NCBI RefSeq assembly: GCF_000155635.1
Contig: NZ_DS990556.1
Location: 1,533,637-1,597,636, forward strand
Direction of reading: 5' to 3'
Length of the DNA: 64,000 bases
DNA from: Cyanobium sp. PCC 7001
GTDB lineage: Bacteria > Cyanobacteriota > Cyanobacteriia > PCC-6307 > Cyanobiaceae
Each line of letters begins with the position of its first letter. Position 1 is the first letter of the stretch. Positions 1-64,000 of this stretch are shown in pieces. The notes below the pieces were generated by a model, which was not told the DNA's origin, made no database searches, and saw nothing but the letters and a program-made list of their open reading frames with translations. The position numbers were made by a program, and so were the translations under genes.

Positions 1-754
1 GCAGCTTGAGCTCCCGGAACTTCATGCCCAGGGCATCGAACAGCAGCAGCCGGCCACTGAGGGTGGTGCCGATGCCGGTGATGATCTTCACGGCCTCGGT
101 GGCCTGGATCACGCCGATGATGCCGGGCAGCACACCCACCACCCCGCCTTCGGCGCAGGAGGGCACCATCCCCGGCGGCGGCGGCTCCGGGAAGAGATCG
201 CGGTAATTGGGGCTGTGCTCATCCAGGTTGAACACCGTGGCCTGGCCCTCGAAGCGGAAGATCGAGCCGTACACGTTCGGTTTGCCCAGCAGCACACAGG
301 CGTCGTTCACCAGGTAGCGGGTGGGGAAGTTGTCGGTGCCGTCGCAGACCAGGTCGTAAGGCCCGATGATCTGGAGAGCGTTCTCGCTGGTGAGAGCGGT
401 TTCGTAGAGATCCACCTGGCAGTGGGGGTTGATCTCATGGATGCGGGCCTTCGCCGATTCGATCTTGGGCTTGCCCACCCAGCTAGTGCCATGGATGACC
501 TGGCGCTGCAGGTTGGAGTGGTCCACCACGTCGAAATCGACGATGCCGATTCGCCCCACGCCCGCTGCCGCTAGGTAGAGCAGCAGGGGGGAGCCAAGCC
601 CGCCGGTTCCCACGCAGAGCACGGAGGCCGCCTTGAGTCGCTTCTGCCCCTCCATGCCCACCTCCGGCAGGATCAGATGGCGCGAAAAGCGGGCCACCTC
701 ATCGGAACTGAGCTGGACGCCAGTGGTGTCGGGGGGAAGCATCGGCAGGAGCAT
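1..754 (-). CDS. moeB: MoeB/ThiF-type adenylyltransferase (E1-like), 3' end outside window
   Basis: Activates the C-terminal glycine of a ubiquitin-like sulfur carrier (MoaD/ThiS type) by adenylation, for molybdopterin or related sulfur transfer in the cytoplasm. The reading frame gives SRHLILPEVG near the N-terminus, the nucleotide-binding GTGGLGSPLLLYLAAAGVG, the Asp loop IVDFDVVDHSNLQRQ and the PSCAEGG segment, all typical of cyanobacterial MoeB. The ORF is still open at base 1, after FRELKL, so the C-terminal rhodanese domain found in many cyanobacterial members would lie outside. Start is ATG at 754 or 742 (both in frame); neither has a clear Shine-Dalgarno. It follows the JAMM gene by about 30 bp on the same strand, so co-transcription is likely. 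Family is secure; MoeB versus ThiF specificity is not. Confidence 0.88.
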   Translation of the reverse strand, partial: MLLPMLPPDTTGVQLSSDEVARFSRHLILPEVGMEGQKRLKAASVLCVGTGGLGSPLLLYLAAAGVGRIGIVDFDVVDHSNLQRQVIHGTSWVGKPKIESAKARIHEINPHCQVDLYETALTSENALQIIGPYDLVCDGTDNFPTRYLVNDACVLLGKPNVYGSIFRFEGQATVFNLDEHSPNYRDLFPEPPPPGMVPSCAEGGVVGVLPGIIGVIQATEAVKIITGIGTTLSGRLLLFDALGMKFRELKL

Positions 755-783
755 GGCCGCGGCGGCTCGGGCCGCGGACCGGA

Positions 784-1242
784 TCAATCACCCATTCTCC
801 ACGGCAGGGGCCGGGGATGGGCCCCGTTCTCCGGGAGCCACCAGGCCAGGGGGGCAGCATCGGCACCCAGGATCACCATCAGCGCCGGGGCCAGGGTGAG
901 GGATCGATCGGTAGCCGAAGGCCGGGCCGGCCCGACTGGATGGCTGTGGGCGGCCCCGAGCACCGCCAGCCCGCGCGGCCGACACCAGCGCTGGGCCACG
1001 AGTTGCTCCCTTGGATCGATGGCGAAGCGCCGGCTCCTCGCGCCTGACTCCGGCCACACGTTCAGGCAGGGCCAGATCCGCTCCAGCTGCCAGAGTGGCC
1101 CTTCGTCCTCCGCCGCAGGCGGGAGCTGGCGGCCCAGCAGCAGAGCGCAGCCTTCCTCAGGAGCGGCACAGGCCAGCAGCCGCACCAGCACGGTGTGCAG
1201 GCCGCGATCAATGCCCAGGGCGATTGGCGCGGTGGAAGGCAC
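784..1242 (-). CDS. JAMM/MPN-type metalloprotease (Mec-like, M67 family)
   Basis: A 152-residue JAB/MPN domain protein. The zinc-site signature is visible: HSHPVGPARPSATD fits HxHP-x6-SxxD, and an upstream EEGCALLLG supplies the expected glutamate. Bacterial members such as Mec+ remove residues from the C-terminus of ubiquitin-like sulfur carriers (CysO and relatives) and often sit beside an E1-like enzyme, as here with moeB immediately downstream. Predicted soluble and cytoplasmic. Divergently oriented from the CAAD gene with a 45 bp spacer that must hold both promoters. The domain is well supported; the substrate carrier is not in the window and remains unknown. Confidence 0.8.
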   Translation of the reverse strand: MPSTAPIALGIDRGLHTVLVRLLACAAPEEGCALLLGRQLPPAAEDEGPLWQLERIWPCLNVWPESGARSRRFAIDPREQLVAQRWCRPRGLAVLGAAHSHPVGPARPSATDRSLTLAPALMVILGADAAPLAWWLPENGAHPRPLPWRMGD

Positions 1243-1287
1243 CCCGATACTTTATGGAGCATTGTGAGCCGGAGCCCTGCGCAGGTC

Positions 1288-1719
1288 ATGAACGACACCA
1301 CCACGCCCACAGTCGACTCCGACGACACGGCCCAGCAGGCGAGCGACGCCGGCGCTGCTCCATTCGGTGCCACTGCCACGGACACCGACAGCGGCAGCGG
1401 CTCCCAGACCGCGGCGGAGATCAAGGAGCGCTACAGCGAGATCCTGGGCCAGATCAACCAGACCCTGGGCCAGGTGGACTGGAACCAGATGGGGCGGATC
1501 GGCAAGGCGGTCGGCATCCTGGTGGTGGTGATCGTGGTGCAGATCCTGATCAAGGGCGTGCTGGACACCATCAACCTGCTGCCCATCGTTCCCGGCCTGC
1601 TCGAGCTGCTCGGCCTCGTGGTGGTGGGCCAGTGGAGCTGGCAGAACCTCACCACCAGCGAGAAGCGCTCAGCCGTGGTGGCCAGGCTCCAGAACCTGCG
1701 CAACGAGTACCTGGGCTGA
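1288..1719 (+). CDS. CAAD domain membrane protein
   Basis: A 143-residue protein with a low-complexity acidic/Ser-Thr N-terminus (about 1-50), an amphipathic stretch, then two hydrophobic segments (VGILVVVIVVQILIKGVL and LLPIVPGLLELLGLVVVGQW) followed by a short basic helix ending RLQNLRNEYLG. This is the cyanobacterial aminoacyl-tRNA-synthetase appended domain (CAAD), which anchors some synthetases to thylakoids and also occurs as stand-alone thylakoid proteins (CURT1-like). Here it stands alone, with no synthetase fused. The start at 1288 (ATG AAC GAC) is preferred to the upstream in-frame start at 1195 because the latter reads into the divergent JAMM gene. Confidence 0.85.
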   Translation: MNDTTTPTVDSDDTAQQASDAGAAPFGATATDTDSGSGSQTAAEIKERYSEILGQINQTLGQVDWNQMGRIGKAVGILVVVIVVQILIKGVLDTINLLPIVPGLLELLGLVVVGQWSWQNLTTSEKRSAVVARLQNLRNEYLG

Positions 1720-1735
1720 AGCTGAGCTCGTACCC

Positions 1736-2612
1736 TCAGCCGACCACGGCCAGGAGTCTGTCGATGGAGACCTGGGCCTGGTGCCTGTAACTTCCGCCGA
1801 ACAGGTTGGCGTGGTTGAGCAGGTGGTAGAGGTTGTAGAGAGGCACGCGCTGGTCGGCACCTTCCGGCAGGGGCCAAGCCGCCTCGTAGGCCGAGAAGAA
1901 GGTGGTCGGGAACCCGCCGAACAGCCTGGCCATGGCCAGGTCCACCTCCCGATCACCCCAGTAGGCGGCCGGATCGAAGATGGCGCCGCCGTTCTCCAGC
2001 AGGCCGGCGTTGCCACTCCATAGATCGCCGTGCACCAGCACCGGCTCGCAGGCATGGTTCTGCAGCAGCCGGGGAATGCGCTCCAGCAGCTCTGCCGCTC
2101 CGGGATAGGTGTCTCCCCGCGCCTCGGCCATCGCCAACTGGGGTGCCAGACGGCACGCCACGAAGAAGTCGGCCCAGCCGGCGCGCCAGCCGTTCTTCTG
2201 GGGTGCCGAACCGATGAAGTTGTCGCTGGTGAAACCGAAACCGGGCCCCGGGCTGCCGCCCTGGCTTCTTCTGTGCAGCCCCGCCAGGCCCCGCCCCAGC
2301 TCGGCCCAGCCGGGGCCACCGCTCTGCAGCGCCAGCCAGGGAAGCACCAGCACGGCCCGATCCCCCACCACGCCGCAGGCCAGAGGACGCGGCACCACCA
2401 GCTCCGGGGGGCACCAGGCCTTCGGCTTCGGCCTCCAGCATCGCCAGGGCCGTGGACCGGTTGGTCTTGGCGAACAGACTGCGGCCATCGGAGCAGCTCA
2501 GGCGCCAGGCCTGATGGATGCATCCACCGCCCACCGGTGCGGCGCTGAGCACCCGAGAACCCACACGGGACTGCAGCCACTCCGACAACGGCTCGATGGG
2601 AAGCCCTGCCAT
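1736..2612 (-). pseudogene. Fructosamine kinase family protein, disrupted by a single-base frameshift
   Basis: Two overlapping minus-strand frames together make one complete ketosamine/fructosamine-3-kinase. The N-terminal part (MAGLPIEPLSEWL to LEAEAEGLVPP) is in one frame. The remainder (ELVVPRPLACGVVGDRAVLVL to the C-terminus, including the kinase loop LVHGDLWSGN) is in another. The switch falls at a run of six G on the plus strand (2406-2411); removing one base joins the halves into about 291 residues. The family phosphorylates protein-bound ketosamines to promote deglycation. Either the gene is inactivated or the homopolymer is a sequencing/assembly error. The 3' part alone (1736-2488) could be miscalled as a shorter gene. 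It starts head-to-head with crtD; the two possible ATGs at 2611/2612 overlap. Confidence 0.85.
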
Positions 2613-2649
2613 GTCGCGGTCGCACACGCCTGGCTGCCAGCATGCCGCC

Positions 2650-4188
2650 ATGGGGCAGGCCGTGGAGGTGGTGGTGGTCGGAGCCGGCATCGCCGGTCTC
2701 ACCGCCGCCGCCCTCCTGGCGGACGCCGGCCTGCACGTGGCCCTGCTCGAAGCCCACAGCCAGACCGGCGGCTGTGCCGGCACCTTCCGCCGCGGCCCGT
2801 ACTGCTTCGATGTGGGGGCCACCCAGGTGGCGGGCCTGGAGCCGGGGGGAAGCCACGCCAGGATCTTTGCCCATCTGGGCCTGCCGCTCCCGGCGGCCCG
2901 CGCCCTGGATCCGGCCTGCGTGGTGGACCTGGGCGATGGCAGCCCGCCGGTGCGCCTCTGGCGTGACCCGGAGCGCTGGCGGCAGGAGCGGGACCACCAG
3001 TTCCCCGGCAGTGGCGCCTTCTGGCGGCTGTGCGACGCCCTGCATCGGGCCAACTGGGGGTTCGCGGCCCGTGATCCCGTGCTTCCGCCCCGCAATGCCT
3101 GGGATCTGGGCCGCCTGATCGGGGCCCTCAGGCCCGCCAACCTGGCCAGTGGCGTGCTGGCGCCGGCCAGCATGGCCCAGGTGCTGGAGCTCTGCGGCTG
3201 CGGGGGCGACCCACGGCTGCGCCGGTTCCTGGATCTGCAGCTGCGGCTCTACTCCCAGGAACCGGCCGCACGCACGGCGGCCCTCTACGGAGCCACGGTG
3301 CTGGCCATGGCGCAGGCCCCCCTGGGGCTGTGGCATCTGGAGGACTCCATGCAGGCCCTGAGCACCCCGCTGGAGGAGGCGCTGGCCAGGGCGGGCGGGC
3401 AGCTGCACCTGCGCCACAGGGTGACGCGGCTGGAGCGCCTCCCCCATGGCTGGTCCGTCAGGGCCCAGGGCTCCGGCAGAGGAACTCCCGAAGGCCTCTG
3501 GGAGGCAGCCGATGTGGTGGTGGCGATTCCGCCCCAGTGCCTGCCGGAGCTGTTGGGCTCCGAGCAGCTGCCGGCCGGGTACCACCGCCGCCTCACCACC
3601 CTGCCGGACCCGTCCGGCGCCCTCGTGCTATACGGGGCTGTGGAGCGCGCGGCCCTGCCCGCCGACTGCCCGTGCCACCTCCAGATCGCCTGGGACGATC
3701 CGGGCTCCCTGTTTCTCTCGGTGAGCCAGCCGGGGGACGGCCGGGCGCCCGAAGGCGCGGCCACCCTGATCGCCAGCGTGTTCACCGAGGCCCGGCCCTG
3801 GTTCTCCCTGGATCCGCAGGCCTACCGGGCTGCCAAGGCCAGGGCCCTGGCCGGCATCCGCCGCGGAGTGGAGCGCCACCTCGGCCTGCCCGCCTCGGCC
3901 TGGCGGCACCAGGAACTGGCCACGCCACGGGGCTTCGCCCGCTGGACCGGGCGGCCGTTCGGGTTCGTGGGGGGCCTGGGCCAACGCCCCTCGAACTTCG
4001 GGCCCTGCGGCCTGGCCAGCCGCACCCCGCTGGAGGGCCTCTGGCTCTGCGGCGATGCCATCCACCCCGGAGAGGGCACCGCGGGGGTGACGCTCTCGGC
4101 CCTGATGGTCTGCCGCCAGCTGCTGGCACGCCACGGGCGGGAGCTGGCGCTCAGAGAAACTCCGGCCGCAAACGCTGGCAGGTGCTGA
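2650..4188 (+). CDS. crtD: C-3',4' desaturase CrtD (FAD-dependent carotenoid desaturase)
   Basis: A 512-residue CrtI-type flavoprotein. The dinucleotide-binding fold is at the N-terminus (VVVVGAGIAGLTAAALLADAG), and the C-terminal FAD motif reads GLWLCGDAIHPGEGTAGVTLS. The segment FDVGATQVAGLEPGGSHARIF and the following FPGSGAFWRL are characteristic of the cyanobacterial CrtD group (as in Synechocystis slr1293), which introduces the 3',4' double bond in myxol/myxoxanthophyll synthesis. Start at 2650 puts the GAG fold at the extreme N-terminus; an in-frame ATG at 2611 would add 13 residues. Its last 38 bp overlap the convergent tyrA gene. A carotene isomerase (CrtH) assignment is the main alternative but fits less well. 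Confidence 0.82.
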   Translation: MGQAVEVVVVGAGIAGLTAAALLADAGLHVALLEAHSQTGGCAGTFRRGPYCFDVGATQVAGLEPGGSHARIFAHLGLPLPAARALDPACVVDLGDGSPPVRLWRDPERWRQERDHQFPGSGAFWRLCDALHRANWGFAARDPVLPPRNAWDLGRLIGALRPANLASGVLAPASMAQVLELCGCGGDPRLRRFLDLQLRLYSQEPAARTAALYGATVLAMAQAPLGLWHLEDSMQALSTPLEEALARAGGQLHLRHRVTRLERLPHGWSVRAQGSGRGTPEGLWEAADVVVAIPPQCLPELLGSEQLPAGYHRRLTTLPDPSGALVLYGAVERAALPADCPCHLQIAWDDPGSLFLSVSQPGDGRAPEGAATLIASVFTEARPWFSLDPQAYRAAKARALAGIRRGVERHLGLPASAWRHQELATPRGFARWTGRPFGFVGGLGQRPSNFGPCGLASRTPLEGLWLCGDAIHPGEGTAGVTLSALMVCRQLLARHGRELALRETPAANAGRC

Positions 4189-5047
4189 GCTCCTCCTGGA
4201 GAGCGGGCCAGCGCTCCTCGGCCAGGCACTGCTCCAGCTGCTCAAGGCTGCGGCGGTAGGCCGCCAGCGCGGTCTGCAGCGCTTCCCGGTTGCAGCGGGC
4301 CATCAACGTGCCCAGCTCCGGGTTGCCTCCCCCCACCCGGGTGGTATCGGCAAAGCCGCTGGAGGCCAGGGCCCGCACCAGCTCCGGCAGAGCACCCCCC
4401 TGCTGCCGGGCGCAGCCGTCCACCCCCTGCAGCAGGGCCGCACTCACCAGCACGGGCAGGTGCGAGATCAGGGCCACGGCCCGATCGTGATCCGCTGCGT
4501 CACCCACCAGACAGCGCGCCTCCACCGCCGCCACCAGGCCGCACAGCTGATCGAGCGCCGCCGGATCGGTGTGGGGGGTTGGGGTGAGCACCCACGGGCG
4601 CCCCGCGAACAGGCCCCGTTGCCCCGCCTCCACGCCCGCCGATGCGGTTCCGGCCATCGGATGGCCGGCCACGAACCGGGGATGCAGGCCCGACCAGCAC
4701 GCCAGCACAGGCGCTTTCACCGAGCCGACGTCGGTGACCACGGCCTGCGCCGGGATCGCCTCCACCAGGGCGGGCTCCGGTGCCAGCAACCGGTCCAGGG
4801 GCAGGGCCAGCACCACCAGGGCGCAGTCCTGCAGGATCGAGGGATCCAGGCTCACAGCGCTGGCGAGGCCTCGCTGCCGCGCCCGTTCGGCCGTGGCCTG
4901 CCGGTGCACCAGGGCCCGCACCTCCAGGCCCCTGGCCTGAAGATCGAGACCGAGGGAGCCTCCGATCAGGCCCAGCCCCACGAGGCCGATGGGCCCCTCG
5001 AGCCGAGGCGGCGCCGAGAGGGATGTCGCCAACAGAGCGGTTGTCAT
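4151..5047 (-). CDS. tyrA: Arogenate/prephenate dehydrogenase
   Basis: A 298-residue TyrA-type oxidoreductase for tyrosine synthesis, and therefore for the tocopherol/plastoquinone headgroup. The Rossmann motif GLVGLGLIGGSLGLDL is near residue 21, followed by VTDVGSVK and the catalytic-site segment FVAGHPMAGT, then ALISHLPVLVSAALL and SGFADTTRVGGGNPEL. There is no chorismate mutase or ACT domain. Cyanobacterial members generally use arogenate and NADP; that preference is known of the group, not visible here. ATG at 5047 is used; a GTG directly before it at 5050 is possible. The 3' end overlaps crtD by 38 bp on the opposite strand. Confidence 0.88.
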   Translation of the reverse strand: MTTALLATSLSAPPRLEGPIGLVGLGLIGGSLGLDLQARGLEVRALVHRQATAERARQRGLASAVSLDPSILQDCALVVLALPLDRLLAPEPALVEAIPAQAVVTDVGSVKAPVLACWSGLHPRFVAGHPMAGTASAGVEAGQRGLFAGRPWVLTPTPHTDPAALDQLCGLVAAVEARCLVGDAADHDRAVALISHLPVLVSAALLQGVDGCARQQGGALPELVRALASSGFADTTRVGGGNPELGTLMARCNREALQTALAAYRRSLEQLEQCLAEERWPALQEELSTCQRLRPEFL

Positions 5048-5107
5048 CACGGCTGCAGTGCCATGCGGTCAGCTTCCTACGATTCAGCCCCCGGCTGACG
5101 GCGGCGG

Positions 5108-6586
5108 ATGCTCGAGGCCCATGCCCACCACCAGCTCAAGGCCCTGCTGCGCCGGGAGGGTCTGGGAGGTCAGGAGCCCTGGCCCCATCAGCTCAGCCTC
5201 TGTCGGCTCGTGGCCCGCAGCCTGCGCCGCGGCGACCACACCCTGGTGCGGCTCGCGCCGGGCACGGACCCGGGCTGGCTGCTGGGGCTGCTGGTGCCCC
5301 TGGCCCTGAGTGACACCCCGATCGCCCTGGTGCTCAGCCCCACCCTGCGGCAGCGGTTGCTCCAGGTGGAGCTGCCCCGACTGGCGGCCTCCGGCCTGGC
5401 CCTGCCCTGCCATGAGGGCCCTGAGCCCGAGGGGGCGCGGCTGTGGCTGCTGAGCATTGAGGAGCTGCTGCAGGCCTGGCGCTCGGCAAGCCTGGCTGGG
5501 CGGCAGCTGGTGATTCCCGAGGCCGAACAGCTCGATGCCCGCCTTCGCGCCGGCCTGGCCCTGAAGATCTCGGGGCCCGACTGGGACCGGCTGGCCCGGG
5601 CCCACCCCGCCGCGGCTCCGGCCCTGGCGGAACTGCATGCACGGTTGACGCGGCAGGTGATGGCCCACCCCGGAGGTGATCGCCGCCCCCTGCCCCTCGC
5701 CCCGGAGGATGAGGCCCCGCTGCGCCAGTTGCTGGCCCTGTTGCAGCCGCTGCCCGAACCCTGGCGGCGGTGGCAGGCCAGTGGGGGGGACGCCTGGGTG
5801 AGCTGGGCCACCCTCGAGGCCTCCCGCCAGGACCAGGGGCCGCCCGTCGTCTGGAGCCTGCATCGCCAGCCGCTCGAGCCCCTGCATCTGCTGCAGGGCC
5901 TGTTCGAGGGCCGGGGCGTCGTGCTGGTGGCGGAACTGGCCGGAAGCACCGCCACCTCCGCCGGCAATGAGGGCCGCGGTCTGGGCCTCAGCCCCGATGT
6001 GTGCGTGGATCTCGGGGAGCCTCCCCTCGCCGATCCGTTGCCGGTGTACGCCCCGCTCCGCCAACCGCTGCCCAACAGCCCGCGCTACGGCGAGCACCTG
6101 CTCGAGCAGTGTCGGCGGCTGGTGCTGGGCCAGGCCGGGCTCACCCTCGTGCTGCTGGACGATGAGGGGCTGCGCCTGTCCCTAACCAGCGGCCTGGCCG
6201 CCGAATTCGGCAGCCGGGTGGTGCATGAGGCCACCACGCCGGAAGCGAACGGGGTGATCTGCGCACGCTGGTGCTGGTGGCTGGACCACCAGCAGCGCCT
6301 GCCGCTGCCGGGGCAGATCGTGGTGGGCCTGCTGCCGATCGCCAGCCTGGAGGATCCGCTCACCGCGGCCCAGGTGCTGGCCCTGCGGCGCCAGGGCCGC
6401 GACTGGTTCCGGGAGCGGTTGCTGCCGGACGGTCTGACCCGGCTGCAGCTGGCGGTGACGGGCCTGCGCAGCCAGGGCGGACGGCTGGCGATCCTCGATG
6501 GCAGGTTGCGGGGGCGCAGCTGGGGCCGCCAGGTGCTGCGCGCCCTGGAACCCTGGATGAACCTGAGCCGGCTGTTGCCGCACTAG
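5108..6586 (+). CDS. Helicase-like conserved picocyanobacterial protein (degenerate DinG-type)
   Basis: A 492-residue soluble protein. The N-terminal region (EPWPHQLSLCRLVARSLRRGDHTLVRLAPG) resembles the Q-motif/P-loop entry of DinG-type superfamily 2 helicases, and the C-terminal part (RQGRDWFRERLLPDGLTRLQLAVTGLRSQGGRLAILDGRL) resembles helicase motifs V-VI. However, the expected GxGKT is replaced by APGTDPGWLL, and where a DEAH box would be expected the sequence reads VIPEAEQLD. ATP hydrolysis is therefore doubtful. Proteins of this type in marine Synechococcus/Prochlorococcus are annotated as possible helicases. It starts 60 bp from the divergent tyrA. Function is unknown; the helicase relation rests on overall layout only. 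Confidence 0.6.
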   Translation: MLEAHAHHQLKALLRREGLGGQEPWPHQLSLCRLVARSLRRGDHTLVRLAPGTDPGWLLGLLVPLALSDTPIALVLSPTLRQRLLQVELPRLAASGLALPCHEGPEPEGARLWLLSIEELLQAWRSASLAGRQLVIPEAEQLDARLRAGLALKISGPDWDRLARAHPAAAPALAELHARLTRQVMAHPGGDRRPLPLAPEDEAPLRQLLALLQPLPEPWRRWQASGGDAWVSWATLEASRQDQGPPVVWSLHRQPLEPLHLLQGLFEGRGVVLVAELAGSTATSAGNEGRGLGLSPDVCVDLGEPPLADPLPVYAPLRQPLPNSPRYGEHLLEQCRRLVLGQAGLTLVLLDDEGLRLSLTSGLAAEFGSRVVHEATTPEANGVICARWCWWLDHQQRLPLPGQIVVGLLPIASLEDPLTAAQVLALRRQGRDWFRERLLPDGLTRLQLAVTGLRSQGGRLAILDGRLRGRSWGRQVLRALEPWMNLSRLLPH

Positions 6587-6647
6587 GGGTGACCGTCAGG
6601 CCCCCCCTAGCCTGAGCGGCTGAACATCGCGATCTGGAGAAGCACCG

Positions 6648-6890
6648 ATGGGAGAAGCCCGCCGCCGCAGCATCCAGGGCCTTCCCCCCAGAGGTCCCAA
6701 GCGGACGTCCGAGCCGGACACCTCGCCACGGCTCGCCCCATGGCTGCCGCTGAGCCGCAATCAGGCCGACCGGTTCGTGGCCATCACCACCAAGGGTGCC
6801 TGGATCGGCATTGCCGCCCTGGTGCTGTTCTGGATCACGGTGCGGTTCCTGGGGCCTGCGCTGGGCTGGTGGACGCTGGCGGACGGCTGA
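6648..6890 (+). CDS. DUF2839 small membrane protein
   Basis: An 80-residue protein beginning MGEARRRSIQGLPPR, with a central LPLSRNQADRFVAITTKGAWIG and one transmembrane helix (AWIGIAALVLFWITVRFLGPALGWW). This is the cyanobacterial DUF2839 family. It has no known function; it is probably anchored in the thylakoid or plasma membrane with the basic N-terminus in the cytoplasm. An AGAAG-like Shine-Dalgarno lies just before the ATG (ctggagaagcaccg). It stands 61 bp after the helicase-like gene and may share its transcript. Confidence 0.8.
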   Translation: MGEARRRSIQGLPPRGPKRTSEPDTSPRLAPWLPLSRNQADRFVAITTKGAWIGIAALVLFWITVRFLGPALGWWTLADG

Positions 6891-7002
6891 CTCCGTCCCG
6901 GACTGACTGTTGTGCAGATGCAAGCACTGTGCGGATGTAAGCATTCATACCCACGAAAATTGGAAGAAATGCTTAGGATTCAAGGTTAACAGCGTTGGGC
7001 CC

Positions 7003-7383
7003 ATGTTTCCTCGGCTCGCGGAGCAGTACCGCTCCGTTGTCCAAGACCTTGTGATGAGCCTGAAGGCCCTCGCCACCAGCCTTCAGAGCCGCGGCATGGC
7101 CGCCACCTGCTACAGCTGCGGCGACGGCCGTGATGGCCAGGGCGCCTCCTTCGTGGCCAACCTGGGCACCAACCACATGGTGCGGTTCCTGGTGTCCGAT
7201 TTCGGCATCAGCTGGGTGGAATCGCGCAACGGCCATGAGTTGGTGAAACTGGAAGGCGCCGAGGCCATCCAGGAGCTTCAACGGGTGGCCCAGGTGCTCC
7301 ACAGCGGCCCCGCTCCAGAGCCGGCGTCCGGTTCGGTGGACCCATCCGCGGACATCGCGGCCCCGAACTCCCTCCCCACCTGA
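7003..7383 (+). CDS. DUF1815 protein
   Basis: A 126-residue soluble protein: MFPRLAEQYRSVVQDLVMSL, then CYSCGDGRDGQGASFVANLG, then MVRFLVSDFGISWVESRNGHELVKLEGAEAI. These blocks define DUF1815, a family found only in cyanobacteria and of unknown function. The core ends near residue 105; the last 20 residues are Pro/Ala/Ser-rich. ATG at 7003 is chosen because it aligns with the family start; the frame is open upstream to 6910 through an AT-richer spacer that more likely carries the promoter. It converges on recA with only 5 bp between the stop codons. Confidence 0.8.
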   Translation: MFPRLAEQYRSVVQDLVMSLKALATSLQSRGMAATCYSCGDGRDGQGASFVANLGTNHMVRFLVSDFGISWVESRNGHELVKLEGAEAIQELQRVAQVLHSGPAPEPASGSVDPSADIAAPNSLPT

Positions 7384-7388
7384 CGGAC

Positions 7389-8597
7389 TCAGCCGGCCAC
7401 GGGCAGCGCGCTGGCCGGCTTGACCGCAGCATCGAGACCTGAACCCCCGGGAAGACCAGAACCAGGTGCCTCCGCCGTCGTGACGGTCGAAGCCTTGGCC
7501 GCGGCCGCCAGAGGCTTCATCGAATTGGCCGTGACCTCCGAACCTTCGGTGAGCTTCTGGCGGGTGCGCCGTTCGATTTCCTCGGCCTGCTCGGGGTTCT
7601 GCTCCAGCCAGGTGATGGTGTTGTCGCGTCCCTGGCCGATGTTGTCGCCCTCGTAGCTGTACCAGGCGCCCTTGCGGATCACCACGCCGGTTTCCTCGGC
7701 CAGGTCGAGCAGGCAGCCGAGGGTGCTGATGCCCCTGCCGAACAGAATGTCGAACTCGGCGATGCGGAACGGCGGGGCCACTTTGTTCTTGGCCACCTTC
7801 ACCTTGGCGCGGATGCCGTATTCCTCGGTGCCCCGCTTGAGGGTCTGGATGCGGCGGATGTCCAGGCGCACCGAGGCATAGAACTTGAGGGCGTTGCCAC
7901 CGGTGGTGGTTTCCGGACTGCCGTAGGTGACGCCGATCTTCTGGCGGAGCTGGTTCAGGAAAATCACCGTGCAGCCGGACTTGCCGATGTTGCCGGTGAT
8001 CTTGCGCATGGCCTGGCTCATCAGGCGGGCCTGGCTGCCCACCGCCAGATCGCCCATCTCCCCCTCGATCTCGGCGCGGGGCGTCAGAGCCGCCACCGAG
8101 TCGACCACCACGATGTCCACGGCAGCCGAGCGCACCAGCTGGTCGACGATCTCCAGGGCCATTTCGCCCGTATCCGGCTGGGAAACCAGCAGGTTTTCGA
8201 TGTCCACCCCCAGCGCGGCCGCATAGACGGGATCGAGGGCGTGCTCGGCATCGACGAACGCCGCCACACCACCGCGCTTCTGCACCTCGGCAATGGCGTG
8301 GAGCGTGAGGGTGGTCTTGCCGGAACTCTCCGGGCCGTAGACCTCCACCACCCGGCCCTTGGGATAGCCGCCGCCCAGGGCCAGATCCAGGGTCAGGGCA
8401 CCGGTGGAGATGGTTTCCACCCGCATGCGGGAGGCATCGCCGAGGCGCATGATCGAGCCCTTGCCGAAGTTGCGCTCGATCTGGTTGAGCACCAGGCCCA
8501 GGGCCTTGTCCCGCTCGGCCGCGGCCCTGGCATCGGCGGGAGAGGAGGCCGAGGCACCGGACGTCGCGAAGGAAGCGGCCTTGGAGTCAGCAGGCAT
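7389..8597 (-). CDS. recA: Recombinase A
   Basis: DNA strand-exchange ATPase of homologous recombination and the SOS-type response. Walker A is [14 protein letters not shown], Walker [14 protein letters not shown]2 region [26 protein letters not shown]. The ATG at 8597 (MPADSKAA) gives 402 residues; an upstream ATG at 8648 would add 17. Relative to E. coli RecA there is an Ala-rich N-terminal extension of about 25 residues and a long low-complexity Ala/Gly/Pro C-terminal tail in place of the usual acidic tail. A palindromic GTAC-rich element about 110 bp upstream may be a LexA-type site. Confidence 0.97.
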
Positions 8598-8705
8598 GGG
8601 GATGAAAACGGGGGTGAATCGGAAAAGCTGGTCGGGTCGCGGATCCATCCTGCGACCGCCGGGAGGTCAGTACCACCAAACGAGACCAGCGTCTCAATCG
8701 CGCTT

Positions 8706-8719
8706 AGTACGTACGTACC
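8706..8719. promoter_or_regulatory. Candidate LexA-type operator upstream of recA
   Basis: The sequence agtacgtacgtacc contains overlapping GTAC palindromes. It matches the cyanobacterial LexA consensus RGTACNNNDGTWCB except at the D position (C here). It lies about 110 bp upstream of the recA start, in the short spacer behind the HAD gene. Several cyanobacteria do not control recA through LexA, so binding is inference. Confidence 0.35.
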
Positions 8720-8729
8720 CTAGCGAGGG

Positions 8730-9491
8730 TCAGGGCCACAGCGCCAGGGGGGCGGCGAAACGATCCGGCTCGAGCCAGTGGATGCCCTCGGGCAGATCCA
8801 CGCCGTCCGCCGGCCCGAGGTAGCCCCAGCTCACCAGAAAGCAGCGCACGGCCGCCAGGCCCGGATCGGCGCGCACCCGCTCCAGGGTGGGCCGGCGATC
8901 CTCCACGAACCACACCCGGGGGTGGTGGCCGAGCAGCTGCTTCAGCACCTCGGGCTTGCTGCCCTGCTCATGCCCGTGCACCGCCGCGGGCGCCAGGGCG
9001 GCCGACTCCAGCAGGCGCTGGGCGAAGGCTTGTCCCTTGGTGGTGAGCACCATCCAGGTGATCCCGTCCCGCTCCAGCTGCCGCAGCCGCTCCACCACGC
9101 CGGGATAGAATCGGTGCAGGGCCAGCCAGGCCGGCAGATCCCTGCGGATCGCCCGGCTGCGCACCTGCTCCAGGGTCTCCTGCAGCTCGGCATCGCTCCA
9201 GCCCCAGCGGGCCAGGAGCTCGGGAAGCCGCCGGGAATAGTCCGCGAGCAGGTTCTCCAGCGCCAGGTCCGGGCGGGAGAGTTCGGCCGCCATCAGCACC
9301 ATCTCCCAGCCCTTGTGGATGAGGGGGCGCAGCCGGGCGAACCCCGGCGGCGCCTGCTCCGGCAGCGCGAGGGCCGGGGACAGTTGCAGGGCCGCTGTCC
9401 GGGCCGCCCACCAGTACTCGTCCATGCCATCGACGAGCACCCCGTCGAAGTCGAAGACCAGCAGCGGCTCTGGCGGGGAGATCCCAGTCAC
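8730..9491 (-). CDS. HAD-family hydrolase
   Basis: A 253-residue haloacid-dehalogenase phosphatase. Motif I is VFDFDGVLVDG near residue 12 (nucleophile Asp plus general acid Asp), motif II is MVLTTKG, the lysine is in GSKPEVLKQLL, and motif III is VWFVEDRRPTLERV. Between motifs I and II lies a helical cap (about 25-125), as in class I HADs. The substrate is unknown. GTG at 9491 is the start that places motif I at the usual distance. Downstream recA is 130 bp away on the same strand; upstream is tRNA-Gln. Confidence 0.82.
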   Translation of the reverse strand: MTGISPPEPLLVFDFDGVLVDGMDEYWWAARTAALQLSPALALPEQAPPGFARLRPLIHKGWEMVLMAAELSRPDLALENLLADYSRRLPELLARWGWSDAELQETLEQVRSRAIRRDLPAWLALHRFYPGVVERLRQLERDGITWMVLTTKGQAFAQRLLESAALAPAAVHGHEQGSKPEVLKQLLGHHPRVWFVEDRRPTLERVRADPGLAAVRCFLVSWGYLGPADGVDLPEGIHWLEPDRFAAPLALWP

Positions 9492-9522
9492 GGCAGGGCT
9501 CCCCGGGGACTGGAGCAGGAAA

Positions 9523-9594
9523 CTGGGCCGCTAGGATTCGAACCTAGGAATGGCGGGACCAAAACCCGCTGCCTTACCACTTGGCGACGGCCCA
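9523..9594 (-). tRNA. tRNA-Gln (anticodon TTG)
   Basis: 72 nt reading TGGGCCGTCGCCAAGTGG at the 5' end. The acceptor arms TGGGCCG/CGGCCCA pair fully, the anticodon stem-loop is GCGGG-TTTTGGT-CCCGC with anticodon TTG, and the T-arm is CTAGG-TTCGAAT-CCTAG. The discriminator is G; CCA is not encoded. Confidence 0.95.
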
Positions 9595-9754
9595 ATGACG
9601 GTGGAGGTCGACTGCCGGAGGCAGGGTCTCCTGAAAGCGGGGAATCCGAGCTGGTGAGTCCGGCTCCCGGTGCAGCGGCGCTCGCCGATGCCTAGCTAGT
9701 TACCCACAGCGTCCGGTCCTTCGTCAATCACCGGCCACCCAGGGCTCCGGCCCC

Positions 9755-11464
9755 TCAGGCGGGAAACAGGCGCAGACGCTGATCGCCGCTGGGACCGAAC
9801 ACGGCCGTGCGCACCCGGTAGCGGCTGGCGAGCTCCCGCTGAAGCTGGCGTACCCGCTCGCTGCGGGGCAGCAGTTCCACGGGTTGCCCCTGGGCCAGCA
9901 CAACGTGCTCCACCGCCAGTCGGCACTCCTCGAGGGCCGCCAGGGTGTCGTCCCCCTCGGGAACCGAGACGGAGGGCTCCTGGGGGCGGTGGCGGGCGAG
10001 CAGCCGTTCCAGGGCCCGCTGCACCTGGGGCATCGCCCCGCTCTTGATCACCAGGATCGGCAGGCCCAGATCCTGCGCCAGACGACGGACATGGGGGTCG
10101 CGGCCGAGCTGCTGTCGGGCGCTGAGCACCACATCGGCCAGCTCCACGCTGCCCACCACGGCCACGGGCAACTGGCGGGCCCGCACCACCTGCTCGAGGG
10201 TGCTGCGGCTGATGCCGGCTCCGTAGACCCGCAGGGGCGCCGGACCGGTGGAGGCGGGCGGAGGCGCAGAAGCGGCAGCCGCAAGGGAGGGCTCCAGCGG
10301 GGGAGGAGACGCCGGCGCAGCCTGATGGCGGGCCGCCTCCCTGAGGGGAAGGCCGGCGGGAGCCTCGGTGCCGGAGGCCCGCACCGCAGGGGGCGGCAGC
10401 GGCCGGGAGACGGAATGGGGACGCGCGGGCAGGTCGTCCTGCAGCTGCAGACGTCCATCAGGCCCCAGCTCCCGCACCTGGGGCCTGGCCGTCTGGCCCC
10501 GCAGCAGACCATCCACCGTCTGGGCCACATCCCGGTGGATCAGCCAGCGGTGGCGGCTGTGCATCTCCACCGCCAGCGGGAAGGTGGGTTCCGCGGCCCG
10601 CTCGAGCACGGTCTTCTGGGTGCGCCGTCGCCGCGCTTCCTCGTCGCCGAGGGTCACCGACTGGATTCCCCCCACCAGGTCACTGAGGGTGGGGTTCTTG
10701 ATCAGGTTCGTGAGCTCGTTGCCGTGGGCGGTGGCCACCAGCATCACGCCCCGCTCCGCAATGGTGCGCGCCGCCTGGGCTTCCCGTTCCGTGCCGATCT
10801 CATCGATCACGATCACCTCGGGCATGTGGTTCTCCACCGCCTCGATCATCACCTCGTGTTGCAGGTCCGGCCTGACCACCTGCATGCGGCGCGCCCGGCC
10901 GATGGCGGGATGGGGGATGTCGCCATCGCCGGCGATCTCGTTGCTGGTGTCGATCACCACCACCCGCTTGCCGAGATCGTCGGCCAGCACCCGGGCGATC
11001 TCCCGCAGGGCCGTGGTCTTGCCCACCCCGGGGCGGCCCATCAGCAGCAGCGACTGGCCGGAATCGAGCAGGTCACGCACCATCACCACCGTGCCGAACA
11101 CGGCCCGGCCCACCCGGCAGGTGAGGCCCACGATGGTCCCGATGCGGTTGCGGATCGCGCTGATGCGGTGCAGGGTGCAGGCGATGCCGGCCCGGTTGTC
11201 GGCGCCGAAGGCCCCCAGCTGGTCCACCACCGCATCGAGATCGCTGCGCTCCACCGGCCGATCGCCGAGCAGGGCGGCCCGGCCGGGGTAGCGGGCCTCC
11301 GGCAGCCGGCCCAGATCCAGCACCACCTCCAGCAGGTGCGCCCGGCTCTCCGCACTGGCGAGGGCAGCCTGCACGGGTGCCGGCAGCACCGCCAGCAGCC
11401 GGTCCAGATCGTCAGTGACGCCCTGGCCGGCATCCGCGCCGGAGCTCCCGGCCGTCTGGGGCAT
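9755..11464 (-). CDS. ycf45: R3H-type P-loop ATPase, Ycf45/SpoIIIAA-like
   Basis: A 569-residue protein with an AAA-type ATPase domain resembling SpoIIIAA and plastid Ycf45. Walker A is LLLMGRPGVGKTTALREIA and Walker B MPEVIVIDEIG, followed by VATAHGNELTNLIKNPTLSDLVGG. A Pro/Ala-rich linker (about 350-415) leads to a C-terminal domain ending in an R3H-like segment (RSERVRQLQRELASRYRVRTAVFG) in which the signature histidine is not evident. Function in cyanobacteria is unknown; nucleic-acid binding is inferred from the R3H domain. ATG at 11464 is preferred; the frame continues upstream antisense-like through ldpA without coding character. It follows ldpA after 8 bp. Confidence 0.82.
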   Translation of the reverse strand: MPQTAGSSGADAGQGVTDDLDRLLAVLPAPVQAALASAESRAHLLEVVLDLGRLPEARYPGRAALLGDRPVERSDLDAVVDQLGAFGADNRAGIACTLHRISAIRNRIGTIVGLTCRVGRAVFGTVVMVRDLLDSGQSLLLMGRPGVGKTTALREIARVLADDLGKRVVVIDTSNEIAGDGDIPHPAIGRARRMQVVRPDLQHEVMIEAVENHMPEVIVIDEIGTEREAQAARTIAERGVMLVATAHGNELTNLIKNPTLSDLVGGIQSVTLGDEEARRRRTQKTVLERAAEPTFPLAVEMHSRHRWLIHRDVAQTVDGLLRGQTARPQVRELGPDGRLQLQDDLPARPHSVSRPLPPPAVRASGTEAPAGLPLREAARHQAAPASPPPLEPSLAAAASAPPPASTGPAPLRVYGAGISRSTLEQVVRARQLPVAVVGSVELADVVLSARQQLGRDPHVRRLAQDLGLPILVIKSGAMPQVQRALERLLARHRPQEPSVSVPEGDDTLAALEECRLAVEHVVLAQGQPVELLPRSERVRQLQRELASRYRVRTAVFGPSGDQRLRLFPA

Positions 11465-11472
11465 CAGTGAGA

Positions 11473-12531
11473 TCAGGGGCTCGGGTGACAGCACCGCAGC
11501 GGCCTCGGGTGGGTTCGTTCTAGCCAGGGGCGCACCAGAGTCCGCGCCAGCTCCAGGGCCCGAGGCCACAGCTCGGGGCTCTCCAGCAGCGAGCCCCCCC
11601 GCCGCTGGGCCTCCTGCAACAGCGGCTGGAGGGAGCGCCGGGCCACGCCTCCGAAGGCGACGCCCGCGCACAGCCGCGCTGCCTCCGGATGGCGTTCCAG
11701 CAGCGGCAGCGTCGAGGCATTGGTGCCTCCGGCCAGCTGCAGGGGCCCCGGCGGCAGCCGGCGGCCGCGCCGCCGCAGCAGGGTCACGGCGGCATGGGCG
11801 GTGCCGACGCCCACATCCCCGCTCATCGGCCGACCGTCCAGCTGCCAGAGGGGCGCCAGCCCATGGACCCGCAGGGCGCCGTAGCGCTGCCACAGCTCCT
11901 CCGCGGTCACCTCCGGGCCCGCACTCACGGCCACCCGGCGGAACGGCACGCCGCTGCCGGCCAGCTGCTCCAGGCGCCGCTCGAACGCCTGCTGCCGCCC
12001 GGGCCGGGTGTGCAGTTCCACCGCATCGGGGCTCAGCTGGCGCAGCAGCCCCGGCACCGCCGCGGCCGCCAGGCCATGACCGCGCTCCTCGATCAGGCCG
12101 AGGGGACAGGCCGGCAGGCAGCGTCCGCAGCCATAGCAGCGCTCCTCCGCCACACCGGCGGCGCCGGTGGCCCCCACGCCGATGGCCAGGGCCGGACAGA
12201 CCCGCTCGCAGGGGCGGGGACAGGCGGGCGGACAGCGCCGCGGATCGAACCAGGCCTTGCGGAAGTGGGGATCCTCGCCATCGCTCAGGCTCACCATCAG
12301 CCAGGGGCGCCCAGCACCCCGGCGCTCGGCCCAGGCGACGCCGCGCCGGGCGGCCGCCACGGCGGCCGGGTCCGCCGCCACATCCAGACAGTGCACACCG
12401 GCCAGCGCATAGAGGCCGGCGAGGTCCTCGATGGCGGCCAGGTCGTGATTGCTGGCCCCACCGATCCACTTCACCCAGCGGCCGCGCCGCAGGGCCGACT
12501 CGGGGAGGATCCCGGCCGCTGGGGCCGACAC
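11473..12531 (-). CDS. ldpA: LdpA, iron-sulfur circadian-input protein
   Basis: LdpA senses redox state for the cyanobacterial clock (light-dependent period). The sequence shows LAGVHCLDVAADPAAVAAARRG, PWLMVSLSDGEDPHFRKAWFDP, a cysteine cluster CPPACPRPCERVC and a ferredoxin-like RCYGCGRCLPACPLGLIEE, consistent with two iron-sulfur clusters. There is no ATG in a suitable place; GTG at 12531 (VSAPAAG...) gives 352 residues, the length I recall for the S. elongatus protein. The frame is open further upstream, so the start is tentative. It lies directly after ndhN and 8 bp before ycf45 on the same strand, so it is probably one transcript. Confidence 0.82.
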   Translation of the reverse strand: MSAPAAGILPESALRRGRWVKWIGGASNHDLAAIEDLAGLYALAGVHCLDVAADPAAVAAARRGVAWAERRGAGRPWLMVSLSDGEDPHFRKAWFDPRRCPPACPRPCERVCPALAIGVGATGAAGVAEERCYGCGRCLPACPLGLIEERGHGLAAAAVPGLLRQLSPDAVELHTRPGRQQAFERRLEQLAGSGVPFRRVAVSAGPEVTAEELWQRYGALRVHGLAPLWQLDGRPMSGDVGVGTAHAAVTLLRRRGRRLPPGPLQLAGGTNASTLPLLERHPEAARLCAGVAFGGVARRSLQPLLQEAQRRGGSLLESPELWPRALELARTLVRPWLERTHPRPLRCCHPSP

Positions 12532-12554
12532 CCCGCGGCTGGCGGTGGGGGAGT

Positions 12555-13019
12555 TCAGGCGGCGGCCAGCAGGGCCTCCAGAGGTTGCCAGCGCAGCGCG
12601 CGGGCGCCGCCCATCTCCACCACGATCTTGAGGCGGGGTTCCCGCCGGGTGAGGGCCACCAGGGAACTGAGTTCCGCCGTGGAGAGCACCTGACCCTCCA
12701 GCAACCACAGCAGGATGGGCTGGTCGCCCTCCAGCAGGCTGCCCAGCTGGGGCATCACCCGGTGCACGTCCCCCACCGCGGCGCCGCGTCCCACGCTCTG
12801 GTGGCCCAGGTGCGGTGGACGCACACCGTGGAGCTGAAGCAGGAACGCCTCGGGATCGCCGAGGCCGCGGGCCGAGGTGAGCTGGGCGCGGTAACCGGCA
12901 GCCCGCAGTCGCCGCATCAGCCGGGTCTCCGCCCCTCCTTCCAACGGGGCGAACAGAGCCAGGGCACCGGCCCGCTCGAGGTCTTGCCGAAATCCCCGAC
13001 CAGACAACAGCAGCGGCAT
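12555..13019 (-). CDS. ndhN: NAD(P)H-quinone oxidoreductase (NDH-1) subunit N
   Basis: A 154-residue peripheral subunit of the cyanobacterial NDH-1 complex, which carries out cyclic electron flow and respiration in thylakoids. Hallmark stretches are [60 protein letters not shown] and [22 protein letters not shown] at 13019 ([10 protein letters not shown]) matches the family N-terminus. First gene of the probable ndhN-ldpA-ycf45 unit; its promoter shares the 530 bp spacer with the divergent ribosomal cluster. Confidence 0.93.
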
Positions 13020-13107
13020 GGCGACGGTGACGCGGTGGGCCGAGTCTGCCAGCTTCCCGGGGATGGGGGACGTTCCCTGGGGACAACGCAGGGAGGGGGG
13101 AAGGCCG

Positions 13108-13118
13108 TGGGGTATGGT
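13108..13118 (+). promoter_or_regulatory. Extended -10-like element upstream of the rplC leader
   Basis: tggggtatggt includes TATGGT at 13113-13118 with a G-rich TG extension. No good -35 box is seen at the expected spacing. If used, transcription would start near 13125, giving an rplC 5' leader of about 420 nt. Similar TATGGT/TATGAT elements precede rpmJ and rplM. Confidence 0.3.
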
Positions 13119-13119
13119 T

Positions 13120-13549
13120 GTCAGCTGTGCTTGGAATCTGTGCCCGACCGCTAGCCGGGCCTCCAGAACATTGCACCAGGTCGCCAGTGGTGGCGACCTC
13201 CACGGCCTGAGCGGCAGCGCAGGTTTTTCCACCGCCCTGGCCCCGGCCCGGACGCCCCAACGGAAAGACCAGTCAAACCGCCGGGAAACTGCCTGAACGC
13301 GCTGATCTCTCCCACGAGTCGGTCCGTCCGGTCCAGGCAAGTCCCAGCCGCGCTGATCAGATCCTGCGATCTGTCTGCTAGCGCCCTGAACGTCTCTTCA
13401 GGGTTCCGTGCCTCACCGGAGTCGTCGCCGACGCCGGAGTTCTGAGCCGGGATCCGGAACCGGATGACACGGCACGGCACGACCTTCCAGGCATCCGCAT
13501 CGGCTTCACCGGAAACCCCGGTGGTCCAGCTGGCGCTGACTCCCCTCCT
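13120..13549 (+). promoter_or_regulatory. Hairpin-rich 5' leader of the ribosomal supercluster
   Basis: This 430-base stretch contains no credible gene. It holds several perfect short hairpins: cagatc/gatctg at 13358-13373 (loop ctgc), ccctgaa/ttcaggg at 13384-13403 (loop cgtctc), atccgg/ccggat at 13452-13465 and accgg/ccggt at 13508-13522. A long structured leader before the first r-protein gene suggests feedback control by an r-protein (L4 does this for the E. coli S10 operon, with a different leader). The control function is inference. Confidence 0.4.
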
Positions 13550-14197
13550 ATGTCCATCGGCATTCTTGGGAAGAAGCTGGGTATGTCCCAGTTCTTCGAC
13601 GAGGCGGGCAAGTCCATCCCGGTCACTGTGATCGAGGCTGGCCCCTGCCGCATCACCCAGATCAAATCCACCGGCACCGACGGCTACAACGCCGTGCAGC
13701 TCGGTTTCGGCGACATTCGCGAGAAGCTCGTGAACAAGCCTGCCCAGGGCCACCTCGCCAAATCCGGCGAGGAGCTGCTCCGCCACCTCAAGGAATACCG
13801 GGTCGACAGCCTGGATGGTCTCGAGCTCGGCGGTGCAGTCACCGTCGCCGCCTTCGAGCCCGGCCAGAAGGTCGACGTGAGCGGCGACACCATGGGCCGT
13901 GGCTTCGCGGGTTACCAGAAGCGCCACGGCTTCAGCCGCGGCCCCATGACCCACGGTTCCAAGAACCATCGCGAGCCCGGTTCCACCGGCGCCGGAACCA
14001 CCCCGGGCCGGGTCTACCCCGGCAAGCGGATGGCCGGCCGTTACGGCGGCAAGCAGACCACCACCCGTGGTCTGGTGATCCTGAAGGTGGACACCGAGCG
14101 GAATCTGCTGGTGGTGAAGGGATCGGTGCCCGGCAAGCCCGGCGCGCTGCTCAACATCCGCCCGGCGAACCGGGTGGGCGCCAACGCCGGGAACTGA
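13550..14197 (+). CDS. rplC: Ribosomal protein L3
   Basis: A 215-residue early 50S assembly protein near the peptidyl-transferase centre. [18 protein letters not shown] opens the protein; the conserved extended loop reads [22 protein letters not shown], then [17 protein letters not shown]. First gene of the supercluster, 14 bp before rplD with a strong gaggagg-type site for the next gene. rpsJ, which heads the E. coli S10 operon, is absent here and lies after tuf at 60.4 kb, the usual cyanobacterial arrangement. Confidence 0.98.
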
Positions 14198-14211
14198 GGA
14201 GGACCGAGAAC

Positions 14212-14847
14212 ATGGCTCACTGTGTGATTCGCGACTGGCAGGGCAAGGAGGCCGGCAAGGCCGACCTTGACCTGAAGGTCGCCAAGGAAAGCTCCGCCAC
14301 CGACCTGGTGCACCGCGCCGTGGTGCGCCAGCTGGCCCACGCCCGCCAGGGCACGGCCAGCACCCTCACCCGGGCCGAAGTGGCCGGTGGTGGCCGCAAG
14401 CCCTACAAGCAGAAGGGAACCGGCCGGGCCCGCCAGGGCTCCATCCGCACCCCGCTGCGTCCGGGCGGTGGCGTGGTGTTCGGGCCCAAGCCCCGCAGCT
14501 ACGCACTGGCGATGAACCGCAAGGAGCGTCGCCTGGCCCTCCGCACCGCGCTGATGAGCCGGGTGGAGGACATCACCGTGGTGAAGGGCTTCGGCGCCGG
14601 GCTCGACACTCCCAAAACCAAGGAGATCACCGCCGCCCTCACCCGCCTCGGCATCGAGGCCGGCGCCAAGGTGCTGGTGATCCTCGACAACGCCTCCGAG
14701 GCCGTGCGCAAGTCCGTGCGGAACCTCGAGAAGGTGAAGCTGATCGCCGCCGATCAGCTCAACGTGTTCGACCTGCTCCACGCCAACAAGCTGGTGGTGA
14801 GCGAGGAGGCACTCGCGAAGATTCAGGAGGTCTACGGCGATGGCTGA
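14212..14847 (+). CDS. rplD: Ribosomal protein L4
   Basis: A 211-residue 50S protein whose central loop ([19 protein letters not shown], near residues 57-77) reaches into the exit tunnel. In E. coli L4 represses its own operon by binding the leader, which makes it the first candidate regulator for the hairpins before rplC. Its stop overlaps the rplW start by 8 bp, implying translational coupling. Confidence 0.98.
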
Positions 14848-15142
14848 ACGTTTTGCAGGCCGGCTCGCGGATGTGATCCGCAGGCCGCTGATCACCGAGA
14901 AGGCCACCCGTGCCCTCGAACTGAACCAGTACACCTTCGAGGTGGACCATCGGGCCGCCAAGCCCGACATCAAGGCCGCCGTCGAAACCCTCTTCGACGT
15001 GAAGGTGGTGGGCGTGAGCACCATGAACCCGCCGCGTCGCACCCGCCGCGTCGGCCGCTTCGCCGGCAAGCGCGCCCAGGTCAAGAAAGCGGTGGTGCGC
15101 CTGGCCGAGGGCAACGCCATCCAGCTGTTCCCTGAGTCCTGA
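14840..15142 (+). CDS. rplW: Ribosomal protein L23
   Basis: A 100-residue protein at the tunnel exit, docking site for trigger factor and SRP. Typical sequence: [24 protein letters not shown] and [18 protein letters not shown]. Overlaps rplD; followed after 18 bp by rplB. Confidence 0.98.
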
Positions 15143-15160
15143 GGAGGGGTCTGAAACCAC

Positions 15161-16024
15161 ATGGCAATCCGTAACTACCGCCCCACCACGCCCGGCACCC
15201 GCACCCGCGTCGCCAGTGACTTCACCGAAGTCACCGGCCGCGGTCGGGAGCGGGGCCTGGTGGTGGCCAAGCACCGCCGCAAGGGCCGCAACAACCGCGG
15301 CGTGATCACCTGCCGCCATCGCGGCGGCGGCCACAAGCGCCTCTATCGCCTCGTCGACTTCCGCCGGGACAAGCACGGCGTGGTGGCGAAGGTGGCGGCC
15401 ATCCACTACGACCCCCACCGCAATGCCCGGCTGGCCCTGCTCTTCTACGCCGATGGCGAGAAGCGCTACATCCTGGCCCCCGCCGGGATCGAGATCGGCC
15501 AGCAGGTGGTGTCCGGCCCCGAGTCCCCGATCGAGACCGGCAATGCCCTGCCGCTCTCGGCCATCCCCCTGGGCTCCAGCGTTCACAACGTGGAGCTGTA
15601 CGCCGGTCGCGGCGGCCAGATGGTGCGCACCGCCGGTGCCAGCGCCCAGGTGATGGCCAAGGAAGGTGACTATGTCGCTCTCAAGCTGCCCTCCACCGAG
15701 GTGCGCCTGGTGCGCCGCGAGTGCTACGCCACCCTCGGCGAAGTGGGCAACTCCGAGGTGCGCAACACCAGCCTGGGCAAGGCCGGTCGCAAGCGCTGGC
15801 TGGGCCGCCGCCCCGAGGTGCGCGGCTCGGTGATGAACCCCTGCGACCACCCCCACGGTGGTGGTGAGGGCCGTGCTCCGATCGGCCGCTCCGGCCCCGT
15901 CACCCCCTGGGGCAAGCCGGCCCTCGGCCTCAAGACCCGCAAGCGGAACAAGCCCAGCAACCGGTTTGTGCTCCGGAAACGTCGCCGCACCTCCAAGCGG
16001 AGCCGTGGCGGACGCGATTCCTGA
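15161..16024 (+). CDS. rplB: Ribosomal protein L2
   Basis: A 287-residue primary 23S rRNA-binding protein needed for subunit joining and peptidyl transfer. The conserved C-terminal block [20 protein letters not shown] includes the essential histidine; the tail is Lys/Arg-rich ([21 protein letters not shown]). Full length and colinear with cyanobacterial L2. A ctgaggagg site precedes the ATG. Confidence 0.98.
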
Positions 16025-16059
16025 TGAACCACACCGCTTTGCCCGCTTCCTGAACCGCT

Positions 16060-16335
<276 letters not shown>

Positions 16336-16338
16336 TCC

Positions 16339-16692
16339 ATGGCTAACACCGCTCCGAATCAGGCGCTCGCCCACGGCCGCTACATCCGCGGTTCCGTGAG
16401 CAAGGTGCGCCGGGTTCTCGACCAGATCCGCGGCCGCACCTACCGCGAGGCGCTGATCATGCTCGAGTTCATGCCCTACCGCTCCACCGGACCCATCACC
16501 AAGGTGCTGCGCAGCGCCGTGGCCAACGCCGAGCACAACCTCGGCATGGATCCGGCCAGCCTGGTGGTCACCACCGCCAGCGCTGACATGGGCCCCTCCA
16601 TGAAGCGCTACCGGCCCCGAGCACAGGGTCGCGCCTACGCGATCAAGAAACAGACCTGCCACATCAGCATTGCTGTGGCTCCTTCCGCCTGA
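16339..16692 (+). CDS. rplV: Ribosomal protein L22
   Basis: A 117-residue protein lining the exit tunnel. ARYIRGS-like start ([21 protein letters not shown]), [11 protein letters not shown] and the beta-hairpin region [22 protein letters not shown], the tunnel loop where macrolide-resistance changes occur in other bacteria; nothing unusual is seen there. Confidence 0.98.
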
Positions 16693-16712
16693 CCCCCGAG
16701 GACACCGCACCG

Positions 16713-17441
16713 ATGGGACACAAAATCCATCCAACCGGCCTGCGCCTGGGGATCACCCAGGACCACCGCTCCCGCTGGTACGCCCCGAGCAAGACCTATC
16801 CCACCCTCCTCCAGGAGGACGATCGGATCCGCAAGTTCATCCACAAGAAGTACGGCGCCGCCGGTATTTCCGATGTGCTGATCGCCCGCAAGGCGGACCA
16901 GCTCGAAGTGGAGCTCAAGACCGCCCGCCCCGGCGTGCTGGTGGGCCGCCAGGGCAGCGGCATCGAAGATCTCCGCAACGGCATCCAGAAGACCGTGGGT
17001 GATGCGAACCGTCAGGTGCGCATCAACGTGGTGGAAGTGGAGCGCGTCGACGCCGACGCCTTCCTGCTGGCCGAATACATCGCCCAGCAGCTGGAGAAGC
17101 GGGTGGCCTTCCGCCGGGTGATCCGCATGGCCGTGCAGCGGGCCCAGCGGGCCGGCGTGCTGGGCCTGAAGATCCAGGTGAGCGGCCGTCTCAACGGCGC
17201 CGAGATCGCCCGCACCGAGTGGACCCGGGAAGGCCGGGTGCCGCTGCACACCCTGCGCGCCGACATCGACTACGCCACCAAGCTGGCCAGCACCACCTAC
17301 GGGGTGCTGGGCATCAAGGTGTGGGTGTTCAAGGGCGAGGTGTTGCCGGGCCAGAAGGAGCAACTGCCCGTGGGCGCCGCTCCCCGCCGCCGGACCAGCC
17401 GGCAGCCCCAACAGTTCGAAGACCGTTCGAACCAGGAGTGA
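16713..17441 (+). CDS. rpsC: Ribosomal protein S3
   Basis: A 242-residue 30S mRNA-entry protein. It begins [14 protein letters not shown], has a KH type II domain with [17 protein letters not shown] in place of the GxxG loop region, and a C-terminal domain ending [17 protein letters not shown], followed by a polar tail of about 25 residues rich in Arg/Gln. Confidence 0.98.
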
Positions 17442-17457
17442 TCAGGAGGCCTGAACC

Positions 17458-17949
17458 ATGCTGAGTCCAAGACGCGTCAAGTTCCGCAAGCAACAGCGAG
17501 GCCGCATGCGCGGCGTCGCCACGCGCGGCAACACCATCGCCTTCGGGGAGTTCGCCCTGCAGGCCCAGGAGTGCGGGTGGATCACCTCCCGCCAGATCGA
17601 AGCCAGTCGTCGCGCCATGACCCGCTACGTCAAGCGGGGCGGCAAGATCTGGATCCGGATCTTTCCCGACAAGCCGGTCACCATGCGCCCCGCCGAGACC
17701 CGCATGGGTTCCGGCAAGGGCAACCCGGAGTTCTGGGTGGCGGTGATCAAGCCCGGGCGCATCCTGTTCGAGATGGGCGGTGCCGACATCACCCCCGAGA
17801 TCGCACGGGAAGCCATGCGCCTGGCGCAGTACAAGCTGCCCGTGAAGACCAAGTTCCTCACCCTGGACGACCAGCCGGTCGCCGGTGGTGAAGCCCCTGC
17901 AGCTGCTGCTTCGGTCACGGCCGAGCCTGCCAACACTGTGGAGTCCTGA
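17458..17949 (+). CDS. rplP: Ribosomal protein L16 with Ala-rich C-terminal extension
   Basis: A 163-residue L16 that helps position A-site tRNA. The core runs from [17 protein letters not shown] through [19 protein letters not shown] to [12 protein letters not shown]. The family is usually about 136-140 residues; here the last 24 ([21 protein letters not shown] region) are an Ala/Thr/Glu tail with no equivalent in E. coli. Confidence 0.97.
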
Positions 17950-17951
17950 CC

Positions 17952-18176
17952 ATGGCCCTTCCTGCCATCACCGACGTGCGCAAGCTCACGGACGTTGACA
18001 TCACCGAGCAGATCGACGCCACCCGGCGTGAACTGTTCGACCTGCGCTTCCAGCAGGCCACCCGCCGTCTGGAAAATCCGCACCGCTTCAAGAAAGCCCG
18101 CATCAAGCTGGCCCACCTGCTCACGGTGCAGAACGAGCGCAAGGCCTCCGCAGCCCCGGCTGATTCAGCTACCTGA
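17952..18176 (+). CDS. rpmC: Ribosomal protein L29
   Basis: A 74-residue helical protein beside L23 at the tunnel exit. [34 protein letters not shown] is the diagnostic two-helix stretch. Starts 2 bp after the rplP stop. Confidence 0.97.
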
Positions 18177-18192
18177 TACCCCCCTCGATCCC

Positions 18193-18444
18193 ATGGCACT
18201 CAAGGAAAGGGTCGGCACCGTCGTCAGCGACAAGATGGACAAGACGGTGGTGGTGGCGGTGGAAAACCGCTTCCCCCATCCCATCTACCAGAAGACGGTG
18301 AGCCGCACCAAACGCTACAAAGCTCACGACGAAGACAACAGCTGCAAGGTGGGCGACCGGGTTCGCATCACCGAAACCCGCCCCCTCAGCCGCACCAAGC
18401 GCTGGACCGTGGCCGAGGTGCTCAACACCTCCGCCGCCACTTGA
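18193..18444 (+). CDS. rpsQ: Ribosomal protein S17
   Basis: An 83-residue OB-fold 30S assembly protein: [63 protein letters not shown] at 18193 matches the family; the longer frame from 17995 overlaps rpmC and is not used. Confidence 0.97.
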
Positions 18445-18457
18445 CGAGGAACGACCG

Positions 18458-18823
18458 ATGATTCAACAGGAAACGTTTCTCAACGTCGCTGACAACAGCG
18501 GCGCCAAGCGCATCCAGTGCATCCGCGTGCTGGGCACCAACCGTCGCTATGCCCACGTGGGCGATGTGATCGTGGCCGCCGTGAAGGACGCCATGCCCAA
18601 CATGGGCGTCAAGAAATCGGATGTGGTCAAGGCCGTGGTGGTGCGCACCAAGGCCACCCTGCGCCGCGACACCGGCAATGCCATCCGCTTCGATGACAAC
18701 GCCGCGGTGATCCTGGGCAACGAGAACAACCCGAAGGGCACGCGGGTTTTCGGTCCGGTGGCCCGCGAACTGCGGGAGCGCAACTTCACCAAGATCGTGT
18801 CCCTCGCCCCGGAGGTGATCTGA
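18458..18823 (+). CDS. rplN: Ribosomal protein L14
   Basis: A 121-residue protein at the subunit interface: [79 protein letters not shown]. Preceded by a gaggaacgacc spacer with a good GAGGA site. Confidence 0.98.
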
Positions 18824-18824
18824 C

Positions 18825-19181
18825 ATGGCAACCGCAACCCCGAAAGCCACCACCGCGACGCGCACCAAGATGCGCATCAAGAAGGGCGACACCGTGCAGG
18901 TGATCGCCGGCAAGGACAAGGGCAAGACCGGTGAGGTGCTCCGCACCCTTCCCTACGAGAACCGGGTGGTGGTGCAGGGCATCAACCTGCGCACCCGTCA
19001 CGTCAAACCCACCCAGGAGGGCGAGACCGGCCGGATCGTCACCGAGGAGGCCTCCCTGCACGCCTCCAATGTGATGCTCTTCTCCACCAGCAAGAACGTG
19101 GCGAGCCGGGTCGAGATCGTCGTCGAGAGCGACGGCACCAAGAAACGCCGCCTCAAGAAGACCGGCGAAATCCTCGACTGA
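18825..19181 (+). CDS. rplX: Ribosomal protein L24
   Basis: A 118-residue KOW-domain assembly initiator: [24 protein letters not shown]. The 15 residues before MRIKKGD (Ala/Thr-rich) extend the usual start; the internal ATG at 18870 would give the standard length. It starts 1 bp after the rplN stop. After it comes a 94 bp spacer with no gene. Confidence 0.97.
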
Positions 19182-19275
19182 TCCCTTCAGCCCCAACGCC
19201 TACAGCCACCTTTCCTTTCCCGATTCCCCGTCCGCCTTCTGACCCAGCCCAGAAGCGCATCCCCTTTCCCCCGCC

Positions 19276-19815
19276 ATGTCCCTCAAACAGCGCTACCGGG
19301 AGACGATTCAGCCCAAGCTCCTCAAGGACCTGAATCTCTCCAACGTCCACGAAGTCCCGAAGGTGGTCAAGGTCACCGTCAACCGGGGCCTGGGTGAAGC
19401 CGCCCAGAACGCCAAGGCCCTGGAGGCCTCCATCGCCGAACTGGCCACCATCACCGGTCAGAAGGTGGTGGTGACGAGGGCCAAGAAAGCCATCGCCGGC
19501 TTCAAGATCCGCCAGGGGATGCCGATCGGGGTGGCCGTCACCCTGCGGGGTGAGCGGATGTATGCGTTCCTCGAGCGCCTGATCCATCTGGCGCTGCCCC
19601 GCATCCGCGACTTCCGCGGCGTCAGCCCCAAGAGCTTCGACGGCCGTGGCAACTACACCCTGGGGATTCGGGAACAGATCATCTTCCCTGAGATCTCGTT
19701 CGACAAGATCGACGCGATTCGTGGCATGGACGTCACGATCGTGACCAGCGCCCGTAACGACGAAGAGGGCCGGGCCCTCCTCCGCGAGATGGGAATGCCG
19801 TTCCGCAGCAACTGA
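19276..19815 (+). CDS. rplE: Ribosomal protein L5
   Basis: A 179-residue 5S rRNA-binding protein: [48 protein letters not shown]-equivalent [34 protein letters not shown]. In cyanobacteria rpsN (S14), which follows rplE in E. coli, is absent here; rpsH follows directly. Confidence 0.98.
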
Positions 19816-19834
19816 GCCCTCTTCGGACCCGACC

Positions 19835-20236
19835 ATGGCCAATCACGACCCGATTTCCGACATGCTCACCCGCATCCGCAATGCGAGTGAGAAACGTCAC
19901 GAGACCACCCGAATCCCCGCCTCGCGCCTGCTCCGCAGCATCGCCACCGTGCTGCAGCAGGAAGGCTTCATCGCCGGCATCAGCGAAGAAGGCGAGGGCG
20001 TGCAGAAGCACCTCGTGGTGGAACTGAAGTACAGCGGCAAGCACCGCCAGCCCACGATCCGCTCCGTGCAGCGCGTCAGCAAGCCCGGTCTGCGCATCTA
20101 CAAGAACAACCGCCAGCTGCCCAAGGTGCTCGGTGGCCTCGGGGTGGCCATCATCTCCACCTCCAAGGGGGTGATGAGCGACCGCGACGCCCGCAAGCAG
20201 GGCGTGGGTGGTGAAGTGCTCTGCTACGTCTACTGA
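19835..20236 (+). CDS. rpsH: Ribosomal protein S8
   Basis: A 133-residue central-domain 30S protein; in E. coli it represses the spc operon. [20 protein letters not shown] opens the protein and the C-terminal block [31 protein letters not shown] is intact. Confidence 0.98.
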
Positions 20237-20252
20237 TCAGGGAGATTGATTC

Positions 20253-20792
20253 ATGTCACGTATTGGTAAAGCGCCCATCCCCGTGCCCGACAAGGTCACC
20301 GTCAGCCTCAGCGGCCTCGCGGTGACCGTGAAGGGTCCCAAGGGGGAACTGAGCCGCACCCTCCCCGAGGGGGTTTCCGTTGCCCAGGAGGGCAGCACCA
20401 TCGTCGTCAGCCCCACCAGCGAGAGCCGCCGCTCCCGTGAACGCCACGGCCTCTGCCGCACCCTGGTGGCCAACATGGTCGAGGGCGTCAGCCAGGGCTA
20501 CACCCGCAAGCTCGAGATCGTCGGGGTGGGCTACCGCGCCGCCGTCCAGGGCAAGAAGCTCGTGGTCTCGGCCGGTTACAGCCACCCGGTGGAGATGGTG
20601 CCCCCCGATGGGGTCACCTTCACCGTCGAGGGCACCACCACCGTGCTCGTCTCCGGCGCCGACAAGGAGCTGGTGGGCAACGAAGCCGCCAAGGTGCGCG
20701 CCATCCGCCCGCCCGAGCCCTACAAGGGCAAGGGCATCAAATATGCGGGCGAGCGCATCCTGCGCAAGGCCGGCAAGACCGGCAAGAAATGA
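20253..20792 (+). CDS. rplF: Ribosomal protein L6
   Basis: A 179-residue protein near the GTPase centre: [38 protein letters not shown] and the C-terminal [24 protein letters not shown] cagggaga site precedes the ATG. Confidence 0.98.
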
Positions 20793-20824
20793 GGTCTGCC
20801 TGAGCGTCCTTACCCTGTACTGCC

Positions 20825-21190
20825 ATGTCATCCCCCTCCCGCAAAGAGCAGACCCAGAAGCGCCACCGCCGTCTGCGTCGCCATCTCACCGGCACCGCCG
20901 AGCGTCCGCGCCTGGCCGTGTTCCGCTCCAACAACCACATCTACGCCCAGGTCATCGACGATGCCGCCCAGAGCACGCTGTGCTCGGCGTCGACGGTGGA
21001 CAAGGAGCTGCGTCCGAGCGTGACGGCCGCCGGCACCTGCGAAGCCTCCGTGGCCGTGGGCCAGCTCGTCGCCAAGCGTGCCCTGGCCAAGGGCATCTCC
21101 CAGGTGGTCTTCGATCGCGGCGGCAACCTGTACCACGGCCGGGTCAAGGCCCTGGCTGACGCCGCCCGGGAAGCGGGCCTTCAGTTCTGA
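20825..21190 (+). CDS. rplR: Ribosomal protein L18
   Basis: A 121-residue 5S rRNA-binding protein: [32 protein letters not shown], then [41 protein letters not shown]. Confidence 0.98.
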
Positions 21191-21204
21191 TCCCGACTTT
21201 CACC

Positions 21205-21849
21205 ATGACCGAAACCAACGACCAAGTTCAATCCAACGCCGTTCCCGCCGCGGCCGACGTTCCGGCGGCAGCGGAGGGCCAGCAGGAGCGCCGGGGTGGC
21301 CGCGGCGAGGGCCGGGGTGAGCGCCGCGGCGGCCGGGGCCGCGACAACCGCCGCGGTCAGGAGCGCGACTCCGAGTGGCAGGAGCGGGTCGTGCAGATCC
21401 GTCGCGTCTCCAAGACCGTCAAGGGCGGCAAGAAGATGAGCTTCCGCGCCATCGTGGTGGTGGGCAACGAGAAGGGCCAGGTCGGCGTCGGCGTCGGCAA
21501 GGCCGGGGACGTGATCGGTGCCGTGCGCAAGGGTGTGGCCGACGGCAAGAAGCACCTGGTCAAGGTGCCCCTCACCCGCAGCAACTCCATCCCCACCCTG
21601 AGCAACGGCCGCGATGGCGCCGCCAGCGTGCTGCTGCGTCCCGCCGCTCCCGGTACCGGGGTGATCGCCGGTGGTTCGATCCGCACGGTGCTGGAGCTGG
21701 CCGGAATCAAGAACGTGCTGGCCAAGCGCCTGGGGTCCAAGACCCCCCTCAACAACGCCCGCGCCGCCATGCAGGCCCTCGCCGGCCTTCGCACCCACAA
21801 GGAGACCGCCAAGGAGCGGGGCATCTCCCTTGAGCAGATCTACTCCTGA
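21205..21849 (+). CDS. rpsE: Ribosomal protein S5 with Gly/Arg-rich N-terminal extension
   Basis: A 214-residue decoding-fidelity protein. The S5 core begins [30 protein letters not shown] and ends near [15 protein letters not shown]. The first ~58 residues are an extension with a Gln/Ala part followed by an RGG-like block ([19 protein letters not shown]), longer than in E. coli S5 (167 residues). Such tails occur in other cyanobacteria; a role in RNA binding is plausible but not shown. Confidence 0.97.
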
Positions 21850-21858
21850 GGCCTCCCG

Positions 21859-22308
21859 ATGAGCATCACACTGCAATCGCTTCAAGCCAACCCCGGCGCC
21901 CGGCGCCGCAAACTGCGCAAGGGCCGCGGCATCGCCGCCGGCCAGGGCGCCAGCTGCGGTTTCGGCATGCGGGGCCAGAAGTCCCGGTCGGGCCGGCCCA
22001 CCCGCCCCGGTTTCGAGGGTGGCCAGATGCCCCTCTACCGGCGCGTGCCGAAGCTGAAGCACTTCGAGCTGGTGAACCGCAAGGAATTCACCGTGGTGAA
22101 CGTGGCCCGGCTGGCGGAGTGCCCCGCCGGCAGCACGGTGAACCTCGACACCCTGGTGAAGCAGGGCATCGTGACCAGCCCCAAGCATCCCCTCAAGGTG
22201 CTAGGCAACGGCGATCTGTCGGTGAAGCTCACCGTGCAGGCCTCGGCCTTCACGGCCAGTGCCCGCGCCAAGATCGAAGCCGCCGGCGGCAGCTGCGACG
22301 TCATCTGA
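21859..22308 (+). CDS. rplO: Ribosomal protein L15
   Basis: A 149-residue late-assembly protein: [48 protein letters not shown], then the globular C-terminus. rpmD (L30), which separates rpsE and rplO in E. coli, is missing: only 9 bp lie between the two genes. A terminator follows. Confidence 0.98.
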
Positions 22309-22353
22309 CTCCCGCCCTCGCCAGCCCCGCCCGGCCGTCGCCCTAGGGTCTGA

Positions 22354-22385
22354 GCCGTCTGCCGGACTGCGGTGGACGGCTTTTT
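22354..22385 (+). terminator. Intrinsic terminator between rplO and secY
   Basis: An 11-bp stem (gccgtctgccg with cggtggacggc, two G-U pairs, loop gactg) is followed directly by ttttt. It lies inside the 131 bp rplO-secY spacer and would end or attenuate the S10-spc transcript before secY. Confidence 0.75.
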
Positions 22386-22439
22386 GATGCCGGCACCCAT
22401 CCGGCCGGCCGCTTCTCCCTTTCCCCCTGCCCAACCACC

Positions 22440-23759
22440 ATGCTTCTCAGTCGGGGACGCAACCCCAGCGCCGGAGAGATCCTCAGCCAGCTGGTTCAGT
22501 CCAAGGGACTGCGCGATCGGGTGATCACCACCCTCGGCCTGCTGCTGCTGGTGCGGCTCGGCATCTACATCCCCGTTCCCGGCATCGACCGGGTGGCCTT
22601 CCAGGATTTCCTCTCCCGCGGCGGCCAGCTGATCGGCTTCCTGGACATCTTCACTGGCGGTGGCCTCTCCACCCTCGGCGTGTTCGCACTGGGGATCCTG
22701 CCCTTCATCAACGCCTCGATCATCATCCAGCTGCTCACGGCAGCCCTGCCGCAGCTGGAGGATCTCCAGAAGAACGAAGGGGAGGCCGGACGGCGCAAGA
22801 TCGCCCAGATCACCCGCTACGTGGCGCTGGGCTGGGGGATTCTGCAGAGCACCGTGTTCGCCCTGATCCTGCGGCAGTACGCCACCGAGGGGCTCTCGGA
22901 ACCGGTGTTCGTGCTGCAGACCGCCCTGGCCCTTGTCACCGGCTCGATGATCGTGATGTGGATCAGCGAGGTGATCACCGAGCGGGGCATCGGCCAGGGG
23001 GCCTCCCTGGTGATCTTCGTGAACATCGTGGCCACCCTGCCGCGGGCCCTCGGCTCCACGATCGAACTGGCGCAGAGCGGTGACCGGAGCACCGTGGGAG
23101 GCATCGTGGTGCTCGTGCTGGTGTTCCTGCTCACGATCGTGGGCATCATCTTCGTGCAGGAGGGCAACCGGCGGATCCCGATCGTGAGCGCCAAGCGCCA
23201 GGTGGGCGGGGTGAACCTGCTGGCGGCCCGTCAGAGCTACCTGCCGCTCAAGCTCAACGCCGGCGGTGTGATGCCGATCATCTTCGCCTCGGCCGTGGTG
23301 TTCCTCCCCCTCACGATCGCCAACCTCACCCGCAGCCCCTGGCTGATCCAGGTGGCGGGTTACCTCAATCCGAACAGCAGCACCCCCTGGCTCTACGCCC
23401 TGGTGTTCTTCGGGCTGATCGTGGGCTTCTCCTTCTTCTACGCCTCGCTCACCGTGAACCCGGTGGACATCGCCACCAACCTCAAGCGCGGTGGTGTGGC
23501 CGTGCCCGGCGTCCGTCCGGGATCGGCCACGGCCGCCTACCTGGGGGGGGTGCAGAATCGGCTCACCCTGCTGGGCGCCCTCTTCCTCGGGGCCGTGGCG
23601 ATCATCCCCTCGGCGGTGGAGGGGGCGACCCAGGTGCGCACCTTCCAGGGCCTGGGGGCCACCTCGCTGCTGATTCTGGTGGGGGTGGCCATCGACACGG
23701 CCAAGCAGGTGCAGACCTACGTGATCTCCCAGCGCTACGAGGGGATGGTGCGGCAGTAG
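22440..23759 (+). CDS. secY: Preprotein translocase subunit SecY
   Basis: A 439-residue channel subunit of the Sec translocon with ten hydrophobic helices. The first begins RVITTLGLLLLVRLGIYIPVPGID; the plug/loop and TM2 region follow (FSRGGQ-like LSRGGQLIGFLDIFTGGGLSTLGVFALGILPFI). The C-terminal GATSLLILVGVAIDTAKQVQTYVISQRYEGM is typical. In cyanobacteria the same SecY serves plasma and thylakoid membranes. Probably the first gene of a transcript continuing through adk and rpmJ, given the terminator just upstream. Confidence 0.98.
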   Translation: MLLSRGRNPSAGEILSQLVQSKGLRDRVITTLGLLLLVRLGIYIPVPGIDRVAFQDFLSRGGQLIGFLDIFTGGGLSTLGVFALGILPFINASIIIQLLTAALPQLEDLQKNEGEAGRRKIAQITRYVALGWGILQSTVFALILRQYATEGLSEPVFVLQTALALVTGSMIVMWISEVITERGIGQGASLVIFVNIVATLPRALGSTIELAQSGDRSTVGGIVVLVLVFLLTIVGIIFVQEGNRRIPIVSAKRQVGGVNLLAARQSYLPLKLNAGGVMPIIFASAVVFLPLTIANLTRSPWLIQVAGYLNPNSSTPWLYALVFFGLIVGFSFFYASLTVNPVDIATNLKRGGVAVPGVRPGSATAAYLGGVQNRLTLLGALFLGAVAIIPSAVEGATQVRTFQGLGATSLLILVGVAIDTAKQVQTYVISQRYEGMVRQ

Positions 23760-23834
23760 TCGGCCTTCCCGTTCCCTCTCCGCCCTCCAGCCCTTCGATC
23801 CCCGGCCCTTCGCTCCCCCGATGAAGCACCTCCG

Positions 23835-24395
23835 ATGAAGCAACGCGTTCTGTTCCTCGGCCCCCCCGGAGCCGGCAAGGGCACCCAGGCCCAGCAGCTG
23901 GCCAGCTCCCATGCCCTCCTGCACCTCTCCACCGGCGACCTGCTGCGGGGCGAGGTGGCCGCCGGTACCGCCCTCGGCCAGGAGGCCGCGGCCGTGATGG
24001 CCCGCGGCGAACTGGTGAGCGACGCCCTGGTGCTGGCCATCGTGCGCAGCCGCCTGGAACAGCAGGCCGCTTCCGGCGGCGGCGGCTGGTTGCTGGATGG
24101 GTTCCCCCGCAACCTCACCCAGGCCGAGGCGCTGGAGGGGCTGCTGGAGGACCTCGGCCAGCAGATCGAAGTGGTGGTGCTGATGGAACTTGACGATGCC
24201 GTGCTGCTGCAGCGGCTGCTGGGGCGGGGCCGCGAGGATGACAACGAGGCGGTGATCCGCCACCGGCTGGAGGTGTACCGGGATCAGACGGCTCCGCTGA
24301 TCCGCTTCTACAGCGACCGGGGCCTCCTCCAGTCCGTCGATGCCAGCGGCGAGGTGGAGACCGTGGGGCAGCGCATCGCCGCCCTGCTGGACTGA
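23835..24395 (+). CDS. adk: Adenylate kinase (short form)
   Basis: A 186-residue enzyme interconverting ATP+AMP and 2 ADP. The P-loop is [20 protein letters not shown]-binding segment [16 protein letters not shown], and [15 protein letters not shown] carries the catalytic Asp/Arg region. The lid is short ([21 protein letters not shown]) without zinc-binding cysteines, so it is the short type. infA, commonly found between adk and rpmJ, is absent: the 94 bp spacer has no gene. Confidence 0.97.
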
Positions 24396-24447
24396 GCCCT
24401 GCGCACGGAGACCCTGCGGAAGGGTCAACCGGAACCCGTTGACCACT

Positions 24448-24457
24448 GTGGTATGGT
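24448..24457 (+). promoter_or_regulatory. Extended -10-like element upstream of rpmJ
   Basis: gtggtatggt includes TG-G-TATGGT at 24452-24457, 33 bp before the rpmJ ATG. A TTGACC at 24439-24444 is too close to act as its -35. If used, the start would be near 24464, giving a short leader for rpmJ-rpsM-rpsK-rpoA. Confidence 0.35.
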
Positions 24458-24489
24458 GGCGGTTTGCAAATTCGGAGAGCACAACGCCC

Positions 24490-24603
24490 ATGAAGGTGCG
24501 TGCCTCAGTCAAGAAGATGTGCGACAAGTGCCGGGTGATCCGCCGCCATGGCCGGGTGATGGTCATCTGCACCAACCCCAAGCACAAGCAGCGCCAGGGC
24601 TGA
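24490..24603 (+). CDS. rpmJ: Ribosomal protein L36
   Basis: A 37-residue zinc-binding protein: [20 protein letters not shown] then [15 protein letters not shown]. The C-C-C-H zinc ligands (CDKC, C, H) are present, so this is the zinc-containing form. Recognised by sequence; it is shorter than usual gene-finder cut-offs. The next 135 bp before rpsM hold no gene. Confidence 0.97.
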
Positions 24604-24738
24604 CCCCAGCCCGGCTCGGCCGCCAGAGCCGCTGCCCCGTCCTGCCTCCCCTCCCGAAGGCCTGACTGAACCCTCGGCCCGGCTCCGCCGGCCTCCAGCC
24701 CCACCGCGGGCTCCCCTGACCCTTGATCGTTTTCCCAC

Positions 24739-25104
24739 GTGGCTCGGATTGCCGGCGTCGATATCCCTCGCGACAAGCGGGTTGAGATCGCTCTCACCTA
24801 TGTGTATGGCATCGGTCTCACCCGTGCCCAGAAGATCCTCGCCAAGACCGGCGTTGATCCGGACACCCGGGTGAAGGACCTCAGCGACGCCGACGTGCAG
24901 AAGCTGCGCGGCGCCGCCGAAACCTTCACCCTCGAGGGCGACCTGCGCCGCCAGGAGGGCATGGCCCTCAAGCGCCTGCAGGACATCGGCTGCCTGCGCG
25001 GCCGGCGCCACCGCATGGGCCTTCCCGTGCGGGGGCAACGCACCCGCACCAACGCGCGCACCCGTCGCGGGGCCCGCAAAACCGTGGCCGGCAAGAAGAA
25101 GTAA
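24739..25104 (+). CDS. rpsM: Ribosomal protein S13 (GTG start)
   Basis: A 121-residue head protein bridging to the 50[61 protein letters not shown], tail [13 protein letters not shown]. The GTG at 24739 is the only start that gives the conserved MARIAGV N-terminus. Confidence 0.97.
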
Positions 25105-25253
25105 TCCGGCTCCCCTCCCGTGGCCCCAGGCCAGCCCACCACCACCCTGCCGCCGGCTCCAGCGCCGCCCTCCCGGGCGTGTCCACGGGTCCAGCGTCAC
25201 CAGGGTGTTCCCACGTTCCCTGATCACCTCCTGCGTCCGCAGGCCCTGCCCCC

Positions 25254-25646
25254 ATGGCCAAGCCCGCCAAGAAAACCGGCCCCAAGAAGGCCAAGCGCAA
25301 CGTTCCCAACGGTGTTGCTCACATCCAGAGCACCTTCAACAACACGATCGTGTCGATCACCGATACGGCCGGCGAGGTGATCTCCTGGAGTTCCGCCGGC
25401 GCCAGCGGCTTCAAGGGCGCCCGCAAAGGCACCCCCTTCGCCGCCCAGACCGCCGCTGAGGCCGCCGCGCGGCGGGCCCTCGAGCAGGGCATGCGCCAGA
25501 TCGAGGTGCTGGTGCGCGGCCCCGGTTCCGGCCGGGAGACCGCCATCCGCGCCCTCCAGGTGGCCGGCCTCGAGATCACGCTGATTCGCGACGTCACGCC
25601 GCTGCCCCACAACGGCTGCCGGCGATCCAAGCGCCGCCGCGTCTGA
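25254..25646 (+). CDS. rpsK: Ribosomal protein S11
   Basis: A 130-residue platform protein: [57 protein letters not shown] and the C-terminal [17 protein letters not shown], all conserved. It is separated from rpsM by 149 bp without a gene. Confidence 0.98.
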
Positions 25647-25705
25647 AGTTCGTCGCCCCGTTCCCGCCAACGGGCACCCCGCCCCACATCCCGACTGTTC
25701 AGACC

Positions 25706-26644
25706 GTGCTGCACTACCAAATCGACAGGATCGAACACCACGTCGCGGAAGACCGTGCCCAGACGGGTGTCTTCCTGATTGGCCCCCTCGACCGGGGACA
25801 GGCCACCACCCTGGGCAATGCCCTGCGTCGCGTGCTGATCGGCGGCCTCGAAGGCAGCGCCATCACCGCCGTGCGCATTTCCGGCGTCAACCACGAGTAC
25901 GCCACCGTTCCCGGCGTCCGGGAAGATGTGCTCGACATCCTGCTCAACTGCAAGCAGGTGGCGGTGAGCAGCCGCAGCCGTGAGTTGGAGATCGGCCGGC
26001 TGGTGGTGAACGGACCCGCCACCGTTACCGCTGCCGATCTGCAGTTCTCCTCCCAGGTGCAGGTGATCGACCCCGACCGTCTGATCGCCACCGTGGCCGA
26101 GGGCTTCGGTCTGGAGATGGAAGTGCACGTGGAGCGGGGTGTGGGCTACCGGCCGGTGGACCGCCACAGCGAAGACACCAGCGCCATCGACCTCCTCCAG
26201 ATCGACGCGGTGTTCAAGCCCGTCAAGCGCGTCAACTACACGGTGGATGAAACCGCCGTGGGTGAGGGGGGCTCGGCCCGCGAGCGCCTGCGGCTGGAGA
26301 TCGAGACCAACGGCAGCATCACCCCCGATGACGCCATGGCCCAGGCGGCCAACCAGCTCATCGCCCTGTTCCAGCCGCTGGCCACCCTGAGCGTGGTCGA
26401 GGAACCGGGCCAGGAGCCCGAGCCCTCGGCCGAGGCCCAGATCCCCCTCGAGGAACTGAACCTCTCGGTTCGGGCCTACAACTGTCTGAAGCGCGCCCAG
26501 GTCAACTCCGTGTCCGACCTGATGGGCTTCAGCTATGAAGATCTGCTGGAGATCAAGAACTTCGGCTCCAAGTCAGCCGATGAGGTGATCGAGGCGCTGG
26601 AGCGCATCGGCATCACCCTGCCCCAGAGCCGCACCAGCGCCTGA
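25706..26644 (+). CDS. rpoA: RNA polymerase alpha subunit (GTG start)
   Basis: A 312-residue subunit that nucleates RNA polymerase assembly. The N-terminal dimerisation domain has [32 protein letters not shown]; a linker near 230-245 ([14 protein letters not shown]) leads to the C-terminal domain [25 protein letters not shown] with the helix-hairpin-helix [20 protein letters not shown], which binds UP elements and activators. GTG at 25706 gives the normal N-terminus. Confidence 0.98.
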
Positions 26645-26682
26645 TCGGCGGCATCCGAACACTCCCCTGGACCCCTAGACCG

Positions 26683-27033
26683 ATGCGTCACCAATGCCGA
26701 GTCCCGATGCTGGGACGCCCCGCCGACCAACGCAAAGCCATGCTGCGGGGTCTCACCACGCAGCTGATCCGCGAGGGTCGGGTCACCACCACCAAGGCCC
26801 GTGCCAAGGCGCTCCGCGATGAGGCCGAGCGGATGATCACCCTGGCCAAGGACGGCACCCTGGCCGCCCGTCGCCGCGCCATGGGCTACATCTACGACAA
26901 GCAGCTCGTGCACGCCCTGTTCGACAAGGCCCAGGAGCGCTACGGCGACCGCCAGGGTGGCTACACCCGCATCCTCCGCACCATCCCCCGTCGTGGTGAC
27001 AACGCGGAGATGGCCATCATCGAGCTGGTCTGA
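26683..27033 (+). CDS. rplQ: Ribosomal protein L17
   Basis: A 116-residue protein: [76 protein letters not shown]. The usual rpoA-rplQ pair; truA follows 41 bp later. Confidence 0.98.
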
Positions 27034-27074
27034 CCCCTGCCGCACCGGCCGGAGTCCCGCTGTTACGGCCGACC

Positions 27075-27995
27075 GTGACGCCGCCAGGGCATGAGCCCGG
27101 CGAGCCTCGGCGCATCGCCCTGTGCCTGCAGTACGACGGTGGCGCCTTCCACGGCTGGCAGCGCCAGCACAATGCCCCGAGCGTGCAGGCCGCCCTGGAG
27201 GACGCCATCGCCATCCTCGACCCCCCGGCTGCCCGACCACGACCACCCCGCACCTGGGCAGCGGGCCGCACCGACACCGGTGTGCATGCGGCAGCCCAGG
27301 TGGTGCACTTCGACAGCTGCGGTCCGATTCCGGCCGGGCGCTGGCCCAAGGCGCTCAACGGCCGGCTGCCTCCCACCATCCGGGTGATGGCCGCCAGCCA
27401 GGTGCCCCCCGACTGGCACGCCTGCTACTCCGCCACCTACCGGCGCTACCGCTACACGATCTTCAACGGCCGGGCGCCCAACCTCTTTCTGGCCCCCTGG
27501 AGCTGGCACCGTTACCAGTACCGGCTCGACGAGAACGCCATGGTCCAGGCGCTGCAGGGCATGCTGGGGGAGCACGACTTCTCGGCGTTCCAGCGCACCG
27601 GCAGCCGGCGCCGCCATGCCCGCACCACCCTCCAGGACGTGCTGCTGGAGCGGGAGGGCGACCTGCTGCGGGTGGAGCTCCAGGCCAGCGGCTTTCTCTA
27701 CGGCATGGTGCGGCTGGTGCTGGGGCAGCTCGTGGCGGTGGGGGAAGGACGGCTCAGCCCTGAGGCGTTTGCGCGGCGCTGGCGCCACCGCGACCGCGGG
27801 GCCGTGAAGGAGGCCGCCCCTCCCCATGGGCTCTGCCTGCTCCGGGTGGGCTACCCGAAGCCCGTCTTCCCCAGGGCCGCCTGGTATGATTGCCAACCGC
27901 GGTATCAGCTGGAGACCGCCGATCCACCGGCTCTCCTCGCTGCACAACCCGCCGTTCCGCAGGGCCCGCCGCGGCCAAGCGGTATGGTCTTCTGA
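27075..27995 (+). CDS. truA: tRNA pseudouridine(38-40) synthase with C-terminal extension
   Basis: A 306-residue enzyme converting U38-40 in the anticodon stem. The catalytic Asp is in [19 protein letters not shown]; other family blocks are [28 protein letters not shown] and [10 protein letters not shown]. The conserved domain ends at LRVGYPKP near 262; the last ~45 residues are a Pro/Gln/Ala-rich extension. GTG at 27075 is the likely start. Two TATGGT/TATGAT elements inside its 3' end may serve rplM. Confidence 0.94.
27882..27890 (+). promoter_or_regulatory. Extended -10-like element for rplM inside the truA 3' end
   Basis: tggtatgat is an extended -10 match, 178 bp before the rplM ATG and inside truA coding sequence. 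A second, weaker ggtatggt lies at 27981-27988. No clear -35 was found for either. Confidence 0.3.
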
Positions 27996-28067
27996 ATGGG
28001 CGTTTCCGCCCTCATCACGACCAACCTGCCCAGCCCCCTACGGCCTGCCGGTGCCTGACCAGGCGAT

Positions 28068-28520
28068 ATGAACAAGACTCCCCTGCCCTCGATTGCTTCG
28101 CTCGACCGCCAGTGGTACCTGGTGGATGCGGAGAATCAGACCCTTGGCCGCCTGGCCAGCGAAGTGGCCGCCGTGCTCCGCGGCAAGAACAAGCCCTGCT
28201 ACACCCCCCATCTCGACGCGGGTGACTTCGTCGTCGTGATCAACGCCGACAAGGTGCGGGTGAGCGGCAACAAGGCCACCCAGAAGGTGTATCGCCGCCA
28301 TTCCGGCCGTCCCGGCGGCATGAAGACCGAAACCTTCGAACACCTGCAGGCCCGGCTGCCCGAGCGCATCGTGGAGAAGGCCATCAAGGGGATGCTGCCC
28401 CACAACGCCCTTGGCCGTCAGCTGTTCCGCAAACTCAAGGTGTACAAGGGCGCCGAGCATCCGCACGCTGCCCAGCAACCCCAGCCCCTCGCCCTCGATC
28501 CCGCCGCTGCTGCCCAATGA
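28068..28520 (+). CDS. rplM: Ribosomal protein L13
   Basis: A 150-residue assembly protein: [48 protein letters not shown] (split by my reading into two adjoining blocks), then [40 protein letters not shown]. The last ~15 residues ([14 protein letters not shown]) are an extra tail. Stop overlaps the rpsI start (ATGA), so translation is coupled. Confidence 0.97.
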
Positions 28521-28918
28521 GCACCTCCAACGTCGTCTACTGGGGCACGGGTCGCCGCAAGACCTCCGTCGCCCGCGTCCGTGTCGTCCCCGGCACCGGC
28601 ACCGTGACCATCAACGGACGCCCCGGCGACAACTACCTGAACTACAACCCGGTGTACCTGGCCGCGGTGAAGGCTCCGCTCAACACCCTCGGCCTTGCCG
28701 CCGACTACGACCTGCTCGTGAACGTGCGGGGCGGCGGCCTCACCGGCCAGGCCGATGCGATCAAGCAGGGTGCTGCCCGGGCGCTGTGTGACCTCTCGCC
28801 CGACAACCGCAAGCCCCTGAAGACCGAAGGCCACCTCAGCCGTGATCCCCGGGCCAAGGAACGCCGCAAGTACGGCCTCAAGAAAGCCCGCAAGGCGCCC
28901 CAGTTCTCCAAGCGCTGA
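28517..28918 (+). CDS. rpsI: Ribosomal protein S9
   Basis: A 133-residue protein whose C-terminal tail reaches the P-site t[47 protein letters not shown] and the terminal [18 protein letters not shown], intact to the last Lys-Arg. Four-base overlap with rplM. Confidence 0.98.
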
Positions 28919-28947
28919 TTCTCAGCTCTCTCCCGATTCCTCCAGCC

Positions 28948-29220
28948 ATGCCCAAGGCCGACATCCACCCCACCTGGTATCCCGATGCCAAGGTGATCTG
29001 CAATGGAGAAGTGGTGATGACCACCGGCTCCACCTCCCCCGAAATCCACGTGGACGTGTGGAGCGGCAACCACCCCTTCTACACCGGCACCCAGAAGATC
29101 CTGGATACCGAAGGCCGGGTGGACCGCTTCATGCGCAAATACGGCATGGCCAGCACCGACAGCAGCGCCTCGGCCAACACCGAGGCCAAAGCCGACGCGG
29201 AAGACGGCGCCAAGGCCTGA
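28948..29220 (+). CDS. rpmE: Ribosomal protein L31 (zinc-free form)
   Basis: A 90-residue L31: MPKADIHPTWYPDAKVICNGEVV, VWSGNHPFYTGTQKILDTEGRVDRFMRKYGM. Only one cysteine remains (VIC), so the CxxC zinc site of the C+ form is lost, as in many cyanobacteria. The last ~20 residues are an acidic Ala/Ser tail. Last gene before a strong terminator. Confidence 0.96.
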   Translation: MPKADIHPTWYPDAKVICNGEVVMTTGSTSPEIHVDVWSGNHPFYTGTQKILDTEGRVDRFMRKYGMASTDSSASANTEAKADAEDGAKA

Positions 29221-29252
29221 TCTCAGCGGCCCTCTTCCCATCCATTCTCCAG

Positions 29253-29282
29253 GGCCGGGTGCAGTGGGCATCCGGCCTTTTT
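29253..29282 (+). terminator. Intrinsic terminator after rpmE
   Basis: A 10-bp stem (ggccgggtgc with gcatccggcc, one G-U pair, loop agtgg) is followed by ttttt. It marks the end of the ribosomal supercluster, 42 bp before prfA. Confidence 0.85.
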
Positions 29283-29326
29283 GCCGTTTCCGCGGCATGC
29301 CCACACCACCTTGAAGCTCCGGGTTG

Positions 29327-30424
29327 ATGGACCCCTCCCTGCTGCATGACCGGCTTGAGGCCGCCCGGCGCACCTTCGAGACCCTGGAGAGGCAGCTGGC
29401 CGATCCTGCCGTGGCCAGCAATCCGGACCAGCTCCAGGCCATCGCCAGGGAACGGGCTCGCCTGGAACCGCTGGTGCTCGATCAGCGGCAGCTGCAGAAA
29501 CTCCTGGCCGAGGAGGCCGACGCGCGAACCCTGCTGCGCGACCATCGCGGCGATCGGGCCATGGAGGAGTTGGCGAGCGAGGAGCTGAAGCAGCTCGCCG
29601 AGCGGATCCACAGCCTCAGAACGTCCCTCACGATTGCCCTGTTGCCTCGTGATCCCCGCGACGAGCGCAGCGTGATGCTCGAGATCAGGGCCGGTGCCGG
29701 TGGCGACGAAGCGGCCATCTGGGCCGGTGATCTGGCACGGATGTACGAGCGCTACGCCCAAAGCGTGGGCTGGCGGGTGGAGCCGGTGAGCGCCTCGGAA
29801 GCCGAACTGGGCGGCTACAAGGAGCTGATCCTCTCCATCCGGGGCGAGGGCGTGTTCAGCCAGCTGAAATTCGAGGCCGGGGTGCACCGGGTGCAGCGGG
29901 TGCCGGCCACCGAATCCCAGGGACGCGTCCACACCTCCACCGCCACGGTGGCGGTGATGCCGGAGGCGGATCCGGTGGAGGTGCAGATCGAGCCTGGCGA
30001 TGTGGAGATCAGCACGGCCCGCTCCGGCGGCGCGGGAGGGCAGAACGTGAACAAGGTGGAAACGGCGGTGGACCTGCTGCACAAGCCCAGCGGCATCCGG
30101 GTGTTCTGCACCCAGGAGCGCTCCCAGATGCAGAACCGGGAGCGGGCCATGGAGATCCTGCGGGCCAAGCTCTACGAGCGCCAGCTGGCCGAAGCCAACG
30201 CCAGGGAGCGCTCCGCCCGCCTCGCCCAGGTGGGCAGTGGCGATCGGAGCGAGAAGATCCGCACCTACAACTACAAGGACAACCGCGCCACCGACCACCG
30301 GCTGGGTCGCAATTTCAGCCTGGAGCCCGTGCTCAACGGTCAGCTGCAGGATGTGATCGGTGCCTGCATCGCCGCGGACCAGGCCAGGCAGCTGGACGAG
30401 CTGGCCGCCGACGTGAGTGCGTGA
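29327..30424 (+). CDS. prfA: Peptide chain release factor 1
   Basis: A 365-residue RF1 that reads UAA/UAG stops. The hydrolysis motif GGQ is in [21 protein letters not shown]; other class I release-factor blocks are [22 protein letters not shown] and [23 protein letters not shown], and the C-terminal [17 protein letters not shown]. The ATG at 29327 is preferred over the adjacent TTG at 29324. Commonly follows rpmE in cyanobacteria. Confidence 0.97.
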
Positions 30425-30460
30425 ACCCTGGGCCCCTGGGCAGTGGCGGCCCGTGTGATC

Positions 30461-30988
30461 TCAGGCGGCCCGTTCGTCTGCCAGGACCTCAAGGCCGATG
30501 AGGTATTTGGCCCATTCGTGGTGCCTCCCGGCCCGCAGATGGCGGGTGGCTTCATAGCCCAGCCCGCTCGCCGGACGGTGGGGAGCCCGCAGCAGCACCA
30601 TGCCGGCTTCCCGCGGCGTGCGGTTGCCCTTGCGGACATTGCAGCTGAGGCAGGCCGTGGTCACGTTCTCCCAGCTGTCGGTACCGCCGCGGCTGCGGGG
30701 CACCACGTGATCGACCGACAACTTCTCACCGCTGTAGCCGCAGTACTGACAGCAGTGACCATCGCGGTGAAAGAGATTGCGGCGTGTGAGCGGCAGCTGC
30801 CGGTAGGGAACCCGCACGAAGTGACGCAGCCGGATCACCGTGGGAAGCAGAAGATCCGGGCGGATGGCTCGGTTCCGGTCATGTTCCAGTCCCTCGGCCT
30901 TGCCCTTGAGCAGCATCACCAGCGCCCGCTTCCAGGTGGTGATGTTGAGCGGTTCATAGGACGCATTGAGGACGAGAACGTGCCCCAT
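30461..30988 (-). CDS. HNH endonuclease
   Basis: A 175-residue nuclease-fold protein: MGHVLVLNASYEPLNITTWKRALVMLLKGKAEGLEHD precedes the zinc knuckle CCQYCG and the catalytic SVDHVVPRSRGGTDSWENVTTACLSCNVRKGNRTP (DH...N...H-like with CxxC). This type is conserved across cyanobacteria as a stand-alone HNH protein of unknown target. ATG at 30988 matches the family start; the ORF continues upstream only through non-coding sequence. Divergent from the murF-alr fusion with 92 bp between starts. No methylase or other restriction partner is adjacent. Confidence 0.85.
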   Translation of the reverse strand: MGHVLVLNASYEPLNITTWKRALVMLLKGKAEGLEHDRNRAIRPDLLLPTVIRLRHFVRVPYRQLPLTRRNLFHRDGHCCQYCGYSGEKLSVDHVVPRSRGGTDSWENVTTACLSCNVRKGNRTPREAGMVLLRAPHRPASGLGYEATRHLRAGRHHEWAKYLIGLEVLADERAA

Positions 30989-31080
30989 CGCCGCAACCAG
31001 GATCGCCAAAATGCTAACGAGGCACATCCTCCGGGTCGGTGTCGTCCACGACCAGGCCTTCCGCCGGACCGTCCTGCACC

Positions 31081-33570
31081 ATGACCCTGCCCGCACCCCG
31101 AGAGCTGGCCGCCCTGCTGGACGGCGAGCTGCGCGGCACCCCGCCTGAGCAACCGCTGCGGGCTGTGGCGATCGACTCGCGGCGGGTGCTGCCCGGCGAT
31201 CTCTTCGTGGCGCTGGGGGGGCGCCACTGCGACGGCCATGACTTCGTGGCGCAGGCCGAAGGGGCCGGGGCGTCGCTGGTGGTGCTGCGGCGGGACCGCT
31301 GCCCGGACAGCGGCCCGGGACCGGGCTGCGCCCACCTGCTGGTGGCTGATCCGCTGCTGGCCCTGCAGCGTCTTGCCGCCTGGTACCGCCGCACCCACAT
31401 CCGCAGGGTGGTGGCGGTCACCGGCAGCAATGGCAAGACCGTGGTCAAGACTGCGCTGACGGCCCTGCTGGCGGGCCGTTTCCGGGTGGCCTCCAGCCCC
31501 GGCAGCTGGAACAGCCAGGTGGGCGTGCCGCTGGCGGTGCTCACGGCTCCGCCCGGCACCGAACTGGGGGTGTTCGAGGCCGGCATCTCGGCGCCCGGCG
31601 AGATGGAGCGCCTCGAGGCGATCCTGCAGCCCGACCACGGCGTGCTGGTGAACGTGGGTCTGGCCAATCTCGGCAGTTTCGGCAGCCGCGCGGTGACGGC
31701 ACGCGAGAAGCTGCGCCTGTTCCAGGGCATGGATGCCCACAGCTGGGTGATCGCCCCGGACGACCCGCTCGTGAACGCCCTGCCCCTGCCCTGCCGCCGC
31801 ATCCACCCCGGCGCCGGGCCGCCACGGCTGCTGGGTCAGCGCTCCCGGGGGAACGGCCTCCTGCTCCAGCTCGATCTGGGCGGGTGCCAGGCCCAGGTGA
31901 CGGTGCACACCCGCTCCCGGCCTCTCGTCGACGACCTCCTGATCGCCCTGACCGCCGCCCACCACCTGGGGGTGCCCGCGGCGGAGATGGCGGAGGTGCT
32001 TCAGGACTACACCTTCGGGCCGACGCGCATGGAGACCTGGCGGACGCCGGAAGGCATCACGATCATCAACGACACCGCCAGCGACGACCCGCTCTCGGTG
32101 CAGACCGCCCTGGCCACGGTGGCCGCCTTTCCCGAAGGGGGCCGCCGCCTGTTCGTGTTCGGCGGGATGGGAGATCTGGGACCCTGCGAACAGCGGGAGC
32201 ACGCGCTGATCGGGCGAATGGCGGCCGAACAGGGCTTCTCAGGGCTGCTGCTGCTGCCGCACCCGGCCCGCAGCCACACTGCCGCCGCCTGGAACGGCTG
32301 CCACCCCGCCCAGGCGGCCCAGGAACTGGCCGACACCGCCGCCCTGCGCGAGCGGATCCGCCAGATGGCCGAGCCGGGCGACACCGTTCTGCTCAAGGGT
32401 GCCGCCCGCCAGGAGCTGAGCAGCGCGGCCCGCGCGATCTGGGAATCGATGGCACCCCGCCGCCTGCTGGTTGATCTCGACGCCATCCGCGACAACATCA
32501 CCCGCTTCCGGGCCCTCTGCGGCCCCGAGGTTGCGATCCTGGCGGTGCTGAAGGCCTGGGCCTACGGCACCGAGCTGCCGCGGCTGGCGGCGGCCCTGCA
32601 GGACAGCGGCATCGACTGGATCGGGGTCTCCGCCGCCGACGAGGGTGCCGTGATCCGACGGGCCGGGGTGCACCGGCCGGTGCTGGTGATGCTGATGGAC
32701 CCCGATGAGGTGGACAAGGCGGTGCGCTGGCGCGTGACGCCGCTGATCTATTCGCTGCCCTTCGCCCAGGCGCTGGTCAGGACGCTGCAGTCGATGGGCG
32801 CGCACCTGGAGGTGCACCTGGAGATTGAGACGGGCATGGGTCGCCTCGGTGTGGCGCCGGAGGAGGCCCTGGCCGCCGCCAGGCTGCTGCGCGATTCCGG
32901 GGTCGTGACCGTGACAGGCGTGATGACCCATCTGGCCGGCGCCGATGATCCCGCCGCCGATGACGAGACCCGCGCCCAGCTGGAGCGGTTCGATGCGGTG
33001 ATGGCCAGGCTGCATCAGGAACTGGGCACGCCCCTGCTGGTGCACGCGGCCGCCACCTCGGGGGCCGTGCGCTTCCCGCAATCCCGTTACGGCATGGTGC
33101 GGCTGGGCCTGGGGCTGTTCGGCCTGCATCCCTCACCAGCCGTGGCTGAGGCGATCGAACTGGAGCTGGCGGTGGCGTTCATCAGCCGCCTGGTGCAGGT
33201 GCGGGAGTACGGCAGGGGGCAGCGGATCGGCTACAACGGCACCTACGTGGTCAGCGCGGAACGCCAGCGGATCGGCATCGTGGCCGCGGGCTACAACGAC
33301 GGTGTGCCCTGGCGATTCAGCAACCGCGGCGAGGTGATGATCCAGGGTCGGCGCCTGGCCGTGCTCGGCCGGGTGTCAATGGACTCGATGGCGGTCGATC
33401 TGGATCCGTTGCCCGAGGCGACGGTGGGCGATGAAGTGCTGATCTTCGGAGCCTATGAAGGCCAGGTGCTGCGTCCGGAGCAGGCCGCCCTCCAGGCGGG
33501 CACGATCCCCTACGACCTGCTGGTGCAGGTCGATGGCAGACGGGTGCAACGGATCTTCCGGGGCGGCTGA
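31081..33570 (+). CDS. MurF-type Mur ligase fused to an alanine racemase domain
   Basis: One uninterrupted 829-residue frame. Residues ~1-455 are a Mur ligase: P-loop VVAVTGSNGKTVVKTAL, FEAGISAPGEMERLEAIL, NVGLANLGSFGSRAVTAREKLRLF and the end DTVLLKGAARQEL. Residues ~460-829 are a fold-type III PLP racemase: RRLLVDLDAIRDNI, PLP lysine in LAVLKAWAYGTELP, GVSAADEGAVIRRAGV, ETGMGRLGV, MTHLAGADDPAADDETR, MVRLGLGLFG, the second-base tyrosine region RIGYNGTYVV and GRVSMDSMAVDL. MurF adds D-Ala-D-Ala to UDP-MurNAc-tripeptide; Alr makes D-Ala. The EAGISxPGEME wording and the fusion itself recall Bacteroidetes MurF-Alr proteins. Oddities: KANAYGH is KAWAYGT, the MurF AH is AN, and DSYNANP is DTASDDP. 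Start ATG at 31081. Domain identity is firm; activity and pathway role are not. Confidence 0.85.
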   Translation: MTLPAPRELAALLDGELRGTPPEQPLRAVAIDSRRVLPGDLFVALGGRHCDGHDFVAQAEGAGASLVVLRRDRCPDSGPGPGCAHLLVADPLLALQRLAAWYRRTHIRRVVAVTGSNGKTVVKTALTALLAGRFRVASSPGSWNSQVGVPLAVLTAPPGTELGVFEAGISAPGEMERLEAILQPDHGVLVNVGLANLGSFGSRAVTAREKLRLFQGMDAHSWVIAPDDPLVNALPLPCRRIHPGAGPPRLLGQRSRGNGLLLQLDLGGCQAQVTVHTRSRPLVDDLLIALTAAHHLGVPAAEMAEVLQDYTFGPTRMETWRTPEGITIINDTASDDPLSVQTALATVAAFPEGGRRLFVFGGMGDLGPCEQREHALIGRMAAEQGFSGLLLLPHPARSHTAAAWNGCHPAQAAQELADTAALRERIRQMAEPGDTVLLKGAARQELSSAARAIWESMAPRRLLVDLDAIRDNITRFRALCGPEVAILAVLKAWAYGTELPRLAAALQDSGIDWIGVSAADEGAVIRRAGVHRPVLVMLMDPDEVDKAVRWRVTPLIYSLPFAQALVRTLQSMGAHLEVHLEIETGMGRLGVAPEEALAAARLLRDSGVVTVTGVMTHLAGADDPAADDETRAQLERFDAVMARLHQELGTPLLVHAAATSGAVRFPQSRYGMVRLGLGLFGLHPSPAVAEAIELELAVAFISRLVQVREYGRGQRIGYNGTYVVSAERQRIGIVAAGYNDGVPWRFSNRGEVMIQGRRLAVLGRVSMDSMAVDLDPLPEATVGDEVLIFGAYEGQVLRPEQAALQAGTIPYDLLVQVDGRRVQRIFRGG

Positions 33571-33574
33571 ATCG

Positions 33575-33606
33575 AACGCTCCGGCAGCCGGAGCGGCTGG
33601 AGCGTT
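33575..33606 (+). other. Overlapping inverted repeats between murF-alr and tRNA-Ser
   Basis: A perfect inverted repeat cgctccggc/gccggagcg (33577-33595) shares its left arm with a second one, aacgctcc/ggagcgtt (33575-33582 with 33599-33606). The two hairpins are mutually exclusive. No T-run follows, so a simple terminator is uncertain. Confidence 0.5.
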
Positions 33607-33628
33607 CAGGTAAGCTCCTGGTGCCGCT

Positions 33629-33717
33629 GGAGAGGTGGCTGAGTGGTTGAAAGCGGCTCCCTGCTAAGGAGTTACAGGAGGCAACTTCTGTCGAGGGTTC
33701 GAATCCCTCCCTCTCCG
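33629..33717 (+). tRNA. tRNA-Ser (anticodon GCT)
   Basis: 89 nt, class II. Acceptor GGAGAGG/CCTCTCC, anticodon loop CTGCTAA with anticodon GCT, a long variable arm (acaggaggcaacttctgt), and T-arm GAGGG-TTCGAAT-CCCTC. CCA is not encoded. Confidence 0.95.
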
Positions 33718-33784
33718 TTTCCCTGAGTCCCTGGTTCCCAGCCAAGCCACCCACCGGCCCGGCATGGCATGGCCAGCTCTGTGC

Positions 33785-34717
33785 TCAGTCCTGCCGACAC
33801 AGCCTGGCCAGATGGGAGGCGATCTCCGGCAGCAGGGCGGTGTCGGCCGCCTGCCTGGCCCCCTCGCTGAACACGCTCAGCAGGAAGGGGCTGTGGCCTT
33901 CGGCCTCCACGTAGGCCGTGTCGTGACGGGCCTGGCTCATCCAGCCGGCCTTGCTCCAGAGGCGGGCCCCCTCCGGCAAGCCGGCACCGAGGAAGCCATC
34001 CACCTGATTCTCCGGATCCGCCGCGCGGCTGGCGGGATCCAGGGGGCGCCGCAGCACCTCCCGCATCCGCCCGCAGGCCGGGGGGGACACCAGCGCCGAG
34101 GCGATCACCCCCAGCAACAGCCGCGAGGCCGCATCGGTGCTGAGGCTGTTGCGGTTCTCCAGGCCAGGCCCGTAGAAGGCCCGCTCGCGGCCGTAGGGGC
34201 CATCCCCCCAGGTTTTCTGGCAGGCATTGCAGCCGCGGAGTTCGCTCCAGGCCATGCCGGCGAGCCATTCGTTCACCAGCTGGCGCTGGGCCACCCAGGC
34301 CTGCATGCGCTCCGGGGGGAGCTCCGGACCGCTGGTGGTGCCGCTGAGCAGATCCACCACCAGGCCGGTGGCGTCGTTGCTCGAGTCGCGGATCATGTCC
34401 TCCAGGGCACGCCGCAGTTCCGGGCCGTCCTCGAGCAGCCCGTCCTGCAACCAGGCCTCGGCCGCGATCAGGTACACCAGCTTCACCACACTGGCGGGGT
34501 AGCGCTGACGATCCCCCCCCCAGCCGGCGCCGGGCGGGTGCCGCTGCCAGTACGCCTCGGCACCGCCCTCCAGCGCCGCGCCGATCTGGGATCGGTCGAA
34601 GCGCACCCAGGTGATCGACAGCTGCTGGGCCAGCCCCGGACGCCCCTGCAGCTCCAGCAGTCCGACCAGGTCGCTCAGCACCTGCTCCATCGGCGGGTCC
34701 GGGCTGTAGAACGCCAT
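33785..34717 (-). CDS. Class A beta-lactamase-like serine hydrolase
   Basis: A 310-residue penicillin-recognising-fold hydrolase. The nucleophile motif SxxK is in YPASVVKLVYLIA, an SxN-like motif is in MIRDSSNDATGLVVDLL, and a KxG motif is WSKAGWMS. The segment GLENRNSLSTDAASRLL resembles the class A region before helix 8. No signal peptide or lipobox is seen, so it appears cytoplasmic, unlike secreted beta-lactamases. Members of this family are widespread in cyanobacteria without proven drug resistance. It ends about 70 bp from tRNA-Ser and is divergent from the NlpC/P60 gene (32 bp between starts). Action on peptidoglycan peptides is inference. Confidence 0.75.
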   Translation of the reverse strand: MAFYSPDPPMEQVLSDLVGLLELQGRPGLAQQLSITWVRFDRSQIGAALEGGAEAYWQRHPPGAGWGGDRQRYPASVVKLVYLIAAEAWLQDGLLEDGPELRRALEDMIRDSSNDATGLVVDLLSGTTSGPELPPERMQAWVAQRQLVNEWLAGMAWSELRGCNACQKTWGDGPYGRERAFYGPGLENRNSLSTDAASRLLLGVIASALVSPPACGRMREVLRRPLDPASRAADPENQVDGFLGAGLPEGARLWSKAGWMSQARHDTAYVEAEGHSPFLLSVFSEGARQAADTALLPEIASHLARLCRQD

Positions 34718-34749
34718 CACTGCCGGCTCCTGCTGTGGCGAGATTAGGT

Positions 34750-35520
34750 ATGTCCCAGATCCGTCCCCTGGCGGCGGGCACCCCGGCCGCTCCCGAACTG
34801 CTGCAGCCGGGCACCACCTGGCGTCTGCTCGCCCGCCTCGATCTCTTCAGTCGGCCCCGGGGCTCGGGACTCGCCACCCAGGCCACGGCCGGCCGCTGCC
34901 TGCAGGTGCTTCCCGAAGCGGCGTCGGTGGAGGGCAGTCCGTCGCGCCTGCGGGTGCGGGTGCGCCTGGTGGAGGATGGCTATCCCGGCTGGATCGCCCC
35001 GGAGTCCCTGCTGGGGATGGCCATCGCCGCGACACCACCGCCACCGCGGCTGCTGGACCGCCCCGCCATCGCCGAACGTCTGGCGGCGGTGCTCGCCTTC
35101 GCCATGGGCGCCCTGCGCACCCCCAACACCTACCTGTGGGGCGGCAGCCTCGGGCCCGACTACGACTGCTCCGGGCTGGTGCAGGCCGCCTACGCCAGTG
35201 CCGGCATCTGGCTGCCGCGGGATGCCTACCTGCAGGAACGCTTCTGCCAGCCGGTGGCGGCACGGCCGGGCGTGACCCAGCTGCTGGAACCGGGCGATCT
35301 GATCTTCTTCGGCACCCCGCAGCGCTGCACCCATGTGGGCCTTCACCTGGGTGGGGGCCGCTACCTGCACAGCTCCGGCCGGGAGCACGGGCGCAACGGC
35401 ATCGGGATCGACGATCTCAGCCCCCGCAACACCGACCCCGTGGCGGTGCATTACCGCCGGGAGCTGCGGGGAGCGGGCCGGGTGATGCGCTGCCACGACG
35501 GCAGTCCCCTGCCCGCGTAG
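34750..35520 (+). CDS. SH3-like plus NlpC/P60 (C40) cysteine peptidase
   Basis: A 256-residue enzyme. The N-terminal ~100 residues form an SH3b-like region (LQPGTTWRLLARLDLFSRPRGS to PGWIAPESLLG). The C-terminal NlpC/P60 domain has the catalytic Cys in LGPDYDCSGLVQAAY, the His in CTHVGLHLGGGRYLHSSG and GDLIFFG. This layout is that of cyanobacterial gamma-D-glutamyl-diamino-acid endopeptidases (the Anabaena/Nostoc PCP type), which cleave free cell-wall peptides. No signal peptide is visible, consistent with a cytoplasmic recycling enzyme. ATG at 34750. Confidence 0.85.
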   Translation: MSQIRPLAAGTPAAPELLQPGTTWRLLARLDLFSRPRGSGLATQATAGRCLQVLPEAASVEGSPSRLRVRVRLVEDGYPGWIAPESLLGMAIAATPPPPRLLDRPAIAERLAAVLAFAMGALRTPNTYLWGGSLGPDYDCSGLVQAAYASAGIWLPRDAYLQERFCQPVAARPGVTQLLEPGDLIFFGTPQRCTHVGLHLGGGRYLHSSGREHGRNGIGIDDLSPRNTDPVAVHYRRELRGAGRVMRCHDGSPLPA

Positions 35521-35549
35521 GTTCATCGGTCCGGCCCGGGCCTGTGGCA

Positions 35550-36515
35550 ATGGATCTCTCGGTGGTGGTGCCCCTCTACAACGAGGAGGAGAGCGTGCCG
35601 CTGCTGGTGGAGCAGGTGCTGAAGGCGGTGCGCCCGCTCGGCCTGGCCCATGAGCTGGTGGTGGTGGACGACGGCTCCACCGATGGCACCGCCGCCGTGC
35701 TCAGCCGCCTCAGTGAGGTCGTGCCGGAGCTGGTGGTGGTGCTGCTGCGCCGCAACTACGGCCAGACGGCCGCCATGGCCGCAGGTTTCGATGCCAGCCG
35801 CGGTGCGGTGATCGTGACCCTGGACGGGGACCTGCAGAACGATCCGGCCGACATTCCGGTGCTGCTGGAACGGCTGGATCAGGGCTACGACCTGGTGAGC
35901 GGCTGGCGCCACCAGCGGCAGGACCACGCCCTGTGGCGGCTGCTGCCCAGCCGCCTGGCCAACCGATTGATCGCCCGGGTCACCGGCGTGCGCCTGCACG
36001 ATTACGGCTGCTCCCTGAAGGCCTACCGCCGCGAGGTGGTGGACGACCTGAACCTCTACGGCGAGCTGCACCGCTTCCTGCCGGCGCTGGCCTTCATCGA
36101 GGGAGCCCGGATCAGCGAGGTGCAGGTGAACCACCACGCCCGCCGCTTCGGCCGCAGCAAGTACGGCCTGGATCGCACCTTCCGCGTGCTGATGGATCTG
36201 CTCACCGTGTGGTTCATGAAGCGGTTCCTCACCCGCCCCATGCACGTGTTCGGCTTCGGCGGCCTGGCGGCCATGCTGCTGGGGCTGCTGTTCACCGCCG
36301 CCCTGGTGGTGGAGAAGCTGGTGCTGGGCGCGGAGATCGGCGACCGCCCGCTGCTGCTGGTGGCCCTGATCAGCGTGCTCGCCGGCGTGCAGCTGTTCTG
36401 CTTCGGCCTGCTGGCCGAGGTGCAGATGCGCACCTATCACGAAAGCCAGGGGCGGCCGATCTACAGGGTGCGGGCCACATTGCGCGGCAGCGGCGGCGCT
36501 GGATCGGCCGGCTGA
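35550..36515 (+). CDS. Family 2 glycosyltransferase with two C-terminal membrane helices (GtrB/DPM1-like)
   Basis: A 321-residue membrane glycosyltransferase. The GT-A domain starts MDLSVVVPLYNEEESVPLLV, with VVVDDGSTDGTA and the metal-binding VTLDGDLQNDPADIPVLL. Acceptor-region residues are GCSLKAYRREVV and NHHARRFGRSKYGLDRTFRVLMDLLTVWF. Two transmembrane helices follow (FGFGGLAAMLLGLLFTAALVV and LLLVALISVLAGVQLFCFGLL). This architecture transfers a sugar from a nucleotide to polyprenyl phosphate on the cytoplasmic face. Sugar unknown. It starts 29 bp after the NlpC/P60 gene; the longer frame upstream overlaps that gene and is rejected. Its 3' end overlaps the next gene by 55 bp. Confidence 0.88.
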   Translation: MDLSVVVPLYNEEESVPLLVEQVLKAVRPLGLAHELVVVDDGSTDGTAAVLSRLSEVVPELVVVLLRRNYGQTAAMAAGFDASRGAVIVTLDGDLQNDPADIPVLLERLDQGYDLVSGWRHQRQDHALWRLLPSRLANRLIARVTGVRLHDYGCSLKAYRREVVDDLNLYGELHRFLPALAFIEGARISEVQVNHHARRFGRSKYGLDRTFRVLMDLLTVWFMKRFLTRPMHVFGFGGLAAMLLGLLFTAALVVEKLVLGAEIGDRPLLLVALISVLAGVQLFCFGLLAEVQMRTYHESQGRPIYRVRATLRGSGGAGSAG

Positions 36516-36985
36516 GGCACCGCCGTACGCCCCCGGAACCGTTCCAGTCCCAGCGCGGCTTCACGCATCACGGCGGGGTCCGGGTCCCGCAGCCCCCGCC
36601 TGAGCAGGGACACCACGCAGGGATCACCCCAGAGGCGGGCGACCCGCATGGCGGTGAGGCGGGTCGCGTCATCACCGCGGAGGCGTTGGTGCAGATCGCG
36701 CAGCACCCGGCCGCGCTCATGGAGGTCCGGTGGACGCCAGGGCTGTGGCCAGGCCTCGGCGGTCTCCAGGTCGCCGGCGCGACCATCAGAACCCGGATCC
36801 TGCCGTGCCCGGACTCCACGTTCAGCCTGGTCCGCAGCAGCGGACTCCGTCATCTGGGCCCGGTTGAGCGCCGCCACGGCGGAGGCATCGGTGGAGCGGA
36901 GCACCACGGCGGGCCGCCGGCGACGCAGCAACCAGAAGAGGAGGGCCAGAACCGCCGCCGCGGCGCCCAGGCTGGAGGGAGGCAT
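36461..36985 (-). CDS. Hypothetical membrane-anchored protein with HEAT-like segment
   Basis: A 174-residue protein with an N-terminal hydrophobic anchor (LGAAAAVLALLFWLLRRRRP, positive-inside C-flank), a polar linker and a C-terminal HEAT-like helical repeat (LRRGLRDPDPAVMREAALGLERF). It overlaps the convergent glycosyltransferase by 55 bp and faces away from psaI. No function is recognised. Coding status is supported by the membrane/HEAT layout and by filling the only gap between the GT and psaI. Confidence 0.6.
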   Translation of the reverse strand: MPPSSLGAAAAVLALLFWLLRRRRPAVVLRSTDASAVAALNRAQMTESAAADQAERGVRARQDPGSDGRAGDLETAEAWPQPWRPPDLHERGRVLRDLHQRLRGDDATRLTAMRVARLWGDPCVVSLLRRGLRDPDPAVMREAALGLERFRGRTAVPQPADPAPPLPRNVARTL

Positions 36986-37075
36986 GGATTGAACTTTTAT
37001 GTCGCCAGCTCCAGCCCGAGAAGGCTGTCCTGGGAACGATCCTTACAGTACCGGCGGTTGCTACTGGCCTGCGCC

Positions 37076-37192
37076 ATGACTGGAGAATTCGCTGCCGCCT
37101 GGATGCCCTCGGTGTTTGTGCCCCTTGTCGGGATCCTCGGCCCAGCCGTGGCGATGGCCCTGCTGTTCAACGTGATCGAGGCCCGCGACTGA
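37076..37192 (+). CDS. psaI: Photosystem I reaction centre subunit VIII
   Basis: A 38-residue single-helix subunit at the PSI trimer interface: AAWMPSVFVPLVGILGPAVAMALLFNVIEARD. Length and sequence match PsaI; the gene sits directly before psaL, its interaction partner. A TACAGT at 37044-37049 could be the -10 of the pair. Confidence 0.93.
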   Translation: MTGEFAAAWMPSVFVPLVGILGPAVAMALLFNVIEARD

Positions 37193-37246
37193 ACTCACTC
37201 CTCCCGGAGTGTCCGCGCCCCTTTCATCACCCTCGCTTCCACCCCC

Positions 37247-37738
37247 ATGACCGTGACCCCCGTGGCCGACCCCTGTGTCGGCAATCTGGCCACCCCCGTC
37301 AACAGCAGCTACTTCACCAAGGCCTTCCTGAACGCCCTGCCGGCCTACCGACCGGCCCTTTCCCCCAACCGTCGCGGCCTGGAAGTGGGCATGGCCCACG
37401 GCTTCTTCCTCTACGGCCCCTTCGCCATCACCGGTCCGCTCCGCCTCACGGAATACGCCAGCACGGCGGGCCTGCTGGCCACGATCGGTCTGGTGTCGAT
37501 CCTCACGGTGTGCCTGTCCATCTACGGCACGGCCGGCACCGGCCCCAATGTCCAGCCGCCTGATGCCACGATCGACACCCCCCCGGCTGACCTGTTCACC
37601 AAGGCCGGGTGGGCCGAATTCGCCAGCGGCTTCTGGCTCGGCGGTTGCGGTGGCGCAGCCTTCGCCTGGTTCCTCGCCGGCACCGCCGTGGTGGCCCCGC
37701 TGGTGAACATCGCCGGTGGTGTCTGGAGCGTCGGCTGA
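37247..37738 (+). CDS. psaL: Photosystem I subunit XI
   Basis: A 163-residue trimer-forming PSI subunit. [46 protein letters not shown] is conserved (read in blocks), with helices near 60-85, 90-110 and 125-150 ([26 protein letters not shown]). Followed by its own terminator. Confidence 0.97.
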
Positions 37739-37771
37739 GGCCCTCCTCCTCCCCTTCCAACACTGCCGGCC

Positions 37772-37795
37772 AGCCCCGCCAACGCGGGGCTTTTT
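37772..37795 (+). terminator. Intrinsic terminator after psaL
   Basis: Perfect 8-bp stem agccccgc/gcggggct with loop caac, then tttt; 33 bp after the psaL stop. Confidence 0.88.
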
Positions 37796-37867
37796 CATGG
37801 ACGATCCCGTCCACGGCATCCGGCCAGGGGCAGGATGGAGAGGAAGCTGCCGTGGAAGCCGAACGCC

Positions 37868-38194
37868 ATGCGAAGCCCCATCACCAGCGGGCCGGGCCTG
37901 CTGCTCGGCATGGCGATCCTGCTGGGGAGCTGCGGCAGCCAGCCCTCGACCGTTCCCGAGCCCCCCTCGGCTCCCTCCCTGCCGCCGGCGAACTCCGGGG
38001 GCGGCACGGCAGCACCGTCGCCGGACACTCCCCAGTTGCAGGCGCGGCTCAGCGCGGAGCGAAGCCGTGGCCTGCTCCAGGGGCACGAGGCGGTGGTGTC
38101 ATGCCTGCACGGGGAGCGGGGCCAGACCGACGGCAATGAGCTCCGCTGTGAAGACTGGTCCTACGTGCGGCAGAACTACCTCCAGGCCCCCTGA
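37868..38194 (+). CDS. Small lipoprotein, hypothetical
   Basis: A 108-residue protein starting MRSPITSGPGLLLGMAILLGSCGSQPS: a short signal peptide with a lipobox (LLGSC), so probably lipidated. A Pro/Ser-rich linker follows, then a compact domain with two further cysteines (VSCLHGERGQTDGNELRCEDWSYV). No family recognised. ATG at 37868 is chosen because it begins the signal peptide; an in-frame start at 37835 adds 11 residues. Confidence 0.6.
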   Translation: MRSPITSGPGLLLGMAILLGSCGSQPSTVPEPPSAPSLPPANSGGGTAAPSPDTPQLQARLSAERSRGLLQGHEAVVSCLHGERGQTDGNELRCEDWSYVRQNYLQAP

Positions 38195-38214
38195 AGCCCA
38201 CCGCACCTGCCCGC

Positions 38215-38625
38215 TCAGGGCGACGCTTGTCTCCACAGTTGCCTGCCCAGCCAGGCCCCAAGCGCCACCAGCGCCAGGCCACCGAACAGGCTCACCAGCA
38301 GCACCCCGGCCGCGGCAAGCAACTCGCCGGTGGAGAGTCGCCGGGCCAGCGCCAGCATCCAGGAGGAGAAGGTGGTGAGACTGCCGCAGAACCCGATGCC
38401 AGCGAGCAGGTACAGCCGGGCACGCTGGGGCGGTTGAACGATCAGCAGGCCGATCAGAAGGCAACCGGCCAGATTGGCGAGCAGCGAGGCTTGCAGCAGC
38501 CCCGCGTAGGGGCCCGTGTTGGCTGCGGCCAGCCCATCGAGCTGCCAGCGCAGCAAGGCCCCCGGGATCGCTCCAGCCGCCAGCAGAACCAGGTCAGCCA
38601 GCTCCCGGCGCAGCGGAGGCCTCAT
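38215..38625 (-). CDS. crcB: Fluoride channel CrcB/Fluc, second subunit
   Basis: A 136-residue four-helix fluoride exporter half. GAIPGALLRWQLDG, LLANLAGCLLIGLLI and GFCGSLTTFSSWMLALARRL contain the conserved Asn and the GxxGxxTTFSS filter region. ATG overlaps the stop of the upstream crcB copy (ATGA), so the two are co-translated, consistent with a heterodimeric channel. Confidence 0.9.
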   Translation of the reverse strand: MRPPLRRELADLVLLAAGAIPGALLRWQLDGLAAANTGPYAGLLQASLLANLAGCLLIGLLIVQPPQRARLYLLAGIGFCGSLTTFSSWMLALARRLSTGELLAAAGVLLVSLFGGLALVALGAWLGRQLWRQASP

Positions 38626-39011
38626 GGCAGGCCACCGATGAACAGGCCCAGCTGCATGGCCAGGAGGCCTCCCAGCACCGAGCCCGACGCCAGCAGCACC
38701 GCCTCGGCCCAGTGGCACTGGCACAGCACCACGTAGAGCTCGGCCACGAAGGAGGAAAAGGTGCTGAATCCCCCCAGGAATCCCGTGCCCATCAGCAGCA
38801 GCGTGCGCTGACCGGCGCCACCGCAGCTCTGCTGCATGGCCACGAGCAGACCCAGCGCAAAGCAGGCCGCCATGTTCACCCCGAAGGTGCCCCAGTGCTT
38901 GCGGGGCAGCATCGGTTCGAGATGGTTCACCACCCGGAAGCGCAACCAGGCACCGGGAAGAACGCCGAGGGCCACCAGAAGCGCTCCGGTGGCAACGGGC
39001 ACAGAGGACAT
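38622..39011 (-). CDS. crcB: Fluoride channel CrcB/Fluc, first subunit
   Basis: A 129-residue homologue with GVLPGAWLRFRVVNHL, FGVNMAACFALGLLVA and GFLGGFSTFSSFVAELYVVL. Pairs with the overlapping downstream copy; heterodimeric Fluc proteins are known in other bacteria. The two subunits differ clearly from each other in sequence, so this is an old duplication. No fluoride riboswitch was found on the proper strand. Confidence 0.9.
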   Translation of the reverse strand: MSSVPVATGALLVALGVLPGAWLRFRVVNHLEPMLPRKHWGTFGVNMAACFALGLLVAMQQSCGGAGQRTLLLMGTGFLGGFSTFSSFVAELYVVLCQCHWAEAVLLASGSVLGGLLAMQLGLFIGGLP

Positions 39012-39075
39012 GGCGATGGGGTCTCCCCTGGGGCGTCGAGGCTGTTTTAGCCCAGAGCTGTTGTAGCCCAGACAA

Positions 39076-39103
39076 GAAAAAACACCCCGGCGATGCCGGG
39101 GTG
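39076..39103 (-). terminator. Intrinsic terminator of psaA-psaB
   Basis: On the minus strand a 9-bp perfect stem (caccccggc/gccggggtg, loop atc) runs into tttttt. It lies 41 bp after the psaB stop. Confidence 0.9.
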
Positions 39104-39143
39104 CTGGAGGTCCCTCGAGTGAGGCTGGATCAGGCGGTTCGGC

Positions 39144-41363
39144 TCAGCCGAACTTCCCGGAGGTGGAGGCGATCAGGAAGGCCGCATAGGTGAGGAAGTA
39201 ACCCACGGTGAAGTGAGCCAGACCAACCACGCGGGCCTGAACGATCGAGAGAGCCACAGGCTTGTCGCGCCAGCCCACCAGATTGGCGAGCGGGGTGCGC
39301 TGGTGAGCCCAGACGATGGTCTCGATCAGCTCCTGCCAGTAACCACGCCAGGAGATCAGGAACATGAAGCCGGTGGCCCACACGAGGTGGCCGAACAGGA
39401 ACATCCACGCCCAGACCGCCAGGTTGTTGGAACCAGCGGGGTTGTAGCCGTTGATCAGCTGGGAGCTGTTGAGCCACAGGTAATCGCGGAACCAGCCCAT
39501 CAGATAGGTGCTGGATTCGTTGAACTGGGCCACGTTGCCCTGCCAGATGGCGAGGTGCTTCCAGTGCCAGTAGAAGGTGAGCCAACCAACCGTGTTCAGA
39601 GCCCAGAAGACAGCCAGATAGAAGGCGTCCCAGGCACTGATGTCGCAGGTACCACCACGGCCGGGGCCGTCGCAGGGGAAGGAGTAGCCGAAGTCCTTCT
39701 TGTCGGGCATCAGCTTGGAACCCCGGGCATCCAGGGCACCCTTCACCAGGATCAGGGTGGTGGTGTGCAGACCCAGCGCGATCGCGTGGTGAACGAGGAA
39801 GTCACCAGGACCGATCTGCAGGAACAGGGAGTTGTCGCCGGCGTTGATGCCATCGAGCCAACCGGGCAGCCAGACGGCGCCGGGGCCAGGGGCATTGCTC
39901 ACCAGGCTGTCGGGATTGGCCAGCAGCACGTTCATGCCGTAGATGGCCTTACCGCTCGCCGCCTGCACGAACTGGGCGAACACGGGCTCCACCAGGATCT
40001 GCTTCTCGGGAGTGCCGAAGGCCACGACCACGTCGTTGTGGACGTAGAGGCCCAGGGTGTGGAAACCGAGGAACAGGGAGACCCAGCTCAGGTGGCTGAT
40101 GATCGCTTCCTTGTGCTCGAGCATCCGGGCCAGAACGTTGTTCTTGTTGGCCTCGGGGTCGTAGTCACGGATGAAGAAGATCGCACCGTGGGCGAAGGCA
40201 CCGCACATCAGGAAGATGGCGATGTACTGGTGGTGGGTGTAAAGGGCAGCCTGCGTCGTGTAGTCCTTGGCGATGAACGCATAGGACGGCATCGAATACA
40301 TGTGCTGCGCCACCAGGCTCGTCACCACACCGAGGCTCGCCAGGGCAAGACCCAGCTGGAAGTGGAGCGAGTTGTTGATGGTGTCGTAGAGCCCCTTGTG
40401 GCCCGCACCCAGATCACCGGGAGTGCCGGCGGGAGGGTTGTGGGCGTCGAGGATCTCGCGGATCGAGTGGCCGATACCGAAGTTGGTGCGGTACATGTGA
40501 CCCGCGATCACGAACAGGCAGCCGATCGCCAGGTGGTGATGGGCGATGTCCGTGAGCCAGAGGGCCTCGCTCTGGGGGTGGAAACCACCCAGGAAAGTGA
40601 GGATCGCCGTGCCGGAGCCTTCAGCGGTGCCGAACACCTGATAGGTGGTGTCGGGATTCTGGGCGTAGACGCCCCAGTTGCCGGTGAAGAAGGGGGCCAG
40701 TCCCGCAGGGTGCGGCAGCACCGAGAGGAAGTTGTCCCAACCCACGTGCTGACCACGGGATTCAGGAATGGCCACGTGGACCAGGTGACCGGTCCAGGCG
40801 ATGGAGCTGAAGCCGAACAGCACCGCGAGGTGGTGGTTCAGGCGGGACTCAGCGTTCTTGAACCAGGCCAGGGAAGGCCGGAACTTGGGCTGGAGGTGAA
40901 GCCAGCCGGCGAACAGAGCCCAGGCCGAGAGGATCATCATGAAGATGGCCCCTTGATAGAGCTCGGCGTTGGTGCGCATGCCGATCGTGTACCACCAGTG
41001 GTACAGGCCGGAGTACGCAATGTTCACCGGGGAGGAGGCACCGGCCTGGGTGAAGGCGGCGATGGCTCCTTGGCCGAAGTGGGGGTCCCAGATCGCGTGA
41101 GCGATGGGACGGACATGCAGAGGATCGGTGACCCACTGCTCAAAGTTGCCCTGCCAGGCGATATGGAACAGGTTGCCCGAAACCCAGAGGCCAATGATGG
41201 CCAGGTGACCGAAGTGGGTGGAGAACAGCTTTTGGTAAAGCCGCTCCTCGGTCATGCCGTCGTGGCTCTCGAAGTCGTGAGCCGTGGCAATGCCGTACCA
41301 GATACGGCGGGTTGTCGGGTCCTGTGCCAGACCCTGGCTGAACGAAGGAAATTTCGTTGCCAT
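39144..41363 (-). CDS. psaB: Photosystem I P700 apoprotein A2
   Basis: A 739-residue core subunit binding P700, A0, A1 and half of the FX cluster. FX ligands are in [20 protein letters not shown]; eleven hydrophobic helices; typical start [35 protein letters not shown]. It follows psaA after 19 bp, as in all cyanobacteria. Confidence 0.99.
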
Positions 41364-41382
41364 TGGGAAAGGTCAGGAAAGG

Positions 41383-43686
41383 TCAGCCGACCGCAATGAT
41401 GCGGGCCAGGAAGAAGGACCAGGTGGTCGCGATACCGCCCAGCAGGTAATGGGCGACACCCACGGCACGGCCCTGGGTAATGGAGAGGGCGCGGGGCTGG
41501 ATGGCCGGCGCCACCTTCAGCTTGTTGTGAGCCCAGACGATGGACTCGATCAGCTCCTGCCAGTAGCCGCGGCCACTGAAGAGGAACATCAGGCTGAAGG
41601 CCCAGACGAAGTGGGCACCCAGGAACATCAGGCCATAGGCACTGGAGCTCGAGCCATAGCTGTTGATCACCTGTGCGGCCTGAGCCCACAGGAAGTCACG
41701 CAGCCAACCGTTGATGGTGATGGCGCTCTGGGCGAAGTTGCCGTTGGTGATGTGCTGGACGGTGCCGTCGGCGTTGACGGTGCCCCACACATCGCTCTGC
41801 ATCTTCCAGGAGAAGTGGAAGATCACGATGGACAGGGAGTTGTACATCCAGAACAGACCCAGGAACACGTGGTCCCAGGCCGACACCTGGCAGGTACCGC
41901 CACGGCCGGGGCCGTCGCAGGGGAAGCGGAATCCGAGGTTCGCCTTGTCGGGGATCAGACGCGAGCTGCGTGAATACAGCACACCCTTCAGCAGGATCAG
42001 CACGGTGACGTGGATCGTGAAAGCATGGATGTGGTGGACCATGAAGTCCGCCGTACCCAGGGGGATCGGCGCAGCAGCGACCTTGCCGCCGACCGCCACC
42101 ACGGCACCGTTGAACACCTCACTCACGCCGGCGAGGGCGTTGGGAGCGGTGCTGCCGGCGGCAGCGGCGTGGAGGCCCTGGATCCACTGGGCGAACACGG
42201 GCTTCAGGGCAATCGCCGAGTCGCTGAACATGTCCTGGGGACGGCCCAGGGCACGCATGGTGTCGTTGTGGATGTAGAGGCCGAAGCTGTGGAAGCCCAG
42301 CCAGATGCACACCCAGTTGAGGTGGCTGATCAGGGCATCACGGGCCTTGAGCACTCGGTCCAGCACGTTGTCGATGTGCTTGGCGGGGTCGTAGTCACGC
42401 ACCATGGCGATGGCGGCGTGAGCACCGGCACCCACGATCAGGAAGCCACCGATCCACATGTGGTGGGTGAACAGTGACAGCTGAGTGGGGTAATCAATCC
42501 CGATGTAGGGATAGGGCGGCATCGCATACATGTGATGCGCCACGATGATGGTCAGCGAGCCGAGCAGGGCCAGGTTCACGCCGAGTTGGGCATGCCAGCT
42601 GGTGGTCATGAACTCGAACAGGCCGTCGTGACCCTTCGGAGCCGGGAAGAGCAGGGGATCACCCTTCTGACCTTCCAGGATCTCCTTGAGGCTGTGACCG
42701 ATACCCCAGTTGGTGCGGTACATGTGGCCGGCCACGATGAAGAGCACCGCGATCGCCAGGTGGTGATGCGCGATGTCGGTCATCCAGAGGCTGCCGGTCA
42801 CAGGATTCAGACCACCCTTGAAGGTGAGGAAATCGCTGTAGGCCGCCCAGTTGCCGGTGAAGAAAGCGGAGATGCCTGCGCCGAATCCCGGATAGAGCTG
42901 CGCCAGTACGTCCTGGTTGATGAACTCGTGGGGCAGGGGGATGTCGGCGTAGGAGGCGATGGTCTTGCCGTTGAGGGCCAGAGGCTGGCCGGCATCAATG
43001 GCATCCATCAGGGCCGTGGTGGGCAGGGACACGTGAAGGAGGTGCCCGGTCCAGGACAGGGAGCCCAGGCCCAGCAGGCCAGCCAGGTGGTGGTTGAGCA
43101 TGGACTCAACGTTCTGGAACCACTCCAGCTTCGGTGCGGCCTTGTGATAGTGGAAGACGCCGGCATTCAGCATCAGGCCAGCCATCACCAGGGCACCGAT
43201 GGCGGTGCAGAGGAGCTGGAACTCGCTGGTGAAACCCCAGGCCCTCCACACATGGAAGAGGCCGGAGGTGATCTGAATGCCGTGGAAGCCGGCACCCACA
43301 TCACCATTGAGAATTTCCTGGCCGAAGATCGGCCAGACCACTTGGGCTGAAGGCTTGACGTGCAGAGGGTCGGCCAGCCAGCCGGTGTAGTTGGAGAAGC
43401 GGGCGCCGTGGAAGAAGGCACCGCTCAACCAGATGAAGATGACGGCCAGATGGCCGAAGTGAGCCGAGAAGATCTTGCGAGAGACCTCTTCGAGGTCGCT
43501 CGTGTGGCTGTCGAAGTCGTGAGCGTTGGCGTGGAGGTTCCAAACCCAGGTTGTGGTTTTGGGACCCTTGGCCAGGCTGCGGTCGAAGTGTCCGGGCTTT
43601 TCGAAAAGCTCGAACGTGGCCGGAACGGGGTTCCGGTCGACCATGGCCTTGGCCTTTTCCCCACGCTCTGGTGGGCTGATGGTCAT
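41383..43686 (-). CDS. psaA: Photosystem I P700 apoprotein A1
   Basis: A 767-residue core subunit, heterodimer partner of PsaB. It starts [22 protein letters not shown] ligands in [20 protein letters not shown]; end [32 protein letters not shown]. First gene of the psaA-psaB operon with a long structured 5' leader. Confidence 0.99.
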
Positions 43687-43900
43687 CGAGACGTTCCTCG
43701 AGGGACGGGGTCGAGGTGGTGGTCCACCCCTGGAGACAGCGGCAACCGCCGAGACGGGAGCACGGTGTCAGTGGGCCCCATGGCGCAGGCCGACCGGAGC
43801 CGGCAAGGCCATGGGCTCCAGCCTGAGATCAGGACTCGCGGAATCCGCGAAACCGACTGCTGTGGCTGGGGCTTTGGGCCCCAGATAGGGGACCGCTGGC
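43687..43900 (-). ncRNA. psaA 5' leader, candidate psaA RNA motif
   Basis: About 210 nt between the proposed start site and the psaA ATG, no gene. On the minus strand it contains GCCGGC-TCCG-GTCGGC (43789-43804), a 6-bp stem closed by a UNCG tetraloop; TCGCGG-ATT-CCGCGA (about 43835-43849); and TGGGGCCCAAAGCCCCA (about 43866-43882). A cis-regulatory psaA RNA with several hairpins and UNCG loops has been described in cyanobacteria; whether this leader fits that model needs a covariance-model search. Confidence 0.4.
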
Positions 43901-43903
43901 GGC

Positions 43904-43955
43904 ACTATAGGGGCCAAATTGATCCGCCCTGGGCGGCCAGTTACAAAGGTTCAAT
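43904..43955 (-). promoter_or_regulatory. Candidate psaA promoter with HLR1-like site
   Basis: On the minus strand TATAGT (43904-43909) is a good -10. Upstream of where the -35 would be lies gttacaaaggttcaat (plus strand, 43940-43955): its first half is a perfect HLR1 half-site (GTTACA AA), its second half matches only partly. HLR1, bound by RpaB, sits at this position in other cyanobacterial PSI promoters and represses them in high light. Another GTTACAT lies at 44033-44039. Confidence 0.45.
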
Positions 43956-44134
43956 CCGTCAGCTTCCCAGGCCAGCACTGGGGTCTGACTGGGAGTAAGC
44001 GACAAGGGATCACAGCATTTTCAAGGCACTTTGTTACATCATTCCCGAAAATTTAGAGATGGGCCGGTGACACAGGCTCCCGGGCTTCACGCCAGCCAGC
44101 AGAATGCCGCCATCCAGCAAGGGAGCAGCGGCGG

Positions 44135-45640
44135 GTGAGGGCGGTTGGCGGCGCGAATCCGCGGCTCGGGCCTGGACCTGCCGGCCTGGGCCGACGGCTG
44201 ACGGTCCTGTGCCTGGTGCTTCTGCTGGCCTGGCTTCCAGGCGGTTGCCGGCGCTCGGACCCAGCTTCGAGCACGGCGGCGGGGTCGGTCCTCCCCACAC
44301 CACCGGCCGGAGCCCTGCAGGAAGTGCCGCCTCCTGCAGGGGTGGGCCAGCTGCGAGCCGGCCTGCAGCAGCGCCAGCCCCGCTTGAGGATCCTGGGCCC
44401 AGCCGATGGGCAGGTGCTGCCCGGCGGGGACTGGACCCTGGAGCTCGAGGTTCAGGACTGGCCCCTGGTCGACGCCGGCGATCTGGGCCTCGGGCCCCAT
44501 CTGGTGGTGCAGATTGATCAGCAGGCCCCCCGGCGGATCACCGGGCCCGCCCCAGCTGCAACGCAGCCCCCAGCCACCGCGCCTGGGGAAGTGCGCCTCA
44601 GCCTGACCCTGCCCCCCCTGGAGCCCGGCAGTCACCGGGTGACGGTGTATGCCGCCAGGCCCTGGGGGGAAGCCGTCAAGGCCGGTGACGCCAGCGACCA
44701 GATCCGGGTGCATCGTGTGGCGCCCAATCCGCTCGGCGTGCCCGCGCCTGGCACCCCCCAGCTGATCCCGGCCAGCCCGGAGGCCCTGAGCTCCAGCCAG
44801 CCGGTGCTGATCGACTGGCTGCTGCGCGATGCCCCCCTCCAAGGCCTGCGTGAGGGTGATGACGGCTGGCGCCTGCGGATCACGGTGAACGGCGACAGCT
44901 TTCTGGTGGATGAGAACACCCCCCTCTGGCTCAGGGGCTGGAAGAGCGGATCCAACACGGTGCTGATGGAACTGGTCGATGCCCAGGGCGCTCCCCTGAA
45001 CCCACCGTTCAACAGCGTGGTGCGGGAAGTGTGGATCGACGCGAAGGCACCCCTGCCGGCCTGGGCCGCCGGGCCCCTGAGCCCCGACCAGCAGGCTCTG
45101 GTGCTGGGGGAACGCCCGCTGGCCCCGCCGCAGAGCAGCGCGCCGACATCCCGCTCCGACTCTTCCTTGACCTCGCCCTCAGCGGACCAGGCGCCCCCCG
45201 CGGCGACGGCCCCTGGGACAGCTGAAGCGACAGGCGATCCGACGGCCGATGCGACAGGCGATGAGACAGGCGATGCGACGGCCGATGGAGAGACGCCGCC
45301 GATGGCTGGGCCCGGCGAGGAGGCAGACCTGGAAGACGCCCAGGAGGGAGGGCCCCAGGACGTTCCCCAGGAGGGCCAGTTGCCTTCGGCGAACCCAGAA
45401 GCGGCTGGCAGCGGGGCTGAGGCCAGCATGGCCGACCCGGGCGACGAGCCAGGGCCAGGCGAGCCAGAGCCTGAGAAGCCAGAGCCGATCAGCCCCTCGG
45501 CTGTGGAGCCGCGCGAGGCGAACCTGCCGTCCAGCGGTGCTGAGGGCAGCGCCCGGGACCAGGTGAACCCGGATGGCACCCTGATCCAGCCCAGGCGTGA
45601 GGGAGTCCTGAGCGGTCTGCGCGGGCGCTGGGCCCGATGA
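44135..45640 (+). CDS. Hypothetical exported lipoprotein-like protein with Asp-rich repeats
   Basis: A 501-residue protein. After an Arg-rich N-terminus comes RRLTVLCLVLLLAWLPGGC, a signal sequence ending in a possible lipobox. Residues ~70-330 are a beta-rich region (LRILGPADGQVLPGGDWTLELEVQDWPLVDAG to FNSVVREVWIDAKAPLPAW). Residues ~345-500 are low complexity, acidic, Pro/Gly/Glu-rich, including a five-copy TGD/TAD repeat. The stop overlaps the start of the cbiG-cobJ gene (ATGA), so the two are translationally coupled, an association also seen in related picocyanobacteria. Function unknown. The start could be further upstream or at an internal position. Confidence 0.65.
   Translation: MRAVGGANPRLGPGPAGLGRRLTVLCLVLLLAWLPGGCRRSDPASSTAAGSVLPTPPAGALQEVPPPAGVGQLRAGLQQRQPRLRILGPADGQVLPGGDWTLELEVQDWPLVDAGDLGLGPHLVVQIDQQAPRRITGPAPAATQPPATAPGEVRLSLTLPPLEPGSHRVTVYAARPWGEAVKAGDASDQIRVHRVAPNPLGVPAPGTPQLIPASPEALSSSQPVLIDWLLRDAPLQGLREGDDGWRLRITVNGDSFLVDENTPLWLRGWKSGSNTVLMELVDAQGAPLNPPFNSVVREVWIDAKAPLPAWAAGPLSPDQQALVLGERPLAPPQSSAPTSRSDSSLTSPSADQAPPAATAPGTAEATGDPTADATGDETGDATADGETPPMAGPGEEADLEDAQEGGPQDVPQEGQLPSANPEAAGSGAEASMADPGDEPGPGEPEPEKPEPISPSAVEPREANLPSSGAEGSARDQVNPDGTLIQPRREGVLSGLRGRWAR
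45227..45286 (+). repeat. Five-copy 12-bp in-frame tandem repeat
   Basis: Units gcgacaggcgat, ccgacggccgat, gcgacaggcgat, gagacaggcgat and gcgacggccgat follow each other without spacers and encode ATGD-PTAD-ATGD-ETGD-ATAD in the low-complexity tail of the exported protein. Being a multiple of 3, copy-number changes would keep the frame. Confidence 0.9.
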
Positions 45641-47454
45641 GCGGCCCCATGACAACCGGAGCGGTCTGGGGCCTGAGTTTCAGTCCCGCCGGAGAACCCG
45701 TGCTGCAGCGCCTGCAGAGCGCGGGCGTGCTTGATCACCGCGTGGCCAGCGGCTCCGGTTCCGGCACCGAAGCGGAGGATGCCCGCAGCGTGCTCGAGCG
45801 CAACTGGAGCCGTGCGGGCGGGTTCGTGGTGGTGGGTGCCTGCGGGCTGGTGATCCGGCTGCTGGCTCCGCTGCTCGGCAGCAAAGCGAGCGACCCCGCC
45901 GTGGTGGTGCTCGACCCCCGCGGCCGCTTTGTGGTGCCCTTGCTGGGCAGCCATGCCGCCGGGGGGGAGGACCTGGCGCGGCGAGTCGCCGCCCTGCTGG
46001 ACGCGACGGTGGTGAGCACCGGCAGCAGCAGCGGCCTCGGCACCCTGGCCCTCGACCGGTTCGGGGAACGCTGGGGCTGGCGGCGGGGCCGTGATGGCGA
46101 CTGGAATCGACTGATGCAGCAGGCCGCCCGCGATCCCGCCGGGCTGGCCATCCATCAGAGCGCGGGAAGCAGACGCTGGCGGGAGCTGGCGGCAAGCCAG
46201 ACGTTGCCGCCAGTGGGTTCGGAGTCCCGCGGCGACGGTGCCACGCTGTTCATCACGGCCGAGCAAGGCCCCGGCTGCCGCTGGCATCCCCCCTGTCTCT
46301 GGCTGGGCATCGGCTGTGAACGCCACACCAGCCTGTCCGTGCTGGAGCGTCTGGTGAGCGGGGCACTGCAGGACGCGAGCCTGGCGCCGGAAGCGGTGGC
46401 CGGCCTGGCGAGCATCGATCGCAAGGCCGATGAGCCCGCCCTGCTCGAACTGGCGGCCAGCCACCAATGGCCGCTGCGCTGGCTTCCTGCCTCGGAGCTG
46501 CGCCGGATTCCCGTGCCCAACCCCTCGGCGGTGGTGGAGGCGGAGATGGGAACCGCCAGCGTGGCCGAGGCCGCTGCACTGATTGCAGCGGGCTCGGGAT
46601 CGCGGCTGCTGGTGCCGAAAACCATCGAACGTGCGGCCGATCAGGAATCCGGTGCGGCCACCGTGGCCGTGGCGATCGCCGCCGAGCAGCAGGCCCCCCA
46701 CCGCGGAACGCTGCATCTGGTGGGCAGCGGGCCGGGACGCCTGGATCTGCTCACCCCCGATGCCCGCCTGGCCCTGGCCGAGGCCACGGTGTGGGTGGGC
46801 TACAGCCTCTATCTCGATCTGCTGGAGCCGTTGCGCCGGCCCGATCAGGCGCGCCTCGACGGCCAGCTCACCCAGGAGCGCGAACGCTGCCGGCAGGCCC
46901 TGGAGCTGGCGAACCAGGGCGTTGCGGTGGCCCTGGTCTCCTCCGGCGACAGCGGCATCTACGCCATGGCGGGGCTCGCCCTGGAGCTCTGGCTGCAACA
47001 GCCCGGGAACGCCCGGCCCCAGTTCCTGGTGCATCCGGGAATCTCGGCGCTGCAGCTGGCGGCGGCGCGGGCCGGGGCGCCGCTGATGCACGATTTCTGC
47101 ACCATCAGCCTCAGCGATCGGCTGACGCCCTGGGATGTGATCGAACAGCGGCTGCGCAGCGCCGCTCAAGGGGATTTCGTGGTGGCTCTCTACAACCCCC
47201 GCTCCCGCGATCGCCACTGGCAACTGGAGCGGGCCCGCACCCTGCTGCTGGAAGCCCGGAGCCCGGAAACCCCCGTGGTGCTGGCACGGCAACTGGGTCG
47301 CCCGGAGGAATCCGTGACCCTCCATAGCCTCGGCGCACTTCCGGTGGAGCGGGTGGACATGCTGACGCTGGTGCTGATCGGCAACAGCAGCAGCTACAGC
47401 CAGGACGGACGGATGGTCACGCCCCGTGGCTATCCCGGTGCGGAGCTGAGCTGA
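45637..47454 (+). CDS. cobJ: CbiG-CobJ fusion: cobalt-precorrin processing protein / precorrin-3B C17-methyltransferase
   Basis: A 605-residue corrin-ring enzyme. Residues ~1-340 are CbiG-like (GGFVVVGACGLVIRLLAPLLGSK, VVVLDPRGRFVVPLLGSHAAGGEDLARRVA, LWLGIGCERHTSLSVLERLV, GLASIDRKADEPALLELA). Residues ~355-605 are the SAM-dependent methyltransferase: LHLVGSGPGRLDLLTPDARLAL, VWVGYSLYLDLLEPL, VALVSSGDSGIYAMAGLA, HDFCTISLSDRLTPWDVIEQRL, FVVALYNPRSRDR. Together they open the delta-lactone and contract the ring in cobalamin or pseudocobalamin synthesis. This fusion is known from cyanobacteria. Four-base overlap with the upstream exported-protein gene. Confidence 0.92.
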   Translation: MSGPMTTGAVWGLSFSPAGEPVLQRLQSAGVLDHRVASGSGSGTEAEDARSVLERNWSRAGGFVVVGACGLVIRLLAPLLGSKASDPAVVVLDPRGRFVVPLLGSHAAGGEDLARRVAALLDATVVSTGSSSGLGTLALDRFGERWGWRRGRDGDWNRLMQQAARDPAGLAIHQSAGSRRWRELAASQTLPPVGSESRGDGATLFITAEQGPGCRWHPPCLWLGIGCERHTSLSVLERLVSGALQDASLAPEAVAGLASIDRKADEPALLELAASHQWPLRWLPASELRRIPVPNPSAVVEAEMGTASVAEAAALIAAGSGSRLLVPKTIERAADQESGAATVAVAIAAEQQAPHRGTLHLVGSGPGRLDLLTPDARLALAEATVWVGYSLYLDLLEPLRRPDQARLDGQLTQERERCRQALELANQGVAVALVSSGDSGIYAMAGLALELWLQQPGNARPQFLVHPGISALQLAAARAGAPLMHDFCTISLSDRLTPWDVIEQRLRSAAQGDFVVALYNPRSRDRHWQLERARTLLLEARSPETPVVLARQLGRPEESVTLHSLGALPVERVDMLTLVLIGNSSSYSQDGRMVTPRGYPGAELS

Positions 47455-47563
47455 GCGCTGCAAGCAGCCGCTGGGCTGGGCCGCGGCGAAGGTTCTGCCC
47501 CCGGGTGGAGGGCGTGTGAAACCTCGAGCCGCAAGCCGGCAGCTGGCCGCGATTGGAGGAGAA

Positions 47564-47637
47564 TCGGGATGACAGGATTCGAACCTGCGGCCCCTTCGTC
47601 CCGAACGAAGTGCGCTACCAAGCTGCGCTACATCCCG
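47564..47637 (-). tRNA. tRNA-Pro (anticodon CGG)
   Basis: 74 nt. Acceptor CGGGATG/CATCCCG, anticodon arm CTTCG-TTCGGGA-CGAAG with anticodon CGG, T-arm CAGG-TTCGAAT-CCTG. Discriminator A; CCA not encoded. Confidence 0.95.
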
Positions 47638-47782
47638 ATGGCGCGACTTTAGGGGATGGGAGGGCGTGCCTCCCTGCTGCTCTGCCTCGCGCCTGTGCCG
47701 CCTGAGCGCCGCAGAGTTCAGAGAGCGGCTGGGTAGGCTGAGCAGCCGTGAAGACCCTGGCCGCCCGATTGTTCCCGATTCC

Positions 47783-48652
47783 GTGCTGAAGCCCGACTGG
47801 CTGCGTGTGAAGGCTCCCCAGCGGGAACGGATCGGCGCCGTCGCCGACCTGCTGGTGGACCTGAAGCTCAACACCGTCTGCCAGGAGGCGAGCTGCCCCA
47901 ACATCGGTGAATGCTTTGCGGGGGGTACGGCCACCTTCCTGATCATGGGACCGGGCTGCACCCGGGCTTGCCCCTACTGCGACATCGATTTCGACAAGAG
48001 CGTGCGCGCCCTTGACCCCACGGAGCCCGAACGGCTGGGCGAGGCGGTGGCCCGGCTCGGGCTCCAGCACGTGGTGATCACCTCCGTGAACCGCGACGAC
48101 CTCCCCGATGGTGGCGCAAGCCAGTTCGTGGCCTGCATGGAGCAGGTGCGGCAACGGTCGCCAGGCACCACCATCGAGCTGCTGATCCCGGACTTCTGCG
48201 GCAACTGGGAGGCCCTCGCCGCCGTGATGGCGGGCGCACCGGACGTGCTCAACCACAACATCGAGACCGTGCCCAGGCTCTACCGAAAGGCACGGCCTCA
48301 GGGGATCTACCAGCGATCCCTGGAGCTGCTCCGACGCGTGCACGACCACTGGCCCCGCGCCTACACCAAATCCGGCCTGATGGCGGGACTTGGTGAGAAC
48401 GATGGGGAGATTCAAAGCGTGATGAACGACCTGCATGATCACCACGTGGACATCATCACCATCGGGCAATATCTCTCACCCGGCCCCAAGCATCTTCCGG
48501 TGGACCGCTTCGTGACACCGGAGCAGTTCGAGAGCTACAGGCGCTACGGAGAAGACCAGCTTGGCTTTCTGCAGGTTGTCAGCAGCCCTCTCACCCGCAG
48601 CAGCTATCACGCCGGTGAGGTCCGCAGGCTGATGCAGTTGCATCCTCGCTGA
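47783..48652 (+). CDS. lipA: Lipoyl synthase
   Basis: A radical-SAM enzyme inserting two sulfurs into octanoyl chains of lipoyl domains. The auxiliary cluster motif is [12 protein letters not shown] and the radical-SAM motif [12 protein letters not shown]; also [44 protein letters not shown]. The GTG at 47783 ([12 protein letters not shown]) gives 289 residues and matches the cyanobacterial N-terminus; the frame is open back to a GTG at 47666 but that stretch has no family resemblance. A TAGGCT at 47734-47739 could be the -10. Confidence 0.93.
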
Positions 48653-48717
48653 GATCTCGGCTGAGATCGAGGCCAGTCCCTGCAGTCGACGGAAGGCTCT
48701 GTGGAAAGCTCGATGAG

Positions 48718-48741
48718 CGGTGGGGCAGGCTCACCCCACCG
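48718..48741. terminator. Symmetric hairpin spanning the glsF stop codon
   Basis: Perfect 8-bp stem cggtgggg/ccccaccg with an 8-base loop that contains the glsF stop. It lacks a T-run on either side; it lies between the convergent lipA and glsF genes and could terminate both. Confidence 0.4.
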
Positions 48742-51700
48742 CCACCGCCTCCCGCTCCACCAGGCCCACCGTCTCCTTCTCACTGGGCGGCACCAGCACC
48801 TTGAAGCGTGACTTCCAGCTGGACCAGTCCGCCAGGATGCTGGCCGCCTTGGTGCTTCCCGTGGCCTGGAGATGGGCCTCGAGCAGGGGCCGCAGCAGCT
48901 CGTCCTGCTCCGGCGTCGTGAGGTCGCAGAGGGTCACGGTCTCGGGGTTGAGGCGATCGGCCAGGCCGCCGGATTCATCCAGCAGGAAGGCCACACCACC
49001 GGTCATGCCGGCGGCCACGTTGCGGCCGGTGCTGCCCAGCACCACCACGATGCCGCCCGTCATGTATTCACAGCAGTGATCGCCGGTGCCTTCCACCACC
49101 GCCCGGGCCCCGCTGTTGCGCACGGCGAAGCGCTCACCGGCGCGGCCGAGTGCGAACAGCTCCCCTCCGGTGGCTCCGTAGAGGCAGGTGTTGCCGAGGA
49201 TCACCTGGGAGCCGGGATCCCTGCTGCCCGCCTGGGGCACCACCGTGACGCGACCGCCGTTGATGCCCTTGCCCACGTAGTCATTGGCATCACCGATCAG
49301 CCGCACGTTCATGCCCTGCAGCAGGAACGCGCCAAAGCTTTGCCCTGCGGCTCCGCTAAAGGTGAGATCCAGCTGCCCCTGGAACCCTCTGTTGCCGTGG
49401 CGGGCGGCGATCTCTCCGGCCAGGCGCGCCCCGACGCTGCGGTCGGTGTTCACGATGGCCAGGCTGCGCTCCACGGTGCCGTGGCCTTCGATGGCCGCCA
49501 TCACGGCGGCATCGGCCAGGAGGGTGTCTTCGAGGATGGGGCCGTTGCCGTGGGCATCGTGCTCATGCAGCAGCCAGGAGCGGTCGGCTGGATCCGCCAC
49601 CGGATCGATCAGGCAGGAGAGATCGAGGCTGCGGGTCTTGGTGAGGGGCACATCCCGCGGCTGCAGCAGTTCGGTGCGACCGATCAGGTCCTCCAGGCGC
49701 GCAACGCCCAGCACGCTCAGCAGCTGACGCACCTCCTCGGCCACGTAGAGGAAGAAGTTCACCACATGCTCGGGCAGTCCGGTGAAGCGCTGGCGCAGGG
49801 CCTCCTTCTGGGTGGCTACCCCCACCGGGCAGTTGTTGGTGTGGCAGACGCGGGCCATGATGCAGCCCTCGGCGATCATCGCCACCGACCCGAAGCCGAA
49901 CTCCTCGGCCCCGAGCAGGGCGGCGATGATCACGTCCCAGCCGGTCTTGAGGCCCCCGTCGGCGCGCAGCAGCACCCGATCCCGCAGGCCATTGGTGAGC
50001 AGGGACCGGTGCACCTCCGTGAGGCCCAGCTCCCAGGGGGTACCGGCGTGCTTGATCGAACTGAGCGGGGAGGCGCCGGTGCCGCCGTCGTGCCCGGAGA
50101 TCTGGATCACATCGGCATTGGCCTTGGCCACGCCAGCGGCGATCGTGCCGATGCCGATCTCGGCCACCAGCTTCACGCTCACCTTGGCTGCGGGGTGCAC
50201 CTGGTGCAGGTCGTGGATCAACTGGGCCAGGTCCTCGATCGAATAGATGTCGTGGTGGGGAGGAGGGGAGATCAGGGCCACCCCCGCCTTGCTGTTGCGC
50301 AGCCAGGCGATGTAGGGATCCACCTTGGGTCCGGGCAGCTGCCCGCCTTCTCCGGGCTTGGCCCCCTGGGCCACCTTGATCTCGAGCTGCCGGCCGCTGC
50401 GGAGGTATTCCGGCGTCACCCCGAAGCGGCCGGAGGCGATCTGCTTGATCGCGGAGCAGGCGCTGTCGCCGTTGCGGAGGCCGCGGATGGTGGGAAGGCT
50501 GGCGGAGCGGCCTTCGGCGTCCACGTCCTGAAGCACATGGAAGCGGGCTGGATCCTCTCCCCCCTCGCCGCTGTTGCTCTTGCCGCCGATGCGGTTCATC
50601 GCCACGGCGAGCACCTCATGGGCTTCCCGCGACAGCGCGCCGAGGCTCATGCCGCCGGTGCAGAAGCGGCTGCAGATGCTCTCCACGCTCTCCACCTGCT
50701 CCAGGGGCAGGGGCGTGGCGGCGGGCCTGAGCTCCAGCAGATCGCGCAGGGCCGTCACTGGCCGGTGCTCCAGCAGCGTCTTGTAGGTGGAGAAGTGGTC
50801 ATAGCCGGGGCCCGCCGCGACAGCGGCATGGAGGGCCTTGGCCATCTCGGGACTGTTGAGGTGGAACTCACCGCCGGTGCGGTACTGCACGAAGCCCATG
50901 AACTCGAGCTTGGTGCGGTTCAGTTCCGGGAACGCCTTGGCGTGGAAACTGAGCGTCTCGCTGGCCAGATCCGCCAGGCTCAGGCCCGCCACCCGGCTGG
51001 TGGTGCCGCGGAAGGCCAGATCGATCAGGTCGGCGCCGATGCCGATGGCTTCGAAGATCTGGGCCCCGTGGTAGCTGGCCAGCAGGGAGATCCCGATCTT
51101 GGAGAGGATCTTGCGCAGACCATCCTCCAGGGCCTTGCGCACGTTGGCCTGCACCCGGGCTGCCGTGAGCTCGGGCAGCCTGCCCCGCTCGATCAGCTTC
51201 TGGGTCTTGGGGTGGGCCAGCCAGTGGCGGGTGGTTTCCCAGGTGAGCCAGGGGCACACGGCGCTGGCGCCGAAACCGATCAGGCAGGCCAGATGGTGGG
51301 TGCTCCAGCACTGGGCCGTGTCCACCACCAGGGAAGTCTGCAGCCGCAGGCCCAGGGCCAGCAGGTGGTGATGCACCGCACCGACCGCCAGCAGCGGCGG
51401 GATGTAGGTGGTGGTGGCGTTGATGCCGCGGTCGGAGAGCACCAGGATCTGGCTGCCCCCGCGCACGGCCGCTTCCGCCTCGCTGCGGAGCCGGTTGATC
51501 GCCCCCTCCAGCCCCGCCGGACCATCCTCGATCGACAGCAGGGTGCTGAGGGTGGTGCTGGGGAGCCCCTGCTGCCCCACCGCCTCCAGTTCGGCTTCGT
51601 TGAGGATGGGGCTGGAGAGATGGAGCACCGCGGCCGAGGCCGGTTCCGGACGCAGGGGGGACCCGCGCCGGCCCAGATGCATCTCCAGGCTCATCACCAG

Positions 51701-53317
51701 CTTTTCCCGCAGGGGGTCGATCGGCGGGTTGGTGACCTGGGCGAAACGCTGCTTGAAGTAGTCGTAGAGCAGGTGGGGCTTGCTGGAGAGCACCGCCAGG
51801 GGGATGTCATCACCCATGCAGTAGGTGGGCTCCTTGGCGGCGCCGGCCATGTCCTCGATCACCAGATCGAGGTCCTCGGCGGTGAAGCCGAAGGCCGTCT
51901 GCTGCTGCAGGAGTTCCAGGTCGTCGAGCTGGCGCTGGTCCTCCCAGGGCTGGGCCAGCAGGGTGCGGCGATGCTCGGCGAGCCAGGCTCCGTAGGGGTG
52001 GCGGCTCGCCACCTCCTGCTTCACGTCCCAGTTGTGCAGGAGGCGGCACTGCTCCAGGTCAACCGCGAGCATCTGGCCGGGACCCAGACGGCCCTTCTCG
52101 ACGATGCTGCTCTCCACCAGGTCCACCACCCCGGTTTCCGAACCCATCACCACGAAGCCATCGCTGGTGATGCAGTAGCGGGCCGGCCTGAGGCCGTTGC
52201 GGTCGAGGGTGGCCCCCACGCTGCGGCCGTCGGCGAACACCAGCAGCGCGGGGCCATCCCAGGGCTCCTGGGTGCAGGCGGAGTACTCGTAGAAGGCCTG
52301 GATCTCGGGCTTGTCGGCCAGTTCCGGCTGATCCCGGAAGGCCTCGGGCACCAGGGTGAGCAGGCTCTCGGTGATGGGGCGCCCGCTCCGCACCATCAGC
52401 TCGAGGGTGGCATCGAGGTTGGCGGAATCGCTGAAGGCGGCGTTCACCACCGGGCGGAGGTCGTCGGCCGCGTGGCCCCACACCGCTTCGAGATTCACTT
52501 CCGAGGCCTTGGCCCAGTTGATGTTGCCCAGCAGGGTGTTGATCTCCCCGTTGTGGCCGAGCAGGCGCATCGGCTGGGCCAGGGGCCAGCGGGGCAGGGT
52601 GTTGGTGCTGAAGCGGCGGTGGTACACGGCGAAACTCACCGCGAAGCGCGTGTCGCGCAGATCGGCGTAGAACGCCGCCAGCACCTCGGATCGCACCATG
52701 CCCTTGTAGACCACGGTGCGGTTGCTGAGCGAGGCGAAATAGAGGTCTCCCGCGCCCGGGCCCCAGGTCTCGCGGGCCCGATCGCCGCAGCGGCGCCGCA
52801 GGCGGAACAGCAGGCCTTCGAGGGCGTCGCCATGCACGTCGGCCGCCAGCAGCCACTGCTCGATCACAGGGGCCGTGGAGCGCGCCATGGGCCCGAGCAC
52901 GCTGGGATCCACCGGCACGGGGCGCCAGCCGAGGGAGCGCAGACCCAGCTGAGCCGCCTCGGCTTCACAGAACCGGCGCGCTTCATCCCGGCGTTCGGCA
53001 GCGGCGGGAAGAAACACCATCCCCAGACCGCGATGCTGGGACACGGAGTCCGCAGCGGCTGGCCACACCGCCTCGAGGTAGGTCCAGGGAATGCCGCAGA
53101 GCACTCCAGCGCCGTCGCCGGAGTCACCATCGCCGCCGCAGCCGCCGCGGTGCTCCATGCAGTCGAGGCCGCGGAGGGCCTGCTGCAGCACCCAGTGGCT
53201 GCGTTCTCCCTTCAGGGAGGCGAGGAATCCCACGCCGCAGGCATCCCGTTCCCCGGCCACGGCCTCAGGAGCAGGGCTGTCGCAGTGCGGCCAAACGGGG
53301 CGGGTGGGACGAGGCAT
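48731..53317 (-). CDS. glsF: Ferredoxin-dependent glutamate synthase
   Basis: A 1528-residue GOGAT making two glutamates from glutamine and 2-oxoglutarate. The N-terminal class II amidotransferase follows a ~28-residue propeptide: the nucleophile Cys is in ERDACGVGFLASLKG. The central FMN-binding synthase domain includes GEGGEDPARF, SGRFGVTPEYL, EIKVAQGAKPGEGGQLPG, ISGHDGGTGASPLSSIKHAG and the 3Fe-4S ligands around CIMARVCHTNNCPVGV. The C-terminal GXGXG beta-helix ends before LVPPSEKETVG. No NADPH small subunit is adjacent, consistent with the ferredoxin form. ATG at 53317 (MPRPTRPV) is preferred; the frame extends upstream into the divergent promoter region. Confidence 0.96.
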   Translation of the reverse strand: MPRPTRPVWPHCDSPAPEAVAGERDACGVGFLASLKGERSHWVLQQALRGLDCMEHRGGCGGDGDSGDGAGVLCGIPWTYLEAVWPAAADSVSQHRGLGMVFLPAAAERRDEARRFCEAEAAQLGLRSLGWRPVPVDPSVLGPMARSTAPVIEQWLLAADVHGDALEGLLFRLRRRCGDRARETWGPGAGDLYFASLSNRTVVYKGMVRSEVLAAFYADLRDTRFAVSFAVYHRRFSTNTLPRWPLAQPMRLLGHNGEINTLLGNINWAKASEVNLEAVWGHAADDLRPVVNAAFSDSANLDATLELMVRSGRPITESLLTLVPEAFRDQPELADKPEIQAFYEYSACTQEPWDGPALLVFADGRSVGATLDRNGLRPARYCITSDGFVVMGSETGVVDLVESSIVEKGRLGPGQMLAVDLEQCRLLHNWDVKQEVASRHPYGAWLAEHRRTLLAQPWEDQRQLDDLELLQQQTAFGFTAEDLDLVIEDMAGAAKEPTYCMGDDIPLAVLSSKPHLLYDYFKQRFAQVTNPPIDPLREKLVMSLEMHLGRRGSPLRPEPASAAVLHLSSPILNEAELEAVGQQGLPSTTLSTLLSIEDGPAGLEGAINRLRSEAEAAVRGGSQILVLSDRGINATTTYIPPLLAVGAVHHHLLALGLRLQTSLVVDTAQCWSTHHLACLIGFGASAVCPWLTWETTRHWLAHPKTQKLIERGRLPELTAARVQANVRKALEDGLRKILSKIGISLLASYHGAQIFEAIGIGADLIDLAFRGTTSRVAGLSLADLASETLSFHAKAFPELNRTKLEFMGFVQYRTGGEFHLNSPEMAKALHAAVAAGPGYDHFSTYKTLLEHRPVTALRDLLELRPAATPLPLEQVESVESICSRFCTGGMSLGALSREAHEVLAVAMNRIGGKSNSGEGGEDPARFHVLQDVDAEGRSASLPTIRGLRNGDSACSAIKQIASGRFGVTPEYLRSGRQLEIKVAQGAKPGEGGQLPGPKVDPYIAWLRNSKAGVALISPPPHHDIYSIEDLAQLIHDLHQVHPAAKVSVKLVAEIGIGTIAAGVAKANADVIQISGHDGGTGASPLSSIKHAGTPWELGLTEVHRSLLTNGLRDRVLLRADGGLKTGWDVIIAALLGAEEFGFGSVAMIAEGCIMARVCHTNNCPVGVATQKEALRQRFTGLPEHVVNFFLYVAEEVRQLLSVLGVARLEDLIGRTELLQPRDVPLTKTRSLDLSCLIDPVADPADRSWLLHEHDAHGNGPILEDTLLADAAVMAAIEGHGTVERSLAIVNTDRSVGARLAGEIAARHGNRGFQGQLDLTFSGAAGQSFGAFLLQGMNVRLIGDANDYVGKGINGGRVTVVPQAGSRDPGSQVILGNTCLYGATGGELFALGRAGERFAVRNSGARAVVEGTGDHCCEYMTGGIVVVLGSTGRNVAAGMTGGVAFLLDESGGLADRLNPETVTLCDLTTPEQDELLRPLLEAHLQATGSTKAASILADWSSWKSRFKVLVPPSEKETVGLVEREAVAVG

Positions 53318-53472
53318 AGCCCGGGATTCTGGAGTTGGTGTCAGCGGGCCCCCCATGGCTGCAGGGTCCCGGCAGGGATCTGCGGCCGTCGAGCCTTCAG
53401 AAACAGTGAGCCTGATCCTAGGGATCGGTATCCCCGGAGCACGGCTAGCGTCAGCGGGTTTGCACGGCTGGG

Positions 53473-55314
53473 ATGGGTTCCGTCGGAGCGAGAGATTCCC
53501 TGTCGCCATCGACCGCCGCCGCGAACCTGCGCTTCCGCGCTCAGAGGCGGGGCGCCCACCTGCTGAGGGGGGGGCTGCTGATGCTGGCGACTGCGCTCCC
53601 GCCCATCGCCGCTGCCGCCGCCCCGAGAATGCCGCTGCCGCCCCCACCGCCGCCGGCGACGGGCTCCCCTTCCATGGCCGAACAGCTGGGCGGCGGCGAG
53701 CGCCAGGGCACCGGCATCAGCATCAATGGTCAGTCCCAGCAGGCCCGCTGGCTCTGGATCGGCCCTGCGGACGGCCCGCCGCGCCAGCTCTGGCTGCCTC
53801 TGGAGGTGCTGGAGAACCAGCTGGGGGTGAGCAGCCGCAGCCGCCCTGACGGCAGCCTCGATCTGGAATGGTTCGGCCGGCCCCTGCTGGTGCCCCCGGC
53901 CCGGCAGCGCAGCCTCGACGACGAAGTGGCGGTGGATGCCCTGCCGCTGCTCTCCGCCGTGGGGGTGCAGACGGAGGCCCGGGGCGCCCAACTGTCGCTC
54001 AACCTGGCCGCTGCCCCGGTGCTGCAGGTGCGCAGCGGCAACCAACCGGGAGCGCGGCGCCTGGTGCTCGACCTGGGCCGTCCGGCCCTGGTGCGCAGTG
54101 CCGGTGCCCAGCTTCTGCTGGATGTGCAGGCCAGCCCCGCCCAGGTGCAGGAGCTTCGCAACCTGGGGCTTGTGGTGCAGGGCTCCGGGCGGGGGCTGGC
54201 GGTACGGCCCCGCCGCGGACCGGTGAGCAAGGTGTTCACCCTGGGGGATCCGAACCGCCTGGTGATCGACATCCCCGCCGAGGGGGACAGCGGCCCAATC
54301 GCGCCGGCGCCGATCAGCCCGGAGGTGCAGGCCATGATCGGGCGCACCCTGCGCTGGGATCGCCTCGTGCGCGATGGGGTGCGGATCAACGCGGTGCGGA
54401 TCGATCCCCGCACCGCTCCCCTGCAGCTGCGGCCACTGGTGCGGCCCGGCTCGATGGAGGGGCTCACCTCCCTGGTGCAGCTCGCCGGCCAGACCCGGGC
54501 CCTGGTGGCGATCAACGGGGGGTATTTCAACCGGGTGCGGCGCCTGCCGCTCGGGGCCCTCAAGGTGGATGGCCGCTGGATGTCCGGACCGATCCTCAAC
54601 CGCGGCGTGGCGGCCTGGAACGGCAGGGAGGTGCCCAGCTTCGGCCGTCTGCTCCTGGAGGAGTGGGTGATCGGGCCCGACCGGGCCCGCCTGCCGATCG
54701 TGGTGGTGAACAGTGGCTATGTGCAGCGGGGCGTGAGTCGCTACACGGCGGACTGGGGGCCCTTCTACCGGGCGCTGAGTGGCTCGGAGACGGGGCTGCT
54801 GCTCGGCAGCGACGGTGTGGTGAGCCGCAGCCTGGCCAGCGCGGAACTCGCCCAGGGGATTCCCCTGCGCCCGGGGGAGACCCTGCTGGTGGGCCGCGGC
54901 GGCGTCGGGCTGCCCTGGGGGCCCGGCAGCCGCCTGCAGCTCAGCAGCCGGCCCAGCAATGCGCTGGGCAGCATGAACCAGGTGATCGGCGGTGGCCCTC
55001 TGCTGCTGCAGGGCGGCCGGATCACCCTCAATGGAGCGGCCGAGAATTTCAGTGCCAGCTTCCTGCGGCAGGGGGCCCCCCGCACGGTGCTGGGCAGCGA
55101 TGGCCGCGAGGTGTGGCTGATCACCCTGGAGGGCGTCAACGGCAGCGGGCCCACGCTGGGCCAGGCCGCCCAGCTGCTCCGGGCTCTGGGGCTGCGGGAC
55201 GCCCTCAACCTGGACGGCGGCAGTTCCACCGGCCTGGTGCTGGGGGGGAGTCACCAGGTCAAGGGCCGCGGCGTGGCCGGATCGGTGCACAACGGGGTCG
55301 GCCTGGTGCCCTGA
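53473..55314 (+). CDS. Phosphodiester glycosidase (NAGPA-domain) exported protein
   Basis: A 613-residue protein with an N-terminal signal sequence (RGGLLMLATALPPIAAAAAP), a Pro-rich linker, an AMIN-like beta domain (~85-270, ending LGDPNRLVIDIPAEG) and a C-terminal phosphodiester-glycosidase domain (~290-613). The last has QTRALVAINGGYFNRVRRLPLGALKVDGRW, MNQVIGGGPLLLQGG, and the diagnostic DALNLDGGSSTGLVLGG...SVHNGVGLV. The NAGPA fold removes GlcNAc from phosphodiesters in animals; in bacteria it acts on cell-wall or exopolysaccharide phosphodiesters. AMIN regions target proteins to the periplasm/cell wall. Divergent from glsF with a 155 bp spacer in which no clear site was found. Confidence 0.83.
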   Translation: MGSVGARDSLSPSTAAANLRFRAQRRGAHLLRGGLLMLATALPPIAAAAAPRMPLPPPPPPATGSPSMAEQLGGGERQGTGISINGQSQQARWLWIGPADGPPRQLWLPLEVLENQLGVSSRSRPDGSLDLEWFGRPLLVPPARQRSLDDEVAVDALPLLSAVGVQTEARGAQLSLNLAAAPVLQVRSGNQPGARRLVLDLGRPALVRSAGAQLLLDVQASPAQVQELRNLGLVVQGSGRGLAVRPRRGPVSKVFTLGDPNRLVIDIPAEGDSGPIAPAPISPEVQAMIGRTLRWDRLVRDGVRINAVRIDPRTAPLQLRPLVRPGSMEGLTSLVQLAGQTRALVAINGGYFNRVRRLPLGALKVDGRWMSGPILNRGVAAWNGREVPSFGRLLLEEWVIGPDRARLPIVVVNSGYVQRGVSRYTADWGPFYRALSGSETGLLLGSDGVVSRSLASAELAQGIPLRPGETLLVGRGGVGLPWGPGSRLQLSSRPSNALGSMNQVIGGGPLLLQGGRITLNGAAENFSASFLRQGAPRTVLGSDGREVWLITLEGVNGSGPTLGQAAQLLRALGLRDALNLDGGSSTGLVLGGSHQVKGRGVAGSVHNGVGLVP

Positions 55315-55397
55315 GGGCCGGTTCGCCGGCCAGGCGGGAGGTGGAGCCTGCCTGCTGTGGTGCCACAGTGGATCGGCGAGCCATTCCCCGCAGCCCC

Positions 55398-55754
55398 ATG
55401 CCGAAGGGCCACAGTCTGCGCCTTTCAGCCAGCGCGGCCGCTGAGCTGGGCCGCCAGGCCGCCGTGGCGGGCACACCCGGACTGGTCCACCTGGATCTGG
55501 TGGAGGGGGGGTGCGAGCGGTGGACGATCCGGGTGCGGCCCGGCCACCTGGCGGGGGTGCCCATCGCCCGTGCCGACGGCGTGACGCTCTATGCCCCGGC
55601 CGAACAGCTGGAGCTGCTCACCGGCCTCACCCTCGACTACCGCGGTGATCTCAGCGGGGGGGGCTTTCTGGTGCTGCCGGGCGAAGGGGTGGTGAGCTGC
55701 GCCTGCGGGTCGGCCTTCAGCCGGGGCAAGGAGGGGCGGCAGGCGACCCAGTAA
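55398..55754 (+). CDS. Divergent A-type iron-sulfur carrier (IscA/HesB-like)
   Basis: A 118-residue protein. LVHLDLVEGGCERWTIRV corresponds to the first-cysteine strand of A-type carriers, DGVTLYAPAEQLELLTGLTLDYRGDLSGGGFLV to the central domain, and SCACGSAFS to the C-terminal CxC. The first motif differs from the standard GGCSG (GGCERW). A-type proteins deliver Fe-S clusters to apo-proteins; this subgroup, common in picocyanobacteria, is uncharacterised. Ends 54 bp before rpsL. Confidence 0.75.
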   Translation: MPKGHSLRLSASAAAELGRQAAVAGTPGLVHLDLVEGGCERWTIRVRPGHLAGVPIARADGVTLYAPAEQLELLTGLTLDYRGDLSGGGFLVLPGEGVVSCACGSAFSRGKEGRQATQ

Positions 55755-55774
55755 GGTGACGGATTGTCGAAATC

Positions 55775-55790
55775 GGTCGGACGTCCGACC
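55775..55790. promoter_or_regulatory. Perfect 16-bp palindrome upstream of rpsL
   Basis: ggtcggacgtccgacc is fully self-complementary and ends 18 bp before the rpsL ATG. It could be an operator or, in RNA, a hairpin close to the ribosome-binding region. No matching family of sites is known to me. Confidence 0.45.
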
Positions 55791-55808
55791 TGTGTTCTCC
55801 GGCCCTCG

Positions 55809-56183
<375 letters not shown>

Positions 56184-56270
56184 ACCTGCCTCCAGGTCAG
56201 GCCTCAGGTCCGGCTCCGGGCCGGTCAGGCCCCTGGATGACCAAGTCTTCCCAAGCACCTCGCAATTCCG

Positions 56271-56741
56271 ATGTCCCGCCGCAACGCTGCCGAAAAGCGC
56301 CCGATCCTTCCCGATCCCCAGTTCAACAGCCGTCTGGCCTCGATGATCGTGGCCCGGCTCATGAAGCACGGCAAGAAGTCCACCGCCCAGCGGATCCTGT
56401 CGGACGCCTTCGCCCTGATCAACGAGCGCACCGGCTCCGATCCCCTGGAGCTGTTCGAAACGGCTGTGCGAAACGCCACGCCCCTGGTGGAAGTGCGGGC
56501 CCGCCGGGTGGGTGGTGCCACCTACCAGGTGCCGATGGAGGTGCGCCAGGAGCGGGGCACGGCCATGGCCCTGCGCTGGCTGGTGAATTTCTCCAGAGCC
56601 CGCAACGGCCGCAGCATGGCCCAGAAGCTGGCGGGCGAGCTCATGGATGCCGCCAATGAAGCCGGCAGCGCGGTGCGCAAGCGGGAAGAGACCCACAAGA
56701 TGGCCGAAGCCAACAAGGCTTTTGCGCACTACCGCTACTGA
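56271..56741 (+). CDS. rpsG: Ribosomal protein S7
   Basis: A 156-residue 30S head assembly protein: [29 protein letters not shown] (in blocks), [78 protein letters not shown]. In E. coli it represses its operon at the rpsL-rpsG gap; here that 87 bp gap contains a small acctg/caggt hairpin at 56184-56197. Confidence 0.98.
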
Positions 56742-56748
56742 TCCCGGC

Positions 56749-56786
56749 TGCCCCACCGGCGGGGCACGATCAGCCCAAGGCTGATC
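56749..56786 (+). other. Two hairpins between rpsG and fusA
   Basis: tgcccc/ggggca (56749-56766) and gatcagcc/ggctgatc (56768-56786, loop caa) are perfect and adjacent in the 91 bp rpsG-fusA gap. The T-rich ctttttg comes about 15 bases later, too far for a standard terminator. They may attenuate or protect the transcript. Confidence 0.5.
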
Positions 56787-56832
56787 AGTACAGTATCGAC
56801 TGCTTTTTGTAGACCTTTCGGAGACATCCCCC

Positions 56833-58908
56833 GTGGCTCGCGCCTTTCCACTGGAACGCGTCAGAAATATCGGCATCGCCGCCCACATCGACGCGGGCAA
56901 AACCACCACCACCGAGCGGATCCTCTTCTATTCGGGTGTGGTGCACAAGATCGGTGAGGTGCACGACGGTGCCGCCGTGACCGACTGGATGGCGCAGGAG
57001 CGCGAACGGGGCATCACGATCACGGCAGCGGCCATTTCCACCAGCTGGAAGGATCACCGCATCAACATCATCGACACCCCGGGGCACGTCGATTTCACCA
57101 TCGAGGTGGAGCGCTCGATGCGGGTGCTCGATGGCGTGATCGCCGTCTTCTGTGCCGTGGGCGGTGTTCAGCCCCAGTCCGAGACGGTGTGGCGCCAGGC
57201 GGACCGCTACAAGGTGCCGCGCATGGTGTTCGTCAACAAGATGGACCGCACCGGCGCCGACTTCCTGAAGGTCTACAGCCAGATCAAGGACCGCCTCAAG
57301 GCCAATGCAGCGCCGATCCAGCTGCCGATCGGTGCCGAGGGCGAGCTGAGCGGAATCATCGATCTGGTGAAGAACCGGGCCTTCATCTACAAGGATGAGC
57401 TCGGCAAGGACATCGAGGAAACCGATGTGCCGGCCTCGATGGCCGATGAGGTGGCCGAATGGCGCAACAAGCTGATGGAGTCGGTCGCCGAGACGGACGA
57501 AGATCTCGTGGAGGTGTTCCTCGAAACCGGCGAGCTCAGCGAGGAGCAACTCCGCAACGGCATCCGCGAGGGCGTGCTGAAGCATGGCCTGGTGCCCATG
57601 CTGTGCGGCTCGGCCTTCAAGAACAAAGGGGTTCAGCTCCTGCTGGACGCGGTGGTGGATTACCTGCCGGCACCTGTGGACGTGCCCCCGATCCAGGGCC
57701 TGCTGCCAGACGGCACCGAAGCGCTGCGTCCCGCCGACGACAGCGCTCCCTTCAGCGCCCTGGCCTTCAAGGTGATGGCCGATCCGTTCGGCAAACTCAC
57801 CTTCGTGCGCATCTACTCCGGCGTGCTGCAGAAGGGCAGCTACGTGCTGAACTCCACCAAGGACAAGAAGGAGCGCATCTCCCGTCTGATCGTTCTCAAG
57901 GCGGATGACCGTGAGGAAGTCGACGAACTGCGTGCCGGTGATCTGGGCGCCGTCCTCGGTCTGAAGGACACCACCACCGGTGACACGCTCTGCGTGGACA
58001 GCGACCCCATCATCCTGGAATCGCTCTACATCCCGGAGCCGGTGATTTCTGTGGCTGTGGAGCCCAAGACCAAGGGCGACATGGACAAGCTCTCCAAAGC
58101 CCTGCAGTCCCTCTCGGAGGAAGACCCCACCTTCCGCGTCTCCACCGATCCGGAAACCAACCAGACCGTGATCGCCGGCATGGGCGAGCTCCACCTGGAG
58201 ATCCTGGTAGACCGCATGCTGCGCGAATTCAAGGTGGAGGCCAACATCGGCGCTCCCCAGGTGTCCTATCGGGAAACCATTCGCGCCAGCGCCAAGGGCG
58301 AAGGTAAATTCGCCCGCCAGACCGGCGGTAAGGGCCAGTATGGCCACGTGGTGATCGAGATGGAGCCCGGCGAGCCGGGCTCAGGGTTCGAATTCGTCAA
58401 CAAGATCGTTGGCGGCGTCGTTCCCAAGGAATACATCGGTCCGGCCGAAGCCGGCATGAAGGAGACCTGCGAATCCGGCGTGATTGCGGGTTATCCGATG
58501 ATCGATGTGCGCGTCACCATGGTCGACGGCTCTTATCACGACGTCGACTCCTCGGAGATGGCGTTCAAGATCGCCGGCTCCATGGCCTTCAAGGACGGGG
58601 TCAAGAAGTGCAATCCCGTGCTGCTTGAACCGATGATGAAGGTGGAGGTCGAGATCCCCGAGGATTTCCTCGGTTCGGTGATCGGCGACCTCTCGTCCCG
58701 CCGCGGCCAGGTCGAAGGACAATCCATCGACGATGGACAGTCCAAGGTCCAGGCCAAGGTGCCCCTGGCCGAGATGTTCGGCTACGCCACCCAGCTCCGA
58801 TCCATGACCCAGGGTCGGGGTATCTTCTCGATGGAATTCAGCCACTACGAGGAAGTACCTCGCAATGTGGCCGAGGCCATCATCTCCAAGAATCAGGGCA
58901 AGTCCTGA
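56833..58908 (+). CDS. fusA: Elongation factor G (GTG start)
   Basis: A 691-residue translocase GTPase. G1 [14 protein letters not shown]2/G3 RGITITAAA and [22 protein letters not shown]4 NKMDRTGAD; domains II-V follow, with [22 protein letters not shown] and the C-terminal [26 protein letters not shown] at 56833 gives [15 protein letters not shown], the normal start. Confidence 0.98.
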
Positions 58909-58950
58909 TCCTCATTCGTACCCACCTAACCCCCCCGATTCTTTCCTCCC

Positions 58951-60150
<1,200 letters not shown>

Positions 60151-60167
60151 TCGTCACCTAAGGTCGA

Positions 60168-60191
60168 GGAATGGGGGCGAGCCTCCATTCC
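60168..60191 (+). other. Hairpin downstream of tuf, within a 251-bp spacer
   Basis: ggaatgggggc/gcctccattcc can form a 10-bp stem with a 4-base loop; no T-run follows. The rest of the tuf-rpsJ spacer (60151-60401) has no gene; it contains a direct repeat ctccgagaac at 60292-60301 and 60306-60315 and a TTGACA at 60317-60322 that might mark an rpsJ promoter, though no matching -10 is clear. Confidence 0.45.
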
Positions 60192-60401
60192 TCTCCGGCA
60201 GCCCTGCCAGCGGATCTCCAGAGGGATTCCGTGTCTGGCGTGATCCTGGGGATCGGGGCGCGAGCCTCCGGTCCAGCCCGGAGCAGCCAGTCTCCGAGAA
60301 CCAGGCTCCGAGAACATTGACAACCCGGGTTCCTGCCCAAGCGAGCCACCCGGCCCACCATCTCTTCGATTTCACGCCACCCCGGCGTCCAGACCCTTCC
60401 C

Positions 60402-60722
60402 ATGTCCACCGCCATCGCCCAGCAGAAGATCCGTATTCGCCTGAAGGCGTTCGATCGCCGCATGCTGGATCTCTCCTGCGAGAAAATCATCGAGACGGCT
60501 GACCACACCGCCGCCACGGCCATCGGCCCGATTCCGCTGCCCACCAAGCGCAAGATCTACTGCGTGCTGCGCTCGCCCCACGTGGACAAGGATTCCCGGG
60601 AGCACTTCGAAACCCGCACCCACCGCCGCATCATCGACATCTACAGCCCCTCGGCCAAGACGATCGATGCCCTGATGAAACTGGATCTCCCCAGCGGCGT
60701 CGACATCGAAGTCAAGCTCTGA
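60402..60722 (+). CDS. rpsJ: Ribosomal protein S10
   Basis: A 106-residue 30S head protein (NusE): [74 protein letters not shown] is the whole conserved core (read in blocks), ending [11 protein letters not shown]. Placed after tuf instead of at the head of the S10 cluster, the cyanobacterial pattern. Confidence 0.98.
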
Positions 60723-60723
60723 T

Positions 60724-60752
60724 TCAGAGCCCCCTGATCCATCAGGCTCTGA
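60724..60752 (+). terminator. Hairpin after rpsJ, possible end of str operon
   Basis: tcagagcc pairs with ggctctga (60724-60731 with 60745-60752), and an inner cctgat/atcagg stem is an alternative. It starts right after the rpsJ stop. No T-run follows, so termination is tentative. Confidence 0.4.
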
Positions 60753-60856
60753 TCCGTCACGCAGGACCCGCCCAGCCCCGAACGAGGCTCAGGGGTGCGC
60801 CAGTCCCGGCCAGCTGGCGCTGTTCCTAGAATGGCCTGGCAACTCCTCAGCAAGCC

Positions 60857-61504
60857 ATGGGTGAACTGGCCGTAAGGGAGCTGCCTCTCTTTCCCCTGCC
60901 CGATGTGGTGCTCTTCCCCCAGGAAGTGCTCCCGCTCCACATCTTCGAACCGCGCTACCGCATGCTGCTGCAGACGGTAATGGCGGAAGACCGACGCTTC
61001 GGCGTGGTGCGCTGGGATCCGAAGCAGAAGGCGATGGCCAGCATCGGCTGCTGCGCCGAGATCATCCACTGCCAGACCCAGGACGACGATCGCAGCAACA
61101 TCGTCACCATGGGCCAGCAGCGCTTCCGAGTGCTGGACATCGTGCGGGAGGCCCCGTACCGCGTCGGGCTTGTCAGCTGGATCGAGGACGCCGTTCCCGA
61201 CTCCCCCGAAGAGCTGCAGAGCCTGGCCACATCCGTGAACCAGGCCCTGCGGGATGTCGTTGAGCTCACCGCGAAACTGGTGGGGAAACCCGCCGCACTG
61301 CCGAGCGATCTGCCCGATCTGCCACGGGAACTCTCGTTCTGGATCGGATCCCACCTGGGAGGTCCGGTTGCCGATCACCAGCAGGCCCTGCTGGAGCTCA
61401 CCGACACCGGTGAGCGGCTGCGGCAGGAATTCGAACTGCTCGACCAGACCCGCCGTCAGCTGGCGGCCCGCACGGTCCTGAAGGACACCTTCCAACCCCA
61501 GTAA
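60857..61504 (+). CDS. Lon N-terminal (substrate-binding) domain protein
   Basis: A 215-residue protein with only the LON/PUA-like domain: ELPLFPLPDVVLFPQEVLPLHIFEPRYRMLLQ at the start, GCCAEIIHCQTQDDDRSNIVTMGQQRFRV in the middle, and a C-terminal helical part. It has no AAA+ or protease domain, so it cannot degrade proteins alone; possibly an adaptor. TAGAAT at 60827-60832 is a plausible -10. Conserved in cyanobacteria. Confidence 0.88.
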   Translation: MGELAVRELPLFPLPDVVLFPQEVLPLHIFEPRYRMLLQTVMAEDRRFGVVRWDPKQKAMASIGCCAEIIHCQTQDDDRSNIVTMGQQRFRVLDIVREAPYRVGLVSWIEDAVPDSPEELQSLATSVNQALRDVVELTAKLVGKPAALPSDLPDLPRELSFWIGSHLGGPVADHQQALLELTDTGERLRQEFELLDQTRRQLAARTVLKDTFQPQ

Positions 61505-61524
61505 GTTCCTCTCCCGAACGCCCC

Positions 61525-62493
61525 ATGCCCTCCCTCAGCTGGCCCCTGGCCGCAGCCCTGGCTGTGGCCGGGGGATCAGCGGCAGCGGCAGTCCTGTGGT
61601 TGCGGCGCAACCGCCGCTACCAGGACAGCGCCAGCGTGGCCGCCGCCTACGACCGCTGGACCCAGGACGCCCTGCTGGAGAGGCTGTGGGGTGAGCACAT
61701 CCATCTCGGCCACTACGGCGATCCACCCGTGGGAGCAGGCCGGCGCGACTTCCGCCGGGCCAAGGAGGACTTTGTGCACGAGCTGGTGCGCTGGAGCGGT
61801 CTCGACCGTCTGGCACCCGGCAGCAGGGTGCTCGACGTGGGCTGCGGCATCGGTGGCAGCGCCCGGATCCTGGCCCGGGACTACGGCCTCGATGTGCTCG
61901 GCATCAGCATCAGCCCGCTGCAGATCGCCCGGGCCCGGGAGCTCACGCCAACGGATCTGGCCGGCCGCTGCCGGTTCGCGGTGATGGATGCCCTGGCTCT
62001 CGAGCTGGAGGAGGGCAGCTTCGATGCCGTCTGGAGCGTGGAGGCCTCACCCCACATGCCGGACAAGCAGCGCTACGCCGACGAGCTGTTGCGCTGCCTG
62101 CGGCCAGGGGGGCTCCTGGCCGTGGCGGACTGGAACCGCCGCGATCCCAGCGACGGCGCCCTGTCCGCCCGGGAGCGCTGGGTGATGCGTCAGCTCCTCG
62201 AACAGTGGGCCCACCCGGAATTCGCCAGCATCCGCTCCCTGCAGGCCAACCTCAACGGCAGCCCCTGGGCCGGTGGGGTGGCCGTCGAGACGGCCGACTG
62301 GACGGCAGCCACCCTGCCCTCCTGGCTGGATTCGATCCTGGAAGGGGTGCACAGACCCGGGGCGGTCCTGGGTCTGGGCCCCGGGGCCGTGCTGCAGGGG
62401 CTGCGGGAGGCTCCCACCATCCTGCTGATGCACTGGGCCTTCGCCACCGGCCTGATGCAGTTCGGGGTGTTCCGGGGCCGCAAGCCGGCCTGA
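61525..62493 (+). CDS. MPBQ/MSBQ-type methyltransferase (tocopherol/plastoquinone synthesis)
   Basis: A 322-residue membrane-associated SAM methyltransferase. A hydrophobic N-terminal helix (PLAAALAVAGGSAAAAVLWL) precedes YDRWTQDALLERLWGEHIHLGHYGDPP, the SAM motif VLDVGCGIGGSARILARDYG, GSFDAVWSVEASPHMPDKQRYADELLR and the family C-terminus EAPTILLMHWAFATGLMQFGVFRG. This matches Synechocystis sll0418, which methylates 2-methyl-6-phytyl- or solanesyl-benzoquinol in the thylakoid/plasma membrane. It links functionally to tyrA and pheA in this window through homogentisate supply. It lies 20 bp after the Lon-domain gene. Confidence 0.88.
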   Translation: MPSLSWPLAAALAVAGGSAAAAVLWLRRNRRYQDSASVAAAYDRWTQDALLERLWGEHIHLGHYGDPPVGAGRRDFRRAKEDFVHELVRWSGLDRLAPGSRVLDVGCGIGGSARILARDYGLDVLGISISPLQIARARELTPTDLAGRCRFAVMDALALELEEGSFDAVWSVEASPHMPDKQRYADELLRCLRPGGLLAVADWNRRDPSDGALSARERWVMRQLLEQWAHPEFASIRSLQANLNGSPWAGGVAVETADWTAATLPSWLDSILEGVHRPGAVLGLGPGAVLQGLREAPTILLMHWAFATGLMQFGVFRGRKPA

Positions 62494-62535
62494 AACCGGG
62501 CCCTGGAATCCTGGGCCCCGCATCGGGGCTCGGGT

Positions 62536-63369
62536 TCAGCCGGCGCCCTGGTGGTTGATCGGATAGGCGCCGAACAACGCCAGGTGTTCGCACAGCGGGC
62601 CCAGATCCTCCAGAGCTGCCTCCAGCACCTGGGGGGCTTCCGGCAGCTCCAGATCCACGAAGAAGATGTACTCGCCCATTTCCCGCTTGGATGGGCGCGA
62701 CTCGATCCGGCTCATGTTCAGACCACGCCGGGCAAAACACCCCAGGGCCTCCAGCAGGGCCCCCGGCTGGTTCGAATGGAGCGAGAAGGCCAGGCTGGCC
62801 AGGGTGCCGGTATGGGCGCGGATGCCGCGGCGGAGCAGCAGGAAGCGGGTGCAGTTGCCCGGCACATCGTTCACGGGATAGGCCAGCACCGTGAGCCCGT
62901 GCTCCTCGGCGGCCTGGCGTGAGGCGATGGCGGCGCGGAAACGGCTGCCCGCCACCATGCGGGCCGCATCCGCCGTGGAGCTGGTGGGCAGCTGCAGAGC
63001 CTTCGGCAGGTTGTCCGCCAGCCACTGGCTGCACTGGGCGAGGGCCTGGGGATGGGAGAGCACCTCGCTGATGCCCGCGATGGTGCCGGAACCCACCAAG
63101 GCATGGCGCACCGGCAGCACCAGGGCCCGGGCCACCGCGAGGTCCGGGTGCTCCCAGAGGGCATCGAGGCACGTGGTGACCCCTCCCTCCACGGAATTCT
63201 CCACCGGCACCACGGCCGCGTCGCAGTCACCCTGGGCCAGGGCCTGCACCACGGCCCGGATCCCCAGCTGCGGCACCAGCTCGGCATCGGCCAGTCCCTC
63301 CAGCGCGATCAGCTGCTGCGCAGCCTGCTCCCCGTAGGTACCGGCAGGACCAAGAAAGGCAACGCGCAT
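62536..63369 (-). CDS. pheA: Prephenate dehydratase
   Basis: A 277-residue enzyme of phenylalanine synthesis. The catalytic domain has RVAFLGPAGTYGEQAA, VVPVENSVEGGVTTCLDAL, and the TRF motif in VPGNCTRFLLLRRG. A C-terminal ACT domain (LASLAFSLHSNQPGALLEALGCFARRGLNMSRIESRPSK) gives feedback control by phenylalanine. No chorismate mutase domain. ATG at 63369 is the family start; the frame is open to 63417. Divergent from DUF1997. Confidence 0.93.
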   Translation of the reverse strand: MRVAFLGPAGTYGEQAAQQLIALEGLADAELVPQLGIRAVVQALAQGDCDAAVVPVENSVEGGVTTCLDALWEHPDLAVARALVLPVRHALVGSGTIAGISEVLSHPQALAQCSQWLADNLPKALQLPTSSTADAARMVAGSRFRAAIASRQAAEEHGLTVLAYPVNDVPGNCTRFLLLRRGIRAHTGTLASLAFSLHSNQPGALLEALGCFARRGLNMSRIESRPSKREMGEYIFFVDLELPEAPQVLEAALEDLGPLCEHLALFGAYPINHQGAG

Positions 63370-63437
63370 CACGAGCTTCGACAGAACTGGGGGCCCTGGG
63401 GCGACCGATAGGATCATGCCGCGCCGGCCCTCAGGCG

Positions 63438-63950
63438 ATGCCCCTGGCCTTCCGTGCCAGTCAGCAACTGCAACTTGGCGTTCGCCACCAGCAGGACAGC
63501 CTGTCCCGCTATCTGGCCGAAGAAGACCGGGTGGTGAAGGCTCTGCTGGATCCCAGCCAGCTCGAGCGTCTGGGCCCGGGCCGCTACCGCTATGCCGTGA
63601 GCCACCTGGAGGTGTTCCAGCTGAAGATCCATCCGGTGGTGGAACTGAGCACCCATCTGGAACCCGGCAGAATCGACCTGATCGCCAACCACTGCCAGCT
63701 CGAGGGGCTTGGCCTGGTGGATGATTTCCAGCTGGAACTGAAGTCCTGGCTGGTGGCCAGCGAAGAGGGCCTGGAAGGGGAAGCCAACCTCGCCGTGAGC
63801 GTGAGCCAGCCCCCGCTGCTGCGGCTGATCCCTCCCCGGGTGCTGGAGGCCACGGGCCGCTCGGTGCTGGCGGGGATTCTGCGCAGCATCAAGAGCCGGG
63901 TGGGTCAGCAGCTGGTGGTCGACTTCGAGCGCTGGTGCCAGGAGCCCTGA
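63438..63950 (+). CDS. DUF1997 protein
   Basis: A 170-residue soluble protein: MPLAFRASQQLQLGVRHQQDSLSRYLAEEDRVVKALLDP, YRYAVSHLEVFQLKIHPVVEL, then a C-terminus ending RSIKSRVGQQLVVDFERWCQ. This is DUF1997, found in cyanobacteria and plants, function unknown. Divergent from pheA (68 bp between starts) and ends directly against the gene on the opposite strand. Confidence 0.82.
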   Translation: MPLAFRASQQLQLGVRHQQDSLSRYLAEEDRVVKALLDPSQLERLGPGRYRYAVSHLEVFQLKIHPVVELSTHLEPGRIDLIANHCQLEGLGLVDDFQLELKSWLVASEEGLEGEANLAVSVSQPPLLRLIPPRVLEATGRSVLAGILRSIKSRVGQQLVVDFERWCQEP

Positions 63951-64000
63951 TCACCCTGTCAGCACCCTGCTGAGGAAGCTGCGGCGGTGCAGGGCCGTGG
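63951..64000 (-). CDS. 3' end of a minus-strand gene, probably RNase HII
   Basis: The minus-strand frame ending at 63951 encodes TALHRRSFLSRVLTG and a stop. The HRRSF motif at the end is what RNase HII (rnhB) proteins carry, and I recall rnhB next to pheA and DUF1997 in related genomes. Only 15 residues are visible, so the call is tentative. The stop immediately adjoins the DUF1997 stop. Confidence 0.45.
   Translation of the reverse strand, partial: TALHRRSFLSRVLTG

Follow-up and report, generated by a model that had tools for sequence, protein, structure and literature searches.

A MurF-alanine racemase fusion occupies the alr slot of a picocyanobacterial chromosome and was probably acquired from outside the cyanobacteria

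Proteins that carry two enzymes of cell wall synthesis in one chain are known from the MurC-Ddl of Chlamydia and the MurB-MurC of Verrucomicrobium, which were tested by complementation or assay (PMC4803751). A fusion of MurF with alanine racemase (MurF-Alr) resembles them in this respect but joins other partner enzymes, and we found no paper on it in the open-access literature, a search in which most subscription journals lay outside the scope. The bifunctional MurF/Alr of Bacteroidota (NF008897, PRK11930) has, over its full length, the same domain order as the protein studied here. In the eight Bacteroidota isolate genomes examined, the fusion stands beside a separate murF, and seven of the eight have no separate alr. 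Thus, an extra MurF is usual where MurF-Alr occurs and does not set the cyanobacterium apart. Of 22 genomes, only that of Arachidicoccus ginsenosidivorans contains two Ala_racemase_C frames: next to its fusion it has a shorter one of 295 amino acids (L165, G438:C1:1466426-1466806). The fusion described here, from Cyanobium sp. PCC 7001, differs from those of Bacteroidota in its low identity to them (about 30%), in the loss of the tyrosine of a D-x-Y-N motif, and in its position at the cyanobacterial alr locus. Fusions in Myxococcota are nearest to it in the trees of both halves and share 53-64% identity and the same motif loss, but they retain His196, have other neighbours and, in three carriers, occur without a murF in the dcw cluster. 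The cyanobacterial alr shares the locus of the fusion and presumably its role, but is about 33% identical to the Alr half, lacks a MurF half and belongs to a different clade.

We analysed a stretch of 64,000 nucleotides of the Cyanobium chromosome (contig NZ_DS990556.1), here called the window. An unbroken reading frame spans 31039-33570 on the plus strand, and from the ATG at 31081 it yields a fusion gene of 829 codons (31081-33570) with matches to NF008897 and Pfam families. Pfam domains follow in the order Mur_ligase, Mur_ligase_M, Mur_ligase_C, Ala_racemase_N (PF01168, E 1.5e-58) and Ala_racemase_C (PF00842, E 6.4e-33). Residues 13-826 align to positions 12-819 of the 822 of NF008897 (E 1e-166), with a score below the curated equivalog cut-off (556 versus 804 bits). 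The MurF-like half (residues 1-448; 31081-32424, plus strand), with UDP-binding N, ATPase middle and C domains recognized by Pfam, TIGR01143 and the AlphaFold model, falls just under the curated TIGR01143 cut-off (269.7 versus 288.6 bits), which the fusions of the relatives G051 and G084 exceed. The racemase half (residues about 462-829; 32464-33567, plus strand), the sole PF00842 match in the genome, scores above the curated cut-off of TIGR00492 (279.7 versus 168 bits) and has 5irp as its best PDB match. Residues 446-461 read LSSAARAIWESMAPRR, and eight cyanobacterial fusions agree at about three-quarters of the 13 junction positions (449-461). A preliminary description of this DNA had reported a single frame running from a Mur ligase into a racemase with no stop at the junction, and an EAGISxPGEME signature in the MurF half. 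Both are borne out, the first by the frame, Pfam and NF008897 and the second by the motif EAGIS-PGEM, which like GSNGKTVVK and SPGSWNSQ is common to fusions elsewhere. A sequencing error hiding a stop, the doubt raised there, is excluded by independent cyanobacterial genomes that carry the same fusion at 63-86% identity. In an AlphaFold model built from 32 fusions (mean pLDDT 88.6), the racemase half matches solved alanine racemases (5irp, TM 0.87 on target) and the MurF half matches the MurF structures 4cvk, 4cvm and 4qf5 (4qf5, TM 0.83-0.84), with the relative placement of the two halves uncertain at a pTM of 0.62. Promoter and terminator scans found none.

The racemase half contains the residues expected of a working enzyme. 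The PLP Schiff-base lysine K491 (in VLKAWAYG, located by alignment to 5irp; 32551-32553, plus strand) and the second catalytic base Y718 (33232-33234, plus strand) are invariant in 32 fusions, as are R588, R674, M767 and D768. The window protein thus has the PLP lysine, the tyrosine base and the arginine for the PLP nitrogen, together with both racemase domains. A domain search of the genome (2.83 Mb, estimated to be 99.99% complete) finds Ala_racemase_C once, inside the fusion, and other proteins with a racemase N domain include ones that read as YggS-like and LysA-like. Because its catalytic residues are invariant and no other gene has the full domain set, the C-terminal half is very probably the alanine racemase of the cell. 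Its dN/dS is 0.22-0.36 in ten pairs. This half holds 15 residues unique to the window strain, compared with 4 common to the sisters. Also with the N domain, but without the C domain, is an ornithine-racemase-like PLP gene (L002; G000:C1:2225646-2226299, minus strand; 275 bits against a cut-off of 480), which could conceivably be a minor racemase.

The preliminary description had placed the fusion in addition to a canonical murF and alr, and this holds for only one of the two genes. A canonical stand-alone murF lies elsewhere in the chromosome (L005, 368 bits), but there is no separate alr, and since the only Ala_racemase_C domain of the genome lies in the fusion, the fusion replaces alr. It is an extra MurF and the sole alr of this genome. 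The other four carriers in the family likewise have one Ala_racemase_C each, inside the fusion, and a separate murF, whereas G072 and G099 have the domain in a separate alr. In the survey with TIGR01143, every fusion-bearing genome has another MurF or MurF-like gene. MurC-, MurD-, MurE- and FolC-looking genes are also present in the window genome. A third Mur-ligase-like gene (L007; G000:C1:984710-985915, minus strand) has MurF-like middle and C domains (226 bits) and no canonical UDP-binding N domain.

The residues of the MurF half give a mixed picture. The Walker-A lysine K119 (GSNGKT; 31435-31437, plus strand) is present in every one of 58 aligned sequences (MurF halves and MurFs), and the Walker A motif, N144, E166, K210 (the carbamylated-lysine position of Mur ligases; 31708-31710, plus strand), R316, D331 and the UDP-domain motif are kept. 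At residues 330-337 (32068-32091, plus strand), NDTASDDP replaces the MurF motif D-x-Y-N-A-N-P. Of 15 cyanobacterial fusions, 14 have Ala-Ser in place of the Tyr-Asn of this C-domain motif; the motif is also altered in Myxococcota fusions, and the tyrosine is kept in the Bacteroidota and proteobacterial types. The histidine of an A-H-L motif, present in 57 of the 58 aligned sequences, is Asn196 (codon AAT; 31666-31668, plus strand) in the window strain alone. This histidine of Mur ligases helps to hold magnesium, and its loss should weaken catalysis; a search of the open-access literature for a magnesium-binding histidine of Mur ligases found nothing. The half is under purifying selection (dN/dS 0.23-0.46 in ten pairs), and relaxed selection was not seen in the window strain (11 unique changes against 13 in the sisters).

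A rival explanation is a truly bifunctional enzyme, with a MurF half that works as a second MurF and a fusion that couples D-Ala supply to D-Ala-D-Ala ligation. It would fit the purifying selection, the lack of excess change in the window strain, the MurF fold of the model, and the retention of Walker A, E166, K210, R316 and the UDP-domain motifs. Against it stand the lost Tyr-Asn motif of the cyanobacterial and Myxococcota fusions and the lost His196 of the window strain; moreover, the product of Alr is not a substrate of MurF, and direct channelling would skip Ddl. Three Myxococcota carriers (G431, G432 and G477) have no murF in the dcw cluster, which would favour an active half as their sole MurF, but this argument is undone by a membrane-anchored MurF-like gene beside ddl in all three. 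The protein has an N-terminal hydrophobic, probably membrane, region and is encoded directly upstream of the D-Ala-D-Ala ligase gene (L191, L192 and L215:10943-14375); it may be the MurF of these organisms. On balance we regard ligase activity of the MurF half as doubtful and a fully bifunctional enzyme as rather unlikely. Instead of a second full MurF, the half is more probably a ligase that is auxiliary or weakened, or else a domain that tethers the protein to the Mur/MraY complex, above all in the window strain with its His196Asn change.

The fusion and the native alr are two occupants of one chromosomal slot. Compared as far as each contig extends, cyanobacterial loci have the order truA, rplM, rpsI, rpmE, prfA, an HNH gene on the minus strand, alr or the fusion on the plus strand, a serine hydrolase on the minus strand and an NlpC-type gene; one exception, L055, keeps the HNH gene and has different genes beyond. 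In the window, synteny identifies prfA (29324-30424, plus strand) as the conserved left neighbour, followed by the HNH-domain gene (30461-30985, minus strand), and a Beta-lactamase2-family serine hydrolase (33785-34720, minus strand) as the conserved right neighbour. A tRNA-Ser(GCU) lies directly downstream of alr or the fusion in 13 of 13 loci scanned, fusion or native, and forms the right anchor here (33628-33718, plus strand). The HNH gene beside alr is kept across the family, and its HNH part resembles IscB and Cas9 models weakly, with scores under the cut-offs.

A survey of picocyanobacteria, proposed with the preliminary description, finds that the fusion recurs but is scattered. It occurs patchily in 5 of 121 genomes of the family (the window genome, G030, G062, G051 and G084), and the best matches in the others are stand-alone alr genes with about 24-36% identity to the racemase half. 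A wider set of 339 genomes that spans the phylum contains just two carriers, the window genome and G062, which both belong to this family. A scan of one genome per species by exact short peptides, which misses relatives that lack those peptides, returned 12 named cyanobacterial records at 63-86% identity, including Cyanobium sp. Morenito 9A2, FGCU52 and Prado107; more than a dozen picocyanobacterial genomes carry the fusion. Beyond the cyanobacteria, the same scan found two high-GC "proteobacterial" metagenome-assembled genomes (MAGs; 60-63%), three MAGs with a proteobacterial type (42-44%) and Bacteroidota (27-34%).

The scattered occurrence is accompanied by discordant histories of the gene and its flanks. 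A tree of prfA and the HNH gene places the window strain with the native-alr genomes G072 and G099 (100/99), whereas its fusion groups with those of G030, L050 and L060 (100/99), and the label of fusion or native requires six changes on the flank tree. Along the chromosome, the window best matches G072 in most 100-base steps through prfA and the HNH gene; from about 30.9 kb it is closer to G030 than to G072 (90 versus 73%), and past the tRNA-Ser it is again closer to G072 (84-89 versus 61-84%). The left switch lies in the 5' end of the HNH gene and the spacer (about 30.85-31.0 kb), and on the right, similarity switches on both sides of the tRNA. Switches at these two places are what exchange of a cassette by homologous recombination would leave, and because the affinities of flanks and fusion differ and the edges fall at the HNH gene and the tRNA, such recombination appears to have been anchored there. 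An alternative is that one old displacement was followed by repeated restoration of the native alr, with no spread of the fusion. The six changes could reflect gain as well as loss, and the cyanobacterial fusions have a single origin in the Alr tree, both of which would suit restoration. In the window strain, however, the recombined stretch brackets the fusion and sits inside flanks of a native-alr lineage, and we consider restoration unlikely.

The trees of the two halves point to an origin outside the cyanobacteria. In the racemase-half tree, the cyanobacterial fusions form one clade (100/98) next to the fusions of G431, G432 and G477 (99/97); three more fusions from the order of G431 follow outward, then the proteobacterial type, with Bacteroidota deepest, and the native cyanobacterial Alr lies apart from the fusions. 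The MurF-half tree agrees overall, but does not resolve how the two groups of cyanobacterial fusions branch relative to the three closest Myxococcota sequences. Fusions and stand-alone proteins are split in both trees (100/98 and 100/99), and both halves share descent with the Bacteroidota fusions. One stand-alone Myxococcota Alr, L204 of G458, has a long branch that lies among the fusions in the Alr tree with unresolved placement; this protein may derive from a fusion whose racemase half became separate. The order of G431 carries the fusion in 6 of 63 genomes (G431, G432, G477, G469, G486 and G501). The carriers are MAGs, and the order is assigned to Myxococcota because of its counts of MYXO-CTERM signals, 15-51 per genome in ten of its genomes; no such signals were found in the cyanobacterial, proteobacterial-type, Bacteroidota or control genomes searched. 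From the nesting we infer that transfer ran from Myxococcota to cyanobacteria, a direction that depends on the root and on the six carriers among 63 genomes. Base composition gives no foreign sign (the fusion has 72% G+C and a GC3 of 0.90, the window 69% G+C, and prfA a GC3 of 0.88), so the fusion has either ameliorated or come from an equally GC-rich donor.

Horizontal acquisition, as the preliminary description had proposed, is supported by the trees of both halves and by approximately unbiased (AU) tests. Neither half falls inside the normal cyanobacterial clades, the placement named there as speaking against acquisition; both group with Myxococcota fusions. The label "Bacteroidetes-like" stands for the deep ancestry of the protein but not for its nearest source. 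Direct transfer from Bacteroidota, where the architecture is standard and which the full-length NF008897 match would suit, is highly improbable given the identity to the window fusion (27-34%, against 53-64% for Myxococcota) and the rejection of a clade of cyanobacterial and Bacteroidota fusions alone (AU test, p 2.4e-5). A home-made fusion of cyanobacterial murF and alr would account for the position at the alr locus, but in the trees both halves are well separated from the native genes, grouping of the cyanobacterial fusions with native Alr is rejected (AU test, p 3.6e-10) and the native murF lies elsewhere, so that we give this origin almost no credence. An assembly or contamination artefact, for which the MAG status of the donor-order genomes might be cited, is practically excluded by the named strains Morenito 9A2 and FGCU52, the single-contig genome G062 and the common synteny.

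We consider it probable that the fusion is a xenolog of alr. A type of MurF-Alr fusion standard in Bacteroidota would have reached freshwater picocyanobacteria via a Myxococcota-like donor and taken the alr slot, with loss of the native gene. A cassette of about 2.7 kb would then have moved between picocyanobacterial lineages by homologous recombination, with the HNH gene and tRNA-Ser(GCU) as anchors. The C-terminal half would supply D-Ala to the D-Ala-D-Ala ligase, and the MurF step would be carried out by the separate murF, with the N-terminal half, probably auxiliary, kept by selection. A more speculative reading, to which we assign a low probability, is that in the branch formed by Myxococcota and cyanobacteria the MurF half has taken on a new function, either as a Mur ligase with an altered substrate site or as a domain that regulates D-Ala supply by sensing ATP or by tethering. 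The alr locus would then be an exchangeable site with two alleles, of which the foreign one alters wall metabolism, and predators or alanine racemase inhibitors might exert the selective pressure.

The product of alanine racemase is an essential precursor of the wall, and frequent swapping of such a housekeeping gene is not expected. Here, two versions of alr from different phyla, one of them fused, occur at one position in closely related genomes, and the recombination edges can be seen on both sides. This natural allele swap is a test bed for the purpose of the attached MurF domain, as every carrier surveyed has another murF or murF-like gene.
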